From NCBI GenBank assembly GCA_011772755.1, contig WVYX01000348.1:1-52331 (forward strand): DNA of 52,331 nucleotides, in the 5' to 3' direction. Both the position numbers and the translations under genes were made by a program. Positions 1 through 52,331 of the stretch are shown piece by piece. Position 1 is the first letter of the stretch, and the number at the start of each line of letters is the position of its first letter. The notes below the pieces were generated by a model that did not search any database, was not told the origin of the DNA, and saw nothing but the letters and a program-made list of their open reading frames with translations. The DNA comes from Gemmatimonadales bacterium (lineage in GTDB: Bacteria > Gemmatimonadota > Gemmatimonadetes > Gemmatimonadales > GWC2-71-9).

Positions 1-2125
1 AGACCGGCACTCGCGAAGGGTTGAACCACTTCCAGTAGACGTCCTCCTTCTTCTTGGGCCAGGTGAAGACGCCCTTCTTCCTCACGTGCTCGAGGCCGTG
101 CTCCTCGCCGAAGCGATCCTTGAGAAGACGGTCGCAGATGTCCTCCCAGGAGTGCTCGACGCTGCCATCCTCCACGAGCTTGTGTTTCTCGTCCATCTCA
201 CCGCCGTAACGCACGCCGATCGAGTCGTTCAGCCCCTTGTAGTACTTGCCCAGGATGCCGAGGCGCTTGCAGATCTCCAGCATCACCTCGTTGAAATCGC
301 GCCGCTCGTACAGCGGCTCGACGACCGGCTGCCGGATCGACCAGCCCCAGTCGTCCTCGCCCTGGGGGTGGGAGAAGGTCGAGGGAAAGCTGACGGCCGG
401 CGTGTAGCGCTCCAGGAAGCAGGCGTCGGGCAGCACGACGTCCGCGACCGCTTCTTCGAACTCCGTGACGTAGAGCTGGAACGAGAAGATGAAGTTGAAC
501 TTCTTCAGGAAGTTCTCGGTCACCGCCTCGGCGTTGCCCATGGTCATCACCGAGTTGGAGCCGAAGTTGATCATCACGTCCGGCCTGTAGGGGATCTTGA
601 AGCGCTCCAGCATCTCGAGCCACCTGGGGCTCGTGATGGTGAAGGCGTTGTAGATCGACGTCGGGAACATGTCGTGCAGGTCCAACCGGGTCGGGGGCTT
701 CGGCACGCGCATGGGATAGGGGACGTGGTCGTAGACCCACGTCTTGGCCACCATCAGGCCGTCGGGACAGGGGTAGGGGATCTGGTACGGTTTTCCGGTC
801 CCCTCGTACCCGCTGCCGACCGCGGCTCCCAGACCGAACGCTCCCCCGTACGTGTCGGCCGCGCCGACGATGTGATTGACCATGTCCACTGCGAGACAGG
901 TCCAGCCCGAGTTGACGTGCCCCTGGGTGCCGCGGAAGAAGTGCGTCGCCACCGGACGCTTGGGAATCCTCTTGGGACCCTTGCTCGTCTCGATGGTGAC
1001 GGTGGCACCGATCTCGGCTGCCTCACCAAACTCCTTGGCTATGCGACTCACGGTGGCCGCCGGCACCCACGTGATCTCTTCGACGTACTCCGGGGTGTAC
1101 TTCTTGACGTGCTCCTTCAGCAGGTCGAAGGCCGGGCGGCAGTCCACGCCGTCCACCGGGTACGTACCCAGCAGTGCCACCTCGTGCGCCTCGTCCTCGT
1201 ATTCGACCCGGGTGACCGATTCATGGTTGTGTACCTTGGGGCAGTGGTCGACCAGGTCCCAGACCAGTGGTTTGTCCGTCTCCCTGTCCCGCATGTAGCG
1301 CCCGTCCCAGGGCCGAATGAGGTACGGGGCGTTCGTCTTGTACATCAGGTATTCGGCGTCGTAGATGCCGTGCTCGTTGAGCAGGGAGTTGACCAGGCCC
1401 AGCGCCAGCGCGCCGTCGGTGCCGACGCGAATCGGCACCCACTCGTGGGCCTTGGAGGCCTGGGCGCTCTGGAACGGATCGAAGACGATGTTCTTGAAGC
1501 CGCGAAACCGGGCGTCGGCGGCCTGGGTCGCGTTCTGCACGGCCACGTGGCCTGCACCGTGACCCTTGGAACAGCCGAAATTCAACGCGTAGTTGCAGTG
1601 GGCGAAGTCGGGGATGATCGACCAAGCGGCGTGCATGATCCCGTTCATGAAGTGCGCGCCGTTCCCGCAGTGCAGTCCACCGCCGGATACCCAGTAGTTG
1701 GGCGTTCCGAAGCCCTTCATGAACCCGATCACGCCGAAACGGATCTCCGAGGCCTGGGTCGTGGTCGCCTGGAAATAGGCCCCACGCGGATCCCGCTCGC
1801 GGCACTCCTTCAGCTTCTCCACGATGATGTCGAGCGCCTCGTCCCAGGAGATTCGCTGCCACTTCGGGTCGACACCGAGCCCCTTCTCGGGATTCGTGCG
1901 CTTCAGGGGATAGTTCACTCGATAGGGATCGTACAGCAGATGAGGGGATGCGATGCCCTTGACGCAGATCCGACCGCGCCCGCTCGGTGCGCCAGGGTTT
2001 CCCACGACCTCCGTGACGACACCGTTCTGGCGGCGGACCTTGATGCCGCACATGCAGTAGCACTGTCCACAGCAGGTCGGGATCCAGACATCCTCCTCGA
2101 CCCGGTTTGGCGTGGATACGGCCAT
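1..2125 (-). CDS. Molybdopterin oxidoreductase, DMSO reductase superfamily (3' part outside window)
   Basis: The reading frame opens with ATG at 2125, preceded by AGGAG, and stays open to the window edge, so the C-terminus is missing. Near the N-terminus C19-x2-C22-x3-C26-x27-C54 is the canonical [4Fe-4S] motif of the DMSO reductase superfamily. It is followed by DPYRVNYPLKR and a WVPIRVGTDGALALG stretch typical of the molybdopterin domain. C153, in the segment GGGLHCGNGAH, sits where the family places its Mo/W ligand, suggesting Cys ligation; this is inference from position. No twin-arginine signal is visible, so the subunit is either cytoplasmic or exported with a partner. About 708 codons are visible. 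The substrate cannot be told; long family members include polysulfide/thiosulfate reductases, acetylene hydratase and pyrogallol transhydroxylase. Partner Fe-S or membrane subunits would lie beyond the left edge. Confidence 0.9.
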   Translation of the reverse strand, partial: MAVSTPNRVEEDVWIPTCCGQCYCMCGIKVRRQNGVVTEVVGNPGAPSGRGRICVKGIASPHLLYDPYRVNYPLKRTNPEKGLGVDPKWQRISWDEALDIIVEKLKECRERDPRGAYFQATTTQASEIRFGVIGFMKGFGTPNYWVSGGGLHCGNGAHFMNGIMHAAWSIIPDFAHCNYALNFGCSKGHGAGHVAVQNATQAADARFRGFKNIVFDPFQSAQASKAHEWVPIRVGTDGALALGLVNSLLNEHGIYDAEYLMYKTNAPYLIRPWDGRYMRDRETDKPLVWDLVDHCPKVHNHESVTRVEYEDEAHEVALLGTYPVDGVDCRPAFDLLKEHVKKYTPEYVEEITWVPAATVSRIAKEFGEAAEIGATVTIETSKGPKRIPKRPVATHFFRGTQGHVNSGWTCLAVDMVNHIVGAADTYGGAFGLGAAVGSGYEGTGKPYQIPYPCPDGLMVAKTWVYDHVPYPMRVPKPPTRLDLHDMFPTSIYNAFTITSPRWLEMLERFKIPYRPDVMINFGSNSVMTMGNAEAVTENFLKKFNFIFSFQLYVTEFEEAVADVVLPDACFLERYTPAVSFPSTFSHPQGEDDWGWSIRQPVVEPLYERRDFNEVMLEICKRLGILGKYYKGLNDSIGVRYGGEMDEKHKLVEDGSVEHSWEDICDRLLKDRFGEEHGLEHVRKKGVFTWPKKKEDVYWKWFNPSRVPV

Positions 2126-2411
2126 CGCGCAACTCCTACTTCAGGTGGGATACCTCCAGCGCCACTGTGAGCTTCGTGGTTAGGTCCCCGTCGATGACGC
2201 GCCGATAACGGTCCGGGAGGCTGCGGGTTATCCCCGCAAGCACATATGTGAGCCGCCACATGAAGACCGCGTGAAACGTGACTGAACCGTCGCCCATCCA
2301 GGTCATGCAATGACCTTATTGCTCAACGGGTTAGGAACCAGGGCGGCGCGCATTGACAGGCTCCAGTAGGGGCCACCACACTTTACTTGAAGTTGCTGAG
2401 GAGGACCGCCA

Positions 2412-3044
2412 GTGTGGAGGCGCTCAAGCACCGGGATCGCTCTGGTGGCCGGCGGTGTAGGCGTTCAGGCCTGCGCGGCGGCACTGTGGCCCGTCGACAC
2501 CGCCGTTGAACCCGGATTCGCCCAGGCCGAGGTCCGCAGCATCGCCGTGCTCCCCTTTTTCGACTGGAACCTGAGCATAGAGGAGATCCGCGCGGCCACC
2601 GCCCGTATCACCCGCGTGATCGAAGAGCGCAATCCCGACCTTCGAATCGTGGACCCGGCCGAGGCCAGCGACATCATCGGCGCGGAGGGTCTCGCATACG
2701 ACTGGGCCCTGTTCCTGTGGGACCGCCGCCAGGGCGCCGCTGCCGACCACACCGTCGTCATGAGAGCGGGCGACGCCCTGGGGGTCGACGTGCTGCTGCA
2801 GGTGGAGTTGCTCGAAGCGAGCCAGTTCGACGGTTCGGCCGAGTATGGAGACGCGGTCACCAACGTCGTGGTGCAAGTGTCGTTGTTCGACAGCGCGGAC
2901 GGTGGCGTCCAATGGACCGGAACGTGCGGCATCGAGTACGCCGACTCGTATACGCCGTATCGTGCGCCGTCGGTGCGCAATGCCGCGAGATGGGCGCTCA
3001 ACTCCATCCTCGACGCGCTTCCTCAGCTCGGAGCCGGTCAGTGA
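2412..3044 (+). CDS. Lipoprotein with TolB/CsgG-like N-terminal strand (unknown function)
   Basis: GTG start with GAGGAGG seven bases upstream. The first 21 residues form a lipoprotein-type signal (two Arg, hydrophobic stretch, VQAC with Cys21). The mature part begins near a SIAVLPF strand, a pattern seen at the start of TolB/FlgO/CsgG-like domains, then an amphipathic helix and a VDPAEAS segment. The downstream gene encodes a protein with the same layout (SLAVFPF, VGPSEAA, then an aromatic E/DW-x2-FL segment and D-V/I-DxLxxxEL), so the two are tandem paralogues, 65 bases apart and probably co-transcribed. It is likely anchored in the outer or inner membrane facing the periplasm. I do not recognise a specific function. 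Confidence 0.82.
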   Translation: MWRRSSTGIALVAGGVGVQACAAALWPVDTAVEPGFAQAEVRSIAVLPFFDWNLSIEEIRAATARITRVIEERNPDLRIVDPAEASDIIGAEGLAYDWALFLWDRRQGAAADHTVVMRAGDALGVDVLLQVELLEASQFDGSAEYGDAVTNVVVQVSLFDSADGGVQWTGTCGIEYADSYTPYRAPSVRNAARWALNSILDALPQLGAGQ

Positions 3045-3109
3045 GGCACCGAGCGACTACGCCTGCAACACGACGCGGGTCCGGCCACGGCCCAAGGGAC
3101 AGTACCGGC

Positions 3110-3757
3110 ATGCCAGCGCCCTCCTGCCTACGTTGCTGCGCCTCCATGGCCGTCTTGCTTCTCGTCTCCGGCTGCACCGTGACCTCTGGAAGCGTCGGGG
3201 GCTGGGTTGCCCCCTGGTTCGCGGACGCGAACGTCCAGAGCCTGGCGGTCTTCCCCTTCAAGCACGATAGCGTGCCGTCCGAAATCGCGCTGGAGTTTAC
3301 AGATCAGGTAGCGGCACACCTGCGCGAGCGCTCGCCGGATGTCGAGGTGGTGGGACCTTCTGAGGCGGCCGCTCGACTCCAAGCGGTCAACGTCATGGCT
3401 GAGTGGGAGCGGTTCCTCTTCACCTATCTGGTCAGCGGCATTCCCGATGCGGTTGCCCTGGGCGAGGTTTGTGACGCAGTCGACATCGACGCGCTAGTCC
3501 ACCTCGAGCTCGCGACGATCGTCCAGCGGCACCGGTACTATGATCGCGCGGGACCGATCCCGGCGGCGAACCGGGTCACCGTGCGCGCCTGGATGTTTGA
3601 CTGTGTCACGGCACAGCCTCTTTGGGAGCTGTCGAGCCATGGAGAGATCGTACGCTACACCATGCGCTCGGGGCTGCCGCCGGAGGTGTCGCAACCACCG
3701 CCCGTGGTTGAGGGCGTCAAGATCGCCGTGGAGAAGCTCCTGCCGCGACTGCCTTGA
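3110..3757 (+). CDS. Lipoprotein, tandem paralogue of the preceding gene
   Basis: The chosen ATG gives a 22-residue lipoprotein signal ending LLVSGC, a near-perfect lipobox. The frame is open far upstream (to 2717), but that part overlaps the previous gene. A second in-frame ATG at 3146 would leave too short a signal. No strong ribosome site is seen, so translation may be coupled to the upstream gene. After the signal come SLAVFPF, an amphipathic helix, PDVEVVGPSEAAARL and DAVDIDALVHLELATI, matching the order of blocks in the upstream paralogue. Length 215 residues. The recurring AVxPF strand also occurs in the extracytoplasmic parts of two kinases in this window. Function unknown; an envelope stress or surface role is only a guess. 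Confidence 0.8.
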   Translation: MPAPSCLRCCASMAVLLLVSGCTVTSGSVGGWVAPWFADANVQSLAVFPFKHDSVPSEIALEFTDQVAAHLRERSPDVEVVGPSEAAARLQAVNVMAEWERFLFTYLVSGIPDAVALGEVCDAVDIDALVHLELATIVQRHRYYDRAGPIPAANRVTVRAWMFDCVTAQPLWELSSHGEIVRYTMRSGLPPEVSQPPPVVEGVKIAVEKLLPRLP

Positions 3758-3837
3758 AGCCGAGGATGAGGTAGACGCTCTCCCGTCAGCCTCGATAACT
3801 TACGCGCACCGATCCAACGTCTTCCCGGAGGCCTACC

Positions 3838-6657
3838 ATGTCGTCCCTCACCTACACCCGCATACTCGCCTTGCTGCTGCCGTTCTGCGTCGTTGCCGCC
3901 GCCACTGTAGATGCCCAATCGACTGATGGCAAACGGCCCATCACACGTGAGGACTACGGCCAGTGGGAGCGGTTGGGACGCGGCACGCTCTCACCGGATG
4001 GGAAATGGCTAGCGTACCCCATCAGCCGCGTGAACGAAGAGAACGAGCTCAGGGTGCGGCAGCTAGACGGTGACGAGAAGTTGATCGTGCCGTACGGCAC
4101 CAGGCCGACCTTCTCACAGGACAGCCGCTGGCTGGCGTTCTCCATCGGCGTGAGCGAGAGGGAGAGAAACCAACTCGAGAAGCAGAAGAAGCCGGTGCGG
4201 TACAAGCTTGGGCTGCGGAACCTGGTGAGCGGAGACAGTCTGGTGATCGACGATGTCTCGTCGTTCGCATTCTCCGATGACGGTGCGTACCTGGCCATGC
4301 GCCGCTATCCACCGGCAGGGGCTTCCAAGGATCGGAAGCACAAGGGCGTCGACCTCGTGGTGCGAACCCTCGCCACGGGAGTGGAGACTAATTTCGGCAA
4401 CGTGTCGGAGTTCGCCTGGCAGGACGAAGGCACGCTGCTGGCGCTCATCATCGATGCCGAGGGCCAAGCCGGCAACGGCGTGCAGGTGTTCGACCCCGCC
4501 TCGGGAACGCTCCGCACCCTCCACTCGAAGGCCACCCGCTTCACCGGGCTCGCGTGGCGTGAGGACCATGATGATCTCGCTGTGCTCCGCGTGCGAGGCG
4601 ACGACGAGCGCTACGAGGACTCGACCCACGTGATCCTGGCATGGCGAAATCTCGCGCGAGCGTCGTTCGAGCAATTCTCCTTCGACCCAGACTCGGCAAC
4701 CGGTTTCCCCGAGGACACGCGGGTCGTGAGCTACCGCCAGCTCCGCTGGTCCGACGACGCCCGGACGGTGTTCTTCGGCATCAAGGAGCGAGAGAAGTCA
4801 GCCGAGCCGAAGGACTCGACCGAAGCCGCGGCGGATTCGGCGGCGGCCGACACCGCTGCTACCGAGGGCAAGGAAGAGGACGAGGAGGAAGATGAAGAGC
4901 CGAGCACCGTGCAGATCTGGCACGCGGCGGACGTGGACATCTACCCGAGGCAGAAGGTGTCGGCCAACCGTGATCGAGAGAAGAACTACCTGGCCGCGTG
5001 GCACCTCGACGCGGGCCGCTTTGTGCGGCTGGGAACGGAGCTCACCGAGGACGTGACCGTCATTGAAGGAGATCGGTTGGCCATCGGCACCGACCAGACG
5101 CCGTACGAGAAAGACCGGATGTTCGGGCCGGTGTACCGGGATCTCTACGCGATCGATGTGGGAACCGGTGAGGCCACGCTCGTCAAGCAACGGATCCAGT
5201 ACAGTCGTGGCGCCAGCTCCGGGGGGCGCTACCTGCTCTACCTAGTGGACGACCACTATTGGACCTACGACCTGCGGACCGGCCGGCACACGAACATCAC
5301 GGAGGGTGTCGCCACGTCGTTCGTGGATGTCGAGGACGATCACACCGTGGAGCAGAAGCCACCCTTCGGCATGGCGGGGTGGAGCAAAGACGACCGCTCG
5401 GTACTGCTGTACGACAAGTATGACGTGTGGGAGATCCGGCCGGATGGCTCCCGGGCCACGAGGCTCACCAACGGAACCGAGGAGAAGATCCGCCACCGCC
5501 GCATGCGGCTGGATCCGGAAGAGGAGTACATCGACACGTCGGTGCCTCTCTATCTCAGCACATACGGCGAGTGGAGCGAGCAGTGGGGCTACTCGCGGCT
5601 CCGTGTCGGGAGGGAGCCGGTGAGGCTGGTGTCGCAGGACGCCAATGTCGGCCGGCTGGCAAAGGCGGAGGACGCTGACGTCTACGCATACGTCGTGCAG
5701 GACTTCGACGACTCTCCAGACTACTTCGTGGCCGGCCCGGATCTGTCCGACGCACGACAGGTGACCGAGACCAACCCGTTCCATGGGGACTATGCCTGGG
5801 GCCACTCGGAGCTCATCGAGTATGAGAACACGTGGGGCAAGAAGCTGCAGGGAGCGTTGTTCTACCCGGCCAACTACCAGCCGGGAGAGCAGTACCCGAT
5901 GATCGTATACATCTACGAGATTCGCTCGCCGTCGGTGCACACGTACTACGTCCCGTCGGATCGTAGCGCGTACAACACAGCGGTGTTCACGAGCCAGGGT
6001 TACTTCGTGCTGCAGCCTGACATCGTGTACCGCGATCGGAACCCCGGCCTTTCGGCGGTGGCGGCGATCGTGCCCGCGGTGGAGAAGGTCCTCGAGAGCG
6101 ACATGGTCGACGCGGAGCGTGTGGGATTGATGGGACACTCGTGGGGCGGCTACCAGACGGCGTTCACCGTGACCCAGACCGACATCTTCTCGGCAGCGGT
6201 GGCGGGCGCGCCGCTCACGAACCTGGTGAGCATGTATCTCTCGGTCTACTGGAATACTGGCGGGACCGACGCCCGGATCTTCGAGATCAGCCAGGGCCGC
6301 ATGGAGGTGCCGTTCTGGGAGGACATCGACGCTTACGTGGCGAACTCACCGGTATTCCACGTGGCGAACCTGAACACACCGCTGCTCCTCGCCCACGGCA
6401 CGGAAGACGGCGCCGTGGATTTCAACCAGGGAGTCGAGTACTACAACGCTGCGCGGCGGGCCGGGAAGGACTTCGTCATGCTGGTCTACGAGGGAGAGAA
6501 CCACAGCAACCGCAAGAAGGCCAACCAGCTCGACTACCACACGCGGATCGTGGAGTGGTTCGGCCACTACCTGAAGGGTGAGCCAGCGCCCGACTGGATA
6601 GCCGAGGGCGTCAAGTATCTGGACCAGGAAAAGGCGAAGGAGAAGGACGAGAAGTAG
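3838..6657 (+). CDS. Secreted S9 family prolyl oligopeptidase-type peptidase
   Basis: ATG start follows GGAGG. Residues 1-27 are a Sec signal ending in VDAQS. The middle is a beta-propeller-like region with many Trp/Asp strand ends. The C-terminal alpha/beta-hydrolase domain carries the catalytic triad: Ser768 in GHSWGG, Asp857 in HGTEDGAV, His889 in EGENHSN. These match the DPP4/acylaminoacyl-peptidase arrangement. The length (939 residues) is longer than most S9 enzymes, partly because of an acidic, low-complexity insert at about residues 320-356 (runs of Glu/Asp and Ala/Asp), probably a surface loop of the propeller. It is expected to cleave peptides in the periplasm or outside the cell. 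It stands alone: the next gene on the same strand starts 200 bases later. Confidence 0.93.
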   Translation: MSSLTYTRILALLLPFCVVAAATVDAQSTDGKRPITREDYGQWERLGRGTLSPDGKWLAYPISRVNEENELRVRQLDGDEKLIVPYGTRPTFSQDSRWLAFSIGVSERERNQLEKQKKPVRYKLGLRNLVSGDSLVIDDVSSFAFSDDGAYLAMRRYPPAGASKDRKHKGVDLVVRTLATGVETNFGNVSEFAWQDEGTLLALIIDAEGQAGNGVQVFDPASGTLRTLHSKATRFTGLAWREDHDDLAVLRVRGDDERYEDSTHVILAWRNLARASFEQFSFDPDSATGFPEDTRVVSYRQLRWSDDARTVFFGIKEREKSAEPKDSTEAAADSAAADTAATEGKEEDEEEDEEPSTVQIWHAADVDIYPRQKVSANRDREKNYLAAWHLDAGRFVRLGTELTEDVTVIEGDRLAIGTDQTPYEKDRMFGPVYRDLYAIDVGTGEATLVKQRIQYSRGASSGGRYLLYLVDDHYWTYDLRTGRHTNITEGVATSFVDVEDDHTVEQKPPFGMAGWSKDDRSVLLYDKYDVWEIRPDGSRATRLTNGTEEKIRHRRMRLDPEEEYIDTSVPLYLSTYGEWSEQWGYSRLRVGREPVRLVSQDANVGRLAKAEDADVYAYVVQDFDDSPDYFVAGPDLSDARQVTETNPFHGDYAWGHSELIEYENTWGKKLQGALFYPANYQPGEQYPMIVYIYEIRSPSVHTYYVPSDRSAYNTAVFTSQGYFVLQPDIVYRDRNPGLSAVAAIVPAVEKVLESDMVDAERVGLMGHSWGGYQTAFTVTQTDIFSAAVAGAPLTNLVSMYLSVYWNTGGTDARIFEISQGRMEVPFWEDIDAYVANSPVFHVANLNTPLLLAHGTEDGAVDFNQGVEYYNAARRAGKDFVMLVYEGENHSNRKKANQLDYHTRIVEWFGHYLKGEPAPDWIAEGVKYLDQEKAKEKDEK

Positions 6658-6857
6658 GGCAACGCAGGGGCCCGTACCGGAGGTCTGCACCGGCGGCAGA
6701 TCCGGCCCGCAGTGGGCGTTAGACGGCGCCCCCGTAGGAGTAATGCACACGCCATGCCCGGTTGGTGCCGTAGACTCCCTGCAGCAGCCGCGGTACCTTG
6801 CCGTCTGGGATCAGCGCTAGCCACCTAGCCAAACCTGAACGCTGTGAGGAGGCGGAC

Positions 6858-8261
6858 TTGGGCGGACTGTTCGGCGTAGCTTCACGGGAAGACTGTGTAG
6901 CCGATCTGTACTACGGCACCGACTATCACTCACACCTGGGAACCATGCGGGGTGGGCTGGCGGTCAGGGACGGTATCGGCTTCAGACGCATCATCCACGA
7001 CATCACCAGTTCCCAGTTCCGCAGCAAGTTCGAGGACGACATTCCGAGACTCAAAGGGAGCGTAGGTATCGGGGTCATCAGTGACTACGAGGACCAACCG
7101 CTCATCATAAGCTCACATCACGGAACCTATGCCATCGTAACGGTGGGCAAGGTCCACAACCTGGACGAGCTGGTGCGAGCGGCGTTGGGCAAGAGCGGCA
7201 CCCACTTCTCCGAAATGACGGGAAGCGAGGTGAATCCGACCCAGCTGGTGGCACACCTGATTGACCAGGGGGACACGTTCGAGGACGGGATCCGACACGC
7301 CCAGGAAACGATCACGGGGTCGTGTTCCATTCTACTCCTAACCAGGAGAGGGATTTACGCCGCGCGGGACAGGCTAGGCCGCACCCCGGTGGTGATCGGA
7401 GAGAAAGACGGCGCGCATGCGGTCACCCTCGAGACCTGCGCCCTACCGAACCTGGGCTTCCGGGCCGCGAAGTATCTCGGCCCCGGAGAAGTGGTGCGCA
7501 TTGACCACGAGGGCGTGGAGCAGCTAGCGCCCCCCGGCAGCGAGATGCAGATCTGCGCCTTCCTGTGGGTGTACTACGGCTACCCCGCCTCGAGCTACGA
7601 GGACATCAACGTGGAGGCGGTCCGCTACCGCTGCGGTGAGTGTCTGGCGAAGCGGGATGACATCGAAGTCGACATCGTGGCCGGCATTCCCGACTCGGGC
7701 ACCGGCCACGCCATCGGCTACGCCAGCGCCGCCGGCATCCCCTACCGCCGGCCATTCGTGAAATACACCCCCACCTGGCCGCGGAGCTTCATGCCCCAGG
7801 ACCAGCGGGTCCGTGACCTGGTAGCCCGGATGAAGCTCATACCCATCCGTGAGGTCATCGAGGGAAAGCGCCTCCTCCTCTGTGAAGACTCGATCGTCAG
7901 GGGCACGCAGCTCAAAGACATCATCAGGCGGATCTTCGACTGCGGTGCCGAGGAGGTGCACATGCGGCCCGCGTGCCCTCCATTGGTCTTCGCCTGTAAG
8001 TTCTTGAACTTCTCGCGCTCGAGATCGGAGCTGGACCTCGCCGCACGAAAGGCGGTCCACGAACTGGAGGGTGACGAGACCGCGAACCTCCACGAGTACG
8101 CCAACGCCGGATCCCAGCGCTATGGCGACATGGTGGAGTGCATCAGGAGGCGGTTGGGACTCACATCGCTCAGGTACCAGAGGCTCGACGATCTCGTCTC
8201 GGCGATCGGCTTACCCAAAGCGAGGCTGTGTACGTACTGCTGGGATGGCTCGGAGGTGTGA
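6858..8261 (+). CDS. PurF-like amidophosphoribosyltransferase paralogue lacking the N-terminal Cys nucleophile
   Basis: TTG start at 6858 is preferred over an in-frame TTG at 6798, because GAGGAGG lies just before it and the protein then begins MGGLFGV, aligning with the CGIFGI start of PurF. The position of the catalytic Cys of class II glutaminases is therefore Gly2. The PRPP motif is intact (LCEDSIVRGTQ, E343-D344). C458 and C461 (LCTYC) and a Cys in FACKF resemble the Fe-S ligands of B. subtilis-type PurF. The rest of the glutaminase fold appears retained (YGTDYHSHLG, RGG). From memory, similar Cys-less paralogues beginning MGGxFG occur in Bacteroidetes; their role is not established to my knowledge. 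It probably cannot hydrolyse glutamine; it may use ammonia or have another role. It is not a normal purF. Confidence 0.9.
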   Translation: MGGLFGVASREDCVADLYYGTDYHSHLGTMRGGLAVRDGIGFRRIIHDITSSQFRSKFEDDIPRLKGSVGIGVISDYEDQPLIISSHHGTYAIVTVGKVHNLDELVRAALGKSGTHFSEMTGSEVNPTQLVAHLIDQGDTFEDGIRHAQETITGSCSILLLTRRGIYAARDRLGRTPVVIGEKDGAHAVTLETCALPNLGFRAAKYLGPGEVVRIDHEGVEQLAPPGSEMQICAFLWVYYGYPASSYEDINVEAVRYRCGECLAKRDDIEVDIVAGIPDSGTGHAIGYASAAGIPYRRPFVKYTPTWPRSFMPQDQRVRDLVARMKLIPIREVIEGKRLLLCEDSIVRGTQLKDIIRRIFDCGAEEVHMRPACPPLVFACKFLNFSRSRSELDLAARKAVHELEGDETANLHEYANAGSQRYGDMVECIRRRLGLTSLRYQRLDDLVSAIGLPKARLCTYCWDGSEV

Positions 8262-8337
8262 TCGAGCAGCGTGAGTGGTGTCTGCCCTCGGCCGTAGGCG
8301 GTCCGACTACGGGAGTACGGATCGCTTCGCTACCGAC

Positions 8338-8982
8338 TCAATTATTGTCGTCTTTGAAGCCCTTCCAATGAGTGCCGTCGCAGAAGGGCTTGTTGTTTGA
8401 CCCACCGCAGCGACACAGAGTGTAGTGCTCCTTTGAAGCTCCCTCCCCCCACTCGTCGACGTCCAGCTCGACCCCACCCGTCACCACGTAGGGGCCGTTC
8501 TTCGAGACCTGAATGGCGGGCGCGCGGTTCTGGTCGCGGAGTTCGACGCCATCTATCGAATAGCTGAGGGCGCCCGACGGGCACTGGCGGATCTGGGCGA
8601 TGATCGTACCTTCGTCAACTCCCATGGGACGGATCCACGGCTCCTCACCCAGGCGAAACACGGCGGGAAGTCCGTCGGTGCACCGGCCGACGTGGGCACA
8701 GATCCCCCGGTTGTCGTGGATGGCGAGCCGCCCCGCTGGGTACGTATCGCGTTTGTTCAGGCTCCCGTCGGTGAGCTTGCTGCTGTCGAAGCCGACTTCA
8801 GCGTGCGTACCATCGCACAACGGCTTGTTGTTTGACCGGCCGCAGCGGCAGAGGGCGATCACCGTCCTCGTCTCGAGGGTTTCGCCCTTGGAATTGGACA
8901 GGCTCTTGAGGTTGCGGACCCGGTACGGCCCGTTGGGCGTGGGCTCGATGCGTGGGGTCGCTCTGTCCTTCACGTCCGCCAT
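8338..8982 (-). CDS. Double CDGSH iron-sulfur protein with a central Fer4-like segment
   Basis: ATG follows AAGGAGCT. Two CDGSH motifs bracket the protein: C45-x-C47-x8-C56-D-G-T-H60 and C190-x-C192-x8-C201-D-G-T-H205, each the 3Cys-1His [2Fe-2S] binding pattern of the mitoNEET family. Between them, C95, C101 and C134 (CAHVGRC and QCPSGAL) fit the divergent ferredoxin-type domain usually found with bacterial CDGSH proteins. No signal or membrane segment, so it is cytoplasmic. A role in electron transfer or Fe-S/redox sensing is inferred from the family. It is convergent with the PurF-like gene and divergent from the barrel gene at 9232. Length 214 residues is normal for this architecture. Confidence 0.93.
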   Translation of the reverse strand: MADVKDRATPRIEPTPNGPYRVRNLKSLSNSKGETLETRTVIALCRCGRSNNKPLCDGTHAEVGFDSSKLTDGSLNKRDTYPAGRLAIHDNRGICAHVGRCTDGLPAVFRLGEEPWIRPMGVDEGTIIAQIRQCPSGALSYSIDGVELRDQNRAPAIQVSKNGPYVVTGGVELDVDEWGEGASKEHYTLCRCGGSNNKPFCDGTHWKGFKDDNN

Positions 8983-9231
8983 GAATAGCTCCTTTCGAGT
9001 GCCGATTCTCCGAATCCGCCGCGTCCTAGAGCCGAATGGTTCGATCTAGATTAAAGTGCGGAGCGCCAGAACGCCAGGCACGAGAGCAGCAAGCTGCGCT
9101 ACTCGGCCGCCCGTCTCTTGCAGCCACACCACTGACCGGTAGGCCAGGCGACAACCGACTACAACAAGCCGGCGCCAGGTGCACCGGCCCCCTGTTCTCG
9201 GGTTGACATTTTCCTCGTCCAGGAGGTCATC

Positions 9232-9744
9232 ATGCTGACACGTCTGCGAATCCTCAGCATCACGGGTCCGCTGACCGCCGTGGCGGTCGCAACTGCATCC
9301 GCCCAGCAGCCCCTCGAGATCGGCATGGACGCGGGGTTCGACGCCACATTCAATGGCGACGCGGTCTGGAGCGTCACGGTTCCGGTGCAGCAAGTTCGCG
9401 TCGGCTTCATGGCTGCCGACCAGTTCTCCGTCGAGCCCAGACTGAGCTTCAACTTCATCTCGAATGGCGGCAGCGTTACCACACTGCAGGCCAGCGCGCA
9501 CGTACTGTACCATATCGGCCCCGGGGGGCGGTCCCGGCCGTACGTCACCGCAGGCGGTACCTTCTTCCTCGTTGACTTCGACGGCAACAGCAAGACGGAC
9601 TTCGCGGCGGGAGCTGGTGTCGGTGTGACTCTTCCCATTCTCGCGCAGCTCGCGGCGCGGCTGGAAGGTCGCTACGACCGCATGTTCGATGCAGAGGCCA
9701 ACATCGTCTCGGTGACGATCGGCTTGTCGGTTTTCACGCGGTAG
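9232..9744 (+). CDS. Small outer-membrane beta-barrel protein
   Basis: ATG preceded by CCAGGAGG. Residues 1-24 form a Sec signal ending ATASAQQ. The mature part alternates polar and hydrophobic residues in short strands (for example VEPRLSFNF, LQASAHVLYHI, RPYVTAGGTFFLV) and ends IGLSVFTR, consistent with an eight-stranded OmpA/opacity-type barrel of about 146 residues. The fold call rests on pattern, not on a recognised motif. It is monocistronic, divergent from the CDGSH gene. Function unknown; such small barrels are often surface or stress proteins. Confidence 0.8.
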   Translation: MLTRLRILSITGPLTAVAVATASAQQPLEIGMDAGFDATFNGDAVWSVTVPVQQVRVGFMAADQFSVEPRLSFNFISNGGSVTTLQASAHVLYHIGPGGRSRPYVTAGGTFFLVDFDGNSKTDFAAGAGVGVTLPILAQLAARLEGRYDRMFDAEANIVSVTIGLSVFTR

Positions 9745-10053
9745 CGAGAGTCCCCTCCCCCGGCACACGGCCGCGGATCAACGCTGATGGCACGCCACGG
9801 GGCCGCCCTGGGGTGTGCACAGCGCGCGGAAAAGCTTTGTCCACAAGTTCACACGAGGTGGAAAAGCGGCGCCAACCCGCACGCGGCCGTGGGATCTCGT
9901 TCCACACGAGACGCACACTGGGGATTCACTCCGAAGAAACGTCGGCACTTGCGTCGGGCGACACGTTTCGTAGCTTGGGCGGCCTCTCGGGTGGTCGGAC
10001 GCCCTCCCGACGAACATCGGGCCACCACCACTGCCGACGCTTGATAGCTCGAA
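9745..10053. other. Gene-free stretch with a single DnaA-box-like 9-mer
   Basis: No convincing reading frame. TTGTCCACA at 9837-9845 matches the GC-rich form of a DnaA box, but it is isolated, with only weak partial matches nearby (for example 9814-9822). I see no AT-rich unwinding region and no dnaA or dnaN neighbour, so it is not an origin. Confidence 0.4.
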
Positions 10054-10347
10054 ATGCCGGACTACACGCCGCTAGGCATTCAGAAGATCGCGCGACAAGC
10101 TGCCAGGGACCTCACCACCATCCGGTGCCCTCGGGACAGCGTGGTAATGCGGATCCTGGCCTCCCGCGCCGAGCGCCAGGACCGTGAGGGGCTGACGCGC
10201 CGGACCTTCCAGCGCGCACCGACGCAGGGCGCTTGGCGGGTCACGGAGCTTGACGTGGAGTGCCCCGCCTGCCGCCGTCGGGCACTTGGCATTCGCCCCG
10301 CCGTAGCCTCCGAGCCCACGGACGGCGCGAGCAGGGTCACGGTCTGA
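10054..10347 (+). CDS. Small hypothetical protein with separated Cys positions
   Basis: A 97-residue frame with a high GC third codon position, as in its neighbours. It contains TIRCPRDS in the first third and ELDVECPACRRRALG near the end, so three Cys, two of them as CPAC, which could form part of a metal site. There is no clear ribosome site before the ATG. No signal or membrane segment. It lies alone between the barrel gene and the convergent kinase-like gene. I do not recognise a family. It could be a chance frame, but codon use and the Cys pattern favour a real gene. Confidence 0.55.
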   Translation: MPDYTPLGIQKIARQAARDLTTIRCPRDSVVMRILASRAERQDREGLTRRTFQRAPTQGAWRVTELDVECPACRRRALGIRPAVASEPTDGASRVTV

Positions 10348-10427
10348 GTCTACCGCTCTCTGGTGCGGCATCCCAGAAGTTCGTTTCATAGACGCCGTGC
10401 ACCGGCGGATGCCTGCGACTGCCGCCG

Positions 10428-11228
10428 CTACCGTCCCCTTACTATCTGGGACTGAATATCCTTGACGCCAGGGATCTGGCTTGCCAACTGCTTCACTTTG
10501 TCCGCATCAGCCAGGTAGCGCATGTTCACTGTGATCGTGATTACGCCGTCCTTGGCATCGACCTCGATCTTGTCATCTGAGATACTTCGATCCAGGCCAA
10601 TCCTGGCCCGAATCTCGCTGGCAAGGACCAGATCGTCCACGGTCTTCTGAGACTGTGGGGTTGTGCGGAAATCACGTGCGGCCATCTGGGCAACGAGGCT
10701 GGCGGCGCTTGGCACCGGGATGTGTTCGAGATTGATGACCAGGTCGTAGGTTGCCGGATCGTTCATGTCGACACCGTGCACCCATTGCACCCAATTGTTC
10801 CGTTCTTCGTCCAACTGCGTGATGTACTCAATCGCCTTCTCCCGCGTCAGGTCGCATTGTTCCATGACGGCCTCGATACGATACTCCACGTTGGCCAGCA
10901 CCCTGACTCTCAGGTGGTGAGGAATCCCCTTGAGCAGCAAATGTCCCGCCTCTCCGTGATACACCAGGTCGTCGGCTTGCACTGCTTTCGCCATGGCTGC
11001 CCGCACGCAGTGGACGTAGTGCAGCCTCTTGAGCCCGCGGCCCTCCAGGAACCCCGGCCTGTGGATGAGCGCCGACTCCAACTGGCTCTGCAACGCTCCG
11101 AATTCCTTGGCGGCGTCGGCCAACAGATCCTCTCGGGATAGGAGACGATAGCCAAGTTCCTCGCTGAGGCGTTCCGCCAGGTTCGTGACGCCGCTGTATG
11201 CCTCCCTGGACAAGGTGATGATGGCCAT
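10428..11228 (-). CDS. Cytidylate-kinase-like protein with C-terminal BON domain
   Basis: ATG preceded by GAGGAGAAC. Residues 1-190 resemble the cytidylate kinase-like family: it opens AIITLSREAYSGVTNLAERLSEELGY, in the place where such proteins have a SRE-GSGG P-loop, then keeps a DLVYHGEAGHLLL core and a DPATYDLVINLEHI segment. The P-loop is altered here (no GxGK[ST]), so classic ATP binding is doubtful. Residues about 195-262 (VLASEIRARIGLD to IPGVKDIQSQIV) form a BON domain, normally a membrane or ligand-binding module of exported proteins, but no signal is present here. The fusion suggests a sensor or regulatory protein acting in the cytoplasm. Upstream is a long gene-free region. Confidence 0.87.
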   Translation of the reverse strand: MAIITLSREAYSGVTNLAERLSEELGYRLLSREDLLADAAKEFGALQSQLESALIHRPGFLEGRGLKRLHYVHCVRAAMAKAVQADDLVYHGEAGHLLLKGIPHHLRVRVLANVEYRIEAVMEQCDLTREKAIEYITQLDEERNNWVQWVHGVDMNDPATYDLVINLEHIPVPSAASLVAQMAARDFRTTPQSQKTVDDLVLASEIRARIGLDRSISDDKIEVDAKDGVITITVNMRYLADADKVKQLASQIPGVKDIQSQIVRGR

Positions 11229-12114
11229 TGCAGTTCTCCTCTTCCCTATGGCGGGCAGGTTCCGCTAGCAGGCGTGGAGAGAACATATCACAGGGGAACG
11301 CGGGCGGCGATCCGGTCACGTGCACACATGGGGCTCTGGACGGTCGGCCGCGCGCACCGGGGGGCCGACTTCTGGTCCAGCGAGTCGGCGAGTTTGTGAG
11401 TAGAACCACGCGCCGAGTAGTCCCGCAGCGTGGGTGGCGGTCCGGTGGTCTCGGCGCCGAGCTCTGCCTCAGGAAGCCTGAGCCCGCAGCCTCAGCCCGG
11501 CGTCGAGTCCGCCGAGAACGCCACCGTGCGGAGGGACAGCTCGGCGCATGCGCTATGCAACGAATCTCTGGCTCACCACACCAGAACCGTGGCACAACAA
11601 CGGGTGCGAGGGAATCCGTGGGGACTCCCTCGCCTGTGCTGGACCTACCGGACATCGGCTCGAACTGTCGGGACGGGGAACGGCGCCTGCGGGCTGGAGC
11701 GCGCTCAGCACCCACTCAACGGGACTCGTTGGACCTGGGGCACGTCTATGAAGACCGCCGCCGGCACAACGATGGCGCGGGATCGTTCGTGCCGAACACC
11801 GGCTCGAACCGAGACCCTCCGCCAAGACCCACCCACGTGAATCGCTGCCCTCGACCTGGCCAGTCCGCGCCTGGGCTATAGGGCTAAGTCATGGGAAAGC
11901 AGTGACTTAGTGGGGTTGATCCCCGGCGCCCCGGGGGACCCAGGCTCGCGTGGTTGCGAAACACGTGGGGAGTCGATATCTATTGCCACTATGTAGCGGA
12001 CATATAGATATGTGGCAGGGGGTTGCACGTTGGACCCAGCGGGTCGCGACGGCTTTCGGGATCATGCGGCTTGCTAAAGCGCCCAGCGGATCCCGGACCA
12101 AGGAGGTAACCAGG
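11229..12114. other. Gene-free region rich in inverted repeats
   Basis: No reading frame here has coding character; long open frames are compositional. It separates two divergent genes, so it should hold both promoters, but it is much longer than other intergenic gaps in the window. It holds at least five strong inverted repeats: 11606-11633 (12-bp arms, one mismatch, GTGG loop), 11763-11793 (11/12-bp arms, one bulge), 11884-11910 (CTAAGTCA arms), 11921-11936 (CCCCGG arms, 4-base loop), and 11976-12017 (two overlapping pairs: ATATCTAT/ATAGATAT and TGCCAC/GTGGCA). The last is locally AT-rich. A structured RNA or a regulatory hub is possible. Confidence 0.5.
11884..12017. promoter_or_regulatory. 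Cluster of palindromic operator-like elements upstream of the SMP-30-like gene
   Basis: CTAAGTCA at 11884-11891 is repeated inverted at 11903-11910. ATATCTAT at 11976-11983 is inverted at 12004-12011. TGCCAC at 11984-11989 is inverted at 12012-12017. These lie 97-231 bases before the start at 12115 and could bind a repressor or activator. No known regulator consensus was recognised. Confidence 0.35.
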
Positions 12115-13068
12115 ATGACGAGGCTCGTCGGACTCCCCCTATGGCTGACCCTCAGCGGGCTGATATCGCTGCCGACGACGTTGCCGGGCCAGGCGGACCG
12201 AGGGCAACGAGACGAGGTCCCCTTCCCCATCGACGCTACCGTGCTGGTTGACGGGAAGTTCGACCGGTGCGAGGGGATCGCGTTCAACGGCGAGGGCCAA
12301 CTGTACGTTGCTGGCAATCGGGCACTGTGGCGCGTGAGTACCGATGGCCAGGTCACGCAGATCGCGGAACTGTACTCGAACCTCGGTCTCGCTCCCATCG
12401 GCCCCCGGGACATTCTCATGGCGGATTTCGGGCCTACCAATCGGTTCAATCACGGCCCGAACGACGACGGCATCGTGTGGCGCATTACTCCCGAGGGCAA
12501 GAAGACGCGGGTCGTCGACGGAGGAATCGGTGACCCGAACTTCGTACTGGTGCGGTCCGACGGCTCCTTCCTGGTGTCGGACGACGCCACGGACGAGATC
12601 TTTCTGGTGGACACAGCCGGAACGGTGAACCTGTTCACCGACGCGGTGGGCCACCCCAACGGGCTGGCGCTCTCGGCCGACGGCTCCACGCTGTTTGTCG
12701 CCCAGATCTTCGTGAGCCTGCGGCCGTTCGTCGTTGACGATCGGGTGTGGGCGGTACCGCTGGCAGAGGGTCTTGCGGCCGGACCGCCGGAAGTGATTGC
12801 CCGCCTCGGCGAGCGCGCCGGGAATGACGGGCTCGCGATGGACGAACTGGGGCGCGTCTATGTGGCAGCCAACGGAGCTGGACAGATCTGGCGCATTGAC
12901 CCGGCAACCCGGGAGAAGGTACTCATCGCAGAGAACATGCCCGGCGTGGCCAGCCTGGCGTTCGGGCAGGGTGACTTCGACCATCACGCCATCTACGCCA
13001 CGTCGACGCGGACAGGTAAGGTCTGGGAAGTGAAGGTGGGCGTCGGCGGCGCGCGGCTCCACCACTAG
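12115..13068 (+). CDS. Secreted SMP-30/gluconolactonase-like beta-propeller protein
   Basis: The start chosen is the ATG eight bases after AAGGAGGT; the frame is open further upstream, but that part has no ribosome site and no coding character. Residues 1-25 form a Sec signal. The mature protein has repeated propeller blades (EGIAFNGEGQLYVAG, RSDGSFLVSDDATDEI, PNGLALSADGSTLFVAQ, NDGLAMDELGRVYVAANG, VASLAFGQGDFD), typical of the SMP-30/Gluconolactonase/LRE family. Family members hydrolyse lactones with a metal held by Glu, Asn and Asp; the Glu of CEGIAF, the Asn of PNGLAL and the Asp of NDGLAM fit. The substrate is unknown. Start 65 bases before the signal peptidase gene, so co-transcription is possible. 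Confidence 0.85.
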   Translation: MTRLVGLPLWLTLSGLISLPTTLPGQADRGQRDEVPFPIDATVLVDGKFDRCEGIAFNGEGQLYVAGNRALWRVSTDGQVTQIAELYSNLGLAPIGPRDILMADFGPTNRFNHGPNDDGIVWRITPEGKKTRVVDGGIGDPNFVLVRSDGSFLVSDDATDEIFLVDTAGTVNLFTDAVGHPNGLALSADGSTLFVAQIFVSLRPFVVDDRVWAVPLAEGLAAGPPEVIARLGERAGNDGLAMDELGRVYVAANGAGQIWRIDPATREKVLIAENMPGVASLAFGQGDFDHHAIYATSTRTGKVWEVKVGVGGARLHH

Positions 13069-13132
13069 CCGGCCCGGGAGATCGTCGCCGCCAGCCCAAG
13101 CTCGAACCGGCCTCCAGAAAGAGTCCCGGCAG

Positions 13133-13741
13133 ATGATGCACAGAAGGCGTTGGCTCTGGATCATCCTCGGCATCGTAACGGCCACGGCCCTGGCGCCCTC
13201 CTACATCAGGGCATACCGTCTGGACGGCGTCTCCGCTGCACCGTCGTATCTGTTGGGAGACTTGATCATCGTCAACAAGGCAGCGTACGACATACGGTTA
13301 CCGTACACCGGTATTGTCCTGCTCTCTCACGCCCAGCCAAAGCGAGGGGACGTCGTGTGGTTCAAGCGATCACGGACGGGTCCCTACGTCTTCAAGCGCG
13401 TGATCGGAGAACCTGGCGATACGATCGCCATGCTGGAGAATCACCTCACAATCAACGGTACGCCCCTGCGATACCTACCGGTGGCGAGAGGGGCGTACGA
13501 CAACGTAGCGGACGCGAACGGGCTTGGGACGCTCATCGAGCAAGAAATCGGGTGCGGCCCCGATCACCTCATCAGCTACACACCGGGGGCCGGCAGCCAA
13601 GCCTCGGTCGGCCCAGCCGTCGTCCCTGACGGCCACCTCTATCTCATGGGCGATAACCGCGACGAAAGCCTGGACTCACGGATGTATGGCCCACTGGATC
13701 GGCGGTACATACTCGGCAAGGTAGGTCGTCCGCATCGATGA
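13133..13741 (+). CDS. lepB: Signal peptidase I
   Basis: The start is one of two adjacent ATGs (13133, 13136), with AGAAAGAG upstream. The N-terminal membrane segment is about residues 7-22. The nucleophile is Ser34 in VSAAPSYLLGD, where the usual SMxPTL box reads SAAPSY. The general base is Lys88 in FKRVIGEPGDTI. Box E is well preserved (MGDNRDESLDSRMYGPL). Length 202 residues is typical of a single-TM bacterial enzyme. It removes Sec signals at the outer face of the inner membrane. The departure in the Ser box suggests a second, specialised signal peptidase besides a housekeeping copy elsewhere. It sits between two genes for exported proteins, which may be its substrates (inference). Confidence 0.88.
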   Translation: MMHRRRWLWIILGIVTATALAPSYIRAYRLDGVSAAPSYLLGDLIIVNKAAYDIRLPYTGIVLLSHAQPKRGDVVWFKRSRTGPYVFKRVIGEPGDTIAMLENHLTINGTPLRYLPVARGAYDNVADANGLGTLIEQEIGCGPDHLISYTPGAGSQASVGPAVVPDGHLYLMGDNRDESLDSRMYGPLDRRYILGKVGRPHR

Positions 13742-13789
13742 GATAGATTGCAGATCCCACCTGGCGCCCCGACACAGGAGAACACAACG

Positions 13790-15028
13790 ATGAGCGACAG
13801 CCGCCACGCTGCAAGAGCCGGAATCCTCGTTGTCCTCCTCGTCGCCGCGAGCAACCTTGCCGTCCACGCGCAGAGCCAAACGCTCATGTACCAGATCGAC
13901 CGCCGGTTGGAGCGCATGCGGGAAGAGCTCATCGAGGTGCGTCGAGACTTCCACAGGCACCCGGAGGTCTCGGGTCAGGAGGTACGAACCGCTGGCATCG
14001 TGGCAGCACGACTGCGCTCGTTAGGTCTCGATGTTCAAACGGGTGTCGGCGGACACGGTGTGGTCGGCGTGCTTCGAGGCGGCAAGCCGGGACCAGTCGT
14101 CGCCTACCGGGCGGACATGGACGCGGCCCATTCCGGCGCGCCTGACCCTGTCCCCTTTGCGTCCGAGAACCCTGGAGTGCGCCACGTCTGTGGTCACGAC
14201 ATCCATACCACGGTGGCTCTGGGCATTGCCGAGGGCCTCGCAGCCATCCGAGACGACTTGCCGGGGACGGTGAAATTCATCTTCCAGCCCGCCGAGGAGA
14301 ATGTGCAGGGCGCCTGGGCGATGATCCAACAGGGCGTGCTCGAGGCCCCCGCGCCCAAGGCAATCTTCGCCGTGCACTCCGCTCCACTCGAAGTCGGTCA
14401 GATCGGAAGCGTCGAAGGTCTGTCGCTCCCAGGTCTCGACGGGTTCACCGTAACGGTCCGCGGCGAGGCCGACGTGGAGAATGCCGCTCGAGCCTCCGCC
14501 AGGGCGATCGCCGGCATCAGCACGGGGCAGGACGTCGAGCCCGGCAGCTACATCGCCGTGATGTTCGGTGGCTCCGGGCCGGGTCCCGCGCGCGGGGAGT
14601 GGGTGCTGACGGGAATGGTCCGGGCGGGCAGTGAGGATGCGCGCGTGCGGGCAAGGGAGCAGATCGAGCAGGAGCTGGCAAAGATCCGGCGGGACGGGAT
14701 CTCGTTCGAACTCCACCACCAGGGCCTCGTCCTCCCGGACGTGGTCAACGACCCGGACCTCGTGCGCGGCTCCCTCGAGGCCATTCGCGCTGCAGTCGGT
14801 CCCACCGGGCTCCTCGAGGTCAACGAAGTGACACCCTATTTCGGCGAGGACTTCGCGCACTATCAGCAACGGATTCCAGGCGCTATGTACTGGCTGGGGG
14901 TGTCCAACGCCGAGCAGGGGTACAACGGCTATCCCCACAGCCCGGACTTCGTGGCCGACGAAGAGGCCATCTTCGTGGGCGCAAGAGCGATGGCGGCGGT
15001 GCTGCTGAACTTCCTGGAGACGCACTGA
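13790..15028 (+). CDS. Secreted M20 family amidohydrolase
   Basis: ATG at 13790 follows CAGGAG; an in-frame start at 13748 would add 14 residues before the signal and is less likely. Residues 1-28 are a Sec signal ending VHAQS. M20D-type metal-site motifs follow: CGHDIH at 134-139, PAEEN at 168-171 and a late YFGEDFAHY segment with PHSPDF after it. This family hydrolyses N-acyl or amide bonds of amino-acid derivatives with a dinuclear metal centre; one known group is the IAA-amino acid hydrolases and hippurate hydrolases. A periplasmic or extracellular location is unusual but not unique. It lies 48 bases after the signal peptidase gene on the same strand. Confidence 0.9.
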   Translation: MSDSRHAARAGILVVLLVAASNLAVHAQSQTLMYQIDRRLERMREELIEVRRDFHRHPEVSGQEVRTAGIVAARLRSLGLDVQTGVGGHGVVGVLRGGKPGPVVAYRADMDAAHSGAPDPVPFASENPGVRHVCGHDIHTTVALGIAEGLAAIRDDLPGTVKFIFQPAEENVQGAWAMIQQGVLEAPAPKAIFAVHSAPLEVGQIGSVEGLSLPGLDGFTVTVRGEADVENAARASARAIAGISTGQDVEPGSYIAVMFGGSGPGPARGEWVLTGMVRAGSEDARVRAREQIEQELAKIRRDGISFELHHQGLVLPDVVNDPDLVRGSLEAIRAAVGPTGLLEVNEVTPYFGEDFAHYQQRIPGAMYWLGVSNAEQGYNGYPHSPDFVADEEAIFVGARAMAAVLLNFLETH

Positions 15029-15168
15029 TCCAACGCCGAGTCCGGATCTCCCCTGGCGGAGGAGCTGCGGGGAGGCAACCGCTCCGACTCAGTTGAAGTT
15101 AGGACGGGCCTCGTGAGAGGTCGGGTAACGCAGCGTCCATCACTCGAGTCGCCGCTGCGCCTCCCCGG

Positions 15169-18054
15169 TCAGCGACGCGGCTCACCCGCAAGCCGCGCCA
15201 GCGCCGAGCGTGCTTCCTCGACCAGCGGCTGAAGGGGCGGATCGGCGTTGCGCCACGCGTCAACCACCATGGAGTACGCTTGAATGGCGGCTTCTCGGTT
15301 CCCCAGCCGTTCGTGCACCCGGCCGCGCTCGAGCGCCGCGACGATCGCATCTGTAGTCGGCGACCAACGGCGAACGAAGGGCATATGATCGAGCAGGTAC
15401 GCGGCTTCACGGTCGCGACCCAGCCGGGACAGCAACCGCGCCCGTGTGAAGTATTCGTAGTAGCTATAGAAGCGGTTGGGCCAGTTGGGGATGGCCTCGA
15501 ACAGGCGCAGCGCCAGGAGCGTGTCGCCCCGAGCCAGCACGAGGTAGGCTCGACCGGACCGTGCGACATCCTCCCTTCGTGGCACGGCCTCCGGCGGGCC
15601 CGCCGATGCCAGGGAGTCCCAGTAGGCCAGCGCCCGCTGGAGCGAGGCAGTGTCACCCTGTTCGGCCCACCACCTGTGTGCGTTCAGGATCCCGAACTCG
15701 TTGCGCTCCTCGAGCCAGGCTGCCGCAACCGCGTTGGCCGTGTCGCGTGGCACACCACCGAGCCGCGCGAGGACTACGAACAGCGCCGGCTCCTGTGCGC
15801 TGATGACGGAGTGCGCCTGCTGCAGGTGGCCGTGGTAGGTGAGTGCGAGGGCCAGAGACTGTCTGCCGAAGCCCGACTCAGTTGACTCGAACCATGCTCG
15901 CGCCACGCGGGTGTTGGTCTCCGCCGAGTCCACCCACCACTTGATGTCGAACCACACGTAGAAGAACCCCTCCTCAGTTAACTCCTCGAGCGCTTGCTGC
16001 GTGCTGGGGCTCATGGCGCGCTCAGGATCGAGCAGCGCAGTAGTCACCTGGGCCGCGTCCCGGAACACGCTCGAGTCGGTGCGTGCCACGAACTGCTGTG
16101 CCACCTGCAGGGCGGCGTCCCTTCCCTGGAGCAGCAGGGTGAGTTCCAGCAGGTGTCGGTACGCGGGGACAAACGCCGAGTCGAGGGCCACTGCCAAGGT
16201 GAACGCGTCGTAGGCCTGTTGAGCTGTCATGCCGAGGTACGGACCGTGATGGTATCGGGCCTCACCCAGCTCGTACCACACCTGGGGATCCGACGGATAT
16301 TGCTGGGCGGCGAACTCGAGCGTGGTGAACAGGCGCCGCAGGTCAGCCCAGCCGGCGGAGTCGCCGATGAACTGACTCACGGCACCGTTGATCGAGTCGG
16401 CCACGACGAGGAGGCTTTCGCGGCGTGCCAAGCCGTGATTGAGCTCGCCAGCCCGAAGGAGCATCGGCCAGATGTTCGGGTCGAAGTCCAGATCCCAGCC
16501 GCTGGAGATGGCTCGGCGGCTGTATGCCAGCGCGAAGGTGCTATCCAACTCGATCGCCCGGGAGTAGTACCACTGTGCCGAGTCCAGGCTAAAGCGCCTG
16601 TAGTGCTGCTCACCCTGGAGGAAGGCCTTGAGCGCCGGGGGTGAGGACGAGCCAAGGGAGGCGAGCCGCCAGCCGCCTAGCGGGCGGGCGCGACTCAGGT
16701 CGCCCATCAGGCGCACCGCCAGTGAGTCCGCAAGCCGGTCCATGCGGTCGGCACTGTCCCGGAGATCGAACTCGGCTACCGTCCGGCTGGCGCTGACGTC
16801 GAGCAGCGTGGCGACGGCGCGGGCCGAGTCGGCGGCGGTGCTGATCAACCGACCGTACAGCACCAGTCCGGCTCCCAGAGTCGAACCCAGGGATGCAGCG
16901 GAGACGGGGTCGGCCCGGCCCTCCCAGTGTCTGATCACCACGGATGGAGGGGCGGCACGGAGCGGACCCGCTCCGTCGAGCGTTGCCGAGAGTAGATCCA
17001 CCAAGCCCTCGCGCCACGTGCCGAGTTCAGGACCGAGCACGTCGAATGGGGCAACGGCGATGAGGTTAGGGTCGAGTTCCGGTCCCGAGCCCCGTCGGGC
17101 AACGATGCCGGTGACCGCTGCGGCGGCGAGCACGGCCAGGGCGGCCACGGCGATGCGTCGTGCACGTCGTCGCCGTGCCCTGGCGACTATCGGCGCAGGT
17201 ATCGCAGGGGCCCCTCCCGGCGGCGTGGTGATTGCCGAGACGAACTCGTCAGCGGTGGCGAAGCGGCCGGCGGGCGCTGGCGCCAGCGCTGTGACGAGGA
17301 TGCACTCCACCGACTCGGGCAGGCCGTCCAGGTACGCCCGCTCGTGGGGCGTCGCGTCGGTGATTCGACCGGTATCGAGGGCGTCGTCGTCCAGCCACCG
17401 CCCGGGCGGTTTGCCCAGCAGCATCTCGTGCAGCACGCAGCCGAGGCTGTAGATGTCGGAGCGACCATCGAGATCGCGGCCTCCAGCCGCCTGCTCCGGG
17501 CTCATGTAGCCGAGTGTGCCAAGGGGAGATCCGGAGGCGGTCAGGTCCTCGCCACCGGCGGCGCTGATGGCGCGGGCGATCCCGAAATCAGCGACCACTG
17601 CCATCCCCCCAGAGAGCAGGATGTTCTCCGGCTTGATGTCGCGGTGGACCACGCCTTGGCGGTGGGCGTAGCTCAACGCCGCTGCTACCTCACGTGCAAT
17701 GCGCAACGCTTCGGCCAGCGTCAGTCGTCCCTCCAGGTGGAGCCGTCTGCGTAGCGACTGACCGTCGACGTAGGGCATCGTGAAGTACACGAGCCCGTCA
17801 ACCTGCCCCGAATCGTAGACCGGAATGATGTGCGGATGATTCAGCTTCGAAGCGATGGAGATCTCACGCAGGAATCGGTCGACGCCTAGTGCCGAGGCGA
17901 TCTCTGGACGCATCACCTTGATGGCCACCTGCCGACCGTGCTTGAGATCCTTGGCAAGGTAGACGGTGGCCATACCACCGCTACCGATCTCGCGTTCGAT
18001 GCGGTAGCGGCCGGTGAAGGCAGCTTTGAGGCGGTCCAGTTGGTCGGTCATCAC
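15169..18054 (-). CDS. Ser/Thr protein kinase with TM segment, TolB-like domain and TPRs
   Basis: N-terminal PknB-type kinase (residues 16-275): glycine loop GSGGMATV at 24-31, Lys46, catalytic HRD 137-139, DFG 156-158 and the SPE of the activation segment. One TM helix follows at about 301-318, preceded by an Arg cluster that keeps the kinase in the cytoplasm. The periplasmic part opens LIAVAPFDVLGPELGTW, a TolB/FlgO-like domain, then long TPR-like helices to the end (961 residues). This kinase/TolB/TPR layout is common in Gemmatimonadota and myxobacteria. The trigger and target are unknown; the periplasmic part presumably senses a ligand or protein. The next gene on the other strand begins 347 bases away. 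Confidence 0.93.
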   Translation of the reverse strand: MMTDQLDRLKAAFTGRYRIEREIGSGGMATVYLAKDLKHGRQVAIKVMRPEIASALGVDRFLREISIASKLNHPHIIPVYDSGQVDGLVYFTMPYVDGQSLRRRLHLEGRLTLAEALRIAREVAAALSYAHRQGVVHRDIKPENILLSGGMAVVADFGIARAISAAGGEDLTASGSPLGTLGYMSPEQAAGGRDLDGRSDIYSLGCVLHEMLLGKPPGRWLDDDALDTGRITDATPHERAYLDGLPESVECILVTALAPAPAGRFATADEFVSAITTPPGGAPAIPAPIVARARRRRARRIAVAALAVLAAAAVTGIVARRGSGPELDPNLIAVAPFDVLGPELGTWREGLVDLLSATLDGAGPLRAAPPSVVIRHWEGRADPVSAASLGSTLGAGLVLYGRLISTAADSARAVATLLDVSASRTVAEFDLRDSADRMDRLADSLAVRLMGDLSRARPLGGWRLASLGSSSPPALKAFLQGEQHYRRFSLDSAQWYYSRAIELDSTFALAYSRRAISSGWDLDFDPNIWPMLLRAGELNHGLARRESLLVVADSINGAVSQFIGDSAGWADLRRLFTTLEFAAQQYPSDPQVWYELGEARYHHGPYLGMTAQQAYDAFTLAVALDSAFVPAYRHLLELTLLLQGRDAALQVAQQFVARTDSSVFRDAAQVTTALLDPERAMSPSTQQALEELTEEGFFYVWFDIKWWVDSAETNTRVARAWFESTESGFGRQSLALALTYHGHLQQAHSVISAQEPALFVVLARLGGVPRDTANAVAAAWLEERNEFGILNAHRWWAEQGDTASLQRALAYWDSLASAGPPEAVPRREDVARSGRAYLVLARGDTLLALRLFEAIPNWPNRFYSYYEYFTRARLLSRLGRDREAAYLLDHMPFVRRWSPTTDAIVAALERGRVHERLGNREAAIQAYSMVVDAWRNADPPLQPLVEEARSALARLAGEPRR

Positions 18055-18401
18055 CCCAACCCAACAGCGAACTCACATATGAATACGAACCAGGCGGAGA
18101 CCCGTCCAGCTGCAAACGTGGTTTCCGACACAACGGAAGACGGCCTCGTCGAATGACAGTTCGGCGACAACCGTTCCCTTTGCTCTCTACGGTTTCGGGG
18201 CTGTCGAGGATTCAGCGCGGGACACCGGACTCGCGGCCGCGGATGAATGCGGTGAAGAAGGTCACACCATACAACGTGCATCGGGTGCGGTCGCCCTGAT
18301 AGCGCCCGAGAAGACGCAACCGAAGCCATTTCCGACAACGCTTTCTCTGTTTACTGTCCAACACGGCCCATAGCTTCGCACATTCCCTTCAGGAGGTCGC
18401 C
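18055..18401. other. Divergent intergenic region, no gene seen
   Basis: 347 bases between the divergent kinase and lipoprotein genes. It must hold both promoters. I saw no strong -35/-10 pair and no long inverted repeat; only a weak TTCCG/CGGAA pair near 18122. Confidence 0.5.
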
Positions 18402-18872
18402 ATGCGCCGCAAGGTCCTGCTCCTGGCCATCCCCCTGGCCGCTGCCTGCCGCCTCGCGACGACGGAGCTGACCGACGCTCACAAGGCCGATATTGCAGAG
18501 GCAGTCGAACAGGCGGCCAGAGACTACCGCGAGTCGTTCTGGACTCGCGAGAACATGGATGAGTTCATGAGCTACAATTCCGACTGGGCGGGATCGCCGT
18601 TCTCGGAATTCGATTCACTGGACGAGCTGCGTTCCTTCGGCTCGAGCGCCCTCGAGGTTTGGGACGCAGAGACCTTGGAATGGGGCGATATGGACGTGAT
18701 GGTGTTGGGTTCGGATGCCGCCGCTGTGAAGGGTTCGTACTACATCGTTGCTGACAGTGCTGGCGTTACGCGAGTGAGGCAAGACTACGACTGGGCAGAC
18801 GTCTGGGTTCGGGAGGAGGGTCAATGGAAAGTGCTCGTTGTGAGGTATACAGTCCGCCGCGGCGAGCTGTAG
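18402..18872 (+). CDS. Lipoprotein with SnoaL/DUF4440-like (NTF2) fold
   Basis: ATG follows CAGGAGGT. The signal MRRKVLLLAIPLAAAC has Cys16 as the lipidation site. The rest is about 140 residues: a helix with acidic residues, FDSLDELRSFGSSALEVWDAETLEWGDMDVMVLGSDAAAVKGSYY, then a WVREEGQWKVLVVRYTV ending. This order, with W-x2-EEGQWKV near the C-terminus, is typical of SnoaL-like/DUF4440 proteins, which bind small molecules or act as minor enzymes. A specific substrate cannot be named. It is monocistronic as far as can be seen. Confidence 0.85.
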   Translation: MRRKVLLLAIPLAAACRLATTELTDAHKADIAEAVEQAARDYRESFWTRENMDEFMSYNSDWAGSPFSEFDSLDELRSFGSSALEVWDAETLEWGDMDVMVLGSDAAAVKGSYYIVADSAGVTRVRQDYDWADVWVREEGQWKVLVVRYTVRRGEL

Positions 18873-19020
18873 CGAGCCGCCGACCAGGCCTGTCGTCGCC
18901 ACACGGGCTGTCTGGAATCGGGATGGCGTCGTTGCTCAGCGGGGGATCGCGGAGCACACTTCGCGCCGGGCACTGCGGTGAGACCTCTTCCGCGATCGTC
19001 ATCGACTACGGGGGACGCCC

Positions 19021-19680
19021 ATGGCTGAACTGAAGATCTCTCCGTTCCGCAAGACAAGAGTACTCCAGGCGCAGATCGACGAGCTGCTGGATGTGGTCTC
19101 CCAGGCCGCGCTCGCCTACAAGCATGCGATCGGCCACTACATCCGGCACGGATGGGACGCGACCGCCGAAGAGAAGTTCGAGCAGCTCAACGCCTTCGAG
19201 GAGCTAGGAGACACACTGCGCGGCACGATCGGCCAGTCGCTGTTCACCGAAATGCTGCTGCCGGACACGTCGGGCGATGTCCTGGGACTGTTGGGCTCCC
19301 TGGACCGGTTACTCGACGACATGCAGCACAGCTTGGTGGTGGTGCGGATAGAGCAGCCGGAGATCCCGCCCGAGTTCCACGCTGGCTGGCTGGAGTGCGT
19401 TGCGCTGGCAGCCGACACGGTGGAGCAGGTCGTCGTGGCAGCGCGGTGTTACTTCCGGGATCCCAGGGCCACGCGAGATCATATCCACAAGATCCACTTC
19501 TACGAGGACGAGACTCAAAGGACGGCGCTTCGGATCATCGAGCAACTATTTCAGTCCGACTTGCCGCTCGACCGCAAGCTGCAGCTTCGGGGACACGTGT
19601 GGCTGGTCGACCGCGTCGCGGACCTGGCCGACGACGCGGGGGACGCCTTGGCCATCTATGCGGTGAAGCGGTCGGTATAG
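19021..19680 (+). CDS. DUF47/PhoU-like phosphate transport regulator
   Basis: ATG follows GGGGGAC. The 219-residue all-helical protein begins MAELKISPFRKT and has HGWDATAEEKFEQLNAFEELGDTLR and ETQRTALRIIEQLFQSDLPL, typical of DUF47 (TIGR00153-type) proteins. These regulate or assemble with PiT phosphate transporters and often contain metal-binding Glu/Asp. It lies 21 bases before the transporter gene on the same strand, the usual arrangement for this pair. No signal or membrane segment; cytoplasmic. Confidence 0.9.
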   Translation: MAELKISPFRKTRVLQAQIDELLDVVSQAALAYKHAIGHYIRHGWDATAEEKFEQLNAFEELGDTLRGTIGQSLFTEMLLPDTSGDVLGLLGSLDRLLDDMQHSLVVVRIEQPEIPPEFHAGWLECVALAADTVEQVVVAARCYFRDPRATRDHIHKIHFYEDETQRTALRIIEQLFQSDLPLDRKLQLRGHVWLVDRVADLADDAGDALAIYAVKRSV

Positions 19681-19701
19681 ACCGAGGACCGAGCCAGCGC
19701 C

Positions 19702-20784
19702 ATGGGCCTGACGTTCTTCGTCTTCCTCTCGAGCGGCCTGCTCCTGGGCTGGTCGCTAGGGGCTAACGATGCGGCCAACGTGTTCGGCACGGCGGTGGGG
19801 AGCCGCATGCTGCGGTTCTCGACAGCCGCCGCCGTATGCGCCGTCTTCGTGGTGCTCGGCGCCGTCATCAGCGGTGCCGGACCTTCCCACGGCCTCGGTC
19901 AGCTGGGGGCGGTCAACGCCTTGGGAGGCTCCTTCACCGTGGCGCTGGCTGCCGCGCTCACGCTGTACGGCATGACCAAGCTCGGCCTACCGGTTTCCAC
20001 CACCCAAGCCGTCGTGGGCGGCATCGTGGGCTGGAACCTGTTCAGTAGCACACGGACCGACCTGACCGCGCTCACGAGGATTGTGGGAAGCTGGGTCGCC
20101 GCGCCTATCCTCGGCGCGCTGTTCGCGCTCGTCCTGTACCGCCTGACCGACCGCGCCATCCGCGCAACCAAGCCCCACATTCTGTGGCTGGACCAGTGGA
20201 CCCGCATCGGTCTCCTGGCAGCCGGGGCACTCGGCGCCTACAGCCTCGGTGCGAACAACATTGCCAACGTGGTCGGCGTATTCATCCCCGCATCTCCGCT
20301 CGGGGATATCTCGCTAGGTGGCGTCTTGACGCTGACCGGCCAACAGCGGCTGTTCCTGCTGGGAGCGCTCGCCATCGGTGTGGGCGCCTTCTTCTCGCGG
20401 CGGGTGATGATGACCGTGGGCAAGCACATCGTGACCGTCGGGCCGGTGGGCGGGTGGGTCGTAGTCATCGCACAGTCGCTGGTGCTCCTGGTGTTCTCGT
20501 CCCAGTCCCTGCAGGCGCTGATAATGCGCGTCGGCCTGCCGGCGATCCCCCTGGTCCCCGTCTCAAGTTCCCAGGCGGTGGTAGGAGCGGTGTGTGGGCT
20601 CGCGCTGGCGCGCGGGCTCAAGGGCGCGCGTCAGATCAGGTGGTCAGTACTCCGCAACATCGCCCTCGGGTGGGTAGCGACTCCCGCCATCGCGGCGGCA
20701 ATCAGCTACTTCGCCCTGTTCTTCGTGCAGAACGTGTTCGAGCAGCCAGTGTACCAGTCGGCGATGGTGGCAGCCGGACAATGA
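19702..20784 (+). CDS. pit: PiT family inorganic phosphate transporter
   Basis: 360 residues, with the two PiT signatures in antiparallel halves: GANDAANVFG at 20-29 and GANNIANVVG in the second half. Hydrophobic segments run through the whole protein, about ten TM helices. The GAVISGAGPSHGL and LPVSTTQAVVGGI patches are also typical. It takes up phosphate with a co-transported cation. The upstream DUF47 gene supports this. A stem of CCGCTC/GAGCGG at 20849-20863 lies after the gene but lacks a T-tract. Confidence 0.95.
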   Translation: MGLTFFVFLSSGLLLGWSLGANDAANVFGTAVGSRMLRFSTAAAVCAVFVVLGAVISGAGPSHGLGQLGAVNALGGSFTVALAAALTLYGMTKLGLPVSTTQAVVGGIVGWNLFSSTRTDLTALTRIVGSWVAAPILGALFALVLYRLTDRAIRATKPHILWLDQWTRIGLLAAGALGAYSLGANNIANVVGVFIPASPLGDISLGGVLTLTGQQRLFLLGALAIGVGAFFSRRVMMTVGKHIVTVGPVGGWVVVIAQSLVLLVFSSQSLQALIMRVGLPAIPLVPVSSSQAVVGAVCGLALARGLKGARQIRWSVLRNIALGWVATPAIAAAISYFALFFVQNVFEQPVYQSAMVAAGQ

Positions 20785-20902
20785 GGCCGACGGCGTAGGC
20801 ACGACCACGCCGACTGCGACAGCCGTTTCCACGCTAACGTTCTTGAGACCGCTCAGAGAGCGGGAAAGTTGCGGGGTATCCCGAGGTAGGACCGGGGCCA
20901 GT

Positions 20903-21613
20903 TCACGACGGCCCCCGTGCTGTGCCCTGCGGTTGGTAGCGGTCCGCAAGCGCAAGGATATCACGGTTCCCCAGGACCCCCTGGCGCATTCCCTCGAGGG
21001 TGGCCTGCAACATCGCCCGACCGAACTCGACGGAGGAGACGGCCAGGCCGGGGAACCGGCGAAGCACCGGGTACAGCACCCGTGAGAGTCGCTCAGTGAA
21101 CCGGCGGCCCTCTTGGGGATGGAAGGGATGGATGAACCCCGGCCGCCAGCACACGACGCCTGCGAGCCCCACACTCGCCAGGGCACGCTCAGCCTCCCCT
21201 TTGACCCGAGCCCACATCATCCGGGAGCGACCGCTCTGATCCGTGCCCACACCGGTGAGAAAGTGGAACGTACACGACGGGCTGCGGCGTAGCAGCGCGC
21301 GTGCTGCCGCCATCGTGTAGTCATAGGTGATCTCACGGTACGTGGCAGGATCCCTGACCCGGGCCTGTGAGACTCCCAGGCAGTAGAAGCACGCGTCACG
21401 GTTGACCAGGTGTGATCCGACGGGCTCGAGGTCGTGGAAGTCGTGGCACGTCACCTCCCTGAGCTTCGCAGCGTCGACACCCAGGGGACGGCGCGTGAGG
21501 GCCACGACCTCCGCCACCCGAGAGTCTGACAGGCACTCGCGAAGCACCGCGGAGCCAGCGGTTCCCGTGGCGCCGAAGATGACTACCTGAAGAGACACAC
21601 TTGTATGACTCAC
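20903..21613 (-). CDS. NAD(P)-binding atypical SDR (HTATIP2-like)
   Basis: The GTG at 21613 is preferred: GGGAGAG lies seven bases before it, while a GTG at 21640 would need a 9-residue longer N-terminus. The Rossmann start is VVIFGATGTAGSAVL (GxxGxxG), followed by a short strand and acidic motif. The usual YxxxK is altered: WARVK occupies that place (Tyr replaced by Trp), as in some HTATIP2/TIP30-like atypical SDRs, so catalysis is doubtful. About 236 residues, no signal. It could be a redox sensor or epimerase-like enzyme. It is tail-to-tail with the PiT gene and 106 bases upstream of the kinase gene on the same strand. Confidence 0.82.
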   Translation of the reverse strand: MSHTSVSLQVVIFGATGTAGSAVLRECLSDSRVAEVVALTRRPLGVDAAKLREVTCHDFHDLEPVGSHLVNRDACFYCLGVSQARVRDPATYREITYDYTMAAARALLRRSPSCTFHFLTGVGTDQSGRSRMMWARVKGEAERALASVGLAGVVCWRPGFIHPFHPQEGRRFTERLSRVLYPVLRRFPGLAVSSVEFGRAMLQATLEGMRQGVLGNRDILALADRYQPQGTARGPS

Positions 21614-21718
21614 CAACGGCTCTCCCACGATTTCAACCACCCTGCCCGATGAGCCAAGTCCGTCACCAGTCTGGCGAGCGCCGGTTCAGGACAGCGGCCG
21701 ATACCCGCCCGGATCGTG

Positions 21719-22663
21719 CTAGCAGTCGAGGCGACAGTGCGCGCACAGCTCCGCCCCGGCCGGGACCGGGCAACCACAGTGCTGGCAGCGATCGCTGTCC
21801 TGCTCAGGGGCGGCGCCGACCGGCCCCGCGCTCCCCAGCCCCAGAGCCCCCACGAACTCAGTCGCGCTACGGTAGCGGTCGTCCGGCGACTTCGCCATCG
21901 CCTTCTGGAGCGCGTCGTCGAGGTGCGCTGGAAGCCGCGGATTGAGCGCCCGGGCCGACGGAATCACCCCCACCGCGTGCCGCACGAGCGTGGCCTGGAC
22001 GGTCTTACCCTTGAATGGGGGCTCACCCGTCAGCATCTCGTACAGCACGCAGGCCAGGCTGTAGATGTCGCTGCGGGGATCGACGGGGTCTCCCAGTGCC
22101 TGCTCGGGACTCATGTATGCCGGCGTGCCAATCGGCGTTCCGGCAACCGTGATGTTGTCGTCGTCACAGACGTCACACAGCGCCTTGCCGATCCCAAAAT
22201 CGGCGACGAGGGCGTCAGCCCCCGCCAGCAGCACGTTCTCCGGCTTCACGTCTCGGTGCACGATGCTCCGGCTGTGGGCGTGGCCGAGAGCGTCGGCGAC
22301 CTGGGAGGCGATGCGCAGGGTCTCCTCGACCGGAACACGCTTCCAGCGGTTCATCAGGTGGCGTAGGGTGTCCCCCGGGATGTACGGCATCACGTAGTAC
22401 AGAAAGTGATCGGTCTCGCCGGAGTCGAGTAGCGGCAAAATGTGCGGGTGCTGGAGCTGGGCGGCGATTGCGATCTCACGGAGGAAGCGCTCAGGCCCCA
22501 GCGTCGCCGCCACGTCGGGACGCAGGACCTTGATCGCCACCTGCCGGTGATGCTCAAGGGCTTCAGCAAGGTAGACCGTGGCCATCCCCCCACTGCCGAT
22601 CTCCCGCTCGATGCGATAGCGGCTGCCGAGCGCTGGTCTGAGTCGGTCCCGCAGTTCGGACAT
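21719..22663 (-). CDS. Ser/Thr protein kinase with C-terminal zinc ribbon
   Basis: ATG at 22663 follows CAGGAGT; an upstream TTG gives a slightly longer frame. The PknB-type kinase domain fills residues about 15-270: GSGGMATV, VAIK, IVHRDVKPEN, ADFG. There is no TM helix, unlike the two other kinases here. The last 25 residues carry CQHCG and CAHCRLDC, a double-Cys zinc ribbon that probably binds a partner or nucleic acid. It is thus a soluble kinase. It is divergent from the aminotransferase gene; the shared 170-base gap contains TATTC/GAATA at about 22720-22735 and the aminotransferase promoter. Confidence 0.92.
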   Translation of the reverse strand: MSELRDRLRPALGSRYRIEREIGSGGMATVYLAEALEHHRQVAIKVLRPDVAATLGPERFLREIAIAAQLQHPHILPLLDSGETDHFLYYVMPYIPGDTLRHLMNRWKRVPVEETLRIASQVADALGHAHSRSIVHRDVKPENVLLAGADALVADFGIGKALCDVCDDDNITVAGTPIGTPAYMSPEQALGDPVDPRSDIYSLACVLYEMLTGEPPFKGKTVQATLVRHAVGVIPSARALNPRLPAHLDDALQKAMAKSPDDRYRSATEFVGALGLGSAGPVGAAPEQDSDRCQHCGCPVPAGAELCAHCRLDC

Positions 22664-22792
22664 GGGTACTCCTGGCGCCAGACCCAACAGCGATGATACG
22701 GCTCCCGAGAGAACACGTCTATTCTATAACGAATAACCAGGGGATGGGCATATCGCCCAAGGGCACGCAAACCTTCAGTCTCGGGAACGGCA

Positions 22793-22821
22793 TTGACACG
22801 GGGTGTGAGGTCCGTCATACT
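22793..22821 (+). promoter_or_regulatory. Sigma70-type promoter of the aminotransferase gene (nearly leaderless)
   Basis: TTGACA at 22793-22798, a 17-base spacer, then CATACT at 22816-22821. Transcription should start about seven bases on, near 22828, while the ATG is at 22832. The expected mRNA leader is 0-5 bases. No ribosome site lies between. Confidence 0.7.
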
Positions 22822-22831
22822 GTCGGCCGCT

Positions 22832-23962
22832 ATGACTACCAGCGAACAGAATTTCGACCAATTGCGTCACCAACCGCGCGTGTTGCTCGGCCCGGGTCCC
22901 AGCAATCTCCACCCGCGGGTGTTCCAGGCCATGTCCAGCCCCGTCCTGGGATATCTCGATCCGGATTTCCTGGTGATCATGGACGACACGATGGTCCTGC
23001 TGCGGCGTCTCTTCCAGACGGAAAACGAGATGACCATCACGCTTCCGGGAACGGGTATGGCTGGGATGGAAGCGGCCATCTGCAACGTCGTCGAGCCCGG
23101 CGATGAAGTGATCGTGGGCATCCATGGTTTCTTCGGCCAGCGCATGGCTGAGATCGTCGAGCGGCACGGCGGCAAGGCGATCCGGGTGGAGGTCGAGTTC
23201 GGCCAGGTCGTGAGAGCCGACCAGATCGAGTCAGCTCTGAAGTCCAACCCCAAGGCGAAGATGGTCGCCGTAGTGCACGGCGAGACATCCTCCGGCATCG
23301 GCCAGCCGCTGGAACAGATCGGTCAGCTGGTTCGCCAGCAGGACAAGCTCTTTCTCGTTGACACGGTTTGTTCGCTGGGCGGGGCCGACATTCCAGTCGA
23401 CCGATACTTGATTGATATCTGCTACAGCGGAGGGCAGAAGTGCATCGGCGGGCCCGCAGGCATCTCGTGCATCACCCTCAACGACCGGGCGATGCGGGTG
23501 ATCGAATCGCGTAGTCGGCCCGTCGATACCTGGTACCTGGACCTATTGCTGATCCGCAAGTACTGGTTCGCCGATCGCGTCTACCACCACACCGCCCCCG
23601 GGCCGCTGCTGTTCGCGTTGCGTGAGGCCCTTCGACTCATCGAGGAAGAGGGGCTGCATGACCGGTTCGCCCGCCACCAGCAATGCGGCGACCTGCTGAA
23701 GACCGGGCTCACAGATCTTGGATTGGAGCTGTTCGGCGACCCGGCGAACCGCTTGCCCATGCTCACGTGTGTGATGATTCCGGGTGGCGTGGACGATGCG
23801 GCGGTCCGGCAGCGTTTGCTGCGGGGCTACGGCATCGAGATCGTAGGCGGATTCGGGCCACTCAAGGGCAAGGCATGGCGGATCGGGTTGATGGGGTACG
23901 GTTGCAGCGAGCGCAACGTCCACTACCTGATCGCCGCCTTGCGTGAGATTCTCGCACGGTAG
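22832..23962 (+). CDS. Class V PLP aminotransferase (alanine/serine-glyoxylate type)
   Basis: ATG at 22832 lies right behind a strong promoter and has no ribosome site, so it is probably translated from a leaderless mRNA. The 376-residue protein starts with LLGPGPSNLHPRV, the substrate-side motif of AGXT-type enzymes. The PLP lysine is Lys203 in SGGQKCIGGPAG, preceded by LVDTVCSLGG. The C-terminal domain closes with IGLMGYGC. The family converts glyoxylate with alanine or serine, and some members act on ureidoglycine or aspartate; the sequence alone does not decide. It is divergent from the soluble kinase gene. Confidence 0.92.
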   Translation: MTTSEQNFDQLRHQPRVLLGPGPSNLHPRVFQAMSSPVLGYLDPDFLVIMDDTMVLLRRLFQTENEMTITLPGTGMAGMEAAICNVVEPGDEVIVGIHGFFGQRMAEIVERHGGKAIRVEVEFGQVVRADQIESALKSNPKAKMVAVVHGETSSGIGQPLEQIGQLVRQQDKLFLVDTVCSLGGADIPVDRYLIDICYSGGQKCIGGPAGISCITLNDRAMRVIESRSRPVDTWYLDLLLIRKYWFADRVYHHTAPGPLLFALREALRLIEEEGLHDRFARHQQCGDLLKTGLTDLGLELFGDPANRLPMLTCVMIPGGVDDAAVRQRLLRGYGIEIVGGFGPLKGKAWRIGLMGYGCSERNVHYLIAALREILAR

Positions 23963-24084
23963 AAAAGCGCGTCAGTCAGCCCGTTACTCCTTCGACCCCA
24001 TCAACTCCCGGCTGCGGCGGGTTTCCCCGCGAGACCGAGCACCAATGCCGCACTTCGCTCGGGCAGTCGCAAGAGCGTGTGACC

Positions 24085-25047
24085 TCAGACCGCTTCAAGC
24101 GTGGACGGAGGCTTCGGCGCCACGTTATACGTGACGCTGACGACGTCCGGCACATCACGGATGATCTCGAGCGCAAGTCTCTCGAGGATCTCAAATGAGA
24201 GCCGTGTTGGCGTAGCAGTCCGCGCATCCACGCTCTCCCAGCAACGCACCTCGATCTGCTGGCCGAAATCGCGCTTACCGTCGCGCATGCCGGTCACACG
24301 ATCTTCATGGAGGATTGCCATGTACTGGAATGCGCCCGTCCCTCCGAGCAGTCGCTCCACAACTGCCGTTGCCTTTCTGACAGTCTCTATCCGCTCAGGT
24401 GTGGCCTCCCCGATCACGCGTGCCGACAGCGCCGGACCTGGGAACGGAATGCGCTGGTAGATCTCATCCGGGAGCCCAAGAGCCCTACCCACCTTTCTCA
24501 CGCCATCCTTGCGAAGCTGGATGAGCGGCTCAATGATGCGGTAGCCGAACGCTTCCTGCGGGTCGATCCCGAGCTGCTCGAACACATTGTGCTGCCGCTT
24601 GATCCCCGCAACGGTCTCATCGACATCGGTCAGGATGGTTCCCTGGAGCAGGTACTTGGCTCCGCTCTCCTTGACGATGCGCCCGAACACGCTTCGGTAG
24701 AACGTCTGGGTGATGGCTTCGCGCTTCGCTTCCGGGTCCGTGATTCCCCCGAGCGCCGTGAAGAACTCACTCCGGGCATCGACCACCTCTACCGGGACGC
24801 CGAGTCTTAGAAAACCACCAACAACCTGTTCGGGCTCGTCCTTCCGCATCAGGCCGTTGTCGATGAACACGGTCTTCAGCTGGTTCCCCAGGGCCCGGTG
24901 GCCGAGCAGCGTGACAGTGGACGAATCGACGCCGCCTGAGAGAGCATTGATCGCCGTTCCTTCACCGACGGTGGCCTGGATGTCGTTGACCTTCTCATCG
25001 ATGAACGACTCGGTGTTCAGCTCCTGGGCAGCAATCTCCTCAATCAC
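24085..25047 (-). CDS. guaA: Stand-alone GMP synthase ATP-pyrophosphatase subunit
   Basis: GTG start after AGGAGG. The protein has only the C-terminal part of GuaA: PP-loop SGGVDSS at 37-43, then IDNGLMRKDE, GTILTDVDE, IPFPGPALSARVIGE and a dimerisation domain ending PKPPSTLEAV. The glutamine amidotransferase domain is absent, and no such gene is adjacent. Archaea carry this split form. It should adenylate XMP and take ammonia, either free or from a separate GATase. Length 320 is normal for the isolated domain. Convergent with the aminotransferase gene; divergent from the zinc-ribbon gene. Confidence 0.92.
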   Translation of the reverse strand: MIEEIAAQELNTESFIDEKVNDIQATVGEGTAINALSGGVDSSTVTLLGHRALGNQLKTVFIDNGLMRKDEPEQVVGGFLRLGVPVEVVDARSEFFTALGGITDPEAKREAITQTFYRSVFGRIVKESGAKYLLQGTILTDVDETVAGIKRQHNVFEQLGIDPQEAFGYRIIEPLIQLRKDGVRKVGRALGLPDEIYQRIPFPGPALSARVIGEATPERIETVRKATAVVERLLGGTGAFQYMAILHEDRVTGMRDGKRDFGQQIEVRCWESVDARTATPTRLSFEILERLALEIIRDVPDVVSVTYNVAPKPPSTLEAV

Positions 25048-25201
25048 GTCGTGGCCTCCTGTCTATCTGATGGCTTCCTCATCGGCCTCCACCGCTGCCG
25101 CCTTGTTGGGTTCAGCGACCGACACCGCTAGTTTGTTAGATGCACCCCATATGGTGCGACTGCGGGACCTGGAGACGACCTGAGCCGGATAAGGAGGCCG
25201 A

Positions 25202-25450
25202 ATGGCTAAGCGCGACCTGCGGCACGAGCTGCAAGGCCACCTGCTCGAGAGCAGCGGAGAGCTCGTCACGCGGGACGTGAATCGCACCACTCATTGCCAG
25301 CAGTGCGGGGGCCACTTGGAAATGCGCACTCTGCCCATGACCGGGCAGATGGTCGAGGAATGCCGACGCTGTGGCACGAGCCAGCATATCCAGCGGTTCC
25401 TGCCGCTCGCGGAGAAGGAGAAGAAGGGGCACCGTAGGCGCACGGCCTAG
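25202..25450 (+). CDS. Small zinc-ribbon protein
   Basis: ATG follows AAGGAGG, a strong ribosome site. The 82-residue protein has two Cys pairs, CQQCGG and CRRCG, 23 residues apart, a classical zinc ribbon, between an acidic N-terminus and a Lys/Arg-rich end. It is probably a metal-binding or nucleic-acid-binding protein; no further call is possible. In the divergent gap to the GMP synthase gene, GCACC/GGTGC (near 25142-25157) encloses CCATAT, a possible operator. Confidence 0.78.
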   Translation: MAKRDLRHELQGHLLESSGELVTRDVNRTTHCQQCGGHLEMRTLPMTGQMVEECRRCGTSQHIQRFLPLAEKEKKGHRRRTA

Positions 25451-25557
25451 GCTCCCAGACCGGCCGCGATCGGCTCACGCGTCACGCGTCCCTCCGTGGC
25501 CACGCAGGGAATCCCGCTCAAAGCCCCGTGGGCGCCGTGCTCGCGTCCGGCCGCTGC

Positions 25558-25854
25558 CTAGTCGAAGCGCCGCCCACGACCTCGCCTCCCTCCTCGACCT
25601 CCACGGCCTTCTGGACGAGGTCGAGCCTCCTCAACTTTGAGTGTCTGTCCCCTCAGATCCTTGCCGCTCAGGCCGTCGATTGCCGACCGGGCTTCAGCCT
25701 TGGCGGGCATCTCCACGAACCCGAACCCTTTTGATGTGCCGGTGAACCTATCCTTGATGATGCTAGCCGATGAGACCTGCCCGAAGGCCTCAAAGGCCTG
25801 CCGCAGTTCCTCTTCGGTGACCTCGTACGACAGGTTGCCCACATAGATCTTCAT
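25558..25854 (-). CDS. RRM RNA-binding protein with RG-rich tail
   Basis: 98 residues. A single RNA recognition motif has both signatures: RNP2 IYVGNL at 3-8 and RNP1 KGFGFVEM at about 42-49. The tail is rich in Arg/Gly, as in cyanobacterial and other bacterial Rbp cold-shock RNA-binding proteins. ATG follows AAGGAAACC. A possible promoter lies upstream at 25926-25953 on the same strand. It is expected to bind RNA, perhaps as a cold or stress chaperone. Convergent with the zinc-ribbon gene. Confidence 0.93.
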   Translation of the reverse strand: MKIYVGNLSYEVTEEELRQAFEAFGQVSSASIIKDRFTGTSKGFGFVEMPAKAEARSAIDGLSGKDLRGQTLKVEEARPRPEGRGGRGGRRGRGRRFD

Positions 25855-25925
25855 TCTGGTTTCCTTGTCACGTCGTACATGTATGGCGGCCCTTCGCTAG
25901 CTCGTAGGGGCAGCACATTCATCCA

Positions 25926-25953
25926 CTAGTACGTGCCGCCCAGGCCGTGTCAA
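25926..25953 (-). promoter_or_regulatory. Possible promoter of the RRM gene
   Basis: On the minus strand TTGACA (25953-25948), 16 bases, then TACTAG (25931-25926). The -35 is perfect and the -10 matches 3 of 6. It lies about 70 bases before the RRM start. Confidence 0.45.
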
Positions 25954-26135
25954 GCACGTAACACTCCACAGCTGCGCGAACGCGACACACAGACCGGCGG
26001 CAGGTGCCCAGCGTCGCGCTGGCACGCTGAAAGCTAGCGCAAGAGCGCCAAGGGTGTCGGGACAGCGAAATCTGTGGCACATGAATGCACGAGAACGGTG
26101 TGCATGAGCGCGAAGCAGAACCGTTGGCGGTACCT

Positions 26136-26579
26136 TCAGCGTAACAGAGCTACCATCAGGCCAGCCAGGGGCAGCACCGTGCCCGCCCAGAAGAGGAACA
26201 TCCAACGAATCAGGTCAGCCCGCTGCTCCGCGAGGCCGCCCCGAAGCTCGCTCATCAACTCGGCCCGCACTTCGGCAATCCGCTGGTCGAGCTTGGCCTC
26301 CAAGGCGCCAATCCGCTGGTTGAACTTGGCCTCCAAGGCGCCAATCCGCTGGTTGAACTTGGCCTCCAAGGCGCCAATCCGCTGGTCGAACTTGGCCTCC
26401 AGCTCCACCGCCCTCTGCTCCGCCTTGGCGTCAAACCGAGCAAAGTTGAGTTCGTTCAGCTCGCGAAGATCAGATCGGTACGTGGCATCCACTTGGTTGA
26501 ACCACTCCACCAGCTCATTGGCTATCTCGTCACCGAAAGTCTCGTAGAACTTGCGGGACAGCTTAGCGGTTACCGGCAT
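26136..26579 (-). CDS. Hendecad coiled-coil protein with C-terminal membrane anchor
   Basis: The ATG at 26579 is preferred, behind GAGGTC; the frame is open to 26609. Residues 1-45 are a conserved helical head (KLSRKFYETFGDEIANELVEWFNQVD). Residues about 59-102 hold four near-identical 11-residue units of the type EAKFNQRIGAL, which suggests a hendecad (right-handed) coiled coil. The last helix at about 125-146 is a TM segment. The protein would be anchored by its C-terminus with a rod in the cytoplasm or periplasm. From memory, related proteins are frequent in Gemmatimonadota. Function unknown. The DNA for the four units is a 33-bp tandem repeat (26278-26409). Confidence 0.85.
   Translation of the reverse strand: MPVTAKLSRKFYETFGDEIANELVEWFNQVDATYRSDLRELNELNFARFDAKAEQRAVELEAKFDQRIGALEAKFNQRIGALEAKFNQRIGALEAKLDQRIAEVRAELMSELRGGLAEQRADLIRWMFLFWAGTVLPLAGLMVALLR
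26278..26409 (-). repeat. Four 33-bp tandem repeats inside the coiled-coil gene
   Basis: Units 26278-26310, 26311-26343, 26344-26376 and 26377-26409. The middle two are identical; the first differs at two bases and the last is diverged at its end. Each encodes 11 residues, so unit gain or loss keeps the frame. Confidence 0.95.
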
Positions 26580-26921
26580 TGGGCGGACCTCGATCTGATC
26601 CGCCCACACACTACAACATACGCTCGGCCGGCCGAGTACCGAAAGAGCGCAGTGGTGGCGCGAAAGAGTGTGGAGAAAGAATCAGCCGGTGATAAGCGGC
26701 TCGATCAGCTGCGTCGCCGACACTACCTTTCGCCAGAACGAAAGCACTGCTGGCTGCCACTGTGAGATAAACACGGAGAGCGAGAGGACCACGCACGACC
26801 CTCTCGCTCTCTATGATGTTACCGAAGATCAACTCACGCCATTGGCGCGAGTCACAAGTACGCTACCTGCCCGAGTTGTCTCGGCGCGCGGCGGAGGCGT
26901 AGACGATGACCGCGCCCGCTA
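26580..26921. other. Gene-free stretch between two minus-strand genes
   Basis: 342 bases. No coding frame. It holds the perfect inverted repeat at 26776-26811 that probably ends the FAD oxidase transcript, and presumably the promoter of the coiled-coil gene; I saw no clear one. Confidence 0.5.
26776..26811 (-). terminator. Hairpin terminator candidate after the FAD oxidase gene
   Basis: GAGAGCGAGAGG at 26776-26787 and its perfect complement at 26800-26811 give a 12-bp stem with a 12-base loop. On the minus strand it is followed by CGTGTTTATCT, a weak T-rich tail, so termination by this hairpin is plausible. Confidence 0.6.
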
Positions 26922-28364
26922 TCACACTCTCTTCGCCGCTACAACGCCCGGCTGGATGTTCTGGTTGAGCCTGAAGAAGTTCTCGGAATCGTACTTGTTC
27001 TTCAGTTCGACCAGCCGCTCGTAGTTTGACCCGTAGGCGGCGCCCACCCGATCGCCCTCGTCCTCCGGCATGAAGTTGATGTACACGCCACCGGTGGCGA
27101 AGGGTGCCGAGCGATCGAATAATTCCCGCGCCCACGATACACACTTGTCGTCCTCCGCAGGATCGTCCCAGCGGGTGTGTACGTTGAGCACGAATTCGGC
27201 GTCCCTATGTGTGTACGCCGTCGCCTCGGCGGGCACGCGACCCACGGCACCGCCCAGTTGTGCCAGGAAGATCTCGCACTGAGGCGTGGGGAGCCTCCCC
27301 GCGTAGTCGACGATCACATCGATCGCGCCATCACTCAATTCCGTGAAGTCGTGAGACTTCCAGTAGTTGCGCGATCCGGGCGTGAGCAGCGGATCGAACG
27401 CCCGCTGAAAGTCCACGAACTTGTGTGGCGCGATGGCATCGGCGATCGGACTGCCGATCTTGCGCAGGTCCGCCATCGCGCGCTCACCGTCCGCCATGTC
27501 GCCGGCGTAGAGCGCGGCGATGGCCAGGATTTCCGTGCCGTGAACTGCTTCCGGCAGGAACGGGAGCGGGGGCGCCTTGCGTAGCACCACCCAGGCCGTG
27601 AGCTCCTCGGGCGCGGACGCCACAAACTCCCGGTACTTCCGCAGCACATCAGCGGCGTCGCCGTACGGGTGCACGATCAGACCGGAGAGCACATCGGGAC
27701 CCACCGGGTGCACCCTGAACTCGAACGAGGTGACGATGCCGAAGTTGCCGCCGCCGCCCCGGATGCCCCAGAAGAGATCGGCATTCTCGCTCTCGCTGGC
27801 TCTGACCTGCTGACCACTCACCGTAACGACATCGGCTGAGATCAGGTTGTCGATGGTCAGGCCGTGCTTGCGGCTGAGCCAGCCGAAACCGCCTCCGAGG
27901 GTGAGCCCCGCGATCCCCGTGGTCGAGTTGATGCCCACCGGCAACGCGAGACCGTGGGCTTGCGCCGCCGCGTCTATGTCGCCCAGCGTGGCCCCCGGCT
28001 CCACCCGGGCCGTTCGGCTGGCCGGGTCGACCTCCACCGCGTTCATCCCGGACAGATCGATCATGAGCGCACCGTCGGCCACCGCGTTTCCCGCGATGTT
28101 GTGGCCGGCGCCCCGGATGGAGGTGAGCAGGCCGTTCTCTCGGCCGAACGTCACCACCTGGACCACATCCTCGGCACTCGCGCAGCGGGCGATGAGGCCG
28201 GGGCGGCGGTCGATCATGGCGTTCCAGATGGCCCGCCTCTCGTCGTAGTCCGCAGATTCCGCTGTCACCAGCTCGCCGGCGAGACCCTCAGCGAGCCGAG
28301 CTACGGCATGCTGCGGTACGACGGTATTCCCCCCGTTGGTGGTGCGCATCGTCAGATCAGCCAT
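26922..28364 (-). CDS. FAD-linked oxidase with BBE domain
   Basis: ATG follows CAGGAGGAG. The FAD-binding part carries RGAGHNIAGNAV, with His88 as the likely covalent 8-alpha FAD attachment site, and GGGFGWLSRKHGLTIDNL. The second, cysteinyl, attachment seen in berberine bridge enzymes is not present, so the flavin is probably bound once. The C-terminal NFFRLNQNIQP segment is the berberine/BBE domain end. Length 480 residues, no signal, so cytoplasmic. The family oxidises sugars or secondary metabolites; substrate unknown. A hairpin terminator follows (26776-26811). Confidence 0.93.
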   Translation of the reverse strand: MADLTMRTTNGGNTVVPQHAVARLAEGLAGELVTAESADYDERRAIWNAMIDRRPGLIARCASAEDVVQVVTFGRENGLLTSIRGAGHNIAGNAVADGALMIDLSGMNAVEVDPASRTARVEPGATLGDIDAAAQAHGLALPVGINSTTGIAGLTLGGGFGWLSRKHGLTIDNLISADVVTVSGQQVRASESENADLFWGIRGGGGNFGIVTSFEFRVHPVGPDVLSGLIVHPYGDAADVLRKYREFVASAPEELTAWVVLRKAPPLPFLPEAVHGTEILAIAALYAGDMADGERAMADLRKIGSPIADAIAPHKFVDFQRAFDPLLTPGSRNYWKSHDFTELSDGAIDVIVDYAGRLPTPQCEIFLAQLGGAVGRVPAEATAYTHRDAEFVLNVHTRWDDPAEDDKCVSWARELFDRSAPFATGGVYINFMPEDEGDRVGAAYGSNYERLVELKNKYDSENFFRLNQNIQPGVVAAKRV

Positions 28365-28800
28365 GGACTCCTCCTGGTCAGGTTGGGTGCTGTGTGGCTC
28401 TCACGGCGTGATGCGTGATTCCGATCTGAGAGAGGACACACACCGGCGGCTGATGGTTCCCTCATCTCCGGACATGGGCAGGACTGCTGGACGGAGTCCA
28501 GTGAGAATTCAAGGGACCGAGGGACAGGAAAGTGGCAAGTCCAGACCACCTAAGTAGTTGTCTAATCTTTGGTTACGTACCGCGGAGCCGGGGAACGCGG
28601 AATCAGGCTCGGAGATAGAGCCACGTCCCTCGTGCACAGACCGATCCGCGTTGAGAGAGTCATCCGCGGCCGTCACAGGCCTCACCCGCCCGCAACGGGC
28701 CAGGGTAGCCGAATGCGACAGCAGTCGGGCATCTTAGCCGTATCGTGGCAGCGCGGCACCGGGGTGCTGCCGGACGGATTCACCTACGACGCGGGTAGCA
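28365..28800. other. Divergent intergenic region, no gene seen
   Basis: 436 bases between the oxidase and antiporter starts. No frame with coding character and no strong inverted repeat or promoter pair was found. It should carry both promoters. Confidence 0.5.
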
Positions 28801-30468
28801 ATGGACCTCTGGACCGCCCTCCTCGACATCCTGATCCTCCTAACCGCGGCAATGGTCCTGGGTGGACTTTGCGAGCGGTTCCGACAGAGCCCGATCCTCG
28901 GCTACTTGCTCGCCGGCACGCTACTCGGCCCAAACGCGCTGGACTTGCTGCCGAGTCACGCCGCAGTCACGACCATTGCGGAGCTGGGCATAGCACTGCT
29001 GCTCTTCACCATCGGCCTCGAGTTCTCCTGGCGAACGCTCCGCGCCGTCGGCCACACCGCTCTCGGTGGTGGAACGCTTCAAGTGCTGTTGACCGGAGCG
29101 CTGACCGCCGTCGTGTGCTTGATGCTCGGGCTTGGTCCCCGCGCGTCAGTGGCAGTCGGTGCCATGATAGCCTTGAGCAGCACAGCGGCCGTGCTGCGCC
29201 TGTTGGCGAACCGTGCCGAGATCGATGCAGTGCACGGCCGCAACGCGGTCGGAATCCTGTTGCTACAGGACATCGCAGTGGTACCGCTCGTGCTGGTGAT
29301 CGCAGCGCTGGGCGGTGGGGGCTCTGCCGGTCAAATCGGCTGGGCCATAGCCCGAGCGGTCGGGCTGGCAGCACTGCTGGTCGGCGCACTTCACCTGCTG
29401 CTCAATTACGGGCTCCCGCTGCTGCTGAGCGCGAGAGTTGCGGCGCGCAATCGTGACTTGCCGATCCTGCTCGCGATCGTCACAGCGGTCGGGGCTGCGT
29501 GGGTGTCTCACGCCCTGGGTTTCTCACCCGTGCTTGGGGCGTTCATCGCGGGAATGCTCTTGGCCGAGTCGCCCTACGCGACGCAAATCCGCGCCGACAT
29601 CGTTCCTCTGCGAACGCTCTTCGTGACCTTGTTCTTCAGCTCCATCGGCATGCTGAGCAATCCGGCGTGGGTAGCGGACAATTGGATGCTTCTCGCGGCC
29701 GTGGTGGCCGCCATCGTCGTCGGCAAGGCCGTGGTGACGTCCGGCGTCGTCCGCCTGTTCCGCAGTCCACTGGGCCAATCGCTGGCGACCGGTATCGTTC
29801 TCGCTCAAGTGGGCGAATTTTCCTTGGTGGTTGCCGTGGCCGCACAAGAGGGACGCTTGATCGGCGTGGAGCTATTCGACCTGATTGTCGCGTCACTGAC
29901 GATCACCTTGTTCCTCACACCCTACCTGGTTGCCCTCGGACCACGTCTCGCCACGGTCGTGGGCAGGCTCTCGACTCCTGACGGAGCCGCGGCGGGAGCG
30001 TTGGGAGAGGAGCCGATTCCACCCGCCGTCAGCGGTCATCTGGTAATCGTGGGCTTCGGCCCCGCCGGGCAGCGCGTTGCCGAAGTGATGATGGGAGAGC
30101 ACAACCTCCAGATCTTGGTGGTGGAGTTGAACCCACACACCGCGGATCACGCCCTGGCTTACGGACTTCAGACCTACCTTGGTGACGCCACCCGCGAGGA
30201 GGTTCTGGAGCGTGTACATGTCGGGACGGCTGCAGCCGTAGTGATCACCGTACCCGATCCGGGCACCGCGCGACAGATCGTCCAGCGGGTGCGTGCCTCG
30301 GCACCCAACACGTCCATCATCGTACGAGCGCGATACCATGTGCACCGATGGCAGCTGGACGTTGCCGGAGCACACACGGTCGTCGACGAGGAGGATGAGG
30401 TCGGTGTGCGCATTGCCGCCGCGGTCCGACGGCGGCTGCGCGACATCGGTCTGGGGGGCGAATCGTAG
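28801..30468 (+). CDS. KefB-type CPA2 cation:proton antiporter with TrkA-N domain
   Basis: 555 residues. About 12 hydrophobic segments fill residues 1-390, with GYLLAGTLLGPNALDLLPSH, LLLFTIGLEFSWRTLR, LLLQDIAVVPLVL and GAFIAGMLLAESPYATQI, all typical of CPA2/Kef proteins. The C-terminal cytoplasmic TrkA-N/RCK domain starts HLVIVGFGPAGQRVAEVM (Rossmann GxGxxG) and runs to the end. It exports K+ (or Na+) for H+ and is gated by a nucleotide or ligand at the RCK domain. No KefF/KefG-type ancillary subunit is near. The ribosome site before the ATG is weak (GCGGGTAGC). Confidence 0.94.
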   Translation: MDLWTALLDILILLTAAMVLGGLCERFRQSPILGYLLAGTLLGPNALDLLPSHAAVTTIAELGIALLLFTIGLEFSWRTLRAVGHTALGGGTLQVLLTGALTAVVCLMLGLGPRASVAVGAMIALSSTAAVLRLLANRAEIDAVHGRNAVGILLLQDIAVVPLVLVIAALGGGGSAGQIGWAIARAVGLAALLVGALHLLLNYGLPLLLSARVAARNRDLPILLAIVTAVGAAWVSHALGFSPVLGAFIAGMLLAESPYATQIRADIVPLRTLFVTLFFSSIGMLSNPAWVADNWMLLAAVVAAIVVGKAVVTSGVVRLFRSPLGQSLATGIVLAQVGEFSLVVAVAAQEGRLIGVELFDLIVASLTITLFLTPYLVALGPRLATVVGRLSTPDGAAAGALGEEPIPPAVSGHLVIVGFGPAGQRVAEVMMGEHNLQILVVELNPHTADHALAYGLQTYLGDATREEVLERVHVGTAAAVVITVPDPGTARQIVQRVRASAPNTSIIVRARYHVHRWQLDVAGAHTVVDEEDEVGVRIAAAVRRRLRDIGLGGES

Positions 30469-30481
30469 GCCGGCTAGCTGC

Positions 30482-30508
30482 TGCGGCAGCGACAAAGCGC
30501 CTGCCGCA
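30482..30508. terminator. Hairpin between the convergent antiporter and kinase genes
   Basis: TGCGGCAG at 30482-30489 pairs perfectly with CTGCCGCA at 30501-30508 (8-bp stem, 11-base loop). No T-tract on either side, so it is a weak candidate for a bidirectional terminator. Confidence 0.4.
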
Positions 30509-30531
30509 CGACTCCCGCGTCATTCAGCCCG

Positions 30532-33168
30532 TCAGTCCATCCCCACCAGCTCCCGAAACCTAGGGTCGTCCCGGAGCGGACTGAACAGTGGATCCTTCCG
30601 AAAGTCCGATGCTGTCCAGAACGCTGGGATCGCGAGGAGCTGTTCGAGTTGCTCGATAGCCTCCTCCTCGTAGCCTAGGATCGTGTAGACCCTCGCCAGG
30701 TTGATGAGGGCATCGAGCCCGCGGATGGCATCGACCGAGACCGGCAGCAACTCGACGGCTGCCTCGGCACCCGCAACCGCGGCCTCCTGGTTTCCGAGCA
30801 AAGCGTTCGCAAGGGAGAGGTCCACGTGAGGACTCAGCACCGTTCGGTATGGCACTGTCCTGTATTCCTCAGGAACCGCTCGCAGCCTGGCCTCGCCCCG
30901 CAAGCGAACTGAGTCCGCGTACGCCCGCTGCAGGTCCCGTTCACCGAGCAGATAGTAGAGCCTCGCAATCTCCCCGTAGCTGCGAGGTAAGTATTCACGC
31001 CTCAGTCGCAGAGCAGTTTCCAGGTCGTTCCGGTAGTAGGCAAGCAACGCGTATCCAATCTGAAGTACCGCGGGTTCGAGCCGCCCGGAATTCTCCTCTA
31101 GGAACTGACGCGCGCCGACACTGTCGTCGGCCACAGAACGCAAGGCCCTGAACTTCTCCTGGTACGCGGTCTGCAGATCCGGTGCGACCGATATTGCCTG
31201 GTCGAGATACCGCACCGCCTCATCAAAGCGACGCATGAAGCGATAAGACTCACCTATCGACAGCGTCGTGTTGTGCGACCGCGGGTCGAGCTCCAACGAT
31301 CGCTTGAATGCGGACACAGCCTCCTCCCACCGACCTTGCCGCCGCTGGATGTAGCCGATCGCCACGAGCACCTCCGGATCACCTGGTCGGATCGCTTCCG
31401 CCGCGAGGAAGTGCTCAAGCGCACGGTCGTACGCTCGGTTGAAATAGTAGTGGTAGTAACCTTGAGCGATTTGAGTCTCGAACGCGTTCGGAGCCAACTC
31501 AACGGCGCGGTCCAGAGCTGCCTTTGCCATCGAAGCCTGCTCGAATTGGGTGAATTCCCAGAACAGCCAGATCCGTGCATGGGCGAGCCCGGCATGGGCT
31601 GCCGCAAAAGCCGGATCGGCCGCCACAGCCTGCTCGTAGAACCAGACCGCCTTGTCGGCTTCGTCACGCGCTCTGCGGAGGTCCGCGTGGAAACGCGCCC
31701 GCAAATAGGCGTCATACGCCTCGGGGCTGTTCGTTGGCGCCGTCTGGATACGCTCCTCTTCTTCCGGAGACAGGGTCGCCCGCAGGGCGCTCGCAACCTG
31801 ATGGGCGATGTCGCTCTGGATCGCGAACAGCTGCTCGACGGTCCACTCCCGCGTGTATGCCTCCGCCCACAGACTCTGCTCCGATTCTGCCTCGATCAGC
31901 TTTACATTGACCCGCACCTGATTACCCGCTCGCTGGACGCCGCCCTCCAGCAGGTTCGCAACGCCGAGTTCTTGACCGATTTGGCGCATGCTCTTCGGGG
32001 TACCGCGATACTCCACCCCGGAAGTGCGTGCCTGAACCTTGAGCGCGCTGACCTTAGAAAGCTGCGTCACGATGTCATCGTGAATGCCGGTCGCGAAGGC
32101 ATCACTCTCTTCATCCGATCGAACGCTGGTGAAAGGAAGCACGGCGACTGACAGCGGATCGACCTCGCTCACTGCGCCGCGGCGGCCGCTCACGATCCAA
32201 GTCCCCACCAGGATCAACGCCACCGCCGCGACGCCCACGGCCCTGACCAGGTTGCGCCGCCTTGCTTGAACCGGCGCTGGGGCCGCCTCGATCGGCCTGG
32301 TGTCAGTCGGGGTGATTCCCCCGCTCGGCGTCGTCAGCGCCTCAAGTTGCGGCAGCAACTCCTCGGCACTCTGCCACCGGTCCGCCGGCTTCTTCTCCAG
32401 GCACCGCATCACCACCCGCTCCAGTGCGGCCGGTACCGTCTCCCGATGCTTCGTGACCGGTTGCGGGGCCTCGGTCATGTGCGCCGACAGCACCATCTGG
32501 GGCGTCGTCCCCATGAACACGGGACGCCCAGTCAGGAGCTCATACGCCACCGCGCCCACCGCATAGATGTCCACCCGATGATCGAGGTGGGGATCCGCTG
32601 AGGCCTGCTCTGGCGCCATGTAGGCGGGAGTACCGAGGGCAACACCTGCAGTCGTGAGCTGCTCTCTGCCCGTTGCCTCACTTACGGCCTTGGCTACTCC
32701 GAAGTCCGTGACTAGCGCGTGCCGACCGCGCAGGAGGATGTTCTCCGGTTTGATGTCACGGTGCACTACGCCGTTGGCATGTGCCTCCGTCAGGGCATCG
32801 ACCACGTCCCTGAGCATGCGCACGGCATCCCCGATCGGGAGCTCTCCCTCCTTCGCCAGCTTGTCGCGCAGGGACTGCCCTTCCACGTAGGGCATGACGT
32901 AGTAGAGGAAATCGTCCGCCTCACCAGAATCGAGCAATGGCAGGATGTTGGGGTGCTGCAACCGGGCCGCGATCTTGATCTCGCGATGGAACCGCTCCGG
33001 GCCGAGCGTCGCGGCCAGGTCGGGACGCAGGACCTTGATCGCGACCTGGCGGTCATGGCGGAGATCCTCGGCCAGGTAGACGGTCGCCATGCCACCGCTG
33101 CCGAGCTCCCGCTCGATGCGGTAGCGGTCAGCCATTGCAGTCCTCAGGCGGTCCAGCTGCTCGGTCAT
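30532..33168 (-). CDS. Ser/Thr protein kinase with TM segment, TolB-like domain and TPRs
   Basis: ATG about ten bases after GAGGTC. Residues 15-270 form a PknB-type kinase (GSGGMATV, VAIK, VVHRDIKPEN, TDFGVAK). A TM helix lies near 305-322 (AVGVAAVALILVGTWIV). The periplasmic part begins SVAVLPFTSVRSDEESDAFATGIHDDIVTQLSK, a clear TolB/FlgO-like domain, with ANLLEGGVQRAGNQVRVNVKLI, then about eight TPR-type helices. The architecture equals that of the kinase at 15169-18054, but the TolB part is a more standard version. Divergent from the sigma-factor operon with a 363-base gap, so its expression may be linked to that sigma factor (inference). The target is unknown. Confidence 0.94.
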   Translation of the reverse strand: MTEQLDRLRTAMADRYRIERELGSGGMATVYLAEDLRHDRQVAIKVLRPDLAATLGPERFHREIKIAARLQHPNILPLLDSGEADDFLYYVMPYVEGQSLRDKLAKEGELPIGDAVRMLRDVVDALTEAHANGVVHRDIKPENILLRGRHALVTDFGVAKAVSEATGREQLTTAGVALGTPAYMAPEQASADPHLDHRVDIYAVGAVAYELLTGRPVFMGTTPQMVLSAHMTEAPQPVTKHRETVPAALERVVMRCLEKKPADRWQSAEELLPQLEALTTPSGGITPTDTRPIEAAPAPVQARRRNLVRAVGVAAVALILVGTWIVSGRRGAVSEVDPLSVAVLPFTSVRSDEESDAFATGIHDDIVTQLSKVSALKVQARTSGVEYRGTPKSMRQIGQELGVANLLEGGVQRAGNQVRVNVKLIEAESEQSLWAEAYTREWTVEQLFAIQSDIAHQVASALRATLSPEEEERIQTAPTNSPEAYDAYLRARFHADLRRARDEADKAVWFYEQAVAADPAFAAAHAGLAHARIWLFWEFTQFEQASMAKAALDRAVELAPNAFETQIAQGYYHYYFNRAYDRALEHFLAAEAIRPGDPEVLVAIGYIQRRQGRWEEAVSAFKRSLELDPRSHNTTLSIGESYRFMRRFDEAVRYLDQAISVAPDLQTAYQEKFRALRSVADDSVGARQFLEENSGRLEPAVLQIGYALLAYYRNDLETALRLRREYLPRSYGEIARLYYLLGERDLQRAYADSVRLRGEARLRAVPEEYRTVPYRTVLSPHVDLSLANALLGNQEAAVAGAEAAVELLPVSVDAIRGLDALINLARVYTILGYEEEAIEQLEQLLAIPAFWTASDFRKDPLFSPLRDDPRFRELVGMD

Positions 33169-33531
33169 GTGGGGACGACCTCGGGTCGCACTGCTCTAAG
33201 CTAGGATTCTCCACCGACTCCGGCTAGAACGGCGATGTCCCTCAGCGGTCCACCACGCCACTGGCGCCTTGAGCCGGTCAAACACGTCCGCAAACAGGGA
33301 TAACCTCGGTCGGGGTTGCCCCAAGCTGCCAACCGGCCGTGGGATAGACCAGCTGATCGCCGCGCCTTGCCCCGTGGCGCTGCTGCTTCGCTCCTCCGTA
33401 TTCCGGATATCTCCCCAATGCGCAGATTGCCATAAACAGATCCCGGACCCGTGGCGTACACTCTTTGGAGGCTGTAGGCGAGGTCGCGGGTTACGGGCAG
33501 GCCCGACTGGAACACGGCAGGGGAGCTGCGG
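33169..33531. other. Divergent intergenic region, no gene seen
   Basis: 363 bases between the kinase and the sigma-factor gene. No gene and no clear promoter pair. An autoregulated ECF promoter would be expected here. Confidence 0.5.
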
Positions 33532-34098
33532 GTGGACGACAGGGAGCTCACGGCACTGGCGGCAGCATTCCAGAGGGGGGACGAGGGCAGCTTCAAGCTC
33601 CTCGTCGATGCCCTGACCCGCACCCTCATCGCGATGGCCTACCGCTACATCGGAGACTGGGAATGGGCGCGCGACCTCACCCAGGAGACCTGGATCAGGG
33701 TGTACGACAGGATCCGACGCTACGATCCCGCCAGGTCGTTTCGCGCCTGGGTCCTCGCGGTCCATCGCAACGGCTGCCTGAGCCACCTGCGGCGAGCCTG
33801 GGTGCGGCAGGAAACGACTCCCGGCGATGAGGTGATCAAGGAGCTGCCCATAGCACACCACGGGCGTAACCCGGAGGAAGACCTCGAGCGTAGCGAGTTC
33901 CATCGGCGGCTGCTCGTGGCGTTGGGCGAACTGAGTGAGAGCCAGCGGTTGGTGTTCGTACGGGTGGACCTGGAGCAGGAAGACCAGAAGGAGGTCGCGC
34001 AGGACCTTGGGATCAAGCCCGCGACCTTGAGAGCGACCTTGCACTTCGCACGCAAACGCCTGGCCTCAGTACTTCGGCAGAGTGAGGAATCGCAGTGA
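33532..34098 (+). CDS. ECF-type RNA polymerase sigma factor
   Basis: GTG start after AGGGGAGC. The 188-residue protein has the two ECF regions: region 2 (LARDLTQETWIRVYDRIRRYDPARSFRAWVLAVHRN) and region 4 (LGELSESQRLVFVRVDLEQEDQKEVAQDLGIKPATLRATLHFARKRL). It directs RNA polymerase to its own set of promoters. The stop overlaps the next start by four bases (GTGA), so the anti-sigma factor is translationally coupled. The kinase gene lies divergently upstream. Confidence 0.93.
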   Translation: MDDRELTALAAAFQRGDEGSFKLLVDALTRTLIAMAYRYIGDWEWARDLTQETWIRVYDRIRRYDPARSFRAWVLAVHRNGCLSHLRRAWVRQETTPGDEVIKELPIAHHGRNPEEDLERSEFHRRLLVALGELSESQRLVFVRVDLEQEDQKEVAQDLGIKPATLRATLHFARKRLASVLRQSEESQ

Positions 34099-34892
34099 AC
34101 CAAAGAATCGACTGTGAGGTCTTCCAAGACCAGCTTGACGCGCTCTCGGAGGCACAGCTGCCGGACGAGGGCATGGAGCAGCTCCGCCTCCACGCCGCCT
34201 CGTGCCCTCAGTGCGCCATGCAGCTGCGAGTGCACGAGCACCTGGCAGCACGATCGCCGCGCGATCTCGAGGCCGCGGTTCCCGACGAGTTGGCAGGCTC
34301 CGTCTGGCCACGGGTTCGGGCCGAGATCGCCACGCACGAATCGGCACGGGAGAGCGAGCGGAGCCGACGGCACGGATGGAGCTGGCTCGTTCCGGCCCTG
34401 GCCGCCGCGACAGTGCTGCTGATCGTCGGTAGCGGCCTCCTCTACCGGGAGGTGAAGCAGCTCCACGAGCGGGAAACCGCGCTCGTTCACCAGATCGGCG
34501 AGCAGCAGCGTCGGCTCGCGGAACTCGACCTCCGGACGTCAATGGACCCGGCTGCGCGAGCTGCAAGCTTGGCCGGCAGGACTGTGTGGGAACGGGCGCT
34601 GTCGCGCCGGAAGAGCGTGAGCGTCGCCGAGCTGGAGGCGATGCTCCACAGCGTTCCGGAGAGGGCGACGGTCTTCAGCGCCGCCGAGATGGAGGCGCTG
34701 AGCGAGAGCATCCCCTTCTGGACGGCGACCGCGGTAGGAGCAGCGCTCTCTGAGATCCGCAGCGACGACGGGATACAGGCCGGGGAGTTGCTCCGGCTGG
34801 TAGCTACGCTGGACATCGAGCCCGGAAGACGCATTCCCACGGCGCGCATCCTTGCCATCTCCGGAGGAGCAGCTCGCCTTGGGCGCTCATGA
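34095..34892 (+). CDS. Zinc-type anti-sigma factor, single TM
   Basis: GTG start overlapping the sigma stop by four bases. The cytoplasmic head has the zinc anti-sigma pattern H33-x3-C37-x2-C40 (HAASCPQC), with Cys7 as a possible fourth ligand. A TM helix lies at about 96-117. The outer part is helical with Glu-rich segments (VAELEAMLHSVPERATVFSAAEMEALSE) and resembles a heavy-metal-resistance-type metal-sensing segment only weakly. It should hold the sigma factor until a periplasmic signal is sensed. The following lipoprotein may be the sensor partner or main target. Confidence 0.9.
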   Translation: MNQRIDCEVFQDQLDALSEAQLPDEGMEQLRLHAASCPQCAMQLRVHEHLAARSPRDLEAAVPDELAGSVWPRVRAEIATHESARESERSRRHGWSWLVPALAAATVLLIVGSGLLYREVKQLHERETALVHQIGEQQRRLAELDLRTSMDPAARAASLAGRTVWERALSRRKSVSVAELEAMLHSVPERATVFSAAEMEALSESIPFWTATAVGAALSEIRSDDGIQAGELLRLVATLDIEPGRRIPTARILAISGGAARLGRS

Positions 34893-34926
34893 GCAGGAGA
34901 CACGTGATTCGAGAGAGGTGAGCATC

Positions 34927-35913
34927 ATGAAGTGGATAGATAGGTGTCAGCGAGTTTACGTGGCGGCCCTGGCAATGGCTCTGCCCCTGTTGGCCGGCTG
35001 CATCGAGTACAGGATAGAGGCGACAATGAACGCCGACGGAAGCGGCGTACGTCACGAGGAGATGATCGTCGACGATGACGAGGACGCCGGGATCGACATG
35101 TCCCGCGCCGACTTCGCTGCGCTCATGTCCGTCACCGAGAAGCACCGCTGGACGTATCGCGAACAAGTGGAAGATGATGACACGGTTCACGTGTTCCGGC
35201 GTGAGACACGTATCAGGGACATCGCTTCTTGGGCCGATGTGAGCGACGACGTTCACATTGCGGGCGCTACTGGAGCCAGCGCGGCCTCGAATGTTGGACA
35301 TATCTCGCTGGGCGACGTCCACTTCCGGAATTCCGTGAGGGTAGAGACCGGGCGAGTCGCCGAAGGCACCTCGTTCACCTACCGCGAGACCTTCTACTGG
35401 AACAATCTGCCCGATGTTCTAATCGAGTACTTCGCGCAGTCCTTCGTTCACACCATGGATGCGAGGTATCCCGATCTGACCTCCGAGCAGCGAGGCGAGC
35501 TGCTCGGGCTGGTGAGAGGCGGACTCTGGTCAGCCACAGACCAGGGTCTGCTCGAAGCCGGCGACGATGAGGAGGAAGCCCTGGTATCGGCCTTCAGCCG
35601 CCGCACGGGAATTCAGGCCGCGAGGATCGTGCGGCAGAGCTATCCGGCTGCCGATGAGGAGTTCTTCGAGAACCTGCTCAGGGAGCTGTACGAGGACGAC
35701 GAGGATCGGCTCGACGACTTCATCGAGCGGAAGCTGCCGGGTGTGCAGTTGGCGATCAACTGCGCCATCGTGTTCCGGCTGAACATGCCCGGCCGGGTGA
35801 CGGCATCGAACGCGCACAATCGTGAGGGGGACACCTTGATCTGGGAGTTCGGCCCCGGAGATGCTGCAACCGCTCCCCTCGAGATCATCGCGGAATCGAT
35901 CGTACGCAAGTAG
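34927..35913 (+). CDS. Lipoprotein, third gene of the sigma-factor operon
   Basis: The ATG at 34927 is preferred over a longer frame from 34852, as GAGAGGTG lies before it and it gives a clean lipoprotein signal ending LLAGC (Cys25). The protein has an N-terminal IEYRIEATMNADGSGVRHEEM beta region and a Glu/Asp-rich middle (for example YEDDEDRLDDFIERKLPG), with FRLNMPGRVTASNAHNREGDTLIWEFGPGD at the end, resembling a beta-sandwich of DUF-type lipoproteins. 34 bases after the anti-sigma gene on the same strand, so it is part of the same operon. Role unknown; it may signal to or be controlled by the sigma/anti-sigma pair. Confidence 0.86.
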   Translation: MKWIDRCQRVYVAALAMALPLLAGCIEYRIEATMNADGSGVRHEEMIVDDDEDAGIDMSRADFAALMSVTEKHRWTYREQVEDDDTVHVFRRETRIRDIASWADVSDDVHIAGATGASAASNVGHISLGDVHFRNSVRVETGRVAEGTSFTYRETFYWNNLPDVLIEYFAQSFVHTMDARYPDLTSEQRGELLGLVRGGLWSATDQGLLEAGDDEEEALVSAFSRRTGIQAARIVRQSYPAADEEFFENLLRELYEDDEDRLDDFIERKLPGVQLAINCAIVFRLNMPGRVTASNAHNREGDTLIWEFGPGDAATAPLEIIAESIVRK

Positions 35914-36059
35914 CACGGGGACGGCGCTCCGCCCGTCCCCCCCGGTTGCTACGCAGAGCGAGGCTGCGCAGTCACAGGTATCGTACCCAAGCGAATGCGT
36001 GCTAATATTCGTGGTAGGCCGTAGGAGGACCTTCCCAGTCTCCAACAGGAGGGTCTCCG

Positions 36060-37115
36060 ATGAAGCAACAGTCCAGACGAAGGTTCATCGAAACAGTCTC
36101 GTCTCTGGCAGTTGCGAGCGTCGGTTCCACGCTCCCCAGCCTCTTCACAGAATGCCGGAAACAGGCAAGGGCACAGTCCCAGATCGATCCTGATTTCGAG
36201 CCCGGGTATCTGAAGCTGCACAGGAGTGGGGAGCTAAAGCGGAGGGGAGAACAGCTCTGGCAGGTCATGAAGAGCTGCTCACTCTGCCCCAGGGAATGCG
36301 GTGCCGCGCGGCTCGATGGGCAGGCAGGGTTCTGTCACGGTACCTCCCAACTGGTCATCGCCTCCCACCACCCGCATTTCGGAGAGGAGCGGCCCCTGGT
36401 CGGCCGGGGGGGCTCCGGTACGGTGTTCTTCAGCAACTGCAACCTGCGCTGTGTATTCTGCATCAACTGGCAGATCAGCCAGGGGGGAGTGGGCGAGTCC
36501 AGGAGCCTCGAGGATCTGGCCGAGATGATGCTGCACCTGCAGGGATTGGGCTGCCACAACATCAACATCGTCACACCGACCCACTATTCGCCCCATATCG
36601 TGCTGGCACTCGACATCGCTGCTGCCAGAGGATTGAGGCTACCGCTGGTTTATAACACCTGCGGCTGGGAGCGTCCGGAGATCCTGAGGAAGCTCGACGG
36701 CGTCGTGGATATCTACCTGCCCGACTTCAAGTACGCAGACGGTGCCATGGCTTCGACTTACTCCTCTGGTGCGGACACCTACCCGGAGATCACCAAGGCG
36801 GCTTTGCTGGAGATGCACCGACAGGTGGGCGTCGCCAAGCCGGCGGAAGATGGACTGATGTACAGGGGCCTGATGATCCGCCACCTGGTAATGCCGAACG
36901 GGGTCAGCGGAGCCAAGCAGGTGATCGGCTGGATCGCGGAAAACCTGCCAAAGGACACCTATGTCAACATCATGTCTCAGTACAGGCCGATGTACAAAGC
37001 CTTTGATTACCCTGAGATCGCCCGGCAGTTGACCCGCGCCGAATACACCGAGGTCGTCGAGTATGCAAGGCAGGCGGGCCTCACGAATCTCGATATCCAG
37101 GGCGCGTCGCGGTAG
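36060..37115 (+). CDS. Radical SAM protein (PflX/COG1313-like) with a Tat signal
   Basis: ATG follows AGGAGG. The N-terminus is SRRRFIE (residues 5-11), a match to the SRRxFLK twin-arginine motif, followed by a hydrophobic stretch and an ARA-Q cleavage-like site near residue 38. The radical SAM motif is C127-x3-C131-x2-C134 (CNLRCVFC). A second Cys group, C73-x2-C76-x3-C80 (CSLCPRECG) and C92, is typical of PflX-type proteins. Downstream are NTCGWERPEIL and a YLPDFKYAD segment. PflX-type proteins are uncharacterised relatives of pyruvate formate-lyase activase. Exported radical SAM enzymes are odd, because the cluster needs a reductant outside the cytoplasm. The Tat system could carry a folded Fe-S protein. 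Confidence 0.9.
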   Translation: MKQQSRRRFIETVSSLAVASVGSTLPSLFTECRKQARAQSQIDPDFEPGYLKLHRSGELKRRGEQLWQVMKSCSLCPRECGAARLDGQAGFCHGTSQLVIASHHPHFGEERPLVGRGGSGTVFFSNCNLRCVFCINWQISQGGVGESRSLEDLAEMMLHLQGLGCHNINIVTPTHYSPHIVLALDIAAARGLRLPLVYNTCGWERPEILRKLDGVVDIYLPDFKYADGAMASTYSSGADTYPEITKAALLEMHRQVGVAKPAEDGLMYRGLMIRHLVMPNGVSGAKQVIGWIAENLPKDTYVNIMSQYRPMYKAFDYPEIARQLTRAEYTEVVEYARQAGLTNLDIQGASR

Positions 37116-37153
37116 TAGAACGGATCCGACAGAGCACCAGATGCTCACAAAGG

Positions 37154-37184
37154 ACGACCCCCGCTGCTGACGCTCGGGGGTCGT
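37154..37184. terminator. Bidirectional hairpin between convergent genes
   Basis: ACGACCCCCG at 37154-37163 and its perfect complement at 37175-37184 form a 10-bp stem with an 11-base loop, between the radical SAM gene and the convergent DUF4198 gene. No long T-tract; the minus side reads CCTTTGTG. Confidence 0.65.
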
Positions 37185-37213
37185 TGCCGTCTATCAGCAC
37201 TCGGTGCGCCTAC

Positions 37214-38068
37214 TCAACGCACCTCGAACGCGAGAGTGGCCCACTTGGACTCGTAGTCGACGCCCTCTTCCGGCGACGGTACCATGTTGATGAACTCGAT
37301 GTACCATTTCCCCGGTAGATCGATCACAAACGCGATTCGCCCCTCCTCATCCGTCCTCTTCCGCACTTCCTCGACCAGGGCACCCCCTTGCTCACCACCA
37401 AGGATCACCAGCTGGTTCGCTACCGGTTCACCATCAACCAGGCAGAGGAAGGAGAACTCTTCACCCGCCGTAAGGCTGTAGGGATTCACCAGCGGCACGA
37501 TCTCGGCAGGGTACCCCAGGCGGACGAGATAAGGCGGATCTTTTCGCTGCCAGAAGCGCCACCAAGCCCTGGGCTCGTCTACCTTGCCGCCTACCTGAAG
37601 GACAGCTTTGATATGCTTGGCATATCGTTCCCGCACGTCCTTGCCGAGTTCGCCGTTCGCCCTACGCGCCTCCAGCACGTCAGGAATGCCATCGTGCTCC
37701 AGGTATTCGTTGAAGTCCGCTGCCGCCAATCCAAGGTCGCGCGGTCTAGTCGAGGCGCCCACGATGTACGTGCCCGGATCACCCGTCTCGATAGTGAGAT
37801 AGGTCGTGTCGGCAAAGTTAGTATCTCCAGCCCATGCGGTCGTGTCGACGTGTGTCCAGCCGGACGATGACACCAGACTGATGTCCGTGACACGGTCACG
37901 CATGATTGCGTTCCCACTATGGATGAAGCTCCCATTCAGAATCGGGATCGTCACCGACGAGTGGGGAGTCAAGAAGTAGGTCTCCAGCTTGATGAACAGG
38001 TCGTGTGCGTTCAGCAGGGACGCCGCACACACGAGAAGAGACGATGCCAGTATCACGCGGAATCGCAC
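37214..38068 (-). CDS. DUF4198 domain protein, secreted
   Basis: The GTG at 38068 is preferred, with AGAGGA before it; an ATG or alternative start at 38122 gives a longer N-terminus with no signal logic. The signal ends LLNAHDLF, so the mature protein begins with the AHDLF motif of DUF4198 (NikM-like) proteins. The middle has PYLVRLGYPAEIVPLVNPYSLTAGEEF and the C-terminal DEEGRIAFVIDLPGKWYIEF, typical of this family. Related domains occur in nickel or cobalt uptake systems, but none of those genes is near. Periplasmic. The exact ligand is unknown. Confidence 0.85.
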   Translation of the reverse strand: MRFRVILASSLLVCAASLLNAHDLFIKLETYFLTPHSSVTIPILNGSFIHSGNAIMRDRVTDISLVSSSGWTHVDTTAWAGDTNFADTTYLTIETGDPGTYIVGASTRPRDLGLAAADFNEYLEHDGIPDVLEARRANGELGKDVRERYAKHIKAVLQVGGKVDEPRAWWRFWQRKDPPYLVRLGYPAEIVPLVNPYSLTAGEEFSFLCLVDGEPVANQLVILGGEQGGALVEEVRKRTDEEGRIAFVIDLPGKWYIEFINMVPSPEEGVDYESKWATLAFEVR

Positions 38069-38214
38069 GGGTTGTTCCTCTTGTGTTGGGGGAGACTCAC
38101 CCCAAGATACACACCGGAGCACGGCGGTGCCATGCAGAATGGCGCAATCGGTTAGTTACTTCCACGTCTTGCTCCGATCCCAGGGGTCCACTCTGGACAC
38201 GCGAAAAGCAAGGC

Positions 38215-39828
38215 TCAACGCCGCGCTCGACCGGCACCAGACGGCGCGCAGCACGTAGGCGCCTGAGGCTGCCGGGCCGGCCCCCAGCCGAGTCGCCGGC
38301 CTTCGCTCCGCTTCTGCTCCAGCTGCCGAATCCTCTGCTCGGCGTTCGCTTTGAGGCGCTCCAGAAACTCCTTGTCAGAATGCGGATCGGTTGGGATGAC
38401 CTCTAAGGACTTCCGATAGTAGTGGATGGCCCGCTCGATGTCCCCCTCGGCATCTCTCTTCATGAACGCTTCGGCCAGGCTGTCATAGGTGTTCGCCGAT
38501 TGGGGATGCTCGCGGACGTTCAGCTCGAACAGCGTAATGGCATCGTCGAACCGCTCGGCGTTGAGAAACACATAACCCAGCCGATTGATGTCATCCTCGT
38601 CCATAGCCTCCGGATCGTTCGCCCGGAACTCCGGCAGCCGTGCGACGGCCGCGTCCGCTCCGTCTGACAGCACGGTCCACGTGAACCGGTTGACCGGCGC
38701 GTCGTAGGGTTGATATCCCAGCCAATCCAGCGCGTGCACCTCACCGCCGACCGCGGTGGTCACAATGTCCTTGGCGATACTCAGGCCGTAGTAGCTGTTG
38801 GTCAGGTATACGACCGCAATCTTCGCCTCTTTGTACGCGATCACGAAGTTGCGGAAGATCCCGTAGTCGCCCCACTGCCAGAAGGCGTCCCCATTGCCAT
38901 CCCGTTGTATGCCAAAGCCAAGGCTCCAGAGGTTGTGCTCGTCGACGTCGATCTGGGGCGTCAGCATCGCTGCCGCCCAGTCGGCCCCCAGCCCCTCACC
39001 GTTCATCACCGCGCTCACGAACCGCGCGTAGTCTGCAGCCGTGGTGTACATCGAGGCCGCCGCATGAGCCCTCGTGTACTTGCGGAACGGCTCCGGCTTC
39101 CCGATGAGGCCATGACCCTGTGCGGCGGTTGCCTCGAAGGAGTCTTGCCAGATCATGGAGCTGTGGTTCATGCCCAGCGGAGCGAACACATACTCCTGCA
39201 CGATCTCCTCCAGCAGCTTGCCCATGCGATGCTCGACAGTCAGTTGCAGGGCGCGGTAGCCGGCCGCTGAGTACCTGAAACTCGTGCCGGGCTCGAAGAA
39301 GAGCGGGAAGAGCGGGTCGGGACGCTCGCCGTGAGGGAGTCCGGATGAATGCGACAGGACGTGTCGGGCAGTGACACGCTCGAGCCAGTCACGGCGGAAT
39401 CCTTCGGCATCCAGCGGATGCGTGAGCAACCTCTCGACCATTTCACGCGGCAGGTAGTCCAGCAGCGGGGTGTCCAGGTCCAGCACACCCTCCTCCATGA
39501 GCCGCAAGACCGCATACGCAAAGAGCGGCTTGGTGAGTGATGCGGCCTCGAACAGGGTTTCGCGCGTCACGCGTTCGCCCGTGCAGACGTGCTTGATTCC
39601 GAAGCCGCGATCCCACACCACATGACCGTCGTGTATGATCGCGACGGAAAGTCCGGGGACGTGTGCCCGGCCCATGAGTTCGGGAATGAGCGCCTCGAGA
39701 TCGGCAACCAATGCCGTCGTTTCCGGGTCGGTACGGAGGGGCGCCGGCCGCTCCTGCGCAACCGAACCGACAGGTGATAGCGCGAACACGACACAGCAGG
39801 ATATCGTCAGCCGCAAGTCTGTCCGCAT
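38215..39828 (-). CDS. Secreted class C beta-lactamase-fold serine hydrolase with TPR tail
   Basis: ATG follows TGGAGGAGC. A signal ends GSVAQE. The catalytic SxxK is Ser97-Leu-Thr-Lys100 in EAASLTKPLF; the tyrosine motif is YSAAGY (YSN in the classic enzymes). A substrate pocket region with QWGDYG precedes about 150 C-terminal residues with two TPR-like units (RLGYVFLNAERFDDAITLFELNV, SLAEAFMKRDAEGDIERAIHYYRKSLE). Such hydrolases act as peptidases or esterases, not as true beta-lactamases. Alone on its strand, with the convergent DUF4198 gene on the same strand downstream and a gap of 146 bases. Confidence 0.9.
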   Translation of the reverse strand: MRTDLRLTISCCVVFALSPVGSVAQERPAPLRTDPETTALVADLEALIPELMGRAHVPGLSVAIIHDGHVVWDRGFGIKHVCTGERVTRETLFEAASLTKPLFAYAVLRLMEEGVLDLDTPLLDYLPREMVERLLTHPLDAEGFRRDWLERVTARHVLSHSSGLPHGERPDPLFPLFFEPGTSFRYSAAGYRALQLTVEHRMGKLLEEIVQEYVFAPLGMNHSSMIWQDSFEATAAQGHGLIGKPEPFRKYTRAHAAASMYTTAADYARFVSAVMNGEGLGADWAAAMLTPQIDVDEHNLWSLGFGIQRDGNGDAFWQWGDYGIFRNFVIAYKEAKIAVVYLTNSYYGLSIAKDIVTTAVGGEVHALDWLGYQPYDAPVNRFTWTVLSDGADAAVARLPEFRANDPEAMDEDDINRLGYVFLNAERFDDAITLFELNVREHPQSANTYDSLAEAFMKRDAEGDIERAIHYYRKSLEVIPTDPHSDKEFLERLKANAEQRIRQLEQKRSEGRRLGWGPARQPQAPTCCAPSGAGRARR

Positions 39829-39901
39829 CGCAATGCTCCTCCACGGCGAGTCCCCAACTATGCTCGCTACGGCAAACTAACGCATCCGGTTTCAGCGTCC
39901 A

Positions 39902-40144
39902 TCAACCCCTGAGATGGCGGCCGGGAAGCACACTCCTACAGGGACCGGCACGACGTCGCAGGACCTCGTCGTGCTCACGTTGCAGGTCAATCGCCAGCCC
40001 AGACCTGGACACGTGCCAGGTGACGCGGCGGATGCCGTCGTCGAACGAGATGCCAGCCGGGTACTCGTCGGTCGTCTCGAGTGAATCGGGCAGATCGGAC
40101 CTCAGCCCGTGCTAGCCGTTCCTCAGTTCGTCCTGGAAACTCAT
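39902..40144 (-). pseudogene. Possible small gene interrupted by an in-frame TAG
   Basis: The frame opens ATG at 40144, overlapping the stop of the membrane gene by four bases (ATGA). It encodes ten residues (MSFQDELRNG), then TAG at 40112-40114, then 70 open codons reading DEYPAGISFDDGIRRVTWHV and on to a TGA at 39902. The part after the TAG has third positions mainly G/C, like true genes here. It may be a decaying gene, or read-through; no family was recognised. Confidence 0.35.
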
Positions 40145-41031
40145 GCCGCTGCCGCCTTCGCAGGGCGTTGACCGGCAGCCCGGATGTTCAGCAGCCTGCC
40201 GAGCCCGTCGAACCAGAACGGCGCTCCGAGCGAGACAGCCAGCGCGGTCAGCGCCCAGCCGACGAGGGCCAGCAGAAACAGTCCGACGTCCTCGAGCGAG
40301 AAACCCCACCGCGCGGGCCAGCCGATCGGCAGCGCCAACTCATCGAGTTCCTGGTGCAGCTCGCGGATCGTCGCTTCGGCGGATTGGTCACCTGCCGCGA
40401 CGAACTCGTCGGCATTCTGAACCACGGCGGCGCGTAAGGTGGGCTCCTGCCACAGCCCCTTCGCCACCTCGATGGAGTCTACGTTGAATATCACAGCGAG
40501 GCCGAAGGCGATGCCCAGCATCCACCTTCGGGCGGTGCGCTTGTACCAGCCGGACACCCTGTCCATCGCGTCGTCGAACCACCCCTCGATGTTCTCGCGG
40601 ACCTTCTCAATATCACCCTGAGCGCTGTCAATCAGCGCGCCGAGGGCCTCCTTCAACCGGCCGCTGGGCAGCTTGTCTACGGTGTCCTTTGCCTCGGTGA
40701 GCGCACCCCTGCCGGAGGCGGGATCCTTCAGGACATCCAATAGCGCGAGCGCAAACGACCGAGCAGGTATGTAGGATGGGTCTTTTCCCTTCTTCGAGAG
40801 GTTTCTCACCAAGGCGTGCTGGTAGACGTCGTCGGCCAAGTTCCTCACGGCACCGTTGGCGTCCTTGAGGTTTTCGTCCTCCAGCAGGTTGTCGATGCCC
40901 TCCCGGAGCGTAGCTGACCGCAAGCTCAGCAGCACCGCCACCAACTCCTGCATGGCGCTGCAGATTAGGCTCAAGACCAGATAAACGAACGCGAGTCCAA
41001 TCACCACGTCGAGCGTGACCATTCCGAACAT
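40141..41031 (-). CDS. Membrane protein of unknown function
   Basis: The ATG at 41031 is preferred over one at 41070: GGAGGGAACC lies before it, and the protein then begins MFGMVTLDVVIGLAFVYLVLSLIC, with a TM helix at residues 5-25. A second TM helix is near residues 165-185 (RRWMLGIAFGLAVIFNV) and a third near 250 (VGLFLLALVGWALTALAVSLG). In between are charged helices (KLPSGRLKEALGALIDSAQG). The pattern of three TM helices with a long loop matches a family I know only as uncharacterised. Located downstream of the TIR-like gene on the same strand (136 bases), so it may be in the same unit. Function unknown. Confidence 0.82.
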   Translation of the reverse strand: MFGMVTLDVVIGLAFVYLVLSLICSAMQELVAVLLSLRSATLREGIDNLLEDENLKDANGAVRNLADDVYQHALVRNLSKKGKDPSYIPARSFALALLDVLKDPASGRGALTEAKDTVDKLPSGRLKEALGALIDSAQGDIEKVRENIEGWFDDAMDRVSGWYKRTARRWMLGIAFGLAVIFNVDSIEVAKGLWQEPTLRAAVVQNADEFVAAGDQSAEATIRELHQELDELALPIGWPARWGFSLEDVGLFLLALVGWALTALAVSLGAPFWFDGLGRLLNIRAAGQRPAKAAAA

Positions 41032-41167
41032 GGTTCCCTCCGTTTCTTCCCATCGTGGAGCTTCGGCCATGCGGGGTTCCGTGGTTGGCCGGGCTGATGC
41101 GAGTGGCTAGCAGGGTGTTGAGAGAGGAGACAATACAGGCGTGGCCGCAATCGGGGCCAGCCCATCC

Positions 41168-41875
41168 TCAAAGCAGGCCGTGCCTGCTCAAGAAGTGGGG
41201 AATGCCAAAGTACAATTGCCTGCAGAGGTCTTCGTAGCTCTTGTACTGCACGCGTAGCAGACCGGCGAGATCGGAGGGCATCGTCCCGGTGTCCACCACC
41301 CGATTCCGACGACCGATGTACTCACAGAAGATCATTGGCCGATCCAACACGCATGCCATTCCGGCCTCGATGTACACGTTCGGACGATCGAGGGTACCGA
41401 GGTTGTCGAAGATGCACATGTCCGACTGGCCGATGTTCCGGATGATGTCGCTAAGCAGATTGTCGCCGTTGAGGTCGAAACCGGCCCAGGTCAGGCGGAT
41501 CCGGTACGGATCGAGCAAGTGCCGCAGGTTGAACCGAAAGCTCCTCTCGAAATCCGGGCGAAAACGGTGACCCACAAAGCACTCGATCTGCGTGTTCCCC
41601 CCGGCCCTAGGGGGGACAAACTGAATGAACCAGAACTCCCGAAGATCCGGCTCGCGTAGGGATATCAGCTTGACGGCACCGCTCACCCCCGGAAACGTCA
41701 CTCTCCGACCTTGGGCCGCGAACAGCAAGTCCCGTAGACGGCGGAGCGCCGGTCCGTCCAGGCTCGCCTTCGCATCCAAGTACTCATCCTGTGACAGTCC
41801 ACCGTAGATGAACTGCGCTTCGAGAAAGTCGAGCATGAAGTCTCGGACGAACCCCAGCTTGCTGCGTGACGGCAT
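41168..41875 (-). CDS. TIR-like / nucleoside-deoxyribosyltransferase-like domain protein
   Basis: ATG eight bases after the stop of the SWIB gene; no good ribosome site, so translation is probably coupled. The 235-residue protein has a head (residues 1-95) of unknown type and a C-terminal Rossmannoid domain: CFVGHRFRPDFERSFRFNLR (99-118), LLSDIIRNIGQSDMCIFDN (140-158) and PNVYIEAGMA (165-174). This order matches bacterial TIR-like/NDT-like domains in which the Glu of [NV]xxxEAG (here E170) is catalytic for cleaving NAD or nucleosides. The call rests on motifs only. No antiphage genes of known type are near. Genes with this domain may act in defence or signalling. Confidence 0.75.
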   Translation of the reverse strand: MPSRSKLGFVRDFMLDFLEAQFIYGGLSQDEYLDAKASLDGPALRRLRDLLFAAQGRRVTFPGVSGAVKLISLREPDLREFWFIQFVPPRAGGNTQIECFVGHRFRPDFERSFRFNLRHLLDPYRIRLTWAGFDLNGDNLLSDIIRNIGQSDMCIFDNLGTLDRPNVYIEAGMACVLDRPMIFCEYIGRRNRVVDTGTMPSDLAGLLRVQYKSYEDLCRQLYFGIPHFLSRHGLL

Positions 41876-41883
41876 ACGCCGCG

Positions 41884-42279
41884 CTACCCTAGGGGGCCGT
41901 ACGTTCGCCCAAAGATGACCACCGCCGACGGCGCCTTCCGAAGATGCTGCCCTAGGTACTTCTCCATCTCGAACATGCTCACCTTGGACTTGCCATCGAA
42001 GACCGGCTTGAGCTTCTCATCCGCATTGATCATCCGCCGGTTGCGCTTGTCCTGAAGCTCATGACGCTTGATGTAGTCCCAGATCTTCTTGGTGAGCAAC
42101 CTGCGCGGCACGGGTTCACTTCCCACCACCGCCGCCAACTGGGCATCCGGACTTACCGGCTTCATGAACTGTGGATTCGGCTTCCGCTTCTTCTTCGTGG
42201 TGGTCCTCTTCTTTTCGGCGGCTGTCGTCTTCTTGGCTGCCGGCTTTTTCTTCACCAGCTTGTCCTTATTAGCTGCCAC
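41884..42279 (-). CDS. SWIB domain protein with Lys-rich N-terminus
   Basis: GTG start after GGGGGAG. Residues 6-33 are a Lys/Ala-rich, histone H1-like tail. Residues about 40-114 form a SWIB/MDM2-type domain: KPVSPDAQLAAVVGSEPVPRRLLTKKIWDYIKRHELQD, then NADEKLKPVFDGKSKVSMFEMEKYLGQHL. Bacterial SWIB proteins are known from chlamydiae and several soil phyla, where they are thought to act on DNA or chromatin. The stop is eight bases before the TIR-like gene. The pair should be one transcript. Convergence of a nucleoid-type protein with a possible NAD/nucleoside hydrolase is unusual. Confidence 0.9.
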   Translation of the reverse strand: MAANKDKLVKKKPAAKKTTAAEKKRTTTKKKRKPNPQFMKPVSPDAQLAAVVGSEPVPRRLLTKKIWDYIKRHELQDKRNRRMINADEKLKPVFDGKSKVSMFEMEKYLGQHLRKAPSAVVIFGRTYGPLG

Positions 42280-42469
42280 AGTGCGCTCCCCCGGGTGGGT
42301 GGATTAGTTGCGCCGCTCAGGATGGGGGTCGACTCAAAGATACGGTGGGCGGCACGCAGGCACCAAAAACGAGCGGCTCCCAATGTGCTGCTGCCAAGGC
42401 GTGTACGTGTGAGACCGGAGCGGCGCGTCGAGGCGGGCTAGGTGCAGCGCCCTCCCCGGCCCGATCCGC

Positions 42470-43954
42470 CTAGATGACGTACTCCCCGGGGTTGATCCCG
42501 TACTTGCCGGGATCAGCAACCTTGATGATTGACCGGCGGAAGTTCCCGCTCCCGTCCGTCTGGGACAGGTCCGCCAGCTCTCCGGAGTCGAACCTGGAGC
42601 CGTCCGCGCCGCATACGATCCGCACAATCGGCCGGTGCAGCTGCGTGGGATCGGGATTCGCGGAGTGCACCACTGCCAGTTCGTAGGTGTCCAGAATGAC
42701 GCAGGTCCCCACCGGGTATATGCCGAGTAGATTGATGAGGGCTTTGACGAGGGCGGTGTCGTAGGCGCGACCGCCCGCATCCCACATCTCCCGGAGGATC
42801 TGGTCGGGCTGGATTGGCAAGGTTCGGTAGGAGCGCCGCTGCGTTGCCGCGTCGTACGTGTCAGCAGCCGACACGATCTTCGAGTAGAGCGACAGCTCTT
42901 GCACACGACGCATCTTCGGGTACCCCTTGAGGTCCACCCGCATGTGGTGCTCGTGCGCGACAATCATCGCGCGGTACGGAATCTCGGCGAACCCGCGGAG
43001 GTCAAACAGGGTGAGCACGCCCCACCAGGAATGGGTCTGCATGATGCGCCACTCGTCCGGCTCGAACCGACCGGGCTTGTTCAGGATCTCGGAGGGGATT
43101 CGACTCTTCCCCACGTCGTGGAGCAGCGCCGCGAGGCCGAGGTCGTAGAGCTGCTGTCTGGTGAGGCCCAGGCGCTTGCCGATCGAAACACTCAGGATGC
43201 AGACGTTCACCGAGTGCGTAAACGTGTACTCATCATAATCGCGAATGGTGGTGAGACCGACCAGCGACACTTCGTTCTTCAGCACCTGGTCGACAATGCT
43301 CTGGACCACGCGCTTCACTTTCTTGGCGCTCGCGGCCTTCCCGAGCCGAACGCTCTCGATCATCTCCTTGGTGACGGCGACTGACCGCCCGTAGGTCCGC
43401 TTGGCAAGATCCTTGGCTCGCTCCGCATCGCCGAGCGCTTCGTCGTACCCCAGCGGCGGCTCGATCGCGATGTTGGTGATATTGGCCGCCACCATCTTGT
43501 GCCGCAGCGTGAACAGCTTGTCCTCGCTCGGACCGCGGGGAGCGAAGGCAAGGATCAGCGAGAGAAACACCTGCCATTCCCTGCGCTCGACACCGTCGAA
43601 CACGCGCACCGCACCGATCCCGCACTCGCGCAGCGTGGTGAGGACGTGACTGAACGTGGCATAGTTGTCCAGGCTGAGTCGGAGACGCACCTCATTGACG
43701 TAGATGAATTCGCCAGCGATCCGGACCTCCAGCTCCGCATCGAGCTCGTGCAGCGCCTTGGCAGCCTCCCCGAGACCGTCCAGGGCACGCTGCACCTGAG
43801 AGTTCTCCACCGGATAAAGGTTGAGGCTGCGCAGCGTCGTGTGGAGCGCCACCAGGTACTCACGCCCTCTCTGCCGGACGATCCCGGCCGCTTCCGCTTC
43901 CGCCTCTGTAGTCACTCCCTCAACTGCAAGCTGCGACGGTCTCGGTTCTGTCAT
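42470..43954 (-). CDS. HD-GYP phosphodiesterase with a novel N-terminal sensor domain
   Basis: ATG at 43954 follows CAGGAGA; the upstream extension to 44266 lies within the preceding gene and is not coding. Residues 32-138 form an N-terminal domain that resembles the same part of the neighbouring HEAT protein (see findings). The HD-GYP domain follows: H279-D280 in LLHDVGK, and HHMRVDLKGYP at 336-346. The typical R-x-D-G-x-G-Y-P reads MRVDLKGYP, with Leu in place of Gly. HD-GYP enzymes degrade cyclic di-GMP. The last 80 residues are an extra region. It starts one base after the HEAT gene stop (TGA at 43956-43958), so the two are coupled. Confidence 0.9.
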   Translation of the reverse strand: MTEPRPSQLAVEGVTTEAEAEAAGIVRQRGREYLVALHTTLRSLNLYPVENSQVQRALDGLGEAAKALHELDAELEVRIAGEFIYVNEVRLRLSLDNYATFSHVLTTLRECGIGAVRVFDGVERREWQVFLSLILAFAPRGPSEDKLFTLRHKMVAANITNIAIEPPLGYDEALGDAERAKDLAKRTYGRSVAVTKEMIESVRLGKAASAKKVKRVVQSIVDQVLKNEVSLVGLTTIRDYDEYTFTHSVNVCILSVSIGKRLGLTRQQLYDLGLAALLHDVGKSRIPSEILNKPGRFEPDEWRIMQTHSWWGVLTLFDLRGFAEIPYRAMIVAHEHHMRVDLKGYPKMRRVQELSLYSKIVSAADTYDAATQRRSYRTLPIQPDQILREMWDAGGRAYDTALVKALINLLGIYPVGTCVILDTYELAVVHSANPDPTQLHRPIVRIVCGADGSRFDSGELADLSQTDGSGNFRRSIIKVADPGKYGINPGEYVI

Positions 43955-43955
43955 A

Positions 43956-45668
43956 TCACGTGATCTCCTGGAGCGCTCGCCGAACGGCGTTCCGCACGAC
44001 AGGATCCTTCTCGCCCCCAGCGGCGTCGAGCACGGCCCGGGCCTCCGGGGTGCCAATCTTGCCCAGCGCCATCGCGGCACATGCCCGAGTCTCGGGGTCT
44101 GCCTTGCGCCTGAATAGTCCCCCCCCGCGCAGTATCCGCCGAAGCCTCCCGATCCCCGACTCGCCAGCCAGCAGCCCGTACGCCTCGAAAAAGGACTGCT
44201 TCTCGGCAAGCGCAGCGGCGCGGAGGGCCTTGCCCGCGATCGCGGCCTCGATCTTGGCGAACGCACCCGGGTGTCCGCGCTCCGCCAACCGCCGGACCGC
44301 CGTGCTGCGTACCTCGGCCTCGGCGTCTCCCACGGCCCGCTCCAGCAGATTCATCGCGCCGGGCGAGCCGATGGCGCCAAGCGCCTCCACCACCGCGTGC
44401 CGTATCCTGGGGCTGGGGTGATCCAGCAAGCCGTCCAGCGCCGGCACGAACAGGGGCAGCTCGAGCTGAGAGACCAGGTCCAGCGTCTGGAGCAGCAGCA
44501 TCTCGTCCTGGGTCTCGAGCAGGCTGAGCACGTGGTCGGGATGCGCCCGGCCGAGCCGCTGTATGGCTGGTCGAAGCAGCTCCCGTACTTTCTCACTCTT
44601 GAGCCTGGGAAGCCGCGACAGAACCGTCGTGAGCACTTCGGGACGCAGCTCGGAGAACAGCTCGCCCACATCGTCCGCAGTCGGGTGCACCACCGCCTCA
44701 TCCAGCGACTGCAACAGCTGGGCGATGGCCTCGGGCTCAGACAGCGGCGCCGGAAGGTCCGATATCGCTTCACGGTGCTCAGGCAGCAGCTCCTCCGCCT
44801 GCTGGAGCACCACCTTCAGCTCCCGCAAGATGGTCGCGACAGAGCGAAAATCGCCATCGGCGAGCACATGGGGAAGCAGATTCTCGATGACCGAGATCAG
44901 CTTCTCCCGCGCCGCTTCGTACGGTTCCAGCTCCAGGATATCGAACAACATCGCGAGCGTCCTGGCCCTCAGGCTCTGGTCGTATTCCCGCTCGATCTCG
45001 CCCTTGAGGTAGTTGATCTCGCTCTCGTCGAGGAAATACAGCGTGGAATCGAAGTCCTCCACCTTCATGATCTCGGGCGGCGCCTCGGCGACAGCGGCCT
45101 GCGTCGTTTCCTCGGCCACCTTCTGCCGGACCTCTACCGGCGACGGACTGGCCGGGGGTTCCCCCCAGGACGGCTGTGGGGCGGCCGCCGACTCAAATGA
45201 GGCAACCTCCTCCTCGCCGAGCTCCGTGTAGGTGTAGCGGATCAGCTGAAATTGGCGCTGCCACAGCAGGGTGAGCAGGTCGTCCGGGGCGTCCCGCGGC
45301 AAGTTGCGAGCCTGTTGCAACACGTCTAAGAACTGAACGATCTCGTCGTCCTCCACCCCCTCCACCAGCGTGAGGGATCGCAGGCCGTCCTTGAACATGA
45401 TCCACGCGAGGCTTTCGGACTTGTCCGGCTGGGACAGCACCACGTTCGCGCCCCATGCCAAGTCCGTCTCGTTCACCTGGAGCTCCAGCTCCCCGCACTC
45501 CTCCCACACAGGCTCGAAGGCGGTTCGCAGGTTCAAGAGCGCCTTCTGGTACACCGGGTTGTTGGAGGGATAGAGCTGCAACGCCCGCAGCCCCTTGTCG
45601 AGCATCAGCATGAGACGCTCGACGGCCGCTGTGTCCACGCCCTGGTCCGGCGGGGTCGGCTCAGTCAT
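43956..45668 (-). CDS. HEAT-repeat protein, partner of the HD-GYP protein
   Basis: 570 residues; there is no strong ribosome site before the ATG. Residues 18-121 form an N-terminal domain shared with the HD-GYP protein. The middle (about 170-350) is acidic and helical. Residues about 330-565 hold PBS/HEAT-type repeats (for example LLDHPSPRIRHAVVEALGAIGSPGAMNLLERAVGDAEAEVRSTAVRRLAERGHP). HEAT arrays bind proteins, so it may be a scaffold or regulator of the HD-GYP phosphodiesterase. No signal or TM. The stop lies one base before the next start. Confidence 0.9.
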   Translation of the reverse strand: MTEPTPPDQGVDTAAVERLMLMLDKGLRALQLYPSNNPVYQKALLNLRTAFEPVWEECGELELQVNETDLAWGANVVLSQPDKSESLAWIMFKDGLRSLTLVEGVEDDEIVQFLDVLQQARNLPRDAPDDLLTLLWQRQFQLIRYTYTELGEEEVASFESAAAPQPSWGEPPASPSPVEVRQKVAEETTQAAVAEAPPEIMKVEDFDSTLYFLDESEINYLKGEIEREYDQSLRARTLAMLFDILELEPYEAAREKLISVIENLLPHVLADGDFRSVATILRELKVVLQQAEELLPEHREAISDLPAPLSEPEAIAQLLQSLDEAVVHPTADDVGELFSELRPEVLTTVLSRLPRLKSEKVRELLRPAIQRLGRAHPDHVLSLLETQDEMLLLQTLDLVSQLELPLFVPALDGLLDHPSPRIRHAVVEALGAIGSPGAMNLLERAVGDAEAEVRSTAVRRLAERGHPGAFAKIEAAIAGKALRAAALAEKQSFFEAYGLLAGESGIGRLRRILRGGGLFRRKADPETRACAAMALGKIGTPEARAVLDAAGGEKDPVVRNAVRRALQEIT

Positions 45669-46073
45669 GCACCATTCGCGGTGGACCCGGCAGCGCCAAC
45701 CGCCGGGTTGAGAAGGTCCATGTCACACGCGCACCAGCCCTCGACGGGAGGCACCCCCCCGCCACGGAGGTACGCTGCTCGTATACCGGAAATTGCTGCA
45801 CTGCGGACGGTTGCGAAACCCCGTTCGCCCTGCCATGCGGAGACGGCTGTCCAATCTCGCTCCCCCCGGCACCGCGAGCGCACCCCACATGGAGAGAACA
45901 CAGCCAATCTCGCCGGAGCAGTGACCTAGGTCACACTCGGTTGGTCCGTCCTCCCGGCCGGGCGCCTAGCACCGGCTCGCGCGGCTGTGCGGCGGACCGA
46001 CCCGAGGGCGGCCAGGTAGCGGTCGAAGAGGTCGGTAACGGCGGGTTAGCCCTAGCCATCGGTCGGGCTCGCC
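45669..46073. other. Gene-free stretch with a perfect 14-bp palindrome
   Basis: 405 bases between two minus-strand genes. No coding frame. GTGACCTAGGTCAC at 45921-45934 is a perfect palindrome about 250 bases upstream of the HEAT gene start, which could be an operator. I saw no promoter with consensus spacing. Confidence 0.5.
45921..45934. promoter_or_regulatory. Perfect palindrome, operator candidate
   Basis: GTGACCTAGGTCAC, a 14-base perfect palindrome in an intergenic region upstream of the HEAT/HD-GYP operon. It resembles a dimeric regulator half-site pair TGACCT/AGGTCA. No regulator could be assigned. Confidence 0.35.
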
Positions 46074-47147
46074 TCATCCCACAGCCGGTATGATCTCTTC
46101 GACAATCAGATCGAGGATGCTCGCGTCGTCGGCGTGGATCTCCTCCACGTCCTTTCCACGGTAGTCGCATATCGACACCACGACGAGATCTAGGTCGGGA
46201 ACGATGAAGATGTACTGGCCACCGAATCCCCGGGCAGAGTGGTGATCGTGACCTCCGGTGCGGCCGAGCCACCACAGGTAACCGTAGGCGGAGATGCCCC
46301 GGGTGAGACCCGAGCCGAACTCCGGCAACGAAACCCATGGCTGCGTCGTCTCTTCGATCCACTCAGCCGGAATAACCTGATCATCCCCGGATCTGCCGGC
46401 ATGCAGGTACAACATGCCCAGGTCGAGCATGTTGCGTGCGCTCAGATGCAGGCCCCAAGGACCGATGGTGTACCCCATCTCATCGGCGAGCCACGGTCTT
46501 GCTTCCCACCCCAGAGGCTCGAACAGGAAGATCCTGGCAAACTCCGCCGTGCTCATCCCGGCAGCTTCGGTCAGAATCACCGACAGCAGGTGCGTACTGG
46601 CGTTGCTGTAGACAAACCGCGTCCCAGGCTCGTGAGTGACCGGCGTCCCGAGGATGGCTGCCAGCGGGTTGACATTGAAGAGGTCGCCCGAGTTCCCATT
46701 GGCGTCCACGGAGTGCCCGGCAGTCATTGTGAGGAGATTGCCGATGGTCACCCTGGCCCAGTCCTCGTCGAGACTATCGACAACAGTGCCAAGCACATCC
46801 GACAGCGGTTGATCAACACTCTCGAGAACACCCTCCTCAATCGCGATGCCGACCAGGGCCGAAATGACGCTCTTCGTCACCGACTTGACATCGTACACGG
46901 ATTCGGGAGTAGATCCGTTGTAGTACCTCTCGCGCAGGAACTCGCCGTCCTGGGCAACCAACAAGGCTTGCATGCCCGGAATATGCCGCGCGCTGACGAG
47001 GGCCCGGCCCAACCGCTCGCCGCCGCGGATGGCGGCAGGCGCACCGTCGGGCTCGGTAATCGAAGGGGGTGTCGTCGGTGCATCGCCAGGAACACACGAC
47101 ACCAAGTTGAGTACTAGGATCGTCGCGACGGTGCGGTATGCCGTCAC
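46074..47147 (-). CDS. Lipoprotein serine hydrolase (beta-lactamase fold)
   Basis: The GTG at 47147 is preferred: it gives MTAYRTVATILVLNLVSC, a clean lipoprotein signal with Cys18; a GTG at 47186 adds 13 residues. The catalytic SxxK is Ser89-Val-Thr-Lys92 (VKSVTKSV), the tyrosine motif is FVYSNAS, and HDHHSARGFGG is the likely KTG-equivalent (H-rich). Family as class C beta-lactamase/DD-peptidase-type hydrolases; probably an esterase or peptidase at the membrane. 65 bases upstream on the same strand is the patatin gene, so they may be one operon. Confidence 0.88.
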   Translation of the reverse strand: MTAYRTVATILVLNLVSCVPGDAPTTPPSITEPDGAPAAIRGGERLGRALVSARHIPGMQALLVAQDGEFLRERYYNGSTPESVYDVKSVTKSVISALVGIAIEEGVLESVDQPLSDVLGTVVDSLDEDWARVTIGNLLTMTAGHSVDANGNSGDLFNVNPLAAILGTPVTHEPGTRFVYSNASTHLLSVILTEAAGMSTAEFARIFLFEPLGWEARPWLADEMGYTIGPWGLHLSARNMLDLGMLYLHAGRSGDDQVIPAEWIEETTQPWVSLPEFGSGLTRGISAYGYLWWLGRTGGHDHHSARGFGGQYIFIVPDLDLVVVSICDYRGKDVEEIHADDASILDLIVEEIIPAVG

Positions 47148-47211
47148 GAGACACCTATGGCAAAGGAGGCCGAATTTCAGAAGCACACCTAGAATCTATG
47201 CAGCCTCATTG

Positions 47212-48393
47212 TCACAGCAAAACAGCCAGCAACACAACTCCAATCACAATCACAAGCACCGCGATACCAATAACGATTAGCCAACCATACCGACGCCAGC
47301 ATGATGGACGCTCTGGAAGGGCGCCCTGTGCGATCTCTGACCCTGATATTCCAGCCACTGCTCTGGACTTGGGAGGCTGGCGGAGATCTTTCAGCAGGTC
47401 ATGCAGCTGGTCCTCATTCAATGGGTTTTTTGCCGCTGCCTTTCCCGCATCGTACGCCGCCTGGATCTTCGCCGGCTCAAACTCGAGCCCGCCGCAGTAC
47501 TCCTTATCCGGCACAACGCCATAGATCTTCACGTCGCGGTAGTCGGGGTATCTATAGTGGAAGGCTCCCAGCAACTCCTGGACCTTCGACGCTGCATCTC
47601 CTGATTGCAGCTCGCTTTCGAGTTGACGGTATGCACGCACCGACCGGTTCACGAGGATCGCGTGCAGCACATCCTCACAGTAGATCTCGTTCACCATTAT
47701 CTCGATGGCCCTCTCCAGTATCGCCCGGCCGGACTTCCATGGCGGCTCTGCCTGCTTAATGCCAAACGGAGAGGCGAACAGCACGTACATCTCGTCAGGT
47801 GAATCCTCACCATCTGCCGATATCCTGCTCAGCGCCTTGAACGCGGCCCTGAGCGGTGTCACGTTGCGGATTCCCCCATCCATGGCATACTGCCCATCGA
47901 CGGCCACCGGCGGAAACAGCAGCGGCATGGACGAGCTCGCCAGCGTCCACTCCCGGATCGAATCGTTGTACTGGTCGATCTCGTAGTAGAAGGTCGACTC
48001 AAGGCCGACAGCCCCAATCCGCAACTCCCGTCCAGACTGCTTCAATCGGTCAAGGGAGACGTTTTGGGGGTCCTGGATCATCTCCCACAAGGGATCTGGG
48101 GAATACCAACTGTCCTTGCAGAGCAGCCACAGGAGCTTGGCAAGGAAGCGCTCGCGGTAAATCGCCTTGTAGTTCTCGATGCCGAGCCAGATGTCCCGCA
48201 GAGCGGCAAATTGTCGCTTCAGCTCATTTGAACCTCTGCCTTGCGCGAGCATCAGAGCGTTCAAGGAACCTGTAGAGATTCCGGCGATCACCTTGAAGTC
48301 GATGTCCTTGTCACAGATGAGATGCTCCAGAGCACCGACTTCGAATGCCCCCTTCGCACCACCACCACTCATGACCACTGCGACGTTTGGCAT
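47212..48393 (-). CDS. Patatin-like phospholipase with C-terminal membrane anchor
   Basis: The ATG at 48393, behind GGGAGGCGG, is preferred to one at 48456. The patatin features are GGGAKG at 10-15 (oxyanion loop), GISTG at 38-42 with nucleophile Ser40, and D172-G-G in MDGGIRN. The dyad is therefore Ser40/Asp172. The C-terminus has one TM helix at about 368-391 (WLIVIGIAVLVIVIGVVLLAVLL). There is no N-terminal signal, so the catalytic domain faces the cytoplasm, tail-anchored. It should hydrolyse membrane lipids. Patatins also serve as CBASS effectors, but no cyclase gene is near. Confidence 0.92.
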   Translation of the reverse strand: MPNVAVVMSGGGAKGAFEVGALEHLICDKDIDFKVIAGISTGSLNALMLAQGRGSNELKRQFAALRDIWLGIENYKAIYRERFLAKLLWLLCKDSWYSPDPLWEMIQDPQNVSLDRLKQSGRELRIGAVGLESTFYYEIDQYNDSIREWTLASSSMPLLFPPVAVDGQYAMDGGIRNVTPLRAAFKALSRISADGEDSPDEMYVLFASPFGIKQAEPPWKSGRAILERAIEIMVNEIYCEDVLHAILVNRSVRAYRQLESELQSGDAASKVQELLGAFHYRYPDYRDVKIYGVVPDKEYCGGLEFEPAKIQAAYDAGKAAAKNPLNEDQLHDLLKDLRQPPKSRAVAGISGSEIAQGALPERPSCWRRYGWLIVIGIAVLVIVIGVVLLAVLL

Positions 48394-48850
48394 GTCCGCC
48401 TCCCGGGTTGAGCGTGTCAAACGGGGATCAGGGGATGGGCATCCCCGGCATCCCACGCAGGTTGTCAGGTAGACCAGCGGTCACGTCGTCGGAGGACGCT
48501 GGGCGCGGACGTCGCGGCGGCGGGGCGTTGCTGGACGTAAGTCCGGCAAACAGTAACGAGCCCCCGGCGCCGCCGATAGGCCCGTTTTGGGGCATCAGGT
48601 GCCCTTCTTGGGACACTCGCAGCCGGGCCGTAGGATGTCCCCCCTTTATCGGACCATTCAGACTGGGACGGGTTCGGGTCTTCTCCGTCCAGTTGGGCGG
48701 ACTCGGCACCTCCCCCTGCGGCGTAATCCCCCCGGTCGCTTGCCGCCGGCAGCGCGCCGCGTCCCGTGACCCGGCATCACCTGCCAGGGTATCCCCCTAT
48801 GAGGGGACCCGAAAGCCAGTGCGTCCCCACACGCTTGATCGGAGGGGGCT
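48394..48850. other. Gene-free stretch, no gene seen
   Basis: 457 bases between the divergent patatin and lipoprotein genes. No frame with coding character, no strong hairpin and no promoter with good spacing. It should carry both promoters. Confidence 0.5.
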
Positions 48851-49333
48851 ATGGCCGACCGCGGGGTTCGGCGGATCTGCTCCGCCAGGAGCACGGCGCT
48901 TGCCGGATTGCTCGTAATCGCGGCCAGCGGCTGTTCCGATCCGTTCGGGGGTGCCGGCCTAGAGGTGACGCTGTGGTTCAGTCACACTGAAGTGGGCCCT
49001 CATGCGCCAGTCATCGTGACGGTCACGGCCACGAACCTCGGTGACTCGGTGGTTTGGGGGCAGGGGAGCTCGTCGTGTCAACTCGGCGCAATCGTGCAGG
49101 TCGGATCCGAAGAGCATCGCATCGATCTGCGAATCTGCACAGCTGATCTGGCCCCCCAGGGCCTGGGGCCTAACGAGTCCCGAACGGAAGAATGGATCTG
49201 GACTGGCGAGGTGCTGGTCGGCAACAGCGTAGTCACGCTCACGGCCGGAGAATACCAAGTCCAGGCGCTGGCGGGCGAAGTGAAGCGCAGTGACCCTCGC
49301 ACAATCCGAGTGCTGCCTGTTTCGAGCGAGTAG
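48851..49333 (+). CDS. Lipoprotein with BsuPI-like domain
   Basis: ATG follows GGAGGGGG. A signal of 27 residues ends AASGC (Cys28). The mature 130 residues are beta-rich: LEVTLWFSHTEVGPHAPVIVTVTATNLGDSVV, then GPNESRTEEWIW and LTAGEYQVQALAGEV, a pattern of the BsuPI intracellular protease inhibitor/Ig-like fold. It is probably periplasmic or on the surface. Two Cys, in SSSCQL and RICTAD, may form a disulfide. Function unknown. Confidence 0.83.
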   Translation: MADRGVRRICSARSTALAGLLVIAASGCSDPFGGAGLEVTLWFSHTEVGPHAPVIVTVTATNLGDSVVWGQGSSSCQLGAIVQVGSEEHRIDLRICTADLAPQGLGPNESRTEEWIWTGEVLVGNSVVTLTAGEYQVQALAGEVKRSDPRTIRVLPVSSE

Positions 49334-49570
49334 CTTGGGTGCAAGGCGGGGGTGAAGACCACGGCGCCAGCCTCCGCGGACCCGATTAGGATCTTCACGC
49401 CGGGTGCCGGCACCACGGGCCTCCCGCGAGGCTAGCGAGTAGCCTGGTTCCCATCTAGGGTTTCTCCTTCCAGGCGAAGCATAGGTGACGGGCGCGTCCC
49501 GAGCCGGCCGTCCCGCCTTGATCCCGTGCCCGACGACCACCCGGACGCACCCGATCCTTGCATTCCTATC

Positions 49571-49873
49571 TCACAGTGTCGCCCGCTTGCGGATGTACTC
49601 CGACACGACGTCCCTGGCGTACTCGAGTACCTGCTCGGGCGGGTCCCCGGGGTCACACATTTCCGGTGTCTCGACTATGTCGGCCACCATCTCCTCCCAC
49701 CATGAGGCCCCCAGGATCTGCCTGCAGCCCTCGAGGCTTAAGCCCGCCCGGGCCATCTCATCGACTGTCGGGGCATCGAATCCGACGACCACTTCGCCGT
49801 CTGCTCCCGGGTCGTCCAAATGAACCTCCTGCCTCAGGAAATCCACTATTGCCCGCAGCTCATCAGGGGTCAT
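49571..49873 (-). CDS. Small acidic hypothetical protein
   Basis: ATG follows GGGAGGC, a good ribosome site. The 100-residue protein is acidic and helical (ELRAIVDFLRQEVHLDDPGADGEVVVGFDAPTVDEMARAGLS and an end YARDVVSEYIRKRATL). It has one Cys pair, C60 and C84, not a zinc pattern. No signal and no membrane segment. I do not recognise a family. It lies alone between the lipoprotein and the DUF885 gene. Confidence 0.72.
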   Translation of the reverse strand: MTPDELRAIVDFLRQEVHLDDPGADGEVVVGFDAPTVDEMARAGLSLEGCRQILGASWWEEMVADIVETPEMCDPGDPPEQVLEYARDVVSEYIRKRATL

Positions 49874-50232
49874 GCCGAGCCTCCCTCACTCCTCAATGGC
49901 CTCGTATGGATGGTCATGTAAGAATACCGTACCGCAGGGCGCGGTGGTCTGCCGCGGGCGGGCCACGGATGATTGGCAAGAAACGCGGATCGTCGCGGAT
50001 GATCCGCTGCTCCGAAATCATCCGTGGTGACCCACGTTTCTTCCGTGGCCGCAAACAGGCGCCCCAAGATAGCACCTTACGTGTGTAACTCGGTCGCGAT
50101 TGACAGATCGACGACTTTGCTGTTGTGTCGCCTTAGGTGCCGAGCACGAGGCGGCGCGGCGCGTCAGCAATAGACGCCCGAACCGCACAGAAACCGGCAG
50201 CCGATCGAAGTTCGTCAATCTAGGAGACAACG
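49874..50232. other. Intergenic region with a long imperfect inverted repeat
   Basis: 359 bases between the small acidic gene and the DUF885 gene. No coding frame. The main structure is the inverted repeat at 49978-50042. A second partial copy of its arm lies after the DUF885 gene. Confidence 0.55.
49978..50042. repeat. Imperfect inverted repeat, 26-base arms
   Basis: Arm 1 is 49978-50003 and arm 2 is 50017-50042, with a 13-base loop. The arms match at 21 of 26 positions, and all five differences are transitions. The first arm begins AAGAAACGCGGATCG. Bases 49979-49999 recur at 52050-52070 (19 of 21 match). Confidence 0.75.
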
Positions 50233-52032
50233 ATGAAAGTCGCGCCACTCACCGTATTGCTCACCGTCACGGCGACGCTCTCACTCCCCTGCACCGCCCA
50301 ATCCAATCGAACCGCTGCCGCCCTGCCCGCAAACACCATCGAGCACAGCCAATCGGTCCCCGATCTGCCCGGCCTGAGCGCCCGAAGCGAAAGCGAGCTC
50401 GCCTCTGTCGTTGAGCGCTATTCCGCTGACCGTGCCGCGCTGGGACGTCGCTGGGATGTCGAGTACTCCCCGACCCGGCGCGCCCGGTTCCGCAAGTTCT
50501 ACCGGGAGTGGACCAACGGCCTAGAGGCGTTCGACTTCGACGACTTGAGCCTGGAAGGCAGGATCGACTACGTGCTGATGCGCACCGAACTGCGCTACGA
50601 GCTCGAGTCGCTCGATCGCGAGGAAACATTGTTCCAAGAGATGGCCCCTCTCATGCCGTTCGCCCCGACGCTGATCGAACTGCAAGAGGCTCGGCGACGC
50701 ATGGAGATCCCGGATCCGCGGGCAACCGCCGCTCTCCTGGCTGAGCTGCCCTCTCGAATCGCCAAGACACGAGATGCCGTGCAGGAGAGCCTGAACGGCA
50801 ACGAGGCGCCGTCCCGCATCGTGGCGTTCCGTGCCGCCCGCGCAATCGGCAGCATGCGTGGAGGGATGCGCCGGTGGCACGAGTACTATGCCGGCTACGA
50901 TCCGCTGTTCACTTGGTGGACGAGCGATCCATACGAGAAGCTCGACACGGCCCTCGACGACTACGTCCAGTTCCTGCGCTCCCGCGTGGTGGGCGTCAAG
51001 CCCGGGGAGGACGAACCCATCGTCGGCGATCCGATCGGGGCGGACGGACTCCGCAGCGACCTGGTTCACGAGATGATTCCGTACACGCCCGCCGAGCTGA
51101 TCGCCATCGCCGAGCGGGAGTTCGAGTGGCTGGACCAGGAGATGCTCAAGGCGTCGCGGGACCTGGGGTACGGCGACGACTGGAAAGCGGCACTGGAACA
51201 CGTGAAGAACCTCGCCGTGGAACCCGGCAAGCAGACGGAGGTCGTGCGGGACCTGGCGTACGAGGCGATCGAGTTCGTCAAGGAACGTGACCTCGTCACC
51301 GTACCGCCGCTCGCCGAGGAGATCTGGCGAATGGAGATGATGTCGCCCGAACGGCAGAAGGTGAGTCCGTTCTTCCTGGGCGGTGAGGTGATCCAGGTGT
51401 CCTACCCGACTGATGCAATGACGCACGAAGACAAGCTCATGAGTATGCGCGGCAACAACCCGCACTTCTCCCGGGCAACGGTGCATCACGAGCTGATTCC
51501 CGGGCACCACCTGCAAGGCTTCATGACGAGCCGCTACAACGCACACCGCCGTCCGTTCAGCACCCCGTTCTGGGGCGAGGGCTGGGCGCTCTACTGGGAG
51601 ATGCTGCTGTGGGACCTGGGGTTCCCGCAGACCCCGGAAGACCGGATCGGCATGTTGTTCTGGCGCATGCATCGCGCCGCGCGAATCATCTTCTCACTGA
51701 GCTTTCACCTGGAGCGGATGACGCCCGAGGAGGCCATCGACTTTCTCGTCGATCGTGTCGGGCACGAGCGCGCCAACGCGACGGCCGAGGTGCGGCGCTC
51801 GTTCATTGGATCATATGCTCCGCTGTACCAGGCTGCGTACATGCTGGGCGGGATGCAGATCCGCGCTCTCCGCGAGGAGCTCGTCGGCTCGGGCCGCATG
51901 ACGAACCGCGAGTTTCACGATGCGATCCTACAGGGCGGGCGGATGCCGATCGAAATGGTGCGGGCCCGGCTGCGTGGTGAAGCGCCGGCACGGGATTTCA
52001 GATCGTCGTGGCGGTTTGCGGATTCCAGGTAG
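50233..52032 (+). CDS. Secreted DUF885 protein, metallopeptidase-like
   Basis: ATG follows TAGGAGAC. A signal ends PCTAQS. The 599-residue protein carries the DUF885 signature H419-E420-L-I-P-G-H425-H426 (HHELIPGHH) in the position of a metal-binding motif, and WGEGWALYWE shortly after it, with the second Glu a possible metal ligand. N-terminal part has acidic and Arg-rich helices (RKFYREWTNGLEAFDFDDLSLEGR). DUF885 proteins are putative peptidases; no substrate is certain. Flanked by two copies of a short repeat. Confidence 0.9.
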   Translation: MKVAPLTVLLTVTATLSLPCTAQSNRTAAALPANTIEHSQSVPDLPGLSARSESELASVVERYSADRAALGRRWDVEYSPTRRARFRKFYREWTNGLEAFDFDDLSLEGRIDYVLMRTELRYELESLDREETLFQEMAPLMPFAPTLIELQEARRRMEIPDPRATAALLAELPSRIAKTRDAVQESLNGNEAPSRIVAFRAARAIGSMRGGMRRWHEYYAGYDPLFTWWTSDPYEKLDTALDDYVQFLRSRVVGVKPGEDEPIVGDPIGADGLRSDLVHEMIPYTPAELIAIAEREFEWLDQEMLKASRDLGYGDDWKAALEHVKNLAVEPGKQTEVVRDLAYEAIEFVKERDLVTVPPLAEEIWRMEMMSPERQKVSPFFLGGEVIQVSYPTDAMTHEDKLMSMRGNNPHFSRATVHHELIPGHHLQGFMTSRYNAHRRPFSTPFWGEGWALYWEMLLWDLGFPQTPEDRIGMLFWRMHRAARIIFSLSFHLERMTPEEAIDFLVDRVGHERANATAEVRRSFIGSYAPLYQAAYMLGGMQIRALREELVGSGRMTNREFHDAILQGGRMPIEMVRARLRGEAPARDFRSSWRFADSR

Positions 52033-52049
52033 CTAGCGCGGAGCCGCAC

Positions 52050-52070
52050 AGAAACGCGGATCGGCGCGGG
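52050..52070 (+). repeat. Second copy of the dispersed 21-base repeat
   Basis: AGAAACGCGGATCGGCGCGG and one more base match 49979-49999 at 19 of 21 positions. It begins 18 bases after the DUF885 stop. Confidence 0.6.
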
Positions 52071-52115
52071 ACGGAGGCGAGGTGAAGGCGGCGGCCGCGC
52101 TGCTGTCCCCAGCCA

Positions 52116-52331
52116 TCAGCACGTCACGTGGAACAGCCCGATGCTCTTCTCAGGCGCGTCGTTCCACGCCGCGACCGCCTCGGGAGTAGGGAGCAGCCGC
52201 ACCTCCACACCCCGCTGCCGAAAGTACTCGGCTGCTTCCTCGGAAAGGCGCACGGTGTCGTGCTGACCCGTGCCGAGGATCAACATAGTGGCCCCGTCCC
52301 CGTAGATGTGCTTGGCCTCGTCCAGCGAGAT
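52116..52331 (-). CDS. Mth938-like domain protein (5' part outside window)
   Basis: Only the last 71 codons are visible, running from the right edge to a TGA at 52116. The sequence LILGTGQHDTVRLSEEAAEYFRQRGVEVRLLPTPEAVAAWN is the end of the Mth938-like (DUF498, NDUFAF3-related) domain: a GTG loop, then strand and T-P-x-A-x-x-x-W/YN. Such proteins assist respiratory complex I assembly in mitochondria; the bacterial role is unclear. Convergent with DUF885. Confidence 0.85.
   Translation of the reverse strand: MSLDEAKHIYGDGATMLILGTGQHDTVRLSEEAAEYFRQRGVEVRLLPTPEAVAAWNDAPEKSIGLFHVTC

Follow-up and report, generated by a model that had tools for sequence, protein, structure and literature searches.

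Do two closely spaced genes, one for a SWIB-domain protein and one for an NDT/TIR-like protein, form a functional unit in a Gemmatimonadales bacterium? We addressed this question in a stretch of 52,331 nucleotides (the window; contig WVYX01000348.1), which belongs to a 4.24-Mb draft genome of 85% completeness. The reading that we favor, and consider reasonably probable, is that of an accessory, effector-type glycosidase gene that lies behind a SWIB paralogue, probably on one transcript, and has no dedicated functional link to it.

A closely spaced gene pair on the minus strand

The SWIB gene (42279-41884, minus strand, GTG start, 131 amino acids) ends with a TAG codon at 41886-41884, and the NDT/TIR-like gene (41875-41168, minus strand, ATG start, 235 amino acids) begins with the ATG at 41875-41873. 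The intervening gap (41876..41883, minus strand), read from the sequence, measures 8 bases; the initial annotation had described two genes with an eight-base gap, and both minus-strand frames are indeed present where it placed them. With the other window genes as a reference, codon preference amounts to 0.38 and 0.44 bits/codon for the SWIB and NDT/TIR-like genes, respectively (GC3 is 0.77 and 0.80), and for both genes the codon score is clearly positive in minus-strand frame 1 only. By codon preference and GC3, both frames are protein-coding. Their spacing is the tightest clean gap of the same-strand gene run in which they lie, and the NDT/TIR-like gene is probably co-transcribed with the SWIB gene directly ahead of it. 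The 8-base spacing hints at a shared purpose, against the view that the two genes are neighbors and nothing else.

Fold and predicted chemistry of the NDT/TIR-like protein

The 235-residue protein (41168..41875, minus strand) consists of an orphan N-terminal domain (residues 1-95) and a C-terminal Rossmannoid domain (residues 95-221; 41213..41593, minus strand) that contains the PNVYIEAGMA motif with E170 noted in the initial annotation. When searched alone, the protein has its best Pfam match in PF10137 CAP12-PCTIR_TIR (residues 163-212, E=0.019), which lies below threshold (15.4 bits compared with a cut-off of 24.7). The same search returned no PF05014 match, and phmmer with the single protein gave no match in the PDB. 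We aligned weak genome matches that share the motif and used the alignment to recruit further relatives. Asn-Val, Glu, and Gly of PNVYIEAG are among the invariant residues in the ten-row alignment, and F100, N166, V167, E170, and G172 are invariant in the fifteen-row alignment. The relatives exceed the Pfam cut-off of PF05014 Nuc_deoxyrib_tr (to E=5.5e-8), and their profile matches Rcl (6.5e-5), DNPH1 (3.9e-4), NDRT (1.1e-3), and a CMP N-glycosidase (2.3e-3) in the PDB, with a marginal match to PycTIR (0.041).

The AlphaFold model of the 235-residue protein (mean pLDDT 78.6, pTM 0.70) returned TIR-STING as the top Foldseek match (E=1e-4), followed by DNPH1 (4.9e-4) and the CMP N-glycosidase BcmB (5.8e-4); NDT/DNPH1/MilB-type structures are matched at E about 5e-4 to 1e-3. 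For TIR-STING, DNPH1, and BcmB, the TM normalized by target length reaches up to 0.79. The TIR domain of TICAM-1 and NDT are also among the best folds, and a search of viral models recovered CMP hydrolase, CAP12-TIR, and NDT proteins. The relatives' profile and the predicted structure thus both assign the NDT/TIR fold to residues ~95-221, at Foldseek E-values that are modest (1e-4), and uphold the TIR/NDT-type domain that had been proposed from the sequence.

The profile alignment places E170 opposite the catalytic Glu in the YELG motif of Rcl/DNPH1. Conservation of this residue had been predicted, and it is invariant in all 15 sequences. The second active-site acid of Rcl/DNPH1 (Asp-69 in rat, D69; Asp-80 in human, D80) can be located as the residue that varies among mutant chains in the structures: the rat Rcl chains carry Asp in 2khz, Ala in 2klh, and Asn in 4fyh, and the human DNPH1 chains carry Ala in 8rpt and Asn in 8rps, titled D80A and D80N. 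This position aligns with Ile144 in an ungapped stretch, D143 being one residue off. Phe100 is found at the presumed position of the strand-1 Tyr, a mapping by motif position only. In NDT and DNPH1 this first-strand Tyr sits beside the catalytic Glu, and in NADase TIRs the position is occupied by Phe or Ala (PMC11204291); on this motif-based mapping, the 235-residue protein would have the Phe typical of NADase TIRs.

Ile144 at the second-acid site speaks against a classical deoxyribosyltransferase, as judged from the alignment, and for this reason the domain, if active, is more likely to be a TIR-like NAD(P)/ribonucleotide glycosidase. It would probably cut the N-glycosidic bond of NAD+ or of a nucleotide via Glu170. 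It could also be catalytically dead and merely bind nucleotides. That Rcl/DNPH1 and NDT are the best PDB profile matches would fit a metabolic nucleoside/nucleotide hydrolase of the DNPH1/NDT type, with a role in salvage or sanitation and not as an effector. The Ile at the second-acid site, the apparent Phe in place of the strand-1 Tyr (by motif), and a sporadic distribution with variable fusions speak against such a role, which we regard as improbable.

The likeness to known families is partial. With the PF05014 NDT-fold proteins carrying the 'FVxMPF...PNVYYExG' signature, the 235-residue protein has in common the order of strands and helices, the invariant Glu of PNVYxExG, and D157, but it carries inserts of two residues ahead of PNVY and of six to eight residues near 189-197, and Ser201 stands in place of the Phe of nearly all of these relatives. 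Its sub-threshold PF10137 match, which spans its Glu motif, recalls the TIR NADases (CAP12/PycTIR PF10137, TIR-STING, and the DUF4062 'Swarozyc' proteins (PMC13174449)), whereas it lacks a STING or DUF4062 sensor, has an orphan N-terminal domain instead, and has no known system partner. The NDT-like effector of Retron-Eco1 belongs to the same fold class and acts there as a stand-alone defense effector (PMC12405507), but no reverse transcriptase gene was recognized next to the NDT/TIR-like gene.

The N-terminal ~96 residues (41588..41875, minus strand) are predicted to form three helices followed by a β-hairpin, an arrangement that is winged-helix-like in order only (residues 1-95). For residues 1-95 we found no Pfam match at E<=10 and no relative among the fetched proteins. 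Modeled alone, the domain has a mean pLDDT of 72, and a fold search with it gave nothing significant (best E=0.05). We did not accept an HU-like fold, for which the matches have E=0.05 and TM 0.34. Two weak sequence matches to the N-terminal half were dismissed as chance: one is a β-lactamase-family protein (L042), and the other has no coherent domain (L004). By inference, the orphan domain probably senses or oligomerizes. Other family members carry other N-terminal parts, such as an Mrr nuclease (L038) and Zn-ribbon-like stretches (L039, L041), a variety that would fit one common output domain attached to exchangeable input domains. 'FVxMxF...PNVYYExG' NDT-like domains also occur on contigs from a viral collection (L056, L057, L059, L060, and L061), where the region ahead of the domain reads as a β-sandwich (LamG-like).

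A diverged SWIB paralogue and a pairing seen once

The SWIB/MDM2-domain protein (41884..42279, minus strand) matches the full PF02201 profile (positions 1-74; E=6.3e-26, 90.4 bits compared with a cut-off of 25). Its domain is preceded by the Lys-rich tail KLVKKKPAAKKTTAAEKKRTTTKKKRK, in line with the SWIB protein with a Lys tail that the initial annotation had recognized. Such proteins are common in the group: a SWIB gene is present in 25 of 41 relatives' genomes, a long Lys/Arg tail is usual in the relatives, and one genome of the same order (G037) holds three copies (L014, L032, and L033). The bacterial genome studied here has a second copy (C2:26539; 65% identity to the window copy), which is close to genes reading as ribosomal protein L19 and RNase HII. 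In the SWIB tree the genome's two own copies group together with modest support (88/88), and the branch of the window copy is five-fold longer than that of the other (0.46 compared with 0.09). The window copy also has a C-terminal extension of ~16 residues that is absent from relatives. On this comparison, the window SWIB protein is a diverged, fast-evolving paralogue of the nucleoid-type SWIB protein that is ordinary in the family. It shares the SWIB domain and small size with bacterial SWIB proteins that have H1-like tails, of which the chlamydial Wcw_0377 is an example (PMC6426960), and its tail is Lys-rich like those of the Gemmatimonadota relatives. Unlike the H1-like-tail proteins, it is a diverged second copy whose tail is shorter and whose C terminus is extended.

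The NDT/TIR-like gene is best seen as a rare accessory gene whose product is a predicted glycosidase. No full-length relative of the 235-residue protein was found in 288 genomes of the order, 102 of the family, and 395 of the phylum, which gave chance-level or domain-only matches, and single-sequence searches of genome, viral, plasmid, and phage collections returned nothing real. The NDT-like domain itself is sporadic (27 of 249 phylum genomes) and, together with its varied partners (such as the Mrr nuclease and Zn-ribbon-like parts), has the pattern of effector modules. Another, distant NDT-like domain is encoded in the same genome (G000:C325:12404-12718, E=3e-6).

The initial annotation had proposed a coupled SWIB-TIR/NDT system and had set beforehand, as the point that would count against it, a lack of adjacency in other genomes. 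We scanned all fetched loci, with flanks of about 1.5-5 kb, using SWIB and NDT-like models, and found no instance of both among the 27 other SWIB loci or the 44 other NDT-like loci; since the enzyme-like gene is known from one genome and its nearest relatives may be unsequenced, this non-conservation also reflects a lack of data. Six annotated plasmid SWIB neighborhoods contain no annotated TIR or NDT gene, and no paper in the literature searched links SWIB with TIR/NDT. The coupled system is thus not borne out in the surveyed loci. The pairing looks lineage-specific and not like a conserved system, and the two proteins would have no functional link.

In a functional operon, the diverged SWIB protein would serve the enzyme as a sensor, regulator, or inhibitor bound to DNA or the nucleoid, and the pair would deplete NAD+ or nucleotides in defense or under stress. 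The placement of both genes on one strand 8 bases apart would fit this, as would the long SWIB branch, as if function had changed, the C-terminal extension, and the TIR/NDT-like effectors known in defense (PMC13174449, PMC12405507). Yet the pair occurs in no other genome surveyed, the surrounding genes are not recognizable as defense genes, and PADLOC gave no match for the NDT-like protein or the downstream membrane protein and only weak, chance-type matches for SWIB, and we consider the operon unlikely. A dedicated two-gene unit, in which a diverged, nucleoid-binding SWIB protein monitors chromosomal or phage DNA and regulates a TIR/NDT-like NAD+/nucleotide glycosidase through the orphan N-terminal domain, appears very unlikely. 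Should the two genes form a unit after all, a chromatin-type protein would be linked to a TIR/NDT effector, a combination for which we know of no precedent. The present yield is smaller: a glycosidase-fold protein that is divergent and has an orphan N-terminal domain, and a broad, little-described family of 'FVxMPF...PNVYYExG' domains that have diverse N-terminal partners and occur in Gemmatimonadota and on viral contigs.

Neighboring genes

A gene for a predicted membrane protein of 309 amino acids (40141..41070, minus strand) follows on the same strand, 97 bp downstream of the NDT/TIR-like gene. The terminator scan found no terminator-like site between them, and it is possible that this is the third gene of the SWIB transcript; in the promoter and terminator scans, sites are no more numerous than in shuffles. 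The membrane protein has no Pfam family and is rare among relatives (2/60). Homologues are located on plasmids of Rhizobium, Agrobacterium, Hymenobacter, Caballeronia, Paracoccus, and others, often next to genes for patatin phospholipase, metallophosphoesterase, vanadium haloperoxidase, amidase, or S8 peptidase, and the protein may represent an undescribed membrane module. The frequent hydrolase neighbors of the plasmid homologues, together with the short distance, would fit an enzyme with a membrane partner, such that the NDT/TIR-like protein belongs with the membrane protein and not with SWIB. This is quite improbable in our estimate: the plasmid neighborhoods contain no NDT-like gene, and the 97-bp spacing exceeds that to SWIB.

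The accessory glycosidase gene that we favor lies in a neighborhood that seems to accumulate duplicated and accessory genes, because the SWIB and HD-GYP genes both have second copies. For the HD-GYP gene just upstream of SWIB, the second copy is 65% identical and located at another site of the genome, and in several relatives the HEAT/HD-GYP copies adjoin a gene reading as trpA. The HEAT-repeat and HD-GYP gene pair (42470-45668, minus strand) is conserved in the family. Farther upstream is a gene for a patatin-like phospholipase (47212-48456, minus strand; PF01734, E=1.3e-27), with a β-lactamase-family (PF00144) gene 25 bases downstream of it.
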